64,000 nucleotides of DNA from Pontederia crassipes (lineage: Eukaryota; Streptophyta; Magnoliopsida; Commelinales; Pontederiaceae): contig CM060184.1 of assembly GCA_030549335.1 (NCBI GenBank), positions 42,807,909 through 42,871,908 on the forward strand, written 5' to 3'. The position numbers and the translations under genes are program-made. The notes below the pieces were generated by a model. It was given only the letters and a program-made list of their open reading frames with translations, searched no databases and had not been told where the DNA came from. The first letter of the stretch is position 1; each line of letters begins with the position of its first letter. Shown here in pieces: positions 1-64,000 of this stretch.

Positions 1-836
1 CAGGTTGCTGCACAGGTATATCATTATCAAGACCCATTAGTCGAGCAACAACACTAGGTGATTTCCTTCACTGACTCTATTTCTTTTTACATTTCCTCTG
101 CTATTAACATTTTCATTGGTGTCCCTCCTGATCCTTGGTTACCATCTTAAATTCCTTCCTACCATCTTTTATTGTGAAAGCAACATCAACTTCTTTCCTA
201 CCATCATTTACATTGTCCATAAATTTCTTTCTACCATCATCTCATATGCAAATGAAAGTAGCAGTAGCAGCACCTAAGATTTGTCATTCATAAAGTAGAA
301 AGAAGTAGCAGACAATTGAAAGGGTCCATCGCTGATTTGTTATTCATAAAGTGGCGGAAAACTACAAAATCAATGCTTCCAATCTGTCTGAGAAGGAAAA
401 CCGGAATTCCAAGGATAGAAAAAGCACCAAACGTCAAGTAAACAAGATCAAAATACAATTGTTTGTCACGTAAATTGGACTAACATGACTACAACACAAA
501 GAATCACAACAAGAATTTTACAAAATGCACTAAAAGTGTTCCTATTAACCCTAAGTTCATCTTGAATTCTTCCTCTATTAATCATAATCTCATATTCACA
601 TTCATGCGCTGCTTGTAACCTATCTAATGTGGAGATTTATGACTGATATTTTCACCATTATTTCGCATGCATGTAGTATCTATTATATGATGAGGGCACT
701 AATTCAACACATTTCAAATATTCTCCACATGTACTCGCAATATTACAAATAAGTATCTCTATCAGCCTGAGAATTCACTTGGATAAATGCCCTTTTTCTT
801 TTACAGGAGGTTGATGAGCCCAAGGAGATGAAGTAG
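1..836 (+). other. Possible 3' end of a host gene (two terminal exons)
   Basis: A frame is open from base 1. It either stops at 55-57 after 18 codons, or splices from a donor-like site after base 15 (CAG, then GTATAT) to an acceptor after a pyrimidine-rich tract ending TTTTACAG at 806. The second exon, 807-836, codes EVDEPKEMK and ends in TAG at 834-836. The two readings give different C-termini. The 791-base intron is AT-rich and unremarkable. The rest of the gene lies left of the window, so the product cannot be recognised. This rests on splice-like signals and short open frames only and could be chance. Confidence 0.3.
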
Positions 837-1380
837 AAGTGACTGTACCATACACTATTTTCTACACTAAAGATTGGTGGATTGCTATCGTGCTAAAGAA
901 GAGGCCAAATAACAAAACAGCAAACACCATATGTAATCTGGGGACCAGCCAGCTCCTTCATCTTCTTGGTGTAACGAAGCTTCCCAATTGGCAGGGAATC
1001 ACAGGAAAAAGCTGTCGAGCTGTAGGTGTCGATAGGGGGATAGAAAAAGAGAGAGGAGAAGAACCGAGAGGAAATAGAGGTCGAGAGGTAGAGGAAATGA
1101 AGTGGATATAAAAGGAGGAGAAGCTATAAGCGAAAGAGGGGGTCTTTCTGGAGAGAAAATTGGAGACGAGAGGAAGGAGAGAACTGAGAGTCTGAAAACA
1201 ATGCCTTTGGCAATTTGTGGAGAAGTGTGTATTCTCCACATGACTTGTAACTAACTGTCCCTACTGAGGCCGAGAAGTATTTATGCTATCTCAATTCATG
1301 TTCTTTAGCTGCATTTTATTTTGCTACTTTTTCATGATCAATATCGAGTGTTGAGCTTTCCTGGGTTTTAATGGTATCAG
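837..1380 (+). other. Non-coding, possible 3' UTR or LTR-like sequence
   Basis: Follows the possible terminal exon. It contains a purine-rich stretch (1040-1190) and a short inverted pair around 1217-1240 (TGTGGAGA and TCTCCACA). The segment ends in TTTTAATGGTATCAG at about 1366-1380, which resembles a primer-binding site complementary to initiator Met tRNA, but the match is lost after nine bases. It may be the end of an old copia-like LTR. No coding function is supported. Confidence 0.2.
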
Positions 1381-1443
1381 TCCGGTCCTTATTTCATTGT
1401 CCGATTCTCTACTTTTTGTATCTTTACATGGATTTGAGTCCAT

Positions 1444-1683
1444 GAACTATCTTCACCCTGCACCCCCGACTATAGAGACGTTATAAGCTCCATCGCAATC
1501 GAACATGGAGATATCGAGCCTAGGTGAAGATAGTTCCACGTGTCATTTTCGTATTTTCCACGTAGGTGTAAGCTAGGAGAAGTTTTCTGAACCATTCACT
1601 GCCTTGCACCCCGACCATAGGGACGTTATAGGCTCCATCGCAATCGAACGTGGAGATATCAAGCCCAAGGCAAGGAGTGGTTC
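1444..1683. repeat. Two tandem hairpin-like units with diverged arms
   Basis: Unit 1 (1444-1536) and unit 2 (1589-1683) share a core of about 60 bases, including TATAGRGACGTTATARGCTC and ATCGCAATCGAAC, in direct orientation. Each core is flanked by its own inverted arms. In unit 1, GAACTATCTTCACC (1444-1457) pairs perfectly with 1523-1536. In unit 2, GAACCATTCACTGCC (1589-1603) pairs with 1669-1683 with few mismatches, and GCCTTG (1601-1606) pairs with CAAGGC (1666-1671). The arms differ between the units while pairing is kept. Confidence 0.6.
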
Positions 1684-1739
1684 ATGGCGTTAGTTTTCAT
1701 AGAATCAGTAATGGAGCTCTTCATGGTGTGGTTTAAACG

Positions 1740-2780
1740 CCGTTCGCCCTTTGATCCGTGACCTAAAAATGTTGTACGCACTCCAGATTTCTAGCAATAA
1801 ACGACCGAATTAGTCAAAGATTTGGGATTACCTTAAATGGTTTTAAAGGATGTTTGCATACTTCTATTTCACCATTGCTGCGTTCGATTCTTTCTAATTT
1901 TCTAGGAAGTTCGACCCCAGGCGAGATATTCCTCAACTCTCACTCAAGTCAGTGACCCGAGTAGGGTAGGCAAGAGATGAGTTGCTTCTCAAGGACTTCC
2001 AGTAAATCCTAATTTGTATTTCCATAACCAAATTTTTCTTCTCCTTCAAAAGTGTCTAAGCCGTCTCGGAGACACTAATATCTTGCATTCTACCCGGGAG
2101 GGTGGTCCTTATTCCACTAAGGCAAGCGTGAGCTGACCATAGCCTCCTTGTCTTAGGCATACTTCTATTGAATGCCCGATACTTAGTGGGCACTAGACTT
2201 AAACTCAAGTCCTAAGGAAAGCTCAATTCGTACTTCGATGTTAATAGGCATTCTTTTTACGAACTCTTTTCACGCACATAAACACATGCTTTTCACCCAC
2301 ACAAACATGTAGGCGCAGAAGTCGAGTGTCTTTGTTATCGTGATCAACTAAACTCACGCGTGAAAAGGAAACTCGGTTACTTCACCCATCTCATGTCAAA
2401 CTAAAGAACCTTGAATCTTACAGCGGAAGCACCTCCCATAAATCCTTAGCACGTGTTCTTGATTTATTGTCTCACACCTTCCTTTACTATTAATCATCGC
2501 CTTTGCAATACTTACTCTTTTACATTCCCAAAAATATAAAAACATTTAGTCCCTTTTTATGTTACATCGCCATCCCTTTTCTCTAGATTTCAGCATTTAC
2601 TTTTCTTACCGAGTTTGCTCCGAAGGATTTTTTGAAAATTTCGCAGACAACGCTTCCTTGTGGATCGAACCTCAAGCACTATAATAATGCACCGTACGCT
2701 TGCTGATCGCATTTTGATAGTGCAGAGAGATTATAAATTTTACGACTTCATTCATCATATTCGTCCGTATCAAGGGTAAT
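1740..2780 (+). other. LTR-like non-coding sequence with a Tat/Ogre-style terminal motif
   Basis: No open frame of note. Near 2650-2670 the text CTTCCTTGTGGATCGAACC matches the kind of box found close to the 3' end of many plant LTRs, and 2755-2775 runs CATATTCGTCCGTATCA, a plausible LTR end. Related boxes occur in reverse orientation at about 58225-58245 and 60825-60845. Neither a 5' terminus nor a target duplication was found, so this is probably a truncated LTR. Confidence 0.3.
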
Positions 2781-3469
2781 AAGCCAGAGTATTTGGTAGA
2801 TCTATGTCATAGAGGCCTTTGCCTCCCTTTCGTGCCATATTCTCTATACACACTTTATGCGAGTCACTCTCAATCTTGCGTAATAAGCCATTAATCACTT
2901 GCATAGGTCATGATTGGAAATATGGATCCATCCATATGAAATAGTTGCATGCTCGTTGTTGCTATACAATAAAATAATAGTTGGATACACATGGAAATTA
3001 CAAGATAATAGAACCATGAACTCATTTTAAAACTCCATCCAAAAAATGGACATTCATAAAACCTACGACCAGGATTATTCTCAGTTCAAGATGTTCATAT
3101 TACGGCTTCTTGTTGGCAATGACATTCGAGTATTGTAATCTTGTATATCCAATAATTCTTCACATGTGCAATAAGGTAAATAAGTAAAGAAGAAAAATGA
3201 TACAACATGAAGGAGCATGTGAAGCACATATTTTAAAACTGAAATTATTTACTTATTGTGCTTAAAATGGATGGCTTTCATAATTGAGACCAACAGACTG
3301 CACTAATGACCATGCAATCATCTACATTCCCTAAAGAAATTATGAACAAAGTCCTAAGATCAATATAATGTACAGGGACAAAGATTTCATGAACAAGAGA
3401 TTCTTCTATATTGCATGTACATGACATTGTTTAGTTGAAGGGGAGTGCGACACAGAAACTAAAGTAATT
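2781..3469. other. Unannotated AT-rich intergenic stretch
   Basis: Nothing recognisable was seen on either strand: no extended open frame, no terminal repeats and no array. Confidence 0.5.
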
Positions 3470-3470
3470 G

Positions 3471-3556
3471 AGATCTACAACTCGTCTTCAAACAATAAGA
3501 TGGTTGAATAGACAAAAGGTGAACAGACATGAGATGTACAACTCATCTTCAAACAT
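3471..3556. repeat. Short direct repeat, 62-base spacing
   Basis: AGATCTACAACTCGTCTTCA at 3471 and a near copy at 3533 form a diverged direct repeat next to the larger tandem array. Confidence 0.5.
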
Positions 3557-3582
3557 GACAAAAAGGGGGCCGAACGATCGGC

Positions 3583-4085
3583 ATACCTAAATGCAATAGA
3601 TAGGGGGATACCGGCACTGGCTTCGGCTTTCTTCACTGCACCAGCAGAGTGGGACATGACCTTGTGTTAGGAAAAAAGAAATCACAATTCAAATTCATGA
3701 AGAAATTGTGTTAGGAAAGAAGCAATCGTGCTAGGGCAGAGGGCATACCTAACCGTGCCGGAACCCGTTACACCTAAATGCAATAGAGAGGGGGATCTCG
3801 GCGCTCCACGACCTCCCGTTAGGAAAAAAGAAACGCAACTCAAATCCATGAAGAAATCGTGCTAGGGCAGAGGGCATACCTAACCATGCCGGAACCTGTT
3901 ATACCTAAATGCAATAGAGAGGGGGATCCTGACGCTGGCTTCGGCTTTCTTCATGCACCGGCAGAGTGGGACATGACCTTGCATTAGGAAAAAAGAAATC
4001 GCAACTCAAATCCATGAAGAAATCGCGCAAGGAAAGAAGAAATCGCGCTAGGGCAGAGGGCATACCTAACAGTGCCGGAACCCAT
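3583..4085 (-). repeat. Three tandem copies of an exon-like unit
   Basis: Units start at about 3583, 3771 and 3901; the middle one has an internal deletion. On the minus strand each carries an acceptor-like tract, then GTCATGTCCCACTCTGCC in copies 1 and 3, and ends in TTTAG followed by GTATGCC or GTGTAAC, which look like splice donors. Copy 1 encodes an in-frame start MSHSAGAVKKAEASAG. Copy 3 has lost one base, so its ATG is soon out of frame. The surrounding minus-strand sequence resembles plant 5' leader and first-intron sequence. It may be a duplicated first exon of a host gene, or simply a tandem repeat. The product is not recognised. Confidence 0.5.
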
Positions 4086-4390
4086 TTTCCTTCATCGCGA
4101 TGTTAGCTAGGGCGCCAAAATCGTCGTGCGAGATGGGGACGACGACATCATCTATCTAAGGAAGCAGATCGCGAGAGGAGCGGGACGCTAGGGCAGATCA
4201 TCTTTCTGCTAGGGGATGGATGTGACTTCAGCTATGAACCCCTCGCGAACCATTCGAAGTTGGCTCGCAAACCGTCGGCTGTTCAGTGGATCGGCTTCAA
4301 ATGAACCGTGCATCCTGTCCAAGCATTGATTTTCATCCAACGGCTGCAGCATTTGGGAGGACATACCTACCAAATTATGTTGGTATTACA
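4086..4390 (-). other. Possible promoter / 5' leader, minus strand
   Basis: A moderately GC-rich stretch upstream (minus strand) of the triplicated exon-like unit. It includes a short minus-strand frame starting MMSSSPSRTTILAP that stops quickly. This fits a leader or a decayed first exon. No TATA box or start site can be assigned with confidence. Confidence 0.25.
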
Positions 4391-4643
4391 ACCATTATTT
4401 CCTTATTAGTTTGGGAAGATTAACGTATTCGTATGTTCACATATCATCAAAAAGAATAAATAAATATTTTGAAGTTTGCATGTCTTATGGCCAAAATATT
4501 CTAAATCATCATCCTAATCCATATAATGTGCATAAGATTTGTATCTAGATATCATACTTTTGTTCATAAAATCAGATAAAATTTATGATCCCATGGAATT
4601 AAGATAATATTATTTTAAACACGTATTATTATATGGAAAATAT

Positions 4644-4663
4644 GATATATATATATATATATT
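4644..4663. repeat. (AT)n microsatellite
   Basis: An uninterrupted AT dinucleotide run in the AT-rich block. Confidence 0.9.
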
Positions 4664-5099
4664 AGGTATATAGGATAATACTATAAATTCAATTTGAGTA
4701 CACGTAGCAAGATTTTAGAAATTTATCTCGTTTATATTTTAATTAGGGTAAAACTTCCGTGAAAATTCATCATAAAAGTTGAGGGCAATTAGGAGAACTT
4801 GACAATTCGTTCCCCTTTAGATAATAAAAAGAAAATGAACAGTATAAATGCAGCGGAAAATCATTAATCATTGACATAAAAAAACTTATCTTTTAAAATC
4901 TTTGAAAACTAATGTCATAGATATAAGGTAGAAATCCATTATTGGGGAAGCATCTCTAAACACCATGAATTATTTAATGAATTCATCATAGCCTAGACCA
5001 TATGTAATATAGCTGTCATGAGAGAGTTTGAAAAAAAAGGGCAAAACATCATTTTAAAAAAAAAAGCAGATCAAAAAACCAAAAAAAAAGGAGTGACTG

Positions 5100-5163
5100 C
5101 CAGTTCCACTTGGAACTAGGGAGCGTGGAATGGCCTGGTTTTACCTGGTTCCGTCCGCCAAAT
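5100..5163 (-). mobile_element. Single terminus of a MITE-like DNA transposon
   Basis: The plus strand ends CGCCAAATGACCCC followed by TAA at about 5162-5172. Read from the minus strand this begins GGGGTCATTTGGCGG, which resembles the TIR of the Tourist-like MITE at 59881-60341 (GGGGACGTTTGGTT). No partner terminus was found upstream, so it is a fragment at best. Confidence 0.3.
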
Positions 5164-6531
5164 GACCCCTAAGAGTTTAGATGGAGAAAAGAGATAAATA
5201 TGAAGAATTGAGATCTTTATATAGCGGAAGTTAGGGTCTTGGCCAAATGTCCAACAAGCCCCTAATTAAAAAATATAGGGTGTTACACTTTAAATATAAA
5301 TTATATACTGATTTTAGTATAAAATTACATAAGATCCCGTATTATTTTGAGACTCTACATGGGATCAACCAATTAATCATCCTTGTCTCTACATAATAAT
5401 CATTATCTTCAATCTGTTGTATATGTCCCAATTGTAATAGTAAATAATATGTCGACAATATGTATACAAGTCTTTCAATAAAATATAAATTAAAAGTCTT
5501 AAACTTATACCAAATTTTAATCCTATCATAATCCTAAAAAGTACTCTATAACCGAGAGGGAGGGAGAAAAAAATCTGAGGGGGAACAAAAATATGAGGGC
5601 GACCAATATATAGCAATCTATATGTTATAAAGGAAAATCCTTCTAAATAATAAATAGATTATTACTTAAATGCAAAGTACACAATATATGCCATTGACTC
5701 AAAAATAAAAAACAGTACATCATACTATAAATATATAATAATTTAAATTAAATTAAAACTCTAATATGACTTATAATCAAACTCAAATAGTACTATTAGG
5801 AACCCTAATCGATCTAAAATAAGGTATTATGGTGAAATATTGTTATATAAAGTAATAATATTTTTAAGGCTAAAATAAAAGAAGATGAAAGTTAAAATAC
5901 AAAACTAATTTGATTACAAGTAGGATTCTCTGTTTGATTGAAATATTTATATGAAAAAAAATAAAAGAGAATTGAATTCCAAGGCAAGTCTAATTTGATT
6001 ATAAGTAGGATTCTTTTGATCAAAGAAAGAAACATATTATGTACTAGATTTATATATCTAAAAATTAATAAATACAACTTATTGATACTTTCAGGAAATA
6101 AAAATTATCTTATAATAAAAGTTTCTTATATAAGGTAATGATAATGTGTACATCTTATTATTATTATTATTATGCAGAAAATAAAATTATTTAGAACAAG
6201 TTTGTTATATAAGATATATATGTATATACATTTTCATCTTTTAAATTTCCTTTAAATATGATTAACTAATGAAATTTATCATACATCAAGTCATTTTTTT
6301 TGTCAAAATAGTTTTGTAAAAGATAATTTTGATAACTCTTTAACATAGAAATATCCTGATTATATAATAATATTTTTTGTAAAAATATAGTTACCTTAAT
6401 TTGAGAGCTTTTTGTTGAATTAAATTTGGAAAATATCTTTTATAAAAGAAAATAAAAAATGGAGATAGTCAGATGACGTTCCTATATTTTTAAAAAATTT
6501 AGTTGGTTTCTGAAAACTATGTTTTTATATA

Positions 6532-6590
6532 TCAACTATACTAGTGTGATGGCTCGCGCGAAGTGCAGAAAATACGAAATTAGATGAATC
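6532..6590 (+). mobile_element. Possible Helitron 5' end
   Basis: After an A/T stretch the sequence runs TCAACTATACTAGTGTGATG and then GGCTCGCGCGAAGTGC. Plant Helitrons typically start with TC and a CTATACTA-like segment followed by a GCGCG-rich short palindrome. A 3' CTRR end with a preceding hairpin was not identified, so its extent is unknown. Confidence 0.4.
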
Positions 6591-8554
6591 ATATGTTTAT
6601 AAAATAAAATAAGTAAATATTTGTTTGATATATTATAAAATTATTTAAAGAATATAATTATAAAATTCAGAAATAATTTATTAGTCTATCTAATTTTTTA
6701 TGTGCTTCGTTTATTTTACTCCTTAAAAAATAATATTCTCATTTTAGTTTGAGATATTAATCTATTAGTCTATTCGATATTTAAATGAATTTAATAATAC
6801 ATATAATCATATATTATATTTGTTTTGATCACCACTTAAATCATCTAAAAATATGAACTTTTAAATACATGATGAATATTTGACAATAGATTCATATAAA
6901 TGTTGAACTATCTTTTTTTGACAACATCCTTATATATTATTTTGCATTTAATAAGTCATAGATCGTTCTGCATTATGCACAAATTATATTTTCTAAAATT
7001 GTTCATATTGCTTAAAATTTCAAGTCATGCATGCAATTATGTTTTTTGTAATAAAAAATATGCAACTTTACATGTATAAAAAAGAATTATCCACTAAAAT
7101 CTTTGGATATTGATATAGGGATAGACTTCAACCATTATTCATATTGCACTGTGATATGCAAAACACATTTATCATCATAATTCTTAATTTCTTTGTCACT
7201 AGGATAAAAAGGTTTTACTCTTATTTTCAAGTTTGAAATAAAGATAAATCACACAAACACATCTACACTCTTATTTATAAAATGTGGTATCATTATCATA
7301 ATACATTATCTATCAATTCTTAAAATAAAAAGTGTTTTATTTTCATATTATATAATTTAATTATTAAAAAATCAATCATGTCACATCAAAGAACTAACCT
7401 AGAAATATATGCATTACTCTCATGTTGTAAGAGTTTGCATGAAACACGTGTTATGTGCATTGATAATTTTATATTGAGGCTAGATATCATTTTTATTTAT
7501 AATTATTGAATAGCTAAAGGACTTATAAGAATATGACATAAATTCAAGAGTAAAGATTAAAATAATATACTACAAAAATTTTCACACTTGTACACTAATA
7601 ATATTTTGAAAAAAATAAAATAAAATAAGAAAAATCAAGAAATAAATATAATATTCTCAAAGACAAATAAAAAAGATTATTTGTAATAAACAGAAAAAGA
7701 GATAGCAGCCACAATATTCTAAATTTGTTATGGTTTCTTATTTGAGTTTGGTTAAGTTTCTTATTTTATTAATTTATTAAAAAATTCCAAAAATAAGCAT
7801 ATTTATTCTATTTGACATTGATTAGAATTCTAAGCTTTAATTTCATAGTATAATAAATGAATACTCATATCTTATTTAAGTATGATTATGAGTTATTCTT
7901 TTTGTACTCTCTCTTTAATATAAAGATAGATACTTATAGTTATTATATGATTATGTTATTTATAACTGATTTAAAATAACTATATATATACTAACATTAC
8001 TTTTTAATTATTTCACACTAAAACTAATTTTTAATTATTTCATATCACCAATATCTCATTATTAACATCTTCCAAGCTAAGTATTTAATTCATCGATAAT
8101 TAGATATTATTATGTTATTGATAAGTTATCCATTTCTTCAATAAAATTATCTAATTATATGTTATATTTAATTCATTAAATTAAATGTTATTATGTTATA
8201 AATCTTGTATCCAACTCTGAGATAATCATTAAAAATTGTCACCACAAATTAATATATGATATTTTAATTAATTAAAATTAAATCAAATAATTATCATAAC
8301 TATATAGATAATATAGTTATATAATTTTTATATAATTATCATATTTTATAATAATAATTGTTCAAAATTTCTTATTTATGACTAATATTTTTAGGGACAC
8401 TTGTCAATATATAGTTAATCAAAGTGTCAACTTTTTCTTACATACTATCTTCCTTTTAATATATTTTCATTGCGTAAAATATTTATGAATATTATGGGCA
8501 TGTCATGGGACAAGTTATTTTATTTATAAATAGATATTATATTTTTAATATGTA

Positions 8555-8555
8555 G

Positions 8556-8592
<37 letters not shown>
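8555..8592. repeat. (ATT)n microsatellite
   Basis: About twelve ATT units in tandem. A shorter ATT run sits near 6155-6174. Confidence 0.9.
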
Positions 8593-8593
<1 letters not shown>

Positions 8594-9153
8594 ACTTTTA
8601 ACATCTACTTATATATACAGGTATAAATCATTATTATAATTAAATATTATTTGACTTCATAAGAAAATAACTAAAGAATTATTGTTTTCCTTATAATTTG
8701 ATTAGATAAGAAATTTAATATGACACCTTCAACCTAATACAAATAAAATTTATATTTTTTATTTTGAAAGGAGTCGCATATCTTTGATCAAAGTTATGTG
8801 ATTTATTGATTAAATATTGATCCCATGTGGCTATAAAGATTATAAATTTTCTCTCTTTTATACCATTACTCCACTCTTTAGATGTTGCAAATTTTAAATA
8901 TGGGATTAAAACCAACAATAGTTAATTTTAGTATGTTTTTATTATTTACATAATATATTATCTATCAGAACAAGACTATAAAATTATTCAGATATTATGC
9001 AAAGTATTGATCTAACAATAGCTATTCCAACAATTATAGAATTAGTTAGATATTAACAAAATAATTATCTAATATAGTTATGACATAGTTTAATAGTTAG
9101 CTAATTTATCCTAAGACTTCTTTCCTTTTAATATATATATATTCAATATCGAC

Positions 9154-9178
9154 ACATACATCCTACCTACCTACCTAC
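9154..9178. repeat. (CTAC)n short tandem repeat
   Basis: Several CTAC units just outside the left arm of the C-rich locus. Confidence 0.8.
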
Positions 9179-11381
9179 ATATTCATATGAAGTATGGAAA
9201 AAAATGGAGGTTGGGACCATCCCATTCATCCTGACCGTCTTGCTTAAATCTCAGTCTGTCCGATTGAGACAGAATGACATATTTGACATTTTTCTGAACC
9301 ATCAGTTTTTTCTCACAAAAAAACTGATTCTCCCCGTTCGTTGGTTTCCTCAGTTCGTTGTCTCATTGTTTCCCCATGCTGGTGGGGATGACACCCTGAT
9401 CCTGCTCGCCATGCCATGACACCACTTGTCGTCATTGCCGCCACGATTCCCTCACGCCGCTCGCCCCTCTGATGCTCACTTGCTGCTACTACTCGCCCCT
9501 CCGACATTAGTCTGACCGCCACTCACCCAGCCATTGCTCACTTGACCTCCGCATCGTGAGATCGCGAGCTCCACTAGGGCAATGAGGGGTCTGACATCGT
9601 TGCTCACCCCTCTAACGCTCACTTGACTGGCGCTCTATAATATGCCTACGTTAATCACATATGATTAAATGTATTAATATTATATTATGTGATAATTTGT
9701 TGCCATGATATATATGTTAAAGTGGAAGGTCCAAGTTCAGGTGTGAGAGCGCAAAAAGTGACAAAATTTGCCTATGTCATGAAAAGATGATTTTCAAAAA
9801 TTTTAGAATTAAGAAAATTAAAGTCCCGGTAGTTGTTACCCTATGTTAATGTATGATAGCTATGATTTTTAATAATTTTTAGGTAAAGTGTTGGTTATGT
9901 TAAATGGTAGCGCAAAATCGAAAAATCAGAAAACACTATCGATTTTGTCCTTCGGGCAAAAGTTCAGATTTCGATTTCTTTGGAATTTAATTTTATAAAT
10001 ATTTTATTTGAATCCAAATGGGGATAGTTTCTTATTTACATTCAATGTATTAAGTAAATTAATAAATAATAAGCAAAGTAATAAGCCATCAATCCTTATC
10101 CTTGAAGGGTAGTGGGAATAAGTGATATCATTGTAAATAAGTGAACTTTCAAGGGTAGTTTAGGAATTTCACCCTCCAAAATATATAAGCCTTCAATCCT
10201 TATCCTTCTATCACCCATTAGCACAACCTAGGATTCTCAAACGAGTGCAAAAAGGCAGCAACAAGAGGAAGGGAACCAAGGGAGTAAACAACATATCAAG
10301 GGTTCATCTTTAGGGATTCCAATTCAAGTAAGTTGGAAACTCTCTCCTATGAATTATCCATATGAAGTTGGATTAAAAAGAGTCATCCATGATCTATGAT
10401 ACCTTTCTCCCATCTTTCATTTCATATGATTATGAAAGAGGAACTTGTAAGATGAACAAAAAATCCCAACTAGTGCTGAAATTGAAAGCTTTAATTATGT
10501 TATTATATCTTTTGAATCTCCAAAAATTATAAAATTACATATGGAAGTACTTGTTGAAGTCTATTTTCCATGGTCTTTGGAATTAGGGTGATTGGATACT
10601 CACACACGAAGTTATATATGAAACCCAAGGGGTCACTTAGGCTATTCCAAAAAGTAGTTAGGTTGAAATGATAATTCGACCATAAATTCCACCTAAAGTT
10701 TCATGTTCTAATTTAAAGAATAGAAAAATATATATAAGAGATCTGTAGTAATTAAAATCTCATGAAAATATTTGTGTACTAGGAGTTATAAGTTTTATAA
10801 GGCACAAACCATAGTATGTCAATTTCGAAAGTATGACAAAACATCTCCAAATCTAAATTTTTTTGTAGATTAATATAGAATGAGAAAAATTGTAAGATCG
10901 ATACTAATTCAAGCTCAGGAAGTCTAGTTACAAATTTGAATTCATGTTATAGGATGTACATTCAGAAAGTTATGAATTTTATACTAAGAACTATGTAGTC
11001 TGTTAGGGTTCTAAAGTGAAGCAGAGTGTAGATTAATTCTATCATTTTCTAAGGTTATTTAATAATGAGTTAAATTATAAGTTTTATGTTGATTATAGTT
11101 GATGAAGTCTTCTGTCATTGAAAATTAGTTTCACATCGTTAGGAGCTGTACACTAATTCTTATATATTTTATATTGTAGATTGTGCAATCTGCTACATGC
11201 AAATAGAAACAAAGTGTTTGTGCTTATATGACCATATGATGTGAAAAATTAGACATTGATAAATGGTTTTTCTTGATTACATTATACATGATATAATATG
11301 AAATTATATGTTATATGAATATGTGTTATGTGCGCGCATAAAGTGTATTAATTGCTATATGTTCAATTATTTATTACAAGA

Positions 11382-11456
11382 GATGATATGACATGACATG
11401 ATACGAAGTGACATGAGATATGATATGATATGATATGACATGACATGATATGATTG
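11382..11456. repeat. Pentanucleotide ATATG/ACATG tract
   Basis: Alternating ATATG and ACATG units inside the solo LTR. Confidence 0.8.
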
Positions 11457-11506
11457 TGTCATGCATTTACATCTCATTATCATGCATTTGCATTACCCCC
11501 GTCGGG

Positions 11507-11662
11507 GACAATTTACCCTTGTATAGTTGAAAGACTTGCAAGGTTGACGATTTACGCTTGTATAGTTGTAAGACTTGCAAGGTCGATAGTTTACCCTTAC
11601 ACGATTGAAAAACTATGTAAGACTAATAGCTTACTCCTATTTGGTTGAAGGACCTTATAGGG
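11507..11662. repeat. 39-base tandem array, four copies
   Basis: Units begin near 11507, 11546, 11585 and 11624 with words like TTTACCCTTGTATAGTTG. Identity decays toward the right. It lies about 460 bases before the LTR hairpin. Confidence 0.75.
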
Positions 11663-12126
11663 ATGACAGATATCCCAAAAGGGATGTTTAGGTTGTTTGG
11701 AGGTAAGTGTCATGCGAATCGAATTGTGGAATCACACCCACCATTTGTATTCGCAAGGGACACCTCTAGAATCTATCAACCTCCCCAACGAGGTCAACAA
11801 ATATCCCGAAAGGGATACCTCTGGCCAGATGGCGATATGACATGTACAAACATACATGATTTATGCATCCATTCATTCATGGTTTGTGCATCGATGTCTC
11901 ATTCTTATGCATGATATGATCATTGTACTTTTAACATGACCTATAGATGTATAGATGTTTTTCATATCTTATGACATGATAATGGTTTGAATTGCTTATA
12001 AGTTATTGTTATATAATATATGCTGAAATAAAATAGTAATACTTTTCAAGCATGAAGAAATAATGTTAATCTTGTTTTACTCAAATAGAATATGTGATAA
12101 TCATAGGTTATGAGTTTTTTACTTAC

Positions 12127-12144
12127 TGAGCTTTTGTTCGCTCA
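12127..12144 (+). promoter_or_regulatory. LTR hairpin TGAGC/GCTCA
   Basis: TGAGC at 12127-12131 pairs with GCTCA at 12140-12144 across an 8-base loop. The same position in LTRs of elements A and C has different but still paired stems. Function is unknown; a role in the R/poly(A) region is an inference. Confidence 0.55.
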
Positions 12145-13033
12145 TATTGTTACTCTCAACAATTTTCAATTCAGTAGACTAGTCCGTGGTCATGCTTGAT
12201 AATCCTCTGTCAGGATTGGAAGCACTTCTGGTGAGAGGCATATATGAGCCTAGGTTTTTAAGTCTCTTTGACAGGACTAAAGAGAAGTGTTTTAGATGTG
12301 TATTATTAGACAAAAGTAGAAATGTCTCATTGTAATATGTGATACTACTTTTGTATAAGTACATAGTGTTTGATGTTTACTTATTTTGAATGATATAATA
12401 TCATATGGTGTGGTTTGCATATTTTAACTTCCACAAACTATATAAGATTACATGTAATAGATGATGACCTATGAGTTAAACCAAAGTTTAAATTGGGGTC
12501 GTGACACGCTCGCCCTGCCATTGCTCGCCTGACCAATGCCGCTTGCCCTCCGTCGTCGTTTGCCCCTCCGACAAATGCCTAACCACCGGTGCTCGTCCTA
12601 ACGCTCGCTTCTGCTGCCACTTGCTTGACCCTCCAATGCTAGTCTGACTATCGCTCGCCCTACTACTGCTCGTCTAACCACCGGCGCTCTCCCTCCGCCA
12701 TTGTTCGCCACTCCGACACCTCGCCTGACAACTGCTGCTCGCCCCTCCGATGCTCGCCCTACTACTGCTCATTAGGGCAACGAGGGATCAAATACAGATG
12801 AGGAAAATCAATTTTTTGCCTGACCTCCGCCGCCGCTCACCCCTCTGTGACTCGCCTTGCCATTGCTCCGCTAGGGCAACGAGGGATTAGACGCAAATGA
12901 GGAAAATAATTTTTTTTGTGAAAAAAATCACTAGTTTGAAAGAATGTGAAATATGTCATTCCTCCTCAATTGGATGGACTAGGATTTAAGCAAGACAGTC
13001 GGGACGAATGGGATCAACCCGACCTCCATTTTC

Positions 13034-13521
13034 ATCCCGCCCCATGCTTTGCCAATTTTGACCCCGACGTCCATTGCTCCGACGCCCAATTCCAATGCCC
13101 TGCTTGTCCGACGCCCAATACACTTGCTCTACTGACCTCCGATGCCCACTGCTCGGCCGACTACTCTGACACTCGATGCACTTGCTTCGCCAACCAACCC
13201 CGACGCCCATTGCTCGGTCCACTGCTTTGACGTCCGACGCCTTGCTTCTTAGACGCCCAGCGCACTTCCTCTGCTAACCGACCCCGATGTCCATTGCTCG
13301 TCCGACCCTGACGCCTTGCTTCTTCGACGCTTGATGCACTTGCTACGTCGACCGACCCCGACGTCCTCTGCTCAGCCCACTGTTCTGATGCCCAACACCA
13401 TGCTTCTCCGACGCCCGACGCATTTGCTCCGTCGATCGACCCCAACACATTTGTTCTGCCGTCGACCGACCATGACACATTCGCTCCGCCACTGCCTGAC
13501 GCATTTTCTTCTCCGACGCCC
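13034..13521. repeat. C-rich degenerate minisatellite, left part
   Basis: Irregular tandem words CTCCGACGCCC, GATGCACTTGCT and CGACCCCGACG recur with an uneven period. Both strands show open frames here only because the repeat lacks stops; they are not credible genes. Element A inserted at the end of this stretch, and the repeat resumes at 32162. Confidence 0.75.
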
Positions 13522-13976
13522 TGTCACCCCCAACTCCGTGACTAAGTTCTAATCCCAATTATCATACTCTTAGCTATGTTTAGCAATTCTAAAAATAAAA
13601 TCGGCAAAATCTCCTCCCTTACTTATCTTATGTTATTTGTCAATACATACAGAAGACACATATATAATCATCAAAGTTTAATAAAAAACTATAAGATAGG
13701 ACATTCGCATATTGTCATTATATTTTTTTTCACAAACCATCTCACATATAACCCCCCAGGATCAAGTCTTATACAACCTTATAAAAAATTTCTCACAAAC
13801 TTAATAACAACATCTAAGACTATCTATTACATATGCATGCTTCAAAAAACAAAAGTGAAGGGGGATTAAAATGCTCCAGTGGCTCGACCTCTTCTATATG
13901 CAGTAAAAACAAACTCCGAGTCGACTCAACTCGAGAACTTACGAGTATCTGAAAAAAGCATTTAAAATGGATATTA

Positions 13977-13997
13977 TGAGCAACAATCATTTGCTCA
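13977..13997 (-). promoter_or_regulatory. LTR hairpin TGAGCAA/TTGCTCA (element A, left LTR)
   Basis: A seven-base perfect stem, 13977-13983 with 13991-13997, loop of 7. The right-LTR copy is at 29793-29799 with 29807-29813. Confidence 0.6.
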
Positions 13998-14206
13998 GTG
14001 AGTGAAATAAAAGTACAACATAGGGGAACAATACGAGTACATATATCATTTAAATAACCACATTTCTTTCATATGAGAAAACATTTAAAGCATAGCACAT
14101 GTAACATAATTTGTCAAATCATATGAACTTTCATAGAAGTAAAAGTAACTCAAGATATCATAATTTTCATATTTAAACTCCACACATGTGTCATTGCACA
14201 TACTCA

Positions 14207-14475
14207 TCATGGGTCAATACGTATCCCTCTATGATCATGTGTCATACAGTTAAGCAGAGCTTCATAATAAAGAGTCACTGATACGCAGAGCAAATCATGA
14301 GTCAATACGTATCCCTCTATGATTTGTGTCATACAGTTAAGCAGAGCTTCACAATCAAGAGTCTCAGATACGCAGAGCAAATCATAGGTCAATACGTATC
14401 TCAATCATGATTGTGTGCCATCAAATCATGATTCTCAGATACGTAGAGCATATCATGGGTCAATACGTGCACGCA
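14207..14475. repeat. Tandem array of about 88 bases inside element A LTR
   Basis: Repeats of GTCAATACGTATC...ATACGCAGAGCAAATCAT recur at 14213, 14301, 14388 and a shorter unit at 14458. The same array is in the right LTR at about 30023-30300, so it predates the insertion. Confidence 0.8.
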
Positions 14476-15623
14476 GAGCAGCCCCCAAAGGGCAAAGACA
14501 CCCGATATACGCTCCAAAGGCTTCATGTATATCGAATGCGGTCCCAAAGACCTTTTTCAAACAGCGTGGCTAATGAACACATGGAGTTTAACAATATCAA
14601 AATACACATGTCATAATCTCATATCATTATCAAATAAAACTTATTTTTACTTCACAAGCATTGTTCTCTGAAAATATTTTTGTATAAGATATTACTCCAT
14701 CTCATATGAAATCCTTGAAACATATCATAAATACTTTTCATAGCGCAAGATATATTTCAATAATAACAATAATAATATTTGCTTGAGGTAATACCATAAA
14801 TAAAACAATTAACATATAACACTTTGCCATGTTATAAATTTACCCACTCACCTTGTATTTTATCACTTCGAGAAGGTTTATTAGATTTCCTCCCTTTCAC
14901 TTGCAACTTGAGGTTTTCCTACAAACAATAATGTCTTTTTACTCCCCAATCACTAGTAAGGTAATATGCAATGCATGCTCATGATGTATGAATGCTTATG
15001 CACCCTAAAATGCATATAACCTCCTCTAATACCAATTTCAAGCTTCATGTATTTATATTCATAAGCTATTCCACACTTGGAACTTTTCAATTCCCCAAAG
15101 CATAACCATGTGTTATTTCAGAATTTCAGACTGAGCGTCTGTCAATAAATAATTCATAACTTCTTAACCACGTGGGAAAATCTTATAATTCTGGATTAAT
15201 TAGAAACTAGGCATATTAAGGTTTTTAACCCCCAAATATCATTATCAAATTTCAAGTGAGTAAGTTAGGACATCCAAAGCAATCTGACCTCGGGTTTGTG
15301 CCCTAGCAGACTGTATGTTACTGAAATATTGATTTATATATTTCTTAGTACTTATCCCTTTAACTATGGCATAATTTTGCTGAAAACTAAACTTTTTTAA
15401 TAATTTGTCATAAAAATTAGAGAATTTAACTCTCTGTGTAGACTTATAACAAAAATAATTAATTCGGGTCACAATCTGTCAATGTCCTGGAATCTGACAG
15501 AAGCGTCACTATGAAATGAAAATTTTATTTCTCCCAAAATACAAGTTCAAATAGGATTATGCCGCCTCTCACCGAACCCTTGGAATATCTATTTAAGCAT
15601 ATCCAAATTTCAAACCCTAATTC

Positions 15624-17645
15624 TGTAACAACCAAAAAAGAAAGTATAAAAAAAAAGAAAAGAAATCAGAATTTAGATAGGAATGGCCGGTTGGGGAGAA
15701 AACCCAATGCAAATCAAACTCCATCTATTAGAGAATTTCCACTAATCATGGAATTGATCTAATTACCTTAAGTCAGATTTGGATTTAAAAGAGAGGAGAT
15801 CTTATAGATAAAATAGAATCCTATTAGCCCTTTTTCTCCCAAAAACCCCACGAGACGGTTGGGAAAGGAATAAAAGAAAAATCCATATCCCAATCAAAGT
15901 TTGAAAGGAAAGGAGTTTAAATATGATCTCATCTGATTTAATTATGAGAGGGGACATATTTAAGATAAAAACATAATCATATTTAAACACCATTTTCCTC
16001 AAACCTTGCAACCCTTTTTCCTGGTTCTTCGTTTCACATCCATGCGGGAACAGAGGCAGGAACAATCTCATCATTCTTAGTGCAAGGGTAGGCAGGGTCC
16101 TCTCTTCTCTCCTAAGTTAATTTTTTCGCTTCCCCTCACATCGCCCTCTGCATCGATTGAATCATAGACGCTGACCGGCCGGGAGAGAACAGGGCGCATG
16201 GAGAAGAAAACAGGGGGGCATCGTTAATCAAATTCCGACGAACAAAAGGAGGGATTAATCGAGAATAGAGGTGGGTGAATCGAAATCACCTTGCATGACC
16301 TCTGAATTGTTCCAATTCATGCCCTAATCGATGTGAAGAGAAAAGAAAAGGATCAAGGCTCAAGTTATCATTTTAATTATTTGATTTCTTGAATTATTTG
16401 ATTGGTTGATTAATTGCGTACATAATTCATTCTTTGTTGTGCTATTGTTATGTGATTGATTTGTTAGGAGATAGAAAATAGTTTAGGTGGAGATTGCATT
16501 GGATAATTGATGAAATCCGAAAGTTCTGCAGCTTTCTGGACGCCGATCGGTTGACCGATCCGCAGGCATTGCCAGCAACCGGTCGACCGTTCAACTGAAC
16601 AGACCAACCGCTCCGGGTTACCCACCGATCTTAACAGACCGGTCGACTGATCAGCAGACCACCGGTCGACCGTTCCGTTGAACCGATCGACCGATTTCCA
16701 GAATCCCTTTTATTAAATTTATTAATTATTTCCATTGATCATATTGTCTGACCCCACAGAGATCTCTCATTAATTTTCATGATCTATTCTCTTATTGATT
16801 TGTTTCTTATTGACCTTATCGTATACATTGAACAAAGAACAAAGATCCACAAGTTAGTAAAAGTGATTAATAAGCTCAGATGGAAGATTAATAATGGGTT
16901 GTCAGTCCAAGCCAAGTGCATCAAGATAAGGGTAGCTCATTTGGTCATGATTTGATCACCCACTGACCCGCACAAGGCCATATCGTTTGCTCGGCACACC
17001 CCAAGAACTAAAGGCACCTAAAGTCACCATGATTTCTAATTAATAATCCAAAATCAAGAAGCATGTTTAAGTCAAGTCAAGTATGCCATGATTCTAAGTT
17101 TACTAAGAATTATTGATCCTCATGATTCATGATATATTTTGATTCTCACTCTTATTCTTATTATGATCCATGATACTGACATGTTATTCTTTCACGTTCA
17201 AGTTAAGCATGATTATTCTATTCATGTCATGCATTGTATATCACGTGGTTCCTCACTAGGCTATAAAGCTTACGGGAGGACCTCCTCCCCTGTGTTTGAT
17301 TTTCACAGGACCAGGTCAGTGACGTAGTGGAGTAGGTATGTGATGACGAAGTTTTGACGGCAAGACAGGACATGAACCATAGGGCTTTTTAGATTGTCTT
17401 TACTTTTCCTTTACCTTTCAAAAATTTTAGATTCATGATGTAAAACTTATTTTATTTCTTAGAAATGATATAGCCACTTTTAGACTTCCGCAATTAAAGT
17501 TATCATTTTTCTTTATTTTCTTTATTATTCTTTCTTCCGCTGATGTGTCTCGATTTTGATTGAGATATGATCAAAGTCATAGCATGTCATAGCGTGCCCA
17601 GGTTGGTCTTCGCCATGTGGCGGGGGTTGATTTGGGGGCGTTACA
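15624..17645 (+). repeat. Element B 5' LTR
   Basis: 2,022 bases, TGTAACAACC to GGGCGTTACA. Very similar to the 3' LTR, but somewhat shorter in the GGTCGACC palindrome block (about 16541-16697), where the two copies differ by internal gain or loss. Confidence 0.93.
16541..16697. repeat. GGTCGACC palindrome block (element B 5' LTR)
   Basis: Dense variants of CGGTCGACCG and CGATCGACCGAT. The 3' LTR block is at 22501-22687, with a different number of words. Confidence 0.8.
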
Positions 17646-20600
17646 TTTATGGTATCAGAGCCTAAAGTCAGGACTCTCTTGACGTCCTAGTGTATAGAAT
17701 AGTATGGTATTGGTTCATGTGCTATCGCCGAGCAGTCACCACACCCTCCACCATAAAGTACAAGTAAGATCTTTCTTGCTTTGGGTTATTCTTTATTGAT
17801 GTATTGATATGTATTTCACATGAGTGGTTGATTCCTAAGGAGGTTATACTATATGGTAGGAATCAACTTAAATGTTATTAGTGATTAGACAAAAAAGGGT
17901 TATAAAGGTTACAAACAAATTGGAACAAAATAAGTAACAGGCATGTGGATAAATATACCTACGTGAAAAATGAGTCTTACAAATATTCAAAGAATAAAAT
18001 ATAAGAAACGATTATGTTTCTTATAATTCATATTTTCCATCTCTTTCATGATCGTTCTATTCACGGACTTCTTCTGCTGACTGCAACAGTATGAAGAGGA
18101 AAATGAATAGGCATATCAGTTGCAAAGAGATATATATTTAAGAAAGAAAACGAGGGAATTATAGGAGTAAACAAAAGATTTGCCTCACACAACAAGTAGG
18201 TGTGAGATGATATGAAATCAAGCATGCTTAAGTTATGATTTATTGATATGACTCATGTCATTCTATTGATTCACCAACATAGGGGTTTAATGAATTATCT
18301 TATATGTTTATATTGATAAGTAGGGACCCATAACGCTTTTTGCACCTTAGACTTCATGTTGATAAAGGTCCTAAGCAAATCCAAATTAGTTATATAAATT
18401 TCTAATTAGATTATCTTATATTGGAAATAGGAATTAGAATTATTAATCATGTTCAAGAATGTAATATTGATTAGACAAGAATCTAAGTATTAGTGAGCTG
18501 TCCAAGAATCATGTAGGGATGGGCAAATATAGAAGTTTAAAAGGTTCGAAGGTCACATTGATATGAATAAATGTTAGAAGAAATTTTCAATAAGTAAGCG
18601 ACCGTTTGAGTTAATCGAACATTTAGATCTAGCATACTCATACACATATGTACATATAACATAGCATACTTATAAATATATAAAGATCAATAAATAAATA
18701 GACCTAATTAACTTAGTTTAGTATGTAGTAGATTTGAAAATTTATTAATATGAAGTATATGTTTTATATAGCCATTATTAAAGCTCTATCATCGCAAAGT
18801 AAATATATTTTCAAAATAAACTAATATGGTTGATAAAAGAATTATATAAGAACAAACAAAGCATGAAAGGGTTAAATGAATGTGAGAAATTTTGAAAAGA
18901 TTTAAAGTCTCTTAATTGAGTCATGCTTAAGGACGATATGAGCCCCCAACATTGTCTTAAAAGATCAAAACATTAAGTGAGAAAATTTTAGAAAGTATAA
19001 GGGGTTAGGGTATAGTATGAGGAATTTTATAAGTCCCCTACAAAGTTACTGGAGAAGTAAGTTATGCACCTGAGAGGGATGATTATGAAGTAAACTATAA
19101 ATTTTAATTGAATTATCTTGACTATGGATATATTTATTAGTTTTTATAATAATGTTCAAATCATATAGGGTAATTAATCATATATCATGATTGATAGTTC
19201 AAGAGGGAAAATAAAAATCCTATATATGTTTAGATAATGTGTTAACCAAGCCATCAGATGATACATAAAATGTTCTCTAAAATGCAAGATATAAAATGTA
19301 GAACGTTCTCTGACATGCCTCAACGTCAATACGATGAAAAAAAAATTGTCTTGATCAAGTGGACCACTCATGATTTGATCATAGGTTTTATATATGGATC
19401 GATTTTTCCCTTTCGACCTTAAAGTTATCCTGACCCTCTCCCATGTACTACAAGATATTGTTAATACAAAGGATAATGAAATGAAGTGCAAAGAAGCAGA
19501 AGGATTGATTGTCTTCTGTTTTGTTGATTGTTTGGTTTTCCTGTTTGATTGTTTGAATTTATTCCGTGTTCACTTGCATTCATGATGTTCTACTAAGGAC
19601 TTATGTTAGATAATGTGCACAGATGGTTTTGTTCATTAAGAACTAGATTGTACTATATGATCGACCCCTCATCATAGCTATTATTCGACCTTAATATTGA
19701 TTCAAAGTGCTTCAAGATACTCAAGGAAAGAACTTGTTGTGATAATATATAATCATTTTCCTCCTATGAAATTATATGATTTGATATTGCAAGAAACAAA
19801 TCAATGTAAGTCAAGTAAGTTATGTCTTCCACTCAAAAGCTAAATGATTATGATGATGACTCTTAATCCATGATATTTGATTATGTTAGATCCTTAGGAT
19901 TCTTTCTAAATGATCCAAAATTCATGATGATTAAGGATGAAGTACTCTATGAATATAAGATGATTCCAGGTTGTGACCATTTACATACTCTCATATGGCC
20001 TCTTCATATCTTTTTCATATCACACTTACATTATCCATACTGTTAAGATGACGAAGTATTGATTACTTGATCAAATACCTATTCTTCATCTTATATGTGA
20101 TCCCCTTTTGTATCATTGATCTGATCATCAATCAAAGAAGTATTCTTTTTTTTATGATGATGTTTAGAGTAAGGTCACATCAAACATAGGTCATCGTGAA
20201 AGTTATTGATCTAAATTGACATGATTCCATTATCAATTTTATCGAATCATATGATGATGCCATTATCTATGATGATGGACAACGTTCTTAGTGAGCCTAT
20301 TGATCCTTCCACGACATATGCTACCTAATAAGGATGATGACCCTATGGAAATAACTTCATACCATAAAGTCCATGCTAGTGATACTAATGACGATGGAAG
20401 ATAAGATCTTTTCCGCACATCGGTTAGAGACTTTTTAGGACGATTGTGATGGGATTCCTATTTGATTCTACCTCCTAAGATGTATAAGTATTATGCAAAA
20501 AGAAGAAGATAGTTACCAGTATTCAAAGATTTAAAAGTTATAGTTAGAAGTTGAGTGTCATATCGACCTCATTTCAAGCATGACCTTGATTTCCAAGGCC

Positions 20601-21432
20601 TCGTGTTGAACTGAAAAGATAAATTTAATAACTTTAAGACAAGATATTTATGAGACCGAGGGTCTCATTTCTAAATGTTCCACTTTTTCTGTAAAGAGGA
20701 ATGATGACTCTATGGAGCTAAAGATTTATCAACAAGTTGGTAAATAAAACAACCATCAAGACATAAGTGTCTGTTACCATGCAAAGATGACCTATTTAAG
20801 GCTAGGTGTTCTCAAGATCGATCAATGGAGTGAGTATCGGTAGTTTCGAGTTGCTGAAGAAAATGTAATGAAGATAATTTTCCTAGCAATGAATGATCAC
20901 TATAAATTGAGCGATGCCATTGGACTAAGAACACCCCTCAAACCTTTAGGTTCTCACAAACATTGTGTTCAAACTATGCCTACATTTATGTAGAAAAGAT
21001 TGAAGTGTTCATCAAGTAAAAGAGTCTTAGGTATGCTTTCTTTTAGTAGTATTCTAATATGTGACAATGAAGATGACATGAAGTTTGAAAGATTTTGAGT
21101 TCTACATGAAGTACCATTTTGGTAAAAATGAACTCGGTTACACATACACTCAAACACAAGTGATACCCGCTAGGCTTCATGAGGCTGCGTATGAAATGAT
21201 GAAGGAACCAAGCATGTGAAACCCAAATGATGAAGTCCTAAAGAGAGCAATACTAGATGAATAACATAAGCCTGGGTTGCGGTCCATTTAGGAATAAGTC
21301 TTATAAGAAGTCTTAGATGAATATTATAAGTCTGGGTTATGATCCATTTGGAAAGTACATAGGTGTATAAGGATAAACAAATAGTAATGACATGAAACAT
21401 GGGAATACAAAAGTATGTCATAAGTACCCATG
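17646..21432 (+). other. Non-coding interior of element B
   Basis: Stops are frequent in all frames and no gag-pol motif was found. A direct repeat of about 63 bases (around 21254 and 21317, word CATAAGCCTGGGTTGCGGTC and variant) lies near the 3' end. The origin of this filler is unknown. Confidence 0.7.
17650..17661 (+). other. Primer-binding site of element B
   Basis: TGGTATCAGAGC, the usual plant LTR-retrotransposon site complementary to the 3' end of initiator Met tRNA, four bases after the LTR. Confidence 0.9.
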
Positions 21433-21537
21433 GTCAGAGTAGCTTGGCATTTCCGTCATGGCGATGATGCGATATGGGAACTCGAATCAGAAAGGCGCCA
21501 AGAATTCCCTCGCCGTTTCGGTGAGCCCTCTACCTAA
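21433..21537 (+). pseudogene. Residual integrase C-terminal/chromodomain tail of element B
   Basis: An open frame of 34 codons ends in TAA at 21535-21537. It contains VAWHFRHGDDAIWELESE, the typical W-x(3)-H-x-D-x-A-x-W-E-L-E pattern at the end of gypsy polyproteins; compare VAWTHHRDEDATWELEDE in element C. The upstream polyprotein is gone. The tail shows that B descends from an autonomous gypsy element of this type rather than being an unrelated LARD. Confidence 0.8.
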
Positions 21538-21540
21538 TTC

Positions 21541-21578
21541 AAAATTCGAGGACGAATTTTCTTTTAAGGGGGTAAGAA
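21541..21578 (+). promoter_or_regulatory. Hairpin plus polypurine tract before element B 3' LTR
   Basis: AAAATTCG (21541-21548) pairs with CGAATTTT (21553-21560) around loop AGGA. The polypurine tract TTTTAAGGGGGTAAGA follows directly, and the LTR starts at 21579. Elements A and C have the same layout with nearly constant spacing. Confidence 0.75.
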
Positions 21579-23665
21579 TGTAACAACCAACAAAGAAAGG
21601 ATAAAAAAAAGAAAAGAAAAGAAATCAGAATTTAGATAGGAATTGTCGGTTGGGGAGAAAACCCAATGCAAATCAAACTCCATCTATTAGAGAATTTCCA
21701 CCAATCATGGAATTGATCTGATTACCTTAAATCAGATTTGGATTTAAAAGAGAGGAGATATTATAGAAAAAATAGAATCCTATTAACCCTTTTTCTCCCA
21801 AAAACCCCACGAGACGGTTGGGAAAGGAATAAAAGAAAAATCCATATCCCAATCAAAGTTTGAAAGGAAAGGGGTTTAAATATGATCTCATCAGATTTAA
21901 TTATGAGAGGGGACATATTTAAGATAAAAACATAATCATATTTAAACACCCTTTTCCTCAAACCTTGCAACCCTTTTTCCTGGTTCTTCGTTTCACATCC
22001 ATGCGGGAACAGAGGCAGGAACGATCTTGTCATTCTTAGTGCAAGGGTAGGCAGGGTCCTCTCTTCTCTCCTAAGTTAATCTTTTCGCTTCCCCTCACAT
22101 CGCCCTCTGCATCGATTGAATCATAGACGCTGACCGGCTGGGAGAGAACAGGGCGCAGGGAGAAGAAAACAGGGGGGCATCATTAATCAAATTCCGATGA
22201 ACAAAAGGAGGGATTAATCGAGAATAGAGGTGGGTGAATCGAAATCACCTTGCATGACCTCTGAATTGTTCCAATTCATGCCCTAATCGATGTGAAGAGA
22301 AAAGAAAAGGATCAAGGCTCAAGTTATCATTTTAATTATTTGATTTCTTGAATTATTTGATTGGTTGATTAATTGCATACATAATTCATTCTCTGTTGTG
22401 CTATTGTTGTGTGATTGATTTGTTAGGAGATAGAAAATAGTTTAGGTGGAGATTGCATTGGATAATTGATGAAATCTAAAAGTTCTGCAACTTTCTGGAC
22501 GTTGACCGGTCGATCGGTCCGTAGGAATTGCCAGCAACTGGTCGACCGATAACATACCTACAGCCGATTTCTGCATATGTCGACCGATCGACCGATCCCT
22601 GCCCACAGGTCAACCGTTCAACTGAACGGACCAACAGCTCCGAATTACCCACCGGTCGACCGTTTCGTTGAACCAATCGACCGATTTCCAGAATCCTTTT
22701 TATTAAATTTATTAATTATTTCCCTTTTTAATCCTAATATTGCCTATGTACCATTGATCATATTGTCTGACCCCACAGAGATCTCTCATTGATTTTCATG
22801 ATCTATTCTCTTATTGATTTGTTTCTTATTGACCTTATCGTATACATTGAACAAAGAACAAAGATCCACAAGTTAGTAAAAGTGATTAATAAGCTCAGAT
22901 GAAAGATTAACAATGGGTTGCCAGTCCAAGCCAAGTGCATCAAGATAAGGGTAGCTCTTTTGGTCATGGTTTGATCACCCACTGACCCGCACAAAGCCAT
23001 ATCGTTTGCTCGGCACACCCCAGGAACTAAACGCACCTAAAGTCACCATGATTTCTAATTAATAATCCAATATCAAGAAGCATGTTTAAGTCAAGTCAAG
23101 TATGCCATGATTCCAAGTTTACTAAGCATCATTGATCCTCATGATTCAAGATATATTTTGATTCTCACTCTTATTCTTATTATGATCCATGATACTGACA
23201 TGTTATCCTTTCACGTTCAAGTTAAGCATGATTATTCTATTCATGTCATGCATTGTATATCACGTGGTTCCTCACTAGGCTGTAAAGTTTACGGGAGGAC
23301 CTCCTCCCCTATGTCTGATTTTCACAGGACCAGGTCAGTGATGTGGTAGAGTAGGTGTGTGGTGACGAAGCTTTGGCGGCAAGACAAGACATGAACCATA
23401 GGGCTTTTTAGATTGTCTTTTAGTTTTCCTTTACCTTTCAAAAATTTTAGATTCATGATGTAAAACTTATTTTATTTCTTAGAAATGATATAGCCACTTT
23501 TAGACTTCTGCAATTAAAGTTATCCTTTTTCTTTATTTTCTTTATTATTCTTTCTTTCGCTGACGTGTCTCGATTTTGATTGAGATATGATCAAAGTTAT
23601 AGCATCTCATAGCATCCCCAGGTTGGTCTTCGCCACGTGGCGGGGGTCGATTTGGGGGCATTACA
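21579..23665 (+). repeat. Element B 3' LTR
   Basis: 2,087 bases, TGTAACAACC to GGGCATTACA, followed by the target duplication aattc. Carries the palindrome block at 22501-22687. Confidence 0.93.
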
Positions 23666-24384
23666 AATTCACTCTATCCTAACCGTGCCCTAATTAACAA
23701 ATTGAACTTGTATCAGACTCGGGACAAGATGAGTGACATGCGAAGTTAAGTTCATAACTTTCTCTATAAAACTCCTTTTTAGGTGATTCCAAAGGCCATG
23801 GAATGCTAACTTCGGCTAATGAACTATACAAAATTTTATAATTTATGATTCATTTATCTCGTAGTAATGATTCTCTCAATCAGAAGAACAATTTTCGGAT
23901 CAAAACTCACTTGGGACAACCGATTTTTCCCATGTCGTTTCGCTCGAGTTCTTCCTCTGGTAATTTTTCTACGGTGAAAAGATAATGTTAAGTGGCTTAT
24001 ATATTTTTTCAGAATTTTCTGAGGTCTTATGGGAGTTTAGAAAAATATCCCTTTAAGCAGCTCTCACCTGTCTGCTTCAGCTGCTTGGAACTTAAGTGAT
24101 GGCCAATCACATTTTTTGTCATAACTAAGTGTTTTAACCCTAATTAAGCTTACTTAATTCTATTTAAACATATATATTATAATATTTAGAAATTTTATGA
24201 TTTATTCCTAATAATCCTATATAATTATTTTGTAAAGTTTATCGATAATTAAATAATCATTATGTACTAATTGAATATTAATTACTATATATAAATATCA
24301 CTAAATGGACATGCAAACTAACTTAGTATGTTAATTAAATGCATGATTATGTACAAATGATGTTTCTAGGGCACCTCCGTGACA

Positions 24385-24422
24385 ATTCTCCCCTCCTTAA
24401 AAAAATTTCGTCCCCGAAATTT
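24385..24422 (-). promoter_or_regulatory. Hairpin and polypurine tract before element A 3' LTR
   Basis: On the minus strand AAATTTCG (24415-24422) pairs with CGAAATTT (24403-24410) around loop GGGA. A polypurine tract, AAGGAGGGGAGAA, runs to the LTR boundary at 24384. Confidence 0.75.
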
Positions 24423-24998
24423 GGTTACCTGTTTCAGGGAATAAGAATGAATGCTTTTCTCTTATTTGATCCTCTCGCTCCCAAGTTGCCTCTTCTCTTG
24501 AATTGTTTCTCCAAATCACCAAAACTAATGGAATCTTTTGATTTCGTAGTTCTTTTTCCTTTCTTCCGATAATTTGCACTGGATTCTCTTCATATGACAA
24601 ATCTTCTCGTACTTGAATAGATTGGGGCTCCAATCCATGAGAAGGATTTGATTGATATCGTCGAATCATAGAGACATGAAAGACATCATGAATACATGAT
24701 AACTCTGGCGGTAGAGCTAACCTATATGCAACTGGTCCAATACGCTCCAAAATTTCATATGGTCCTACATATCTCGGACTTAACTTTCCTTTCTTTCCAA
24801 ACGTATAACATCTTTCCAAGGTGAAACTTTTAAGAAGACTTTACTTCCCACTTCATACTCCATTTCTCGACGATGTTGATCTGCATAACTCTTTTGTCGA
24901 TCTTGTGTTGCCTTTAACTTTTGTTTAATGATTTTCAGATTGTCAACAGTCTCTTGCACTTCTTGTGGTCCCCAAAAGGACTCTTGCATCTTCTTCAT
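24397..24998 (-). pseudogene. Element A integrase C-terminus and chromodomain-like tail
   Basis: Two overlapping minus-strand frames (24780-24998 and 24397-24819) continue the integrase. The first has the DRQKSYAD and VFLKVSP motifs of the gypsy integrase C-terminal region. The second has [20 protein letters not shown], then [11 protein letters not shown], and ends with a WE-containing chromodomain-like tail. A frameshift separates them near 24800. In intact elements this region binds chromatin and steers integration; here it is broken. Confidence 0.85.
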
Positions 24999-25946
24999 CC
25001 CAACATATCAGTGTCCTACATTTTCTACCATATAATGCTTCAAAAGGATCCATCTCGATACTTGAATGAAAGCTATTATTATAGGCAAACTCTACTAATG
25101 GAAAGTGTTCATCCCAAGATCCCTTAAATTCTAGAATACAAGCTCTGAGCATTTTTTCAAGTGTTTGAATGGTTCTCTCGGATTGACCATCTGTTTGAGG
25201 ATGAAATGAAGTACTAAACTTTAATTTTGTACCTAAGGCATTTTGTAAACTATGCCAGAATCGAGAGGTAAACCGAGGATCTCTATCATAAATGATAGAT
25301 GTTGGAATATCATGTAGTCTTACAATTTCATCAATGTATAACTTCGCTAATGTATTAAGAGAATCATCCTTTCGAACTGGTATAAAATGTGCTAACTTCG
25401 TAAGACGATCAACTATTACCCAAATAGTGTCAAGATTTCGTTTCGTTCTTGGCAAAACGTTACAAAATCCATAGTGATTTCATCCCACTTGTATTCTGGT
25501 ATCAGAATTGATTGAAAAGTTCCAGCTGGAGCTTTGTGTTCTACTTTTACCTGCTGACATATTAAACATCGAGAGATACATTCTGCTATGTCCTTCTTCA
25601 TACCGTGCGACCAAAAGTTTCTCCTCAAATCTCTATACATCATAGTACTTCCTGGATGTATAGTATAAGGCGAACAATGAGCTTTCTCCATTATTTCTTG
25701 TCTAAGATTTTCAACATTAGGAACGAATAACCTGCTGCCAAACATTAAAGTCCCATCATCTTTTAATGAGAATTGTGTTTTCTCTCCGTTCTTTACTTGA
25801 TTGATGATTTTCACTACCTCTTTGTCTTGATCTTGTACTTTGCGTATCCTTTCGGATAGAATGGGCCTAATTCTAAAGTGTGCCAAGAGTGCTCCTTTCT
25901 CACTTGTCCTCAGCTCAACTCCTAAGGATTTAAGTTCAAGTAGCAA
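24943..25946 (-). pseudogene. Element A integrase, zinc-binding and catalytic core
   Basis: The upstream frame (25416-25946) holds the HHCC zinc region, with H-x(n)-H in HCSPYTIHPGS and the cysteines in CISRCLICQQVK. The core frame (24943-25455) shows the DD35E layout: D in WVIVDR, D in YDRDPRF, and E in GQSERT, with 35 residues between the last two. [10 protein letters not shown] and [12 protein letters not shown] are family hallmarks. A frameshift separates the two frames near 25440. In an intact element this enzyme joins the cDNA to host DNA. Confidence 0.88.
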
Positions 25947-25952
25947 TGGTAA

Positions 25953-26366
25953 CTAATACACTTTTATATGGGCTAGAAGACTCGATGATTTTCGGCTAAG
26001 TGCATCTGCAACCACATTAGCTTTACTCGGATGGTAATCAATTATGCAGTCATAGTCCTTTAATAACTCCATCCACCTTCTTTGACGTAAATTTAATTCT
26101 TTTTGTGTAAGAAGATATTTCAAACTCTTGTGATCCGTAAAAATATGACATGTCACTCCATAAAGGTAATGCCTCCATATCTTAAGAGCAAAAATAACTG
26201 CCGCCAACTCTAAATCATGTGTTGAGTAGTTTAACTCATGTGGTTTGAGTTGTCGAGAAGCGTATCCAAAAACTTTTCCATGTTGCATTAGAATACAACC
26301 CAACCCGTGTCTAGAAGCATCACTATACATCACATAGCCTCCATTGTCTATTGGAAGTGTCAACAC
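25953..26366 (-). pseudogene. Element A RNase H
   Basis: A 137-codon minus-strand frame with [35 protein letters not shown] (catalytic D and E), [10 protein letters not shown] and VADALSRK. This is the gypsy RNase H, which removes the RNA strand during reverse transcription. It is open across its length; breaks on both sides detach it from RT and integrase. Confidence 0.9.
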
Positions 26367-26414
26367 TAGAGTAGATGTTAAACATCTCTTTAACTTTTCG
26401 AAACTATCTTGGCA

Positions 26415-27186
26415 TTACTCCTTCCATTCGAATTTTACATTTTTCCGAAGAAGTCTAGTTAATGGAATTGTAATCATAGTGAAACCTTTAATAAAACATC
26501 GATAATATTCTGCTAGGCCAAGAAAACTTCTCACTTCTGTTACACTTTTTGGAGGCTCCCATTTCAATATTGCATCAACCTTTGCTGGTCCACACAAATG
26601 CCCTCTGCCGAGATTACATATCCCAGAAATACTACTGAGTTGAGCCAAAATTCACATTTGCTAAACTTTGCAAATAATTGTTTCTCTCGAATTATTTGCA
26701 AAATAATTCTTAAATCTTCTTCACTTCGAGAATAAATCAGTATATCATCGATAGAAACAATCACAAACTTATCCACATAAGATTTGAAAACACGGTTCAT
26801 GAGATCCATAAAAGCTGCGGGCACATTTATAAACCAAATGGCATCACCAAAAATTTCTAGTGTCCATACCGAGTTCTGAAGGCAGTTTTGGCAATATCAG
26901 CATCTTTAATTCTCAACTGATGATATCCTGATCTCAAGTCTATTTTTGAAAATACATTTGCTCCTTGTAGTTGATAAAAAAGATCATCGATCCACAACAA
27001 AGGATATTTATTCTTTATAGTAACTCTATTTAATTGTCTATAATCGATGCACAACCATAATGTTCCATCTTTTTTTTTCACGAATAATACTGGTGCACCC
27101 CAAGGAGAAACACTCAGCCGGATGAAACCCTTGTCTAATAATTCTTGTAATTGTAATTTTAACTCTTTCAGTTCTGCTGGTGCCAT
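26415..27186 (-). pseudogene. Element A reverse transcriptase, in three frames
   Basis: Frames 26857-27186, 26564-26824 and 26415-26648 follow the RT order. The first has [20 protein letters not shown] and [14 protein letters not shown]. The second has [11 protein letters not shown] and the active-site box SIDDILIYS (about 26744-26749 for the two D codons). The third has [18 protein letters not shown]. The catalytic aspartates survive, unlike in element C. Frame breaks fall between the segments near 26840 and 26600. Confidence 0.9.
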
Positions 27187-27252
27187 TCGATAAGGAGCAA
27201 TAAATATGGGTGTTGTTCCTGGAATAAAGTCAATACTGAACTCAATCTCTCT

Positions 27253-27822
27253 TTACGGTGGTAATCCAGGAAGATCCTTTGGGAAAATAATTACAAATTC
27301 AGATACGATTGGAATATCTTCCAATCGTGGTCCTTCTACCTTAGTGTCAATCACAGAAGCAAGGTAAGCTTCACATCCCTTCTTGATTAATTTCTGTGCC
27401 ACCATTGCTGAAATAATACAAGAGAGAAGAATTTGACATTTACCACAGAAGGTGACACTCTCTTTTTCGGGTGACTCAAAGTAAACTTCTTTCTTGAAAC
27501 AGTTTATAGTAGCATGATGATGAGCTAACAAATTCATTCCAAGTATGACATCAAAGTTTTGAATATTTAAAGGAATGAGATTTGCCATCATGTCTTGCTC
27601 AGCAACTTTGACCCTACAATCCTTATATGATTGTGCGACAATAATAGAATCTCCCATGGGTGTATGTACTATCATGGAACATTCTAAAAGACTATGTTTT
27701 CTATCGGCATGCATGGAAAAGTCTTTTGATATGAATGAATGAGTAGATCCAGGATCAATAAGAACATGTGCACTTTTATCAAAGATAGACAACGTACCCA
27801 TCACTACGTCAGGAGTAGCCAA
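27253..27822 (-). pseudogene. Element A aspartic protease and linker
   Basis: A 189-codon frame with VLIDPGSTHSFIS, corresponding to the gypsy protease active site, and DVILGMNLLAHHHATINC. The normal D-S/T-G triad reads D-P-G here, probably an inactivating change. The end, FPKDLPGLPP, is the usual linker to RT. Confidence 0.88.
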
Positions 27823-29210
27823 AGAATCGGGTTCAGCATTGCAAAAACATGTGCTTGAGTTTGTGGTCTCCCTGGTGGGTTTGTCGGTTTCGATGTACTT
27901 GGGACATTTTGATTACTCGCTTTTATGCTAGCACCAGGAGTAGCTTTGATTTGAGGATTCACAGGAGGATAAGCTACTGTTTCAGAAATGCTTTTACCCT
28001 TTTTCATGAATCGACAATCTTGTATCTTGTGTCCCCTTTGACCACATTTAAAGCAAGCTCCTGTGAATACTGAGCATTTTCCAAAATGATATCTTCCACA
28101 AGTTGTGCAATATGCATTTGTGCGATATTGTTCTTGTCTTGGTCCAACTCCACTTTGATTTTCTGAATATGTTCTTCTAACTGCACTTGCTTGTGTACTC
28201 ATATTTTTCTGATTGGTATGATATTTTGTGTACCTTGTGATCCATTTCCATTTCTCCTATTATTGTAAAAGTTACCATGAGACTGAAATGTATTATTACC
28301 ATATCTTGTCATTTTATTACTTGGCCTAGTCTGAGTAAAGTTGAAGTTTGGTCTTTTCAAATGTTGGCTAACTTGATTTCTTTCTTCTATAAGCTTTTCA
28401 GCTCTTAGTGCTGCTGCCACCAATTTGGAGTAGTTAGTGAACTCCAACACTTCAACTTTTTCTCTGATGTTCAAGTGAAGTCCTCCTTCGAATCGCCTAC
28501 ATTTGTCACTTTCATCTGACACCAAGCTCGGTGCATATTTTGATAGTTGTGTGAACTTTAATTCATACTCAGCAACTGATAATGCTCCTTGTGTCAGATT
28601 TAGAAATTCCTCTACTTCCTATCAGTATATACTTTGGGCAAATACTTCTTTCAAAATTCTCAAAAAAAGTCCTCCCATCCAAGAGTAGCCGGAAAATTTT
28701 GACTTCCAGGAATTGACTCCCACCAATCTAAAGCATCTTTTTGCAACAAGGAAACAATATAATCAAACTTTTCTTCATTGGAACACCGCATCTGATTAAA
28801 TATTCTATCCATACGCTTTAACCATGCCTCTGCATCTAATGGGTCAACTGTACCTCCAAAATCAACTGTACTTTATTTTCTAATTTTGTCATAAAACTTA
28901 TTTCTTTGCATAACTTGGGAGGTCGGGTTTACTCTACTCATAATAGTCCTTAAAGCTTGTGCACGAACTTGTGCAGCACTTTGATTCTCAATAGAATTGA
29001 CTTGCTCAACAACATGAGGAAGTCTTGATGGACCCGCTGGGATCTCATCATCATGTAAGGGAGGGTTATCATTCAAATCTTGTGCCACACCTTGTACCGA
29101 TGCATGAGATGAAACTAATGGACTTCTATTAGGTCGACCCTGGGTGGAGCAGAATGACTTGGGCCAATAATAACAAATTGGCCATCGCCACAACACCTAC
29201 GCGGTGGCAT
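27804..29210 (-). pseudogene. Element A gag with zinc knuckles
   Basis: Gag would start near 29210 (MPPRR...), but shifts of frame and stops divide it into 28873-29196, 28526-28872, 28199-28525 and 27804-28202. The last holds CTTCGRYHFGKC and a CCHC knuckle CFKCGQRGHKIQDC (28014-28055), typical of nucleocapsid domains that bind genomic RNA. The middle part has the gag-type text KYLPKVY. The protein is not expressible as one chain. Confidence 0.85.
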
Positions 29211-29322
29211 TTTTAACCTTTCAAAATGAAAATAAAAAGAAAGTCAAAAGCATTCACTATCAATGTAATGCAAATAATGTCACCTAGCCTTAACTTACGT
29301 TATACTGCCTACAGAATCCTAA

Positions 29323-29334
29323 GCTTTGATACCA
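29323..29334 (-). other. Primer-binding site of element A
   Basis: Minus strand TGGTATCAAAGC, one base different from the usual TGGTATCAGAGC, five bases from the LTR end. Confidence 0.85.
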
Positions 29335-29339
29335 AAAAT

Positions 29340-32161
29340 TGTCACCCTCCTCCGTGACTAAGTTCTAATCCCAATTATCATACTCTTAGCTATGTTTAGC
29401 AATTCCAAAAATAAAACCGGCAAAACCTCCTCCCTTACTTATCTTATGTTATTTGTCAATACATACAGAAGACACATATATAATCATCAAAGTTTAATAA
29501 AAAACTATAAGATAGGACATTCGCATATTGTCATTATATTTTTTTTCACAAACCATCTCACATATAACCCCCCAGGATCAAGTCTTATACAACCTTATAA
29601 AAAATTTCTCACAAACTTAATAACAACATCTAAGACTATCTATTACATATGCATGCTTCAAAAAACAAAAGTGAAGGGGGATTAAAATGCTCTAGCGGCT
29701 CGACCTCTTCTATATGCAGTAAAAACAAACTCCGAGTCGACTCAACTCGAGAACTTACGAGTATCTGAAAAAAACATTTAAAATAAGTATTATGAGCAAC
29801 AATCATTTGCTCAGTGAGTTGAATAAAAGTACAACATAAGGGAACAATATGAGTGTATATATCATTTAAATAACCACATTTCTTTCATATGAGAAAACAT
29901 TTAAAGCATAGAACATATAACATAGTTTGTCAAATCATAAGAACTTTAATAGAAGTAAAAGTAACTCAAGATATCATAATTTTCATATTTAAACTCCACA
30001 CATGTGTCATTGCACATACTCATCATGGGTCAATACGTATCCCTCTATGATCATGTGTCATACAGTTAAGCAGACTTCATAATAAAGAGTCACAGATACG
30101 CAGAGCAAATCATGGGTCAATACGTATCCCTCTATGATTTGTGTCATACAGTTAAGCAGAGCTTCACAATCAAGAGTCTCAGATACGCAGAGCAAATCAT
30201 AGGTCTATACGTATCTCAATCATGATTGTGTGCCATCCAATCATGATTCTCAGATACGTAAAGCACATCATGGGTCAATACATGCACGCAGAGCAGCCCC
30301 CAAAGGGCAAAGACACCCGATATACGCTCCAAAGGCTTCATGTATATCGAATGCGGTCCCAAAGACCTTTTCCAAACAGCGTGGCTAATGAACACATGGA
30401 GTTTAACAATATCAAAATACACATGTCATAATCTCATATCATTATCAAATAAAACTTATTTCCACTTCACAAGCATTGTTCTCTGAAAACATTTCTGTAT
30501 AAGATATTATTCCATCTCATATGAAATCCTTGAAACATATCATAAATACTTTTCATAGCGCAAGATATGTTTCAATAATAACAATAATAATATTTGCTTG
30601 AGGTAATACCATAAATAAAAGAATTAACATATAACATTTTACTATGTTGTAAATTTACCCACTCACCTTTTACTTTATCACTATAAGGAGGTTTATTAGA
30701 TTTCCTCCCTTTCGCTTGCAATTTGAGGTTTTTCTACAAACAATAATGTCTTTTTACTTCCCAATCACTAGTAAGGTAATATGCAATGCATGCTCATGAT
30801 GTATAAATATTTATGCACCCTAAAATGCATATAACCTCCTCTATACCAATTTCTAGCCTCACGTGTTTATATTCATAAGCTATTCCACACTTGAAACTTT
30901 TCAATTCCCCAAAGCTTAACTAGGTGTTGTTTTAGGATTTCAGACTGAGCGTCTATCAATAAATAATTCATAACTTCTTAAGCACATGGGAAAATCTTAT
31001 GATTCTGGATTAATTAGAAACTAGACATACTAAGGTTTTCAACCCCCAAATACCATTATCAAATTCCAAGTGAGTAAGTTAGGACATCCCAAGCAATCTG
31101 ACCTCAGGTTTGTGCCCTGGCAGCATGTATGTCACTGAAATATTGATTTATATATTTCTTCGTACTTATCTCTTTAATTAGGGCATAATTTTCCTAAAAA
31201 CTAAACTTAATTAGTAATTTGCATAAAAATTAGAGAATTTAACTCTCTGTATAGACTTATAACAAAAATAGTGAATTCGGGTCGCAATCTGTCAATGTCC
31301 TAAAATCTGACAGAAGCATCACTATGAAATGAAAAATTTATTTCTCCCAAAATACAAGTTCAAATAGGATGATTCCACCTCTCACCGAACCCTTGGAATA
31401 TCTGTTTAATCATATCCAAATTTAAAACCCTAATTCACTATATCCTAACTATGTCCTAATTTACAAATGGAACTTGTATCAGACTCGGGACAAGATGAGT
31501 GACATGCGAAGTTAAGTTCATAACTTCCTCTATAAAACTCATTTTTAGGTGATTCCCGAGGCCATGGAATGCTAACCTCGACCAAATGAACTATGCAAAA
31601 GTTCATAATTTTTTATTTATTTATCACGAAGTAATGATTCTCTCAATCAGAAGAATAATTTCTGGATCAAAACTCACCTGGGACAGCCGCTGTTCCCGAT
31701 TTTTCCCATGTCGTTTCGCTCGAGTTCTTCCTCTGGTAATTTTTCTACGGTGAAAAGATAATGTTAAGTGGCTTATAAAGTTTTTTCAAAATTTTCTGAG
31801 GTCTTATGGCGATTTGGAAAAATATCCCTTTAAACAACTCTCACATGTCTGCTTCAGCTGCTTGGAACTTAAGTGATGGCCAATCATATTTTTTGTCATA
31901 ACTAAGTATTTTAACCCTAATTAAGCTTACTTAATCCTATTTAAACATATATATTATAATATTTAGAAATTTTATGATTTATTCCTAATAATCCTATATA
32001 ATTACTTTGTAAAGTTTATCGATAATTAAGTAATCATTATGCACTAATCGAATAATAATTACTATATATAAATATCACTATACGGACATCCAAACTAACT
32101 TAGTGTGTTAATTAAATGCATGATTATGTACAAATGATGTTTCTAGGTCACGTTCGTGATA
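29340..32161 (-). repeat. Element A 5' LTR
   Basis: 2,822 bases; on the plus strand it starts TGTCACCCTCC and ends CGTGATA. It carries the tandem array (about 30023-30300) and the TGAGCAA/TTGCTCA hairpin (29793-29813). It is intact where the partner LTR is split. Confidence 0.93.
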
Positions 32162-32290
32162 CGCCCGATGCATTTGCTCTGCCCTACTGCTCTAGCCCCC
32201 ATTGCTCCGACCTGCTCCAGCCCCCCATTGCTCCGATCGCGGTCAGTGCTCCGACCAATGCCTCACTGCAAAGGAGCCCTCACGGTATGT
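32162..32290. repeat. C-rich minisatellite, right part
   Basis: Continues the words GACGCCCGATGCATTTGCTC seen before 13522. The first five bases are the target duplication of element A. Confidence 0.75.
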
Positions 32291-32600
32291 CTGAATTTGT
32301 TGAACTTTTTTCTTCTAGTTGGCAATTACATCATAACTTGTATACCTATCAATCGAGTCCATGATAAGGGTTGACTAGGATTTTCCTTAGTCCTTCCTCA
32401 CGAATCGTCTGACACTCATTCATTATAATTAATTTGATAAGGACCGAATCTTATCGGTCCACATTCATACTATCCTAAACATATTATGATTTAGATGAAT
32501 GAACCCTAAGCCTGATTTAACATCCATTTTCTTGTTATGTATGCTTGGTGTTTTGTATGGTTTAATTACAACTTGTAATATGACTGCTAAATCAATAGAT
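32291..32600. other. Unassigned AT-rich stretch
   Basis: Nothing recognised. It may belong to the flanking CACTA remnant or to host DNA. Confidence 0.4.
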
Positions 32601-33235
32601 AGTTTCATTTTCTTTCTGTATAGGCATAACCCGACATCGGGTCCAACCTGACCCGCATCTGCGGAACCCAGTCTGAGTCATTACAGACCCGGCCCGACTG
32701 AGCAGAAGCAGCAACGTGAAACCCACTAGTACTGTGTGGAATGTCAGTGCTTTTTTTCTTTTCCACTCGCCGGACGAGGCAGCATCATGGAAAGATATCC
32801 CAATTTTTGTGTGGGATGACATCTTTCGTGTGTTTACGGTATGATCTTCTTTTTGGGTTACATAATTTATTTTATATTATTGTTAAATTACTAACTTTTA
32901 TAACATTGTTTAGGAGGCAAATTAGTTTCATCCGGATCTTAGTTTGGGTATGATTCGTTATGTAGGAAGTGGTAAGTAAGTTTACATTTGAATTATTTTT
33001 ATTAGATTTATAATTTTTCAAAGTCCAAGTATTTGACGTCCATATAGGATGGATTAACAATGGCAAAGAAAGTTAGAAAAGGCAAGAGTTAACCGATTTT
33101 CGAAGCCCGAGGCCCACATCCACACAAGCGGTTCGATGCGATTTGATGAGCATCGGTGAATGGTAATATAGATACAAAATCGAATAATCAAACTTTACCT
33201 TCTACTTATTTATAAAATTTGAAACTTTATTGTAG

Positions 33236-33750
33236 GAGGAGAAACAAGGCGGTCCTGTGGACTTTCGCATGGTCTACACATAAGAGCTGGAAGAATAACA
33301 AGTTGGTCACGCCCACTACTAAGGCTTCTGGTAAGTGTAATCGCATGTTCACTTGGTTTGTGATGTTCGTGCAAATGATTTTTTAAATGTGCAATTCTTA
33401 AATCTTTTAGGATTCATATAATGAGAAGATGTCAGAGAAGTATGGAGATGATCCGACCATCAGTAACGTATCTCGAAAATGATTCATGTTTTTAATTTAT
33501 ATAGCACCTTCATGTGTATATGTTTTTTTATGTTATATAATTTATATAATCTATAATGTTTATATGATTGTATAATTTTTCCATTTCGTAGAGGATGCTA
33601 TTATTTGGGAGGAGGTGGCTGGCACGACACGAGGAGGATACTTGTGTGGCCTAGGCAAAACTGCTCAGGTACCTAGGAGGAGCGGAGGACATGCAGGCGG
33701 CCCATATGCTCCAAGCTCATCCTCTGCACTTGTTGTGACGCAGTTATCGT
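33236..33750 (+). pseudogene. Transposase_24 (Ptta/En-Spm) family exons
   Basis: Three exon-like blocks with splice signals: 33236-33330 (RRNKAVLW...THKSWKNNKL), 33411-33462 (DSYNEKMSEKYGDDPTI) and 33592-33750 (DAIIWEEVAGTTRGGYLCGL then GK). The block 2-block 3 splice keeps frame; the join from block 1 does not, so one base has been lost or the splice differs. The R-x-N-K-A start and the G-R/T-x-GY-x-x-GLG end fit the plant Transposase_24 family found in En/Spm elements. A stop follows at about 33750. It is a decayed copy. Confidence 0.55.
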
Positions 33751-34095
33751 AGCAACTATCACAGCATTTGGTGCCATTCTTGCAAGCGATTTAGACAATG
33801 ATCTCACCGCAGAATCTATCCCCATGAGGCCAAGGACTGAGCACATTGGGATCGAATGTCCGGAATGACAATAACAACTCTCAAAGTTAGGATAGAAACT
33901 TTTTTGGGGAGTTAGATACACTTTTGTTAGTTATACATTTGTTATTAAATATACTTTTGTAGTTTAGTTTATTACTTTTCATATTGTTATCTTTGATATG
34001 ATGCCTGTGATGAATGGTGAATTCATTTATATGCATTGAATAATTGTATGGTGTGGGAAGGGAAGAAAATATGGCTGTAATGGGGCAAAATTGTT

Positions 34096-34560
34096 TGAAA
34101 TTAGCACCTCCGTAGCATCTCAATTGCGTCGCATGCATAATCGACGCTATTTTAAATATATCATCTTTAGCATCATCTTAGCGTTGACGTGATTAGCATC
34201 ACCTTAGTGTCACCATCGAGACCCCATTAAAACATCACATTGGCGCCATAATGGCACTGAACTAACATCGCCTTACATATAACCTTAGTGTCACTTGAGC
34301 GTCGTAATAGTGTCATGAGTTTCTGCGCCACTTTAGCGTCAACTCAACTACTTGCAAAGACACTTTTCGCATCATCTTAACGTCAAGTTAGAGTTGATTC
34401 TTGATGCTAGTTGCATCTCCTTTGGCTTTGGCGCTATTGCGACGCTAATAGCTACCGACTCCAAGCGTCGCACATTTTCGACGTTATGTCGACGCTAAAG
34501 AGACGCTATTATTTTCATCCATATATTAGCACCTCAATAGCATCTCGATTGATGTGTCGC
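34096..34560. repeat. Subterminal TTAGCGTC/GACGCTAA repeats
   Basis: Examples: CGACGCTATT near 34142, TTAGCGTTGACG near 34168, TTTAGCGTCAAC near 34332, GCGACGCTAATAG near 34439 and TCGACGCTAAAGAGACGC near 34488. Both orientations occur. Confidence 0.65.
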
Positions 34561-34855
34561 TATTCATCAATTTTTTTATTTCCATCCACTAATTTTTATA
34601 ATTATTTTTATTATTATAGAACTAGTTATAAATACAAGCAGAAGAAATCAGTTAGTGCGCCATTAAGATAAATAGAAAATTCATTAATAATAGTCTTGTT
34701 ATTTTTCCAATGATTGAGAAAGGGAAAAAAATGGAGGTGGTTGTCCCTCCCCTTTTCACCCGTTCCCCTCGCAATGGCTTTCATCTATGGTGGCCGGCAT
34801 ATATATATATATCAACGAGGAGGAAGAGAATTATTGTTTTAAGGAAAATACTTGA

Positions 34856-35345
34856 TTATCTATTAATTAATTGGTCAAAAGTGTCGGTGTACAAAAAGTT
34901 ACGGATGCCGTGAGGCAGCTCCGTCCAAATAATATCCTCTTCGGCTGATCGGCCCAAATTTTCTAGGTAGCCCACAGTCCGATTGGATTGTCTATAAATA
35001 TGCTTGATTACAAAAGTGTTGAGTTGTTCTAAAAGAAGGAAGAAATCGGTAAGGATGTTGCGGATGCGCCACGGAGTGTTAGCCTTCCTTGAAATGGTGT
35101 GAACTAAATTTGTGGAGTCGCACTCTATGAGAAGCTTGGAAATATTCATATCAATGCAGCTTCATAGTCCCATAAGGAGGCCCCGTGCCTCAGCCTCAAG
35201 AGCATCATGAGCTCAGCGTGCTTGCAAAAATAAATGAACTCGACTGAGAGCGAATAATGAAACTTGCTCCCCCGCACTTCCCGATCCTCAATAAGACTCC
35301 TCCCTCACCATTATGGGGTCCTTGGTGGCGTACCCTCAGACTGAT
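34856..35345 (-). pseudogene. LINE 1, RNase H segment (3' part)
   Basis: The frame 34856-35149 reads ISKLLIECDSTNLVHTISRK and ends with KHIYRQSNRTVGYLENLGRS, the pattern of the RNase H (RVT_3) domain at the C-terminus of many plant L1 elements. Upstream (to 35345), in other frames, are GGVLLRIG and ALEAEARGLLMGL, which belong to the same domain. It is cut at 35345 by element C and resumes at 44128. The poly(A) tail was not found. Confidence 0.8.
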
Positions 35346-36082
35346 TGTAACGACCTGGATTTTCAGAAAAATAGATAAATGAGATTTATTTTATTTAATG
35401 AATCTGAAAATCCCAATGTTAATATTCTGGAATTAATTAATTCCGAAATTGATAGGAATTATGAGATAAGATGGTTAAAGAGATAAGGAATTTGAGAGGG
35501 ATTGGATTTAATTGAGTTGTTATTAATTAAATTCGGATTTAATTAAATCTGATAAATTATGGATAGATTAATTAATGATGGATGGCCAAGATTGATTCTA
35601 AAAGAGTCCAAGGCCTAATAGAATTGATATTGCAAATCTGCACTTATAAATAGGCATTAAAGATGGCTGGAAACCCCTTTTTCTGCCAAATAGAATTCTG
35701 TCCACGAGCCCTTTTTTTTCTCATTTGCACGCGAATCGAGGCACCCCCAAGAATGTGTGGCGGCTAGTTTCGAAGCCTGCACATAGGAGAAGAAGTTCCA
35801 GGTGGTGGCCACGAGTTTCGGAGCGAGGACAGAGAGCAATCGCCGGCACAAGGTTCGGCGTTCGTGCAGAATTCCAGAGAAGGAATTACAGTTGGTTTTT
35901 CAGCCAACTTTAGGTACGTAGGGGGAATCCCTATGTCGTCGGTTTTCCGCGACATGGAACCCTATCCTCTTCCCCTTTGTACCGGAATTCTATTGATGTA
36001 TTGTATGCATAGTTTGAATATCGTAGGGCAAAGTCATGATGGTCGGAAAGTCACGTCGGAACGCACTTTTCCGTCGGCGGTA

Positions 36083-36345
36083 GAACCCGGCCCGGGTTCT
36101 GCTGTGCTCGGCCCAGATTTAGTTGAATCCGTACCGAGTTGGAATCAGAACCGGATCGGGTTGTCCAACCCGGCCCGAGTTCCTGTTGACTCGACCCGGG
36201 TTTTGGCTTCGGCTCGACTCGGGGTCGCGGCACGGTTTGGGTTCACTACACACCCGGCCCGGGTTTGCCCTGGCCGAGGTGGCATCAGTCGTTTCCGAAC
36301 ACGGCCCAGGTTTCACCCGATGCAGGCCGGGTTCTGGGAATAGAA
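36083..36345. repeat. CCCGGCCCGGG palindrome block (element C 5' LTR)
   Basis: Repeated words ACCCGGCCCGGGTT, CCCGACCCGGGTT and near variants. The partner block is 42519-42755 in the 3' LTR. Confidence 0.8.
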
Positions 36346-37191
36346 ATTGTGATTTTGGATAAATTGTTATAGATCATTGTATGGCTATCATGGTTTATTG
36401 TTCCTGATCGTCCCTGATCATGTCACACACAGATCTGACCTCATCATATCCTTTAGATTTCATTTGAGATTTATATCATTGTTATCCTGTCATATTGTGT
36501 GATCCCTTATGATGTCGATCCAGTAGTTTTCCCCGATTGGGTCCTTGTCTAACCTAAAATACATTGTTAAATATAGGTCTTTAGGTTAAACAAGATAAAA
36601 GATAGAAACTGCTGGGTTTCCATGTTCTCCGATTGTCTCTAAGCCCCCTGGGCCATTATTGTTATAGTATTGTATGGGGCAGATAGTGTACCTAGAGGTT
36701 TGAGACGTCATCCTTTAGGGAAGCTATGGCTGTCCTGTGATGGTCCCCCGCCATCACGAATATATTATTAGCGCTATTATTGGAGGGCGGCTTGTCGTGG
36801 CTTGATCTCCCACTAGACTACATGAAAGAGACATGGAGTTTCCCCATAATTGGTTGAGTGCTCCCTAATTCAATCGAATTGAATTGAATTGAATTGAATT
36901 GAATCGAATTGAATTGAATTGCAACGGAATAGAATGGAATTGATAATTGGGTAAATGCTACAGTGATCAGGCATAATTGATAGTTGATATTGATTGATCC
37001 CTTGATCTTTTACCTGATCCTATTCTATTGATGTATGATCTTATTGACTTATTATTGATCACTCCATATATTGTTATTGAGCTCTTCCTATATTGTTCTA
37101 TCACGTGCTCTATTGATTATTGTTGTTTATTGATCTATGATTTTATTGAGTACTATAGATCTATTTGTTGTTATGGTTAGACCCTATGTAC

Positions 37192-37209
37192 TGAGTATTT
37201 TTATACTCA
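37192..37209 (+). promoter_or_regulatory. LTR hairpin TGAGTAT/ATACTCA (element C)
   Basis: Seven perfect pairs around a TTTT loop. The identical copy is at 43791-43808 in the 3' LTR. Confidence 0.6.
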
Positions 37210-37528
37210 TGAGTTTTCCCCTGCATCTGGATTCATGCAGGTGTGATGATAGAGAATGGTGATGCAGGTGGTCAAGCTCAGTGACAAGGATGTTGCACAT
37301 AGTGTAGGATTTAGTCCTACTAGATTATTGTATTAGTTTTACTTTTCGCATATTTAGGATGATGGAGTCATGGACATTTCCAACTCCTTGATATTATATT
37401 GTTAGACGATCTTATTTCCGCATTTATAGAGTTTATTTTTCGCAAAATTTATTGACATAGAATTGTGTAGCGCCTTTGGGATGACTCTGAGCACGTGATA
37501 GTCACGTGCGTCTCAGGGCGTTACAAAA

Positions 37529-37540
37529 GGTATTAGAGCC
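37529..37540 (+). other. Primer-binding site of element C, mutated
   Basis: AGGTATTAGAGC at the place of TGGTATCAGAGC, three bases after the LTR; two substitutions. Confidence 0.75.
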
Positions 37541-38611
37541 TAAGGAGAGACACTTCTTAGCTGTCTCAAATAGATAGAGTTGAGTCCATGTGCAACTGTC
37601 ATGAGCAACCACTGCAGCCATCAAGTAGGGTCAAATAAGTATTGCATTGTTATATGGATTAAGGAGCTCATACTAATAGAATTGTTATTGCTATTGTTAT
37701 GGTGGAACAACTGCTATGGCTTTTACCAGCCATATTCCACGAGCTCCCAAAAATGGATTATAGTGGGTCATTCAGCAGGTACTAGGCTCACAGGCCAATG
37801 AGCATAGGCTTAGAGCCCAATAGGGGATAGGCAGTAGACCCGATATCTCAATTGAGCAAGGTTGAGGCGAGGATCTTTATGGATCCCACTTAGCTCACAC
37901 TGAGCACACCCACCCATGAGTCTTGTATGGTAGTTGGGTATAATCATAGAGACATTATAGAGGTTCTGAAGTTGCAGCCCCTCAGCTCGACGGGAAGGGC
38001 GACTTCGAGGACGCAAAAAGATGAATGGAGGAGGTTGAGTAGATCTTCCTCGAGACGGATTGCGGCGAGGACCGCAAGTTCATCTATGTGAATTAGAAAC
38101 CGGTTGGTGAAGCCATGGATAAAATGAGGGATAACATAAATCCTTAGATAATGGAAATAGGATTGATGGTATAAGGCAACGGCTAAGGAGGTTATTCCGA
38201 AAGGAATAACCAAAGTTCTAAGGAGGTTATTCTAAGATTGAATAACCAAAGCCCTAAGGATGTTATCTCCATGTTATCCTTAAGGCACCATAAATTGAGA
38301 TAAAAGTGAGGTCAACACAACAAGTAAATCATGATATCTATTATCGAATAGCGAATTAAAGAAGACCTCAATGGATTCCTAATCATAAGATTAGGAAAGA
38401 TTATGGATTCAAATTGGAAAGATCTCTAGGTTAGTTGGGAATGCTACCTATGAGAATAGCAAATATGCCTAATGTTATGCCTTAATGACGATGATATAGA
38501 GATAGTTCACAAGTCATGTTGTACATGTGACTTATAAGGAATTATTTAGGACTTCATTGAATGAGAAAAATTATCGTCATGCATTAAATAGTTATTGGAT
38601 TGAGATAGGGT
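37541..38611 (+). other. Degenerate gag region of element C
   Basis: No zinc knuckle, protease active site or long open frame was found where gag should be. Two adjacent hairpins, GGTTATTCC/GGAATAACC (38190-38211) and GGTTATTC/GAATAACC (38225-38247), lie in a short tandem repeat beginning AAGGAGGTTAT. Confidence 0.6.
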
Positions 38612-41600
38612 AAGGACTTTTTGGCAAACCTGATCGTCATCCCGATCTGAGAGTACGCTGTAGCGTTGGGTATGGACTAGTTATCTTGTCATGATGCCTA
38701 CTTACACTGCCGAGCAAAGAAGATTGTGATTGGAGCACTAGGAGGACCTCAGACTATTGTCAGAGGCGTGCCACTAAAACTGGGTAAGGTCCTGGTATCG
38801 GCTATCAAAGCCCAGAAACTACTGAAGAAAGGATGCCGAGGATTCTTGGCGAGCGTGGTTAAGGATCGGACTGAGATAGTATTGAGGTGGTGAAGGAGTT
38901 CCCGAACGTTTTTTCGGATGATGTTTCGGGACTACCACCACGACGGGAGATCGACTTCCGCATCGATTTGGCACCGGGTACTGCACCTATCTCAAAGGCA
39001 CCATATAGAATGGCTCCAGCATAAATGTTGGAATTGAATACCCAAATCCAAGAGTTGTTGGATAAGGGATTCATCTGACCGAGTGTCTCCCCATGAGGCG
39101 CTCCGGTATTATTCGTGAAAAAGAAGGACGGATCTATGCGACTGTGCATAGACTATCGAATGTTGAACAAGGTCACCATAAAGAATAAGTACCCACTACC
39201 GAGAATTGATGACCTATTCGACCAATTGTCTTCGGCAAAGGTGTTCTCGAAGATCGACTTGAGAAGTGGTTACCATCAGCTTAGGATAGCTGATGACGAT
39301 GTGCCGAAGACAACATTCAGGACGAGATATGACCACTATGAGTTCTTGGTGATGCCGTTTGGGCTGACCAATGCCCCGGCAGTCTTTATGGATTTGATGA
39401 ACCGGGTGTTCAGGCCATATCTGGACAAGTTTGTGATCGTATTCATCAACGATATCTTGATTTATTCGTCAAGTCCGGAAGAACATGAGGAACATCTACG
39501 AGTTGTGCTACAAACTCTCCGAGAGCACAAGCTGTATGCCAAATTTTCAAAGTGCGAATTTTGGCTAAAAGAGATAATGTTCCTTGGACATATCATCAGT
39601 AAGGATGGGATATCAATGGACCCTACCAAACTGGAAGCAGTTGCCAACTGAGAGCAATCAAAGAACGTATCGGAAATCAGGAGCTTCCTCGGACTGGCAG
39701 GATATTACCGGAAATTTATACAAGATTTCTCCAAGATCGCGTCGCCATTGACGAATCTCACAAAGAAAAGATTGACGACGGTGCCTATTCTAACCATACC
39801 TTCAGGCCAAGGAGGTTATGTGATATATAGCGACGCATGTGGCACCGGTTTGGGGTGCGTCTTGATGCAGCATGGGAAGGTCATCGCTTACGCATCAAGG
39901 CAATTGAAGAAACACGAGAAGAACTACCCGACGCACGATCTTGAACTGGCAGCCGTAGTCTTCGCCCTCAAGATTTGGAGGCACTACCTCTATGGTGAGG
40001 AGTTCGAGATTTTCACAAATCACAAAAGCCTGAAGTACATATTTTCTCAACGTGATCTGAACATGCGTCAGAGGAGATTGATAGAATTTCTAAAGGATTA
40101 CGAGTTTGCCATCAGCTATCACCCAGGAAAGGCAAACTCGGTCGCCGATGTCCTCAGTAGGAAGTGGGTTGGATGTCTAGCATGCCTGCGGGTGAGTCGC
40201 TGGAATATGATCGATTGTATTATATAGGCCAGTCCAATGACCAGTAATGATGTACGGATTATGGCACACCTCGACATGCAACCCGAATTAATGTTAAAGA
40301 TTGGGAAGGCACAACAGAATGACAATGAGTACGACCACCTACTCAGGTTGTGCGAAAAGATTTCTGCCGACTTTACGGTCTCAGATGGAGTCGTCAGATA
40401 TAGGGGACATTTGTGGGTCCCTGACCATGATGGACTAAGAAGACAGGTGCTTGATGAATGTCACAAATCGGAATTCGCCATTCATCCCGGAAACATGAAA
40501 AAGTATAAGGATTTGCAACGGACCTTCTGGTGGAACAACATGAAGAAGGACATAGCAAAGTATGTTGCAAAGTGCATAGTATGCCAGCAAGTGAAGGTTG
40601 AGTATCAAAGGCCATATGGAGTACTTCAGGAACTTGGAATCCCATAATGAAAATGGGAAAAGATAACGATGGAATTTGTTACATGGCTTCCAAGAACACA
40701 GCAGGGCCACGATGCGATATGGGTAGTGGTGGACCGATTTAGCAAAGCGGCCCACTTCATTCCCATCAAATGGAAACAGTCCGTCGAAAGCTTGATGGAC
40801 ATTTACATTAAGGAGGTTATCCGACTACATGGAGTGTCAGTCTTCATTGTGTCGGATAGAGATACACGATTTATAGCAAAATTTTGGCGGAGCATTCAGA
40901 GTGCCTTTGGAATGAAATTGAACTTCAGCACAGCGTTCCATCCTCAGACAGACGGGTAGTCTGAGCGCACCATACAGACATTGGAAGATATGCTCCGAGC
41001 ATATGCTTTGGACTTGAGTGGCAGTTGGGACACTCATCTCCCACTGATTGAGTTCGCATATAATAACAGTCACCACTCTAGTATTGGCATGGCACCCTTT
41101 GCTGCCATGTATGGAAGACCATGTCGCTCCCCTATCTGTTGGAGTGAGGTAGGAGGACGATAGTTCTTGTCAGAGGAAATGTTAAAGCAAACCATGGAGG
41201 ATGCTGAAAAGGTCCGACTCATTAGAGAAAGATTGAAGGCAACATTCACCAGACAGAATACTTATGCTGACAAGAAACGAATAGAACAGATCTTCAAGGT
41301 TGGAGATCGTGTGATGCTGAAAGTCTCCCCGATGAAGGGAGTAATGAGATTCAGCAAGAAGGGCAAGTCGAGCCCTAGGTATGTAGGTCCATTTGAGATA
41401 CTTGCATTGATTGGAGATGCAGCCTGCATGTTGGCGCTACCGCTATTTTATGGACACATGCATAACGTCTTCCACGTGTCGATGTTGCGCAAGTATCTGC
41501 ATGATGATGCTAATATAGTGAATATGGAAGAATCAAACTTGAATGTGGACATGACATATACTGAACAGCCTATAGAGATATTGGAATACCAAACTAGGCA

Positions 41601-41718
41601 TCTGAAGAATAAGATGATACATATGGTGAAAGTGGCATGGACACATCATAGAGATGAAGATGCTACATGGGAATTGGAAGATGAAATGAGAAAGGATTTT
41701 CCAGAATTGATTAAATAG
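38612..41718 (+). pseudogene. Element C pol: protease end, RT, RNase H, integrase
   Basis: From 38612 the frame shows the protease C-terminus (NLIVIPI, ALGMD), the linker [20 protein letters not shown], then RT (39115-39651) with [25 protein letters not shown] and the active-site box FINDILIYS. The first catalytic D is N here (AAC at 39448-39450). RNase H is 39748-40227 ([21 protein letters not shown]). Integrase is 40237-41163 with the CIVCQQ zinc end and DD35E spacing; a TAG sits two residues before the E. The tail is 41167-41718 with SPRYVGPFEILALIG, NVFHVSMLRKY and VAWTHHRDEDATWELEDE. About ten stops interrupt it. Confidence 0.93.
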
Positions 41719-41740
41719 ATTGATGTAGTTTTCCTTAAGA

Positions 41741-41777
41741 AAATTCGAGGACGAATTTATTTTTAAGGAGGTTATGA
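41741..41777 (+). promoter_or_regulatory. Hairpin plus polypurine tract before element C 3' LTR
   Basis: AAATTCG (41741-41747) pairs with CGAATTT (41752-41758), loop AGGA; the polypurine tract AAGGAGGTTATGA ends at the LTR start. Confidence 0.75.
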
Positions 41778-44122
41778 TGTAACGACCTGGATTTTCAGAA
41801 AAATAGATAAATGAGATTTATTTTATTTAATGAATATGAAAATCTCAATGTTAATATTCTGGAATTAATTAATTTTGAAATTGATAGAAATTATGAGATA
41901 AGATGGTTAAAGAGATAAGAAGGAATTTGAGAGGGATTGGATTTAATTGAGTTATTATTAATTAAATTCGGATTTAATTAAATCTGATAAATTATGGATA
42001 GATTAATTAATGATGGATGGCCAAGATTGATTCTAAAAGAGTCAAAGGCCTAATAGAATTGATATTGCAAATCTGCACTTATAAATAGGCATTAAAGGTG
42101 ACTGGAAACCCCTTTTTCTGCCAAACAGAATTCTATCCACGAGCTCTTTTTTTCTCTCATTTGCACGCGAACCGAGGCACTCCCAAGAACGTGTGGCGGC
42201 TAGTTTCGAAGCCTGCACATAGGAGAAGAAGTTCCAGGTGGTGGCCGCGAGTTTCGGAGCGAGGACAGAGAGCAATCGCCGGCACAAGGTTCGGCGTTCG
42301 TGCAGAATTCCAGAGAAGGAATTACAGTTGGTTTTTCAGCCAACTTTAGGTACGTAGGCGGAATCCCTATGTCGTCGGTTTTCCGTGACATGGAACCCTA
42401 TCCTCTTCCCCTTTGTACCGGAATTCTATTAATGTATTGTATGCATAGTTTGAATATCGTAAGGCAAAGTCATGATGGTCGGAAAGTCGCGTCGGAATGC
42501 ACTTTTTCGTCGGTGGTAGAACCCGGCCCGGGTTCTACTGTGCCCGGCCTGGATTTAGTTGAATCCGGACCGAGTTGGAATCGGAACCGGATCGGGTTGT
42601 CCAACCCAGCCCGAGTTCCTATTGACCCGACCCGGGTTCTGGCTTCGGATTGACTCGGGGTCACGGCGCGGTTTGGATTGGATGTGAACCAGCCAACCCG
42701 GCCCGGGTTTGCCCTGGCCGAGGTGGCATCAGTCATTTCCGAACACGGCCCAGGTTTCAAAAAAATCCGTCGCAAATTGCGAAGGACGGGTAACCATCGT
42801 TCTTGAGATCTATCACCTCTTAGGACACCCAAAGGATGTAATAAGTATCTATAACTTATAGCTTTGAACTATATTACAATAGTTTCTTACGAAAATACAC
42901 AAATTGGTTCTTTCACGGTGCGGGCCAGGTTATAGGGACAGAAATTGTGATTTTGGATAAATTGTTATAGATCATTGTATGGCTATCATGGTTTATTATT
43001 CCTGATCGTCCCTGATCATATCACACACAGATCTAACATCATCATATCCTTTAGATTTGATTTGAGATTTATATCATTGTTATCCTGTCATATTGTGTGA
43101 TTCCTTATGATGTCGATCCAGTAGTTTTCCCCGATTGGGTCCTTGTCTAACCTAAAGTGCATTGTTAAAGATAGGTCTTTAGGTTAAACAAGATAAAAGA
43201 TGGAAACTACTGGGTCTCCATGTTCTCCGATTGTCTCTAAGCCCCCTGGGTCATTATTGTTATAGTATTGTATGGGGCAGATAGTGTACCTAGAGGTTTG
43301 AGACGTCATCCTTTAGGAAAGCTATGGCTGTCCTGTGATGGCCATGGTCCCCCGCCATCACGAATATATTGTTAGCGCTATTATTGGAGGGCGGCTTGTC
43401 GTGGCTTGATCTCCCATTGGCCTACATGAAAGAGACATGGTGTTTCTCCATAATTGGTTGAGCGTTCCCTAATTTAATCGAATCGAATTGAATTGAATTG
43501 AATTGAATTGCAATGGAATAGAATGGAATTGATAATTGGGTAAATGCCACAGTGATTAGGCATAATTGATAGTTGATATTGATTGATCCCTTGATCTTTT
43601 ACCTGATCCTCTTCTATTGATGTATGATCTTATTGACTTATTATTGATCTCTCCATATATTATTATTGAGCTCTTCCTATATTGTTCTATCATGTGCTCT
43701 ATTGATTATTGTTCCTAATTGTTTATTGATCTATAATTTTATTATTGAGCACTATGGATCTATTTGTTGTTATGGTTAGACCCTACGTACTGAGTATTTT
43801 TATACTCATGGGTTTTACCCAGCATCTGGATTCATGCAGGTGAGATGATAGAGGATGATGATGCAGGTGGTCATGCTCAGTGACAAGGATGTTGCACATA
43901 GTGTAGGATTTAGTCCTACTAGATTATTGTATTAGTTTTACTTTCCGCATATTTAGGATGATGGAGTCATGGACATTTCCAACTCCTTGATATTATATTG
44001 TTAGACGATCTTATTTCCGCATTTAGAGTTTATTTTTTGCAAAATTTATTGATATAGAATTGTGTAACGCCTTTGGGACGACTCTGAGCACGTGATAGTC
44101 ACGTGGGTCTCGGGGCGTTACA
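41778..44122 (+). repeat. Element C 3' LTR with a 151-base insertion
   Basis: 2,345 bases. Longer than the 5' LTR mainly because of the insertion 42760-42910. Otherwise it follows the 5' LTR closely. Confidence 0.95.
42760..42910. mobile_element. Small insertion of 151 bases with 5-base direct repeats
   Basis: TTTCA at 42755-42759 and again at 42911-42915 flank a segment missing from the 5' LTR. It opens with AAAAAA and a CCGTCGCAA / TTGCGAAGGACGG inverted motif, resembling subterminal GCGACGG words of CACTA-type elements. No terminal inverted repeat is evident. Confidence 0.65.
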
Positions 44123-47100
44123 CTGATGATATCCAACATATTCACAGCACCTGGTCAAGGCCTTTCTAAGAACACTGGTGACCGTGGTTGACTTGGAATT
44201 GAAGTGTGAATCATTGCGCATAGACCAAATCCCCCGAAGGCAGTAAATGATAGCCGAAAGCAGGAAAGCCCTGGAGGGCCACTCTAGGCCGGAGCTTTTA
44301 TTGAGCCAACTGCCCAGGTGCCATGAGGGTAGTGAAGAGAAGTTAAAACCAATGGTGGGATGTAATTTTTGCCAGAGGAAAGAACTGTTCCGTAAATATC
44401 CCATTCAAAAAATAGAAAGATTGGGACTTTTTCGGAGATTGGATGCAGTTACTAATTCATGATCTGGCATGTACAGAATGAAAACTTCATTCTCGATTCT
44501 ACGAGAATTTTTATGAAAGCGTTTCATTTGCTTCTCTTCCATAGAAGTTTCATTTTCCCAGAACCCGTTCTAATAGGAAAGTCCTATATCAATCAATGAA
44601 TAAATTCCTAGCGGTTTCTGGCACCTGGCCACAAAGGGTAGGTACAATTGGTGTTGATTGAATGGGAAAAGCGACTAATGGAAGAACGAGTGGAAAGACG
44701 GTCATGAAGTAATTTCCAAGGAAAATGGATAGTCTTGGGGGTGGTCGGCACATGCCACAACATCTTCCAGTCCGTCCCACCGTCACCATGTACTCGTAGG
44801 TAGGCGGCGCAATGAATCGGTAAATTGATTTGGCCAAAGGCCGCCCGAGGGTGTCATTTGATCATACCCGTCGGTCATCACAGGGTGAAGTAGGTAAATA
44901 CATAGCTAAAATTCTCTCGTCAATACTGTCCAAAAAGCTAGTATATGAAATGAGAATTCCATGAGCTGTTCGACATTAAAAATTCTACAGACTTGTTTGA
45001 AAGGTCTAAATCAGTGGAAACAAAGGTAGGAATAAAGTTAAGGGGCATGTGGAATATCCAGGGGTCATCCATTATGCTGGCTATTTTACTATCCCTAATC
45101 AGCATTTTCATTCCGAACTTGATTGAGTCCATACTTTTGATTATCTATCTCCAGGTTGTATTTACAGAGGTAAGGTCAGGTCCTAGGGGTGGATATGAGA
45201 GTATTTTTGTGAAACTAGTTGAGCCCATAGATCGGTATGATGGTTGAGAATAGGGAAGATTTTTTTGGCCAAGAGGGAGGTGTGTAGATTTTGGAGGCCA
45301 CGAATGCCCAGTCCTCCGCAATGTTTGTGTTGCTGGTTGAGCTTCCAGCTAATGAGGTGTATTCCAGATCAAGAGCCGTCAGGGGTTCAGAAAAAATGAT
45401 GCATCTGTTTCTCAAAGCTCTCAATCATCCCATCAGAAATCCAGACAGACACTAGGGCATAATTAGGAATAGAGGCAAAGACAGAGTTTATAAGAACAGT
45501 CTTCTTGCCTTGGTTCAAAAATTTTGCCTTCCAGTTGGAAAGCCTAGTATTAAATTTATCAAGTAGGGAGGCATAATGACGGGAGGCAAGTCGGCGGTCG
45601 GATATAGGTACTCTAAGATATAGGAAAGGAAATTGATCTAGGTGAATCCCTAGTGATGCTGTAATTCGAGACTTACGTGTGGGTCTTAGAGGGAAGACAG
45701 ATAGCAGATTTGGTTAGATTGGTGAATTGACCAGTTGATGATCCATATAGCTCAATGATGGATTTGAGTCTGCGATAGTTCTTAAGAGTAGCAGATACAC
45801 AAATTAGGACGTCATCAGCATAGAGGAGGTGGCTAAGGACGAAGCTGCCAATCCTAAAAGGTTTAATGGTGCCCATGTGAACTACATCCTTCATAATGGA
45901 GGAAAAAAGTTGTGAGACAATAATGAAGAGGTAGGGTGACAAGGGTCTCCTTGCCAGATCCCATGGTGGATACGGAATGTGTTCGAGGGAGAACCATTAA
46001 TGTGGCAAGAAAATATTGACGACTTAAGGCAGCTTCGGATCCAAGTAATGAATTGTGGAGAGAATTGCATATAAGAAAGGACATTGATGATCGCAGCCCA
46101 AGAAATCTTGTCGAAAGCCTTATCCATATCAAGCTTGATAAGATGTGGAGAGATTTGGAGCAGCCTTGACCGAGAGAGTGTGCTACCTCCTATGCAATCA
46201 TGATGTTTTCTTGGATTGATCTATTAGGTATGAAAGCTGTTTGATTTTATAATTGATATCATCTAAGGTAGGCCGAAGCTGATTGGCGAGGATCTTGGCC
46301 AATAGGCGATATAAAACATTGCACAAGGAAATGGGTCTGTAGTCATTGATAAGACATGGGTTGGATTTCTTGGGTATGAAGATGATGGTCATGTTACCCC
46401 AAGTGGAAAAAATTTTTGGCATAGACCAGAGAGTGTGCTTAATTTCATTGGCAGAAACCTGGCCAGTGAGGTTAGAATGCTAGAGTGATGGAAGTGAGGG
46501 AATTGGAGGCCAAAGGGAAGGATCAACTGCAATGCTAGGATCATTAGCCCAAAGCTGTTCATAGTGCTGGGCAAAGGCATCGAGTATTTGGTTTTCATTA
46601 GTGAGTGTTTGGCCGTCATTGTTGATGATAGATGTTATTCTATTGGAGCGGCTGCGAATAATGGAGCTTAACTGAAAGAAGGAAGTACAATTGTCACCTT
46701 CGGGGACCCACTTAATATGCGACTTACTCCACTATTTAATGTTTAACTGATAGAGCAGGGCCGCATGTAGGTTGTATTGGGTGTGAATCTTAATGAACTT
46801 AGAAGGGTTGAGACCAGTCAAGGAGTCTTTGTGCTCAAGGAATTCAATGCTAGCTTTGACCTCTTGAAGACGGCCCTCGAGTTTACCAAGACAGTCTCCA
46901 TTCCAGGTCAAGGTGCGTGACTTGATTTTCTTAAGGGACTTAACAATGGCTTGGTCGGGCAGGGTGCCAGGAATCCAATTCCATTCCTGCGAACAATAGC
47001 CGATAGTTCATCATAGCAAACCAGAATTGCTCGTATTTGAAGATTTTGGGTTTAGTTATGGTAAGTAAGGTATCATGTAAAAGTGGAGCGTAGTATGAGG

Positions 47101-47500
47101 CACATCGAGGTAGTGTCTTGAGTTCAAGACTAGGGAAAGAGGTTATCCAATGGTGATTCACCATGGATCTATTAAGTCTACATAGTATTCGGGCCCTTCC
47201 ACTATGGTTATTACACCAAGTATATTGGTTAACCATTAAGGGGATGTCGTAGAGTGCTTGTTGCGATATCAGGCTAGTAAGAGCTCTAGAAGATCTAGTT
47301 TCAGGAAAGGGGGTGCCCCCACACTTCTCCGCGGTATGTAGGATTACAATTGAAATCACTCGTTAAAATCCACAAAAAAATATTAAGCGATAAGGATGAT
47401 AAAAAAGACCAGAGATCAGAATATAAAGCAAGCATTGTGATAGCATAAATGATGGAGTTCAGAAAAGAAAATCTACCATAAAAAATTACCGTGCGCAGAC
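44123..47500 (-). pseudogene. LINE 1 main part: endonuclease, RT, zf-RVT
   Basis: Minus-strand order: endonuclease C-terminal half (up to about 47500) with DFNCNPTYRGE and YTWCNNHSGRARILCRLNR; RT with IIFIPKKSNPCLINDYRPIS (46198-46422), DKAFDKISW (45891-46127) and the active-site YADD (45811-45822); zf-RVT with PTTPKTIHFPWKLLHDRLST (about 44650-44790); then the link to RNase H (44123-44404, GIWSMRND). Many frameshifts and stops. The 5' end is truncated within the endonuclease, typical of LINE copies. It encodes the machinery for target-primed reverse transcription in intact relatives. Confidence 0.85.
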
Positions 47501-48109
47501 CTGATTAATAGTAAAGATAGGGGTTAAGAGAGGTATTGGACAGCCCTAGAGGAGGGGATCGGCTAGGCAAGAGAAAAGGTGTATGTAATATGTGTAACAT
47601 GGGAATGTATTGATGATAATTATCGACATGAGATGAATCTATGTGACTCTCTGGGCTGATGCCCTTCCATCATGATTTTATTATAGATGGGAACCGAAAT
47701 TGACTTTATATCAAACTTATTAAATTCAACATTGTTCTCTTTGATGAGTTCTCATAAGAATATATGGATATGGACACAGTCGATGTTAGTATCTAGAATA
47801 CTCTTCAAATTGATCATGCTATCATTGTCAAGCATCGAAGTCAGGGACAGAACCATGCTCAACTTTTTGTCACATCCTTATTATTTAACATTAAATAATT
47901 ATGTGAAGAAGCCTTTGCTTCACACCTTATGAAGCACAATCTTATGCGACCAAGTGAGATCCAACGGTCATGTTAACATCTCATGAGGTTTTCCATTTTT
48001 TACTCTCTCTCTCTTATGATTTCTCTTGAACGCCGGCACCGCTGCCGCCGGAGATGATGCGAAGGGCGAATAGGAGGATGAGATGGTGGTTGGGCATGGA
48101 GCAGGCATC
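47501..48109. other. Unassigned region left of a GC-rich island
   Basis: 47501-47940 shows no clear homology and may be decayed LINE endonuclease. 47960-48060 turns GC-rich, with a CTCTCTCTC tract and a short ATG frame (MISLERRHRCRRR) ended by TGA. No gene is supported. Confidence 0.4.
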
Positions 48110-48208
48110 GAGCAGGATGGCGTAGTCGGAGTTGAGATGCAGAGCAGGACAGCATAGTCGAAGTCAAGATGTGCAGCTAGGGTAGCGCGCTCAGAGTCAA
48201 GATGCGCA
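48110..48208. repeat. Three-copy minisatellite, 32-34 bases
   Basis: Units GAGCAGGATGGCGTAGTCGG..., GAGCAGGACAGCATAGTCGA... and GCTAGGGTAGCGCGCTCAGA..., each ending in AAGATG(T/C)GCA or a close variant. Confidence 0.65.
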
Positions 48209-48292
48209 AGGCGGCACGGTCAAGCGTAGAGCAGACGAGGGAAGAGTTCGCGAAGAGGGCGGTGGCATCAAAGAGCGAAAGGACTCTGACGG

Positions 48293-50833
48293 TGTAACAC
48301 CCCGAATTTTACCCCCAAGTTGTCGAGGACATTTGGGCCATTCGACTGTGTTAGCCCATTCGCCATCACATAATCATAATAAAATATGATTTTCTATAAA
48401 CTCAACGGAAGCATAAATCCATTAAATAAGATAAAATAATTCCTTTGAAACACAGCGGAAGACTTCGGTAAAATATCAAAAGTAATGTTATAGAATTTAA
48501 GCTATCACTGATAACTAATAAAATATCTTAAAACCATAGTCCAAAACATCGCTTTCAAACGTAATCAAAAGAATCTAAGACAATTGACTCAACATCTTAG
48601 ACCATCGTGTAATCTTATTCGTCATGAGCTGAGTCATCATCATCCATAACTTTATGTACCTGCATGGATTCAGGATGCAGGGGTTTCCCCAGTTAGAGTA
48701 TGTAAAGACCATGCATGCCATGGTATGATCCTATACATGATACTATATGATATGCATCATCATCTTTATATAAAGGAAATAAACAATATGCATGCCATGT
48801 CTTAACATATGATCTACATATCAAACATCAACATCATTCTATCATCCTGCACATAAGTAATTGCATGGAAGACATGTAATCATATCATCATACATAAAGT
48901 ATGGACATTCATCTCAATCATTCATTCAATTCATAGGCATATAAGTGGGATGCACTTACCATAACTATTGCCTTCATAACTCTCCTCAGGGTTGCTTTAT
49001 AACCTCTTGGACTTCCACTTTCGTGGGACATCATTCCATAACTTTCCTCAGGGTTGCTTTATAACTCTTTGGACTTCCACTTTCATGGGACTTCATTTCA
49101 TTCGATCGATCATTGGCCCCTTCCTATTAATATTATATCTTCCAATAGTTGGGACTTATGTCGTTGCCCTCTCAATAGACTAGCTAGGCCTAGGAGACAA
49201 TGCTCCCCTCTCACCCGAAGGTGACATCAGAATGCACACACTGTTACCAATGTATGTAATGATCATTCTGGACTCTAGCCTAAGGGCGACATCGGAATGC
49301 ACACACCATTGCCGATGTGTGTAACGATCATTCCGGACTCTCACCCGAGGGCGACATCGGAATGCACACACCATTGCCGATGTGTGTAACGATCATTCCG
49401 AACTCTCGTCCGAGGGTGACATCGGAATGCACACACCATTGCCGATGTGTGTAACGATCATTCTGGACAATTATCCGATAAAGGGCCGTAGAGGGGCGAC
49501 ATGTAACATCATTCACAACTGTGTTCATTATGCTTTTCAAACAACAATCATTTACGTCGCTCGATTTTCATACTTTAACCTATTTACGGCTGTCCATGCA
49601 ATTTGTATATCTAGGTTCATATACAATCATCAATCAGTAGTACATAATAGTAAATATCTTAAAAATAACATAAATATAATATAAATCAGTTTTTTGATCT
49701 AACACGATCGTTCTGGGACTGGCTCGGCCGTGCCAATGTCCTAGAAGTCCGATCTTCCACCCGAAAGTCTCAATTTTTGAGATCTCAATTCCAATAAACA
49801 TAGTTTAAAACATCATAAATATTCAGATATGATCTCTTAGCATCTATGCATCATAAAACACATTATAACATGCACAGTATTAACAAGAGTTGGGATTCAT
49901 ACAACTACTAGAATTTATTCTATGCACAGTATTCTGGCAGTAGTCACTAAAATATTAATAACTTAACCTATACGTGTTCTTTTCAGGTGATTCTAATTTT
50001 CATAGAAGGATAACATGAGCATTTGACTTGGGAATAAATTTCAAACCATATTTAGTATTTCCAATTTACTACATGTTTTACAATTTGATCTCGCTATTAC
50101 CCGAGACAGAATGATACCAGTCTAATTTTTGGATCATAACTATTTGTATACAACTCCAATTCATGTGACACCAATCTCTGTGGAAACTAGACTTCGAGAG
50201 CTTTCCATCCATATATTATTTATAATTTTTGGATAAGAAAAATCTATCCAAACAATCATTATAAGACAGTCATGAATTTTCGAGACAGTACAACACCAAT
50301 CCGATGTTTTGATCATAACTATTCATACAGATCTTCAAATTATATGAAACTAGTTTTAGTGGAAACTAGACTCGAGAGCTTTCTATCCATATATTACTTG
50401 CAATTTTTTGATAAGAAAAACCTATCTGAATAATTGATGCAACTACACAATCGTGCGATCCTAACATCTAGATCTAATCATGAATCAATAAAAAATGATT
50501 TCAGATCTAATGAAACTCATAAATTCCTCAAACAAATCCCTAATAGGAGCAAGATTCCCTATTACTCTCAATCTAATGAATAAAACTTTGAGAGGAGAGA
50601 GAGGGGTTGGATCCCCTTTACATACCTTGATCTTAGATCTTCCTCCTCTTTCTTCCTCTTTCTCCTTCTCCCTGATCTCCTCTTTCTTTTTCCTCAAGCC
50701 CTAGCCGCCAAGATGTGGAGAACAATGAGAGAAAGAGAAAGAAGAGATGCCTTATATAGGGGGAAACCATGAGGGTTTGATAAAAGTCCAAATTGCCCTT
50801 AAATGAATATTTGAGAAAATTTGGGATTTTACA
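48293..50833 (-). mobile_element. Solo LTR in a GC-rich island, minus strand
   Basis: Flanked by the 5-base duplication gacgg (48288-48292 and 50834-50838). The 2.54-kb body runs TGTAACACCCC to GGATTTTACA. Orientation is set by GGATTCAGGATGCAGGGGTT near 48665, the reverse complement of the matching spot in element C (CCCTGCATCTGGATTCATGC near 37223). No internal domain is present. It carries a four-copy 65-base array. Confidence 0.88.
49205..49466. repeat. 65-base tandem array, four copies, each a potential hairpin
   Basis: Units start at about 49205, 49270, 49335 and 49400. Each contains GGAATGCACACAC and, after CATTGCCGAT, GTGTGTAACGATCATTCC, so the two halves can pair. There are no unique spacers. 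Confidence 0.85.
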
Positions 50834-51340
50834 GACGGCATGGGAGAGTCAAAGGAGGAGGAGGTTTCTACGAGAAGAGCGACCAGAGACGAACGGTGAG
50901 CGAGTCCACTGTGGATGGAAGCCGCTGTGGCGGCGGGCGAAAGGGGAGGGGACGACAGCGAGAGCTTGGCACCTGCACCCACCGACCCTACACTCACCGG
51001 AGGACCCTACACCCACTGCCCCTGCACTCGCCGGAGAACCCCTACAATCACCGGAGAGAGAGAGAGGGAGAGAGAGATGTGAAGGGGTCGCATGACTTGT
51101 TGTGCTCGCCGCACCTACATTTGCCTCATAGTTCAGTTTACCAGAGAATACGATTGGGTCCGAAGAGAGATCGAGATGTGAGAGAGGGGGGAAGGTGAGA
51201 TAGAAATGATTTTCTCGCGAGATGAAGCTCCACCGTGATGCATTTTTTGATGATGTAGATGGCGTAGACGGAACTCGAGAAAGACACTCGCTGATTTCGG
51301 TTCGGATGGCCTGGAATGCGCATCACACATCCATTTTACC
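50834..51340. other. GC-rich island, right part
   Basis: Continues the island interrupted by the solo LTR, with imperfect repeats of CCCTACACTCACCGGAG near 50985-51050 and a GAGAGAGAG tract near 51055. Open frames such as 50821-51198 overlap on both strands and lack recognisable domains. It may be the leader or first exon of a decayed gene, but this is not shown. Confidence 0.4.
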
Positions 51341-53493
51341 CGTATATATTATATAATTATTTATAAATCTAATTCCACCTCCCCCTTATTTTATAAATTT
51401 TTATCATTTATTATATATATTATTAATATTAATTATTTTTTAAAATATTTTTGCCCCCTCCCCCCCTTAATTTTTTCCTTAGCTCCATCCCTTGTAGAAG
51501 TCTACTATTGTTTAGCACTCAACTTGATCTTAAATATTAACTAGGTAACATACTCACACTTCACGCAAACGAAATCCAATTTAAAATATAATTTTAACTT
51601 TTTTTATTATGTTTACAACAAATTTATAAATATCTTACAATTTTAAGTTAAGACAAGTTCTTAGTCAATTTATATATTGAAATATTTAAATTGACTATAA
51701 AGAATATTTTAATTATCACTTCATCTTTTTTATTTTAAAATATTTCTCTTTTCATTTAATTCATTATGACTCATTATGAAAATTAAAAGTAAACCAATAA
51801 GCCAAAAACAAAAATAATTACATGAACTTTAAATATATATGTAAATGAAAGATGAAATCTTACATGGCATTACATTTTTTAAAAGAAAACTTGTACTATT
51901 AATGACTCTTTATTTATGACCTTTATAAAAATAATAATTATTATAATAATAATTTAGAATGCCTTAAGCTTTAAAAAAAGAGAAAATATATAATTACGTA
52001 GAAAATAACACATTTTATTTATGGATAGCTTATAGAATGTGAAAAAAAAGTCAAATATTTATTTACGATAGAACAATAGAAATAGGAAAAATAAGAAGAG
52101 AATAAAATTGTATAAATAAATTATCAAGAGATTCCATTGTAATATGAATGAAGCTTGATCTTAGAGCTTCTTCTATCGTTATAGAGTAAAAATGAAAAGT
52201 TATGATAATTTGTTTGGTTTAAAAAGATATTAATGACTCTTTATAACATGTAATTAAAAATGAAACTCATATCTCAAATCTAAAGGATATAATATGCATT
52301 TGATGAGGCGGTTATATGTGAGCTCTTGTTTAAAAGCTTCAATTACTGTTCATGTCAGATCAGTATGAGACCAAGCAGCCAAAAACGAATCAGTGATGGA
52401 TTTCCCAGGAGACGTATACTTTTCGTAGACATTTTCATTTCTTTTTGGTTCCATGCGTTAACATTTTGCAGTCCGCACTAAATAATAAAATGGCAAAAGC
52501 ATACATGCATGTTAGGTTGGCAAGCCGATCAACTGTCCGTTCTTCTTATCGTTCTGGACAAGCTATGTTTTTTTCATATATCATTTCATATAATTATGTA
52601 TGTAGAAACCCCCATATCAATCCCAAAACATGTGTCGCGAGCCGGTTTAGGAATGTGTTATACAATAAATAATGCAATGGTTGACACAATGATAATAAAA
52701 TGTTAATAAAATGTCCATAACGACGAACACTCAATTCTAATAAATGACCATATGACAATAAGCCCAATAACATCAAAATCCATCCTGGAGGATAGCCCAA
52801 TTTATCCTACTCTTTCATATATGTACGAACCACCTCCAATGGTGGACTCAGGAATAATTTTCACTGGGTTCACTAATTAACAACGATGAAAATATTTTGA
52901 AATTTTTTATACTTATGTTAATTTTATTCTAAGATTTTGAATTAATTTTCTTTACCAAAAATTTCTAATGTAAATAATACATAGACTTCTATAAATAAAA
53001 GAATATTAAATGATAAAAAATAGCAAACTAATAACAATTTTTCATATATATATATATATATATATAATCAATAATTCATATTATCACAATAAGAATAATA
53101 ATGTTTAATATAAAAATGAAATGATTATTTAAACACAATGATGTAATAAATTTTTCATGTTAAAAAACTTTTAATAATGACATAATTATCCTATGAAAAA
53201 TATGTTGCAACCAATGACATATAACTTTAATAAATCACATAATTATATATAAAATAAATCATATATAGAATAATAAAACACTTTACTTTGAAAATACGAA
53301 GTTACACCAGGCTTTGACCTTGAGTGGGTGTGCTAAGGTAGAAGCATTGCCACCAATAGGACAATTGTCAAGTTTTGATTCAATTGAAACAAACATAATA
53401 TATATAGAATTACAAATCTCAATGCCTGCACGTGCAGGCGTGTGCAGGCACGTGGCTCCGCCCTTGTCTACCTCCCATTATAAGTTGTATGTA
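51341..53493. other. AT-rich intergenic DNA
   Basis: No gene. Contains an AT microsatellite near 53046-53066. Between about 52840 (GGTGGACTCAGGAATAAT) and 53470 (CACGTGGCTCCGCCC) the ends are weakly inverted, hinting at an old non-autonomous element. Limits and type are uncertain. Confidence 0.4.
53424..53439. other. Perfect 16-base palindrome
   Basis: GCCTGCACGTGCAGGC, followed at once by the related TGTGCAGGCACGTGG. Confidence 0.85.
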
Positions 53494-55227
53494 AGTGCTA
53501 AGCAATTCAATAATTCATAAAATGATTCAATAAATCATTCTAGATAAAACGATGATCAATAGGCAATAAGGATTTCATCATAAAACAATAAGATTCTCAA
53601 TTTCATATTCCAATCCATTATGCCCATTGCATTAACATCTTTTAAATTCACAATTATCCATATCCATCGTAATCAAGAACATCGAATTGCATTCATCTTC
53701 TAATGCATAATAAGTTCACAATACCAATATGTTCTTGCCATTTAATCATTTGTCTTGATTAGGTTCTCAAATAATATTTAGTGAGCCAGTTTTCATACAT
53801 TGAGGTACTTGATTATCCTTACGTCATTGATTAGCCAAGCTACGGATCGCACGTGCACTCAAATGACACACCCATGGACGCCATTCTTACTCTTTTCATA
53901 CGGGCACACACAATTCCATATGGACTATGTCCATCTAGCAAGGGTCAAGTACTTAACCTCATAGTTCATTTTAATCCTACGATTTAGCATACAAAGGCAA
54001 TTCAGCTCGGATGATCGATCTACCAACTAATTGACCAATCCTGGCAGAGACTTTTAACCGTATGTCCAGTCGAGAGATGACCCTGACCGATCAATCGAGG
54101 GATCGATCGATCTTGGTAGAGGCTTTTAGCCATGTGTCCGATCGAGAGATGGCCCTTGACCGGTTGATCGAGGGATCGACCAAAAAGGCCAAAAACATTC
54201 GATCATCATTTTACCTATGGAGCGGTCGACTAACCAGTACGTTAAAGTTATAAAATACTGAACTGGTCGATCGGTCTATGATTAAAAATCAAGAAACCAT
54301 TATTTCTAAGTTTTTATTCATAAAAGCATTCATTTCTAGGATCATTCTAAGTCTACCCTACATGTTCCATGCATTTACAAGTTCATAAACATGAATAGAT
54401 TCAGAAAACAAAACTAAAGACAACATTTTAAACCATTGTATGAACTTCACATTACGTATAAAAATCCATCACGAGTAATCAATAAATGAAACTGAACGTA
54501 TAAGAACACGAATCCCATCATAAGAATGCAATCACACCTTCATTCTATGAATGTTTAGAATGAGAAACATTAGGTTCACCCTTTACATACCTTAATCCTT
54601 AAACGTTTCAAGGGAGTTTCATCCTTCTAGCCCTATTGTTTTGTTCTCATTGATTAATTTAAGTATTCAACTAAAATGAACAAAAAAAATTATCTAGTTA
54701 TTTCGCCAATCAACTTGTTGAATGAAAAAAAAGAAGTGTCATATATTATTCTATTGACATCGCATTAGTTTCTTAGCTATTATAATATTAAAATTATCCA
54801 AGTTTTAACAATGGATGATAATAAAAAAACTTATGATGATTAAAACACACATCTAATCCGTTATTAAACTTACTCTCTTAAAAAATTATATTTTGAATAA
54901 CATGCATATGATGATAATTCTTTTTTTGGTCTGAACTCCTAGCTCCCTTCTTGATGAAAAACACATAAATCACCATGAAAGAACCTCTTCAAGCTCCAAC
55001 GGGGTTGCAGCCGAATGGGGAGGGAAAATGAGGTAGAAGTAAGAGGGTTTTAGGGGTTTAAACTCTTTCTATACCTTTTTGACCGGATGACCCATATACC
55101 CCCCAACTACCATCACTTTTAGTGCTTTGTTCGTCCACTTTTTCTGCTCGGTCTAAAGGTCTAAACTACCCTAAAGATCCCTTCACTTTTGAGGTCATTT
55201 TTGTCCAAACAAAAAAATCGTGTTACA
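53494..55227 (-). mobile_element. LTR remnant, minus strand
   Basis: The right end CGTGTTACA (55219-55227) is followed by atgta, and atgta also lies at 53489-53493, so a 5-base duplication is possible; the left end then starts AGTGC, with two bases before TG. The phrase CTTTACATACCTTAATCCTT near 54579 resembles CTTTACATACCTTGATCTTA in the solo LTR at 48293-50833. A GATCGACC-type block is at 54016-54275. No internal domain. Confidence 0.5.
54016..54275. repeat. GATCGACC/GGTCGACT palindrome block
   Basis: Words GACCGATCAATCGAGGGATC, GACCGGTTGATCGAGGGATC, GGTCGACT and GGTCGATCGGTC. Vocabulary like the element B block but a different arrangement. Confidence 0.7.
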
Positions 55228-55329
55228 ATGTACATAAAGTCTAACAACAAGAGAATATAGGACTGATTTAAGTGGTATTATTTAAAGCCTTGCACTTTAA
55301 TTTGTACAGTTCTACCCATAGTTAAATAA

Positions 55330-55495
55330 TTTTTAAAATTTAGGGTACAGTCGACAAAAAGCTTCAGCATCATCCACGGTGTTCTGCGCTAGCCACTCTC
55401 CCACCATGCTCCAGCATGAATATTTCCCTGACAACTACTTTGACATCACAAACTTGAACCATATGATATACCTCAAAGACAAACTGAAGTCTAAT

Positions 55496-55500
<5 letters not shown>
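55330..55500 (+). pseudogene. Unrecognised coding-like fragment
   Basis: After an acceptor-like AAATTTAG (about 55337-55344) an open plus-strand frame reads YSRQKASASS, then FCASHSPTMLQHEYFPDNYF and DITNLNHMIYLKDKLK, ending at the CT microsatellite. The composition looks like a real protein rather than random AT-rich translation. I do not recognise the family. It may be one exon of a host gene or a captured fragment. Confidence 0.35.
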
Positions 55501-55563
<63 letters not shown>

Positions 55564-55571
55564 GCGCGCGC
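55501..55571. repeat. Compound (CT)n(CA)n(CG)n microsatellite
   Basis: CT to 55543, CA to 55562, then CG to 55571. Confidence 0.95.
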
Positions 55572-55574
55572 GGC

Positions 55575-58160
55575 CAGGAGGAGGGCTATCGACCCAAAAA
55601 TACTCACAATTTTGGCACTTAAAAAATGCTAGGCCCTAGGATAGAATACAATAGTGGTTGGGGCCAGAATGCCACGGAGGCGCCAAAGGCAACAACACGC
55701 CCGTCGAATAATGTGAACCAAAATGTTTGAATCCGAGAATAACTTGAGGCGAGTGATGCCGCACTGGGCACGCGCTTGGAGACCATAGGAAACGCCCAAG
55801 CCTCAGCATGAATCCACCAAGAAGCCACCAATCCTTGCAAAAATGTTAGAGCGTAAAATAAAATCGTAACCCCAATTCCCATCGTTTTGGATGAGCGAGC
55901 CGTCCATGGTGAGCATGACACAATTCGGGGGAGGGGGCTCTCACTGGATCCGTGAGGTATCATGGGGCAAAGTTGCCTCAAGGGCATGGGTAGAAGAAGT
56001 AAAAAATTCATAAAAACTGGCAAGAGCTTTTTCCCTTAGTGCATTGACCATTGCATGCCTGGACCAAAAGTGGATATTGTTCCACAAGTTCCGGATCCCC
56101 CAAAGAAAGAAGGCAAAAATGGATAGAAAATGCTATTTGGACTCTTGAGCTAGCTCCCTTGAGGATCCAAGAATCGGAGTCCCAGGAGGATGAAAGCTGG
56201 AAACTAAAATGTACTTTTTGTTGAAATAAATTCCACAATTGGTGGGCCACAGGGCATAAAAAATATATATGGGTATTGATTTCAAGGGCGAGCCCACAGA
56301 GGGAGCAAGGAGGTTCAATAGTGTAATCAAAGCAATGGATGTTGTCTAGCTTATCTAGTGTATGTAGTCGATTATGAAAGATCTTCCAAAGGAAATAGTG
56401 GATTTTGGGGGGGAACCCGAATACACCAAATAGCAGTCCAAGGCTGTCCTCCAACCGAATGCGATGGCAAAGCTGCTGGTACACAAATTTGTACATTGCA
56501 TTAGCATTGGGGAGCCTATGATTATCGATCACCCAGATGCATCACAAGCGAAACAAGGAATGTAAATGCTACAAATGGTATCACATAACGAAGTACCAAA
56601 AAACATGGATAACAAAGGGGCATTCCAACTATGATTGATGATGAGGTCAGAGACGCATAAATTGTTGATGTCAATATTCATGTTGAGAAAAGTAGGAGAC
56701 CAGACGAGGGGAATAGGCAACACCCATGGATCATATAAGACTGAGGTGTTATGGCCATTGTTGGTCTTCATAAAGTCCGGGCGGAGGTCTTGTACAACTT
56801 AAAGAATGACGTGCCCCAGTAGTGGGCATGGGATTCATAAGACAGAAAGGACCATACTTTTCATGGACCAAGAGAGCCTATGGAGAAGACGAATCATTTA
56901 AGAGGTTAAGAATCTGACATTCTAAATGCCTAAGCCTCCCTCGGCCCGAGGCATTTGGACATCGGGTGAGATCCATGGCACCCGTTACAGGAACCCAAAG
57001 GAAGGATCGAGTTAATTTTTCTACTGAAGCAAGGGTTCCAATAGATAAGTAGTCCCAAGAAAGTATGTGGGAAGCGATGATAAAGTTGATTTGGTAAGTG
57101 TTGTGCATCCAACCTAGTTGAGGAGCCGACACCTCCAATTAGACAACCTAGGGGTAATGCGGTTGATGATGAGTGGGTATATATTTTACTGAAATGGGGA
57201 CACCGAGGTAAGTGCTAGGAGTGATTCCAAGGGAAATAAATTGCCGACTTGAGGGGATTCATTCTTTGATTAGTAAGGAAATTATAAGTTAGGAGGAGAT
57301 TCTTGTGCTAAGGAAAGTTATCCTAAGTGGCACAGATGTAGATGAGGAGGACTAAGGGAGAAAGAGTTGGGCGTGAAAGGATGGATTTTATCGAGGGAGA
57401 CGTATTGGTTAATTAGCACTGATTATCGAGGGAGACGTATCAGTTAATTAGCACTGAGAACACCTGTGAGATAATAATGAAGAGGTAGGGGACAGAGGGA
57501 CACCCTAGCGGATTTCGTAGTGAGCAATGGAAGTACGGCGAGGGCTGACCATTAATTATGTAGGAAAAAATGGAGGAGTGGATGAAAATCTCAATATAAG
57601 TTATGAACTTGGGAGGGCAGTTCATGTGTTAAAGGATCCGAATGATGGAGGCTTAGGACACGCGATCAAAAGCCTTCTTTATGTCCGCTTTGATTAGCAT
57701 TTGCTTTCTACGGCCCCATGATATGGAGTGAACTAGTTCTTGTGCTAAAAGAATGTTATCCTGGAGATATTACATCTGGGGATGAAGGCTCCATGTTGTT
57801 GCCAAGAGTTGTTTAGAAACGATTAGCAGGGACTTTAGTGAAGATGTGATACAAAGTGTTACAAGGGAGATCGGCCGGTAGTCATTGATGGAGTGGGGGT
57901 CTTTTTATGAATGAAAATAAGAGCAGTCTTAGACCAATCCCTGGATAGGTAGTTGTTGTGGAACGCATCCTGAATTGATGATATAATTTTGGGCCCAACT
58001 ATGTCCCAATACTCACGATAGAATTCGGTCATAAGATCGTCCGGGCCAAGAGCACACCCAGAGGACATGCTCCAAATGATGGTCCAGACTTCCTCCGAGG
58101 TGATAGGGCGAATAAGAGAAATGATGAGATCAGGGTCAAGAGCGGGTAAAGGGGGTGATG
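55575..58160 (-). pseudogene. LINE 2: RT, zf-RVT and RNase H part
   Basis: Minus-strand order: RT N-terminal region with GPDDLMTEFYREYWDIVGPK (57859-58068); RT core fragments NCPPKFITYI and PYLFIIISQVFSVL (57440-57625); a region with LTYNFLTNQRM (about 57250); zf-RVT with FPPKIHYFLWKIFHNRLHTL and CSLCG (56008-56532); RNase H with NWGYDFILRSNIFARIGGFL and SDSNILVHIIRRA (about 55620-55900). The active-site YADD box is missing; a 35-base tandem duplication (57390-57459) sits where it should be. A second plant L1-type LINE, related to LINE 1 but distinct. Confidence 0.82.
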
Positions 58161-58167
58161 AGAGAAT

Positions 58168-59662
58168 TGCATGCGCAAAATATTAACAAGTATGCTAGAA
58201 CGTATCAAGTAATAAAGTGTAAGTAAGAGTTATCGATCCCAAGAGGACTGGTGACTTAACTACCTTATAATATTAGTTAATTAATTGGAAAAAATAAATT
58301 TGTGATTTAAAATAAAATAGAATTAAAGAAGATGTCAATCTCAAATATTCGAACCCTTAAGTTAAAATGTAGGCCTTTAATCCCACCTTATCTCTTGATT
58401 AATAATAAAACCTTCTTTAGAATTCAAGTGGTAGAAAGATCGCTAAAAGCATAAGTTTCAGTTAGGACAACCTAACAATCCTAAATTAAGAATAGATAAG
58501 TCAACTTTGATCTACTTTAATTAGGATGCTTTCATATACATACAAATCTATGTTATTAATTACTAAACAAGTTAATTAAAATTTCATTATTAATGGCCTC
58601 AAGCAGATGACCAAATTAAACTGACTTGAATATAACTAAACCCGGCCCGATTTCAAGAAAACTTGCCCTGGATTTCTGTCTTGGAAATCTCCGACAAACA
58701 ACTCGGCTCTTGCCGGCAAGCACGGCTCGAGTTGGCTATGGAACCAGACCTGGGTTGATCAGACTTGACCTAGGTTTTGTTATTGATTTTGACGCGTATA
58801 TGATCGATTACATGCACAAGATTAACACATAATTACTGCAAAATCATTAATAATTAACATGCAAACATATCCATCTATAAAAAAAAGTCATATTCAAGTT
58901 CACAAGACTCTAAATCATAAAAAAAACAAAGAAAAATTGGGGGTTCAAGATTAGTCTTCCCGAAACAACAAAATTGCTTCATAAACAATTGATTTGATAC
59001 TAATTTTGGGAAGAAAAATAAAATAAAATCATTAAAATAAAACTTCCAAGTAGTAGACGACGCATCTAGAATGGACCTGGCTGAGACTACGTCGAAAATC
59101 ATCATCGAAAACCTTGGAATCTTTAATTCTTGATTGATTTGTAGTGGGGCAAAATAGAAATTATTTCCTCATTTCTAGTGTGGCTAGGGCTTCAAACTCT
59201 AAGATTGCATCCTCTTTGGGTTCGTAGTACATCCATATTTATAAGGATGCTTTTCTAGGATTTCAAGTTGAATTCATGACTCAAATCTGAGTGAAAGTTG
59301 ATCGAAAATTCACAACCATCCATTAGTTTGGTCAAACTCAGTTCGAGTTTGATCAAACTCAGTCCAAGTTTAGTTCAAATTTTATTTTCACGTAGAAATA
59401 TATTCAGAATAGGTTTTTAAGGGTCACCCAGGCTGGACGGAGTTCTATTGAAAATTGTTCATATGCATTCTTCGAACTCTGTTTTGCATGTTTCTAGTTT
59501 GACGGCTCCACACCTCCCAAAATCACAATTCTGAGAATAAAATAAAACACAAATGGGTAGCTTTTGAATTGAAATAATTTAAGAAAATATATGAATGCAA
59601 TGATAAAAACTACATAAAATAACCTAAATTATGCATGTAAAATATGTATAAAAATGCATGCA
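58168..59662 (-). mobile_element. LTR-like insertion G in LINE 2
   Basis: Starts TGCATGCGCAAAATATTAAC and ends ATGCATGCA on the plus strand. The box TATCGATCCCAAGAGGACTG near 58227 is, in reverse, the kind seen near the 3' end of Tat/Ogre-like LTRs. A CCCGGCCCG-type word block is at 58638-58780. LINE 2 endonuclease sequence resumes to the right and RT lies to the left, but some LINE sequence is missing and no target duplication is seen, so limits are approximate. Confidence 0.5.
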
Positions 59663-59880
59663 TTAGGGGCCACTATTTGATATTCAGACAGGCAGCAAGC
59701 TACCATAGGGTATAGTAATAGTTAACAAACTGGTTATGGATAAGGTCAGGGTGAGTAACGTACTCTCTAGAATATGATTAACAAACATCCGGTCAAGATG
59801 ATAGTATTCTGACTATGCCATAACCATTGTTACAAAAGACCCTAAGATTGTCGGAAAGCTTAACATCCAAAAGACCCTAA

Positions 59881-60341
59881 GGGGACGTTTGGTTGATGAA
59901 TAAACACCAGAATATTTAGTTATTTCGAGAATATAGTCAAACAGCGTGAAGAATAAGAATAAGCTGGTCAAACTTCGATTTTGCCGATACCACCTTGAAA
60001 ACTGTAAAACCGCTATGTTATTCCATGAAATGCAATATTCCATCAAAAATTATATTCCGCCAAAATGAAAGAATAATGTTATTCTTCACGTTTCCACCTT
60101 TTAATAATTTCTTTTATTTTTTATAATTTATCCATATATTAATATATTATTATTTTTATTATTATTGTAATAATAAATGTTCAGTATTTATATTAAAATA
60201 TTTTAATAATAAAATATTACATATTCAAAAATTATTCCTTTTAAATCAAACAAATGAAGGAATAGGAATATTAGAAGAATATTATATTCTTCTGAATAAC
60301 TTTTCTTATTCTCTAAAACATATTCTATAACCAAACGCCCC
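59881..60341. mobile_element. Tourist-like (PIF/Harbinger) MITE
   Basis: 461 bases, TIR GGGGACGTTTGGTT at the left and AACCAAACGCCCC at the right, flanked by TAA (59878-59880 and 60342-60344). A 3-base TAA target duplication and such TIRs are typical of Tourist elements. The neighbouring duplicate carries the unoccupied site (TGA at 60549-60551). No coding capacity. Confidence 0.85.
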
Positions 60342-60608
60342 TAAGATTCAATGAAATTCTGGAATAGTGATATAGACCTAGTAATTCTAAACAGTTCACA
60401 AATTGGTTATGGATAAGGTCAGGGTGAGTAATATTCTCTAGAATATGATTAACAAACATCCGATCAAGATGACGGTATTCTGACTATGCCATAACCATTG
60501 TTACAAAAGACCCTAAGATTGTCGGAAAGCTTAACATCCAAAAGACCCTGAGATTCAATGAAATTCTGGAATAGTGATATAGACCTAGTAATTCTAAATA
60601 GATCCTCT

Positions 60609-60632
60609 CCCCCCCCCCCACCACACACACAC
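60609..60632. repeat. Poly(C) and (CA)n tract
   Basis: Eleven C followed by ACCACACACACAC, inside LINE 2 endonuclease sequence. Confidence 0.9.
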
Positions 60633-60750
60633 TTATCCTCAGAAGAAAGAATACAGTTAAAACCGTCAATTAAAGTCTAAGGAAAATCAAGCGAGTTAAT
60701 GTTCCTAAGCATGATCCACAACCTATTTCTATGAGAAAAAATATGACTAA

Positions 60751-62356
60751 TGTAAGAATTGATAATAATTAAATGCTATCAAGTACACTAGTCGCCCATA
60801 TAATAAAGTATAAGAGTAGAATGACGTACTCACGAGGAATTAACTTACTTAACTAAACTAATTTCAGCGGCTAATAGAAGAGGATATGTTTTGGGTAAAA
60901 AGGAGTTGCAGAAAATAAAGTTACAAAAAAGTAAAAATCTAAACTAACGTAAACTACTGATGTCTAGGCTCTTAGGATGGGTTAAAATGATTAAGAACAC
61001 CTAAATTATGATCTCCCTAATCGGGTAAACCAATTATTCTCAATCCTAATAAGATGAGAATACTCTGCTCGACTCTACTTCCAATCCTACTCAGATTAGA
61101 ATACTATGAGCTATGATTCCTACGGTACCAAACCATTCGCACAAGTCAACTTGGTAGACCACGCAATCTAATACTCCACACAGCTCTATTAGATTACGAC
61201 ATGAATTGCATAACAAAAATTATGAATTAAAAGATTGATCACACTACGCAGTTAATAATCAACTAATAATCCAATTAAAAATAATGATTAAATACAACAA
61301 TCATGTTCTTAAAAGCTAAACAAATTATAATCGGTCCTAAAGAAAGGTTCACAGTTTTCACTAACAATAATTCTGTTGGAGAAATAAAACTAAAACTTAA
61401 AAATAAATTGAATTATCCATATTACAGAGATTAAAAAGATAAAACTTTAGAGCATAATGATGCATCCCAACAACATGTAGAACAAGAAGTACTATTCAGA
61501 AACAACGATGAATCACTGCGCAATCCTCGCACGAGTCTACCGCAGAAATCTTCTCCTTTGTTCTTCAGAAGTTCTCCTTCGTTCTTGGCTTGAAAATTTC
61601 GGTTGCAGGTCCTAGCATGCTCTACCCAGTGTTAGAAAAGCTCAATTTATAGGGGTTTAGTTTTCCATGTGATCGGAGAAGAAACGAAAACATTTTCTAT
61701 GTAAAATAAGGTAAATTCGAAATTAATTTAGTTCTGAAATTTTGGCCTTGTCAAACTCTAAAATTTGATCTATAATATATTTCTAAATCACCTTGAAATC
61801 ATATAGTATGAATCCTTTTGCAATTGAAATTCTTCCAAAAGTATCTTCAAAACTTGAAATTGGGCTTCATTACGGGTTTTAATATGGTTTTAACGACTTA
61901 AATAATGTCCGAATTGAGTTAGAAATGTGTTTTCACGGCCTATGATAGGCTTTTCATGACCCTTATAGTGCAGAAAACATAGATTTCACGGCCCGTGAAA
62001 GTCTGGTCATGGCCGTGACACGGGGCAACTTTCTAGCTGAAAAAATTCATTTTAATGGCCTACCAATGAGTTTTACGGCTATGTTTCACGGCCCGTGACA
62101 ACCAAATTCCAACATTGCGCAGCTTCTTTATTTTTCACTTCCTGACTCCCTTTGAACTCTAATTTAAGCGCAATTTTCTCTATTGACTTCGTAATTCAGT
62201 TTTCTTGCTTCCTAAATAATAAAATACAAAATTTGGATAATTTCATTTTTATAATATTAATGTAAGTATGGTTATAAAATGATGCATGCGATAAGAAAAT
62301 GAATGAAAATAAGATTAAATGCAATACTAAATATATGTTAGATGTTGCATGCATCA
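60751..62356 (-). mobile_element. LTR-like insertion H in LINE 2
   Basis: 1,606 bases, TGTAAGAATT to TGCATGCATCA, flanked by the 8-base direct repeat atgactaa (60743-60750 and 62357-62364). A TACTCACGAGGAATTAAC box near 60825 matches, in reverse, the box of insertion G. A CACGGCCCGTG block is at 61976-62102. LINE 2 continues on both sides. Confidence 0.65.
61976..62102. repeat. CACGGCCCGTG palindrome block
   Basis: CACGGCCCGTG at 61987-61997 and 62087-62097, with CATGGCCGTGACACGG between. Confidence 0.8.
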
Positions 62357-62361
62357 ATGAC

Positions 62362-62690
62362 TAACACATAAAAGCACAAAATAGAAATCAGCACAAGAAA
62401 TGGCAGCATGCAAAAAGTGATTAGAAGTGAGGAGAGGGTTAACCTAAGTATCTTGCTCACACCATTAGAGGACCTGGAGCCCTCGTATAAGGTGTCAGGA
62501 GTCCAAGTGGCGGATCACCTATTTAGATTTATCAATATGACTTTCTAAAAGAATTATGAGCAGTATGGACTAACAAAAGATTCCTAAGTCTTTTTCTAAT
62601 CCTCGACAAGAACATGCCCCGACAATTTCAAGCAAGTATCTTCATGAGGGAAAATGGTCGAGCACGCCCTGCACCACTTGAGACTGCACC
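62362..62690 (-). pseudogene. LINE 2: start of ORF2 and end of ORF1
   Basis: On the minus strand ORF2 would start at about 62645 with MKILA, a stop, then NCRGM, the usual opening of plant L1 endonucleases; the stop (TGA) stands where W is expected. The upstream frame ends VVQSQVVQGVLDHFPS and its TGA overlaps the ATG of ORF2 in ATGA. This fixes the LINE 2 orientation and its 5' part. Further downstream, stops multiply before insertion H. Confidence 0.65.
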
Positions 62691-63690
62691 ACCAAAGGAG
62701 CAATTGAATCATCTGAGGAAGGAGAGGTTTTTCTTACCTTTTCCTTGCGTCGCAGTTGGCGGGGGACATGGGCGGAGGGAGAGCGAGGGAGTTGGGGATA
62801 GCGATCGGTGCAGCCAAATCTTCTTCCGCTCTAATCGAGGTGGGCACTAGATCGAGTCCTCTGGCTCCTCTAGCGAAGAGTCTCCATCAACGGAGGCATC
62901 AGGCTCCAGAGGCGCACACAGGCGAGCCGAAGCTCGCGCTACCAATTCACCAATTAAGGAACTAAGAGGATGCCTCCCAAGTGTCGTATGAGCAATGAGC
63001 AGGAGGAAGCTGTGTGATGGGAGGAGGAGGGAGGAGAGCGCCTGAGGGATGAAGGGGAGGGGATGGAAGAGGAATGGTAACACAGAGGAGAGAGGGTGAG
63101 ATCGAGCGAGGTAGTAGCTGGCTTCGAGACACGCGGATGACCCAGATGAGGGGGAAGGGAATCCATGGTCTCAGAGGCAAGCACGTGGCACGTCACATCA
63201 TGCGCGAAGGACGTGGATCTGTGTTTTCAGGAGGACCATCCTGGTCGTCAACATGATGAGATCCAGACCGTAGGATAGTTGAAATACAGTTCGCTGGCAT
63301 GGTAGAGGAGAATGAGCCGGCATGGTTCAGCGAGAGTACGACATGTGGAGACGACATGGCAGTGTCGCGGTCGCCAACAACGTTCGAGCCAGCGCTGCGA
63401 GCCATTAGGCGAGCGCTAGGTGACCGTTGGGGTTCTGACTGCTCGGCGCTACAAGCCTATGGACGAGCACCGAACGAAGATTCTCGATCAATCCCGCATG
63501 CCGATGCATCATCCGGCCAGCTTAGGTCCAAAGGGTCACCAAGGGAGGAGGCAGCTGCGAGCGCCGGCCTGCGTGGAGGGAGGCCGGGGCCCAGGGCATG
63601 CAGCCAAAGGCCGAATAGTAGTGCTGCCTGCAGAGAAACTCCCTTGACCGGTCCGCCGGGACAAGCCTCCAGAAGATAACCCTCCCTTAA
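62691..63690. other. GC-rich region, possibly LINE 2 ORF1 and host DNA
   Basis: Minus-strand sequence up to about 62965 has coding-like text (VARASARLCAPLEP, DGDSSLEEPEDS) that could be the end of LINE ORF1, but no zinc knuckle is seen. 62970-63690 has overlapping open frames on both strands (for example 63299-63679 plus and 63457-63735 minus) without recognisable domains. No gene is supported. Confidence 0.35.
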
Positions 63691-63777
63691 CATGTAGTTA
63701 GTATAACCACATGCATGCAGTATTCCATGGCCCAATATGGGCGTACGTCCAACATATATTTAAGTAATCAAAATTAT

Positions 63778-64000
63778 AGTTGTATTATCTCAATATCTGA
63801 ATAATTAGATTCATTAATTTGTGGGATTGGAAACTACCTAACTTATCTAAATAATTAAAAATGCATACAATGAAGGTAACTATTCACAGATATCCGAATT
63901 ATATAATGTAAACAATCAAAATGATAATGATATTCTATCAATATCTCAATAACTAAGTGCATTTATTCGTTGGATTTGAGACTACATAACTTATCTGAAT
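63778..64000. repeat. Tandem repeat with period about 148, cut by the window edge
   Basis: ATCTCAATATCTGAATAATT... to ...TAACTTATCTAAAT (63787-63852) recurs from about 63942 to 64000 with substitutions. At least two units. Confidence 0.6.

Follow-up and report, generated by a model that had tools for sequence, protein, structure and literature searches.

The window, that is, the whole stretch of 64,000 nucleotides of the Pontederia crassipes genome that was analysed, contains a nest of two LTR retrotransposons and a third, separate one, designated here as elements A, B, and C. Element A lies on the minus strand, and its 3' long terminal repeat (LTR) is split into two pieces (13529-15623 and 23666-24384) by element B, which extends on the plus strand from LTR to LTR between 15624 and 23665, inserted with a 5-bp target duplication AATTC, and carries at 17650 the primer site TGGTATCAGAG, of the initiator-tRNA-Met type. 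The other LTR of element A is located at about 29345-32150, which gives an LTR length of about 2.8 kb. Element C lies apart from this nest and retains pol remnants on the plus strand upstream of its hairpin (39097-41718; Pfam, on the frames at 39097-39651 and 41164-41718 only), namely, a reverse transcriptase (RT) in the first frame (RVT_1, 8.9e-38) and, in the second, an integrase SH3 domain of the Tf2-1 type (SH3_Tf2-1, 3.4e-21) together with a borderline chromodomain (PF00385, 24.8 bits against a cut-off of 25.1). By its RT and Tf2-1-type integrase SH3 domain element C is probably a plant Ty3/gypsy chromovirus. The window also includes a tandem repeat with a 65-base period (49208-49467) and an inverted repeat (9196-9323 and 12910-13037) with 128-base arms that are 75% complementary and 3.6 kb apart.

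In each of the three elements a short hairpin stands before the polypurine tract (PPT), with a T-rich spacer between them. In element A this is the 8-bp hairpin AAATTTCG-GGGA-CGAAATTT (24403-24422, minus strand), which lies in the last codons of the pol frame and precedes a PPT at 24386-24398 (minus strand) and a 3' LTR that begins at 24384 with TGTCAC. Element B carries the 8-bp hairpin AAAATTCG-AGGA-CGAATTTT past the pol stop (21541-21560, plus strand), the PPT AAGGGGG (21566-21572, plus strand), and a 3' LTR from 21579 with the first letters TGTAAC, and element C has the 7-bp hairpin AAATTCG-AGGA-CGAATTT, also past the pol stop (41741-41758, plus strand), the PPT AAGGAGG (41765-41771, plus strand), and a 3' LTR from 41778 that likewise starts with TGTAAC. 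A first-pass annotation had placed three such hairpins before the PPT, at 18, 18, and 19 bases from the LTR, and had noted a T-A pair swapped for A-T between the stems of A and B; when the sequence was read directly, all three hairpins were found at the positions given, the distances to the LTR starts were exact, and the swap proved real and was assigned to the fifth pair counted from the loop. Since the hairpin belongs to the pol frame in A and follows the stop in B and C, a coding constraint common to all does not explain it. As isolated RNAs the hairpins of A, B, and C fold at -5.9, -4.5, and -3.6 kcal/mol, with z-scores of -3.2, -2.6, and -2.5 against shuffles, respectively, while in a 94-nt context the z-scores are +0.8 for A (no better than shuffles, the hairpin being absent from the centroid fold), -1.7 for B, and -3.1 for C. 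No Rfam match at the gathering score was obtained for the window or for three further loci (L154, L155, and L156).

All genome searches were performed in one plant genome of 1.13 Gb. The exact A-type 20-mer is present there in 297 copies and the reversed pattern in none, while a pattern of chromodomain edge, PPT, and LTR start alone detected 1105 sites (control 29). The pattern of PPT and LTR start alone, which is blind to the hairpin, detected 373 sites (control 10), and the first 30 of them, many being copies of the same families, were taken as a hairpin-blind sample. A stem of at least 6 of 7 pairs around a four-base loop, with its end 16-21 bases upstream of the LTR, was found in 27 of these 30 sites, the exceptions being L040, L048, and L060, and the full stem of 7 pairs in 23; in 500 rounds of shuffling the corresponding numbers were on average 4.0 (maximum 10) and 0.4 (maximum 3). 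Of the 27 hairpins, many of which are again copies of the same families, 22 have the loop AGGA. By the GNRA criterion the loop GGGA fits and AGGA does not, so that the hairpin loop is GNRA-like where R is G; in the tip searches described below the loop was fixed beforehand.

An unrestricted scan for the best hairpin favoured weak pairings of T-rich stretches with the PPT at many sites and was replaced by a count at fixed distance with a shuffle control. By exact offset from the LTR, full 7-pair stems occur in the 30 sites 7 times at 18 and 16 times at 19, the other offsets being 1 (4 stems), 5 (9 stems), 13 (1 stem), and 37 (1 stem). With the bar lowered to 6 of 7 pairs the offsets 3, 4, 5, and 13 reach 19, 13, 21, and 10 of the 30 sites; the near-offset stems (3-5) are such weak T-rich pairings with the PPT and fold far less stably, the mean folding energy being -1.9, -2.3, and -1.8 at offsets 18, 19, and 20 against -0.1 to -0.3 at offsets 1-5.

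Variation of the stem was studied in three further sets of sites. The pair-3 set was obtained by searching for the tip CGAGGAYG ahead of a PPT and an LTR start, with one base of the 3' arm unlike the window stem (63 sites, control 3; 60 used), and the pair-4 set with the same tip search and the changed base at position 4 of the 3' arm (30 sites, control 2; 22 used). The other-PPT set relied on CGRGGACG before a different PPT type (475 sites, control 5), from which 30 sites were used out of 100 of the 475, chosen mostly for differing 3' arms with the 5' arms unseen. Twelve of the resulting 112 sites (L081, L087, L091, L092, L097, L098, L107, L110, L115, L116, L118, and L184) were set aside for an LTR distance above 25 or a TGTTA start, which leaves 100 element-like sites, and L187-L196, hand-picked for unusual PPTs, enter no count. 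Clustering by flanks, which do not align between classes, gave 28 family representatives; relatedness was handled through this clustering and a class-level permutation instead of a tree. Because the search patterns impose the tip and the loop, their conservation is judged only from the hairpin-blind sample.

At many of these sites the 5' arm, unseen at selection, is complementary to the new 3' arm. Six stem classes were distinguished, which have the tip CG-RGGA-YG in common while the outer stem was left free. Class 1 is AAATTCG/CGAATTT with the variants AAATTTCG/CGAAATTT and AAACTCG/CGAGTTT, and class 2 is CTCAACG/CGTTGAG; classes 3 (GTTGTCG/YGACAAC) and 4 (GTTGCCG/CGGCAAC) differ from one another by one swapped pair, and classes 5 (GTCACCG/CGATGAC) and 6 (GGCGTCG/CGTCGCC) are each mismatched at one position, the third pair counted from the loop. 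The five free pairs (pairs 3-7) are intact in 478 of 560 cells in the 112 sites, in 448 of 500 in the element-like sites, and in 127 of 140 in the representatives. In the latter, slid registers retain 43, 79, and 67 of the 140 pairs, and re-dealing of the 3' arms retains 64.2 on average (sd 9.1), with none of 2000 deals reaching 127. Per element-like site (n = 100) no free pair is broken in 58 cases, one in 32, and two in 10. When each class is represented by one hand-chosen site, 28 of 30 free pairs are intact, while all 720 arrangements of the six classes give a mean of 16.2 and the best other arrangement gives 27.

A covariation check on a broad alignment had been set beforehand as the test of the proposal that the pairing itself is selected, and within this one genome, with families clustered by flanks, it returned strong covariation. 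The alignment comprised 31 rows (the 28 representatives and the three window hairpins), of which 27 are distinct, and was compared with 500 shuffles. The covariation score was 0.760 against 0.227 in shuffles (sd 0.031), and paired cells amounted to 88.9% against 58.8%, neither value being reached by any of the 500 shuffles; slid registers scored at most 0.220. Of the five measures in this test two were not distinctive, namely, two-sided changes, seen in six of eight pairs (5.8 in shuffles, reached by 416 of 500), and further pair types, which number 20 (17.3 in shuffles, reached by 30 of 500). The proposal of a selected pairing is thus supported both by the covariation and by the free pairs of the representatives. 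Since the stem has been rewritten several times and is still paired, the shape of the hairpin itself seems to matter for the copying of the elements.

Single changed pairs give a more divided picture of the opposite expectation, that variants breaking the stem should be as common as those keeping it. Of the 49 element-like sites of the pair-3 set, 20 have a Watson-Crick pair and 25 a G-U pair at the selected third position, and 4 have lost the pairing there. Of the 22 sites of the pair-4 set, 7 have a Watson-Crick pair, 4 a G-U pair, and 11 a broken one at the selected fourth position, so that half of this set carries a one-sided break. The broken cases are mostly single copies of class 1, and such one-sided breaks are as expected for decaying copies. 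The changes at CpGs speak against equal frequency. Both loop-adjacent pairs of class 1 are CpGs, and deamination in duplex DNA is expected to produce equally often C-to-T changes, which leave a G-U pair, and G-to-A changes, which break the pair. In the whole genome 1634 intact class 1 copies stand before AAGGNGG, and this number rises to 2286 when C-to-T forms are included (control 8) and to 1873 with G-to-A forms (control 0), that is, 652 changes that keep a G-U pair against 239 that break it, a ratio of 2.7. For comparison, pairwise counts in the flanks of 30 such elements were 473:343 upstream and 169:138 in the LTR (1.2-1.4 to 1). The excess of G-U-keeping changes over the flank ratios points to RNA and not to duplex DNA; it supports RNA pairing but is no proof, since the copies share their history.

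The distance between the hairpin and the LTR is also nearly constant. The stem ends 17-19 bases before the LTR start in 89 of the 100 element-like sites, which are themselves limited to at most 25, in 90 of the 112 sites overall, and in 25 of the 28 representatives, while the search windows permitted about 11-51. From the stem end to the end of the G run there are 12-14 bases in 86 of the 100 element-like sites. The sum of spacer, purine run, and remainder is steadier than its parts (sd 1.3 against 3.8 expected if they were independent), part of which follows from the definition, as the borders of the purine run are arbitrary. The folds of B and C hinted that the PPT pairs with pyrimidine stretches upstream of it; this idea was considered and rejected (0.56 against 0.55 in shuffles; above its own shuffle in 14 of 28 representatives).

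The hairpin is carried by elements with and without genes. In the GTTGCCG class, L197 encodes protease, RT, and RNase H domains with the frame open through the hairpin, and L201 encodes integrase domains. In the GTTGTCG class, L156 is flanked by repeats that are 1.8 kb long or longer, and the 3 kb that were read contain no sense frame above 101 residues. L200 has an exact primer-site motif TGGTATCAGAGC at its position 3052, then 78 bases, the hairpin, the PPT, and the LTR, with 128 nt from the primer site to the 3' LTR, and 3.2 kb read in the three sense frames contain no open frame of 90 amino acids. Because this locus stops within the 3' LTR, the 5' LTR was deduced from a second, exact 19-base copy of the LTR start and is put at about 181 nt; with LTRs in the range of 100-250 nt, a tiny interior, a primer site, and a PPT it is a TRIM. 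L154 is TRIM-like by the same layout, with LTRs of 177 and 178 nt (85% identity), an interior of 103 nt, the CTCAACG hairpin, and a PPT, the primer site being only degenerate; no target duplication is evident in it. Because the hairpin is retained by gene-less elements, it should act in cis.

Several other carriers deserve mention as separate observations. L154 and L155 have a block of 103 bases (hairpin, PPT, and LTR start) that is 99% identical, with no other similarity found between them, as if a 3' module had been exchanged between elements. At L042 a frame resembling, by eye, a CCHC zinc knuckle stands shortly upstream of the 3' end and the hairpin, suggesting a gag-only non-autonomous element. 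An aspartic protease-like frame (PF13975) lies beside the class 5 hairpin of L199, perhaps another element with gag and protease only.

One family constitutes counter-evidence. In a chromodomain search that served for sampling lineages, with 150 of 3715 candidates scored, one family was dominant (L009-L038), with long open frames (about 1540 codons in many) and the LTR start TGTCCCGGGG. It was read in 20 of 30 loci and gave 12 sequence forms, 8 of which were examined for pairing; of the 30 loci, 12 were inspected by eye, and L022 and L037 appeared to be ordinary chromodomain genes. Its PPT region shows at most 5 of 8 pairs around GGGA in the 8 forms and folds weakly. Before the PPT the family retains a sequence like GGGACGTCGC-GACTT, as in class 6, with much of the pairing lost. 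The hairpin is therefore regarded as widespread and not as universal or everywhere indispensable.

The module thus has the order of a 7-8 bp stem with a four-base purine-rich loop (mostly RGGA), a short spacer, the PPT, and the LTR. The preferred reading, to which a probability of roughly 0.55 is given, is that the hairpin is a cis-acting RNA structure, kept by its shape, and that it belongs to the plus-strand priming module in many Ty3/gypsy and gene-less elements of this genome, the gene-less ones presumably borrowing the proteins of other elements. It is the position of the hairpin that indicates a role in plus-strand priming, while the suggested role in PPT use or in the behaviour of the RNA 3' end is only indirectly favoured, by the constancy of the spacing and by the retention of the hairpin where genes are missing. 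The hairpin would act in the single-stranded genomic RNA while the minus strand is made: reverse transcriptase would copy the LTR edge and the PPT and then reach the stem, which may delay the enzyme or offer a contact for Gag or RT while the RNase H part is still over the PPT, and RNase H held there could help the primer to be cut at one exact place. In yeast Ty3 RT the polymerase and RNase H sites are reported about 13 bp apart (PMC5371799, in the part available), a spacing close to the 12-14 bases between the stem end and the end of the G run given above. A more specific and rather doubtful version takes the hairpin for a molecular ruler, in which a stem one enzyme length upstream stalls the Ty3/gypsy RT and RNase H cuts exactly at the PPT edge. 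Against a priming model it can be said that pausing alone leaves the conserved loop unexplained and that the fixed distance could merely be inherited.

Because of the purine loop and the packaging need of gene-less elements, the main rival is a Gag-binding or packaging signal, in which the exposed loop would be bound by the zinc knuckle of Gag and the proximity of the PPT would be incidental. Retroviral packaging stem-loops with purine loops are known, and the AGGA loop of the hairpin-blind sample (22 of 27, with many same-family copies), the retention by elements that need packaging in trans, and a zinc-knuckle match in the A region of the window (19.8 bits, just below the cut-off of 20.8) agree with it; however, packaging has no obvious need for a fixed spacing of 17-19 bases to the LTR, and this explanation is considered unlikely. 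A role in the 3' UTR, through messenger stability, export, translation, or escape from siRNA and not through reverse transcription, is improbable: the hairpin does stand in the transcript shortly past the pol stop in B and C, but in A it is within the coding frame, gene-less elements keep it, and its spacing is fixed relative to the LTR.

Two further explanations dispense with selection for RNA pairing. Quasi-palindrome correction by template switching is known, and a mutational origin, in which near-palindromes are perfected in this way and paired changes arise together, would make such changes easy. It leaves unexplained the constant loop, the constant spacing, and the presence in 27 of 30 hairpin-blind sites, and intermediates with G-U (L131, L161, and L186) or with a mismatch (L160 and L169) were found, as stepwise change predicts; at pair 4 of L131 there is T-G, between T-A and C-G, while L186 (class 2) has G-U at pair 8 and L160 has C-A at pair 7. 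Mutation alone is accordingly held to be quite improbable. Slightly less credible still is a signal residing in the primary sequence, whether of DNA or of RNA, namely, the CGAGGACGAA box, with the stem as the by-product of a palindromic binding site. The tip CG-RGGA-YG common to the classes and the abundance of class 1 (1634 intact before AAGGNGG) would fit such a signal, but the arms outside the tip differ strongly between the classes and are still complementary, and G-U states outnumber breaks. The first-pass annotation had called this box known, and it was not found by sequence in the open-licence literature among the matches listed.

The nearest relative of the feature in the literature, as far as the available parts of the cited sources go, is the inverted repeat of Sireviruses, for which help in correct primer formation was proposed (PMC2829016); plus-strand primer structures were proposed for Ty1/copia elements in the same source. 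Both are secondary structures with an exact position at the primer of the plus strand. The Sirevirus repeat has its left arm upstream and its right arm within the 3' LTR and encloses the PPT in its loop (PMC2829016), whereas here the right arm is not in the 3' LTR, both arms being upstream of the PPT, the loop has 4 nt without the PPT, and the pol-bearing carriers are Ty3/gypsy. A systematic search for PPT-containing hairpins was called for in the accessible part of PMC3601003. In yeast Ty3 the PPT lies within a base-paired region (PMC11381356, partial text), in contrast to the PPT here, which has no extra upstream pairing (0.56 against 0.55). The U-box or T-box of retroviruses, Ty1, and perhaps fission-yeast elements is likewise cis-acting just upstream of the PPT but is, in the portion of PMC10085805 at hand, a linear T-rich stretch and not a hairpin.

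TRIM elements, with short LTRs, a tiny interior, a primer site, and a PPT (PMC6934838), resemble L154 and L200; inverted repeats of bivalve TRIMs have arms of 9-10 bp placed 25 bp apart, and no RGGA hairpin beside the PPT was found described in the available part of that source. Retrozymes are non-autonomous too, sharing with Ty3/gypsy only the primer-site and PPT/LTR-start boxes, and carry hammerhead ribozymes (PMC4918200, in part). No match to the hammerhead RF00008 was obtained beside the hairpin, but the control genomes were equally without a match, so the result does not indicate that such ribozymes are absent. Among the matches listed from the open-licence literature, available in part, neither a description of this hairpin nor one of any covarying hairpin that plant Ty3/gypsy elements carry outside the PPT was found.

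If the hairpin holds in other plants, it would provide a short, searchable mark of the 3' boundary for the annotation of degraded and gene-less elements. It would also allow TRIMs to be assigned to the autonomous families responsible for their movement, and it would offer a model, open to direct testing, of the way in which RNase H locates the end of the primer. Should the molecular ruler be true, the hairpin would be among the few cis signals on which the copying of a gene-less TRIM in trans depends, and it would determine the set of elements that have their machinery in common.
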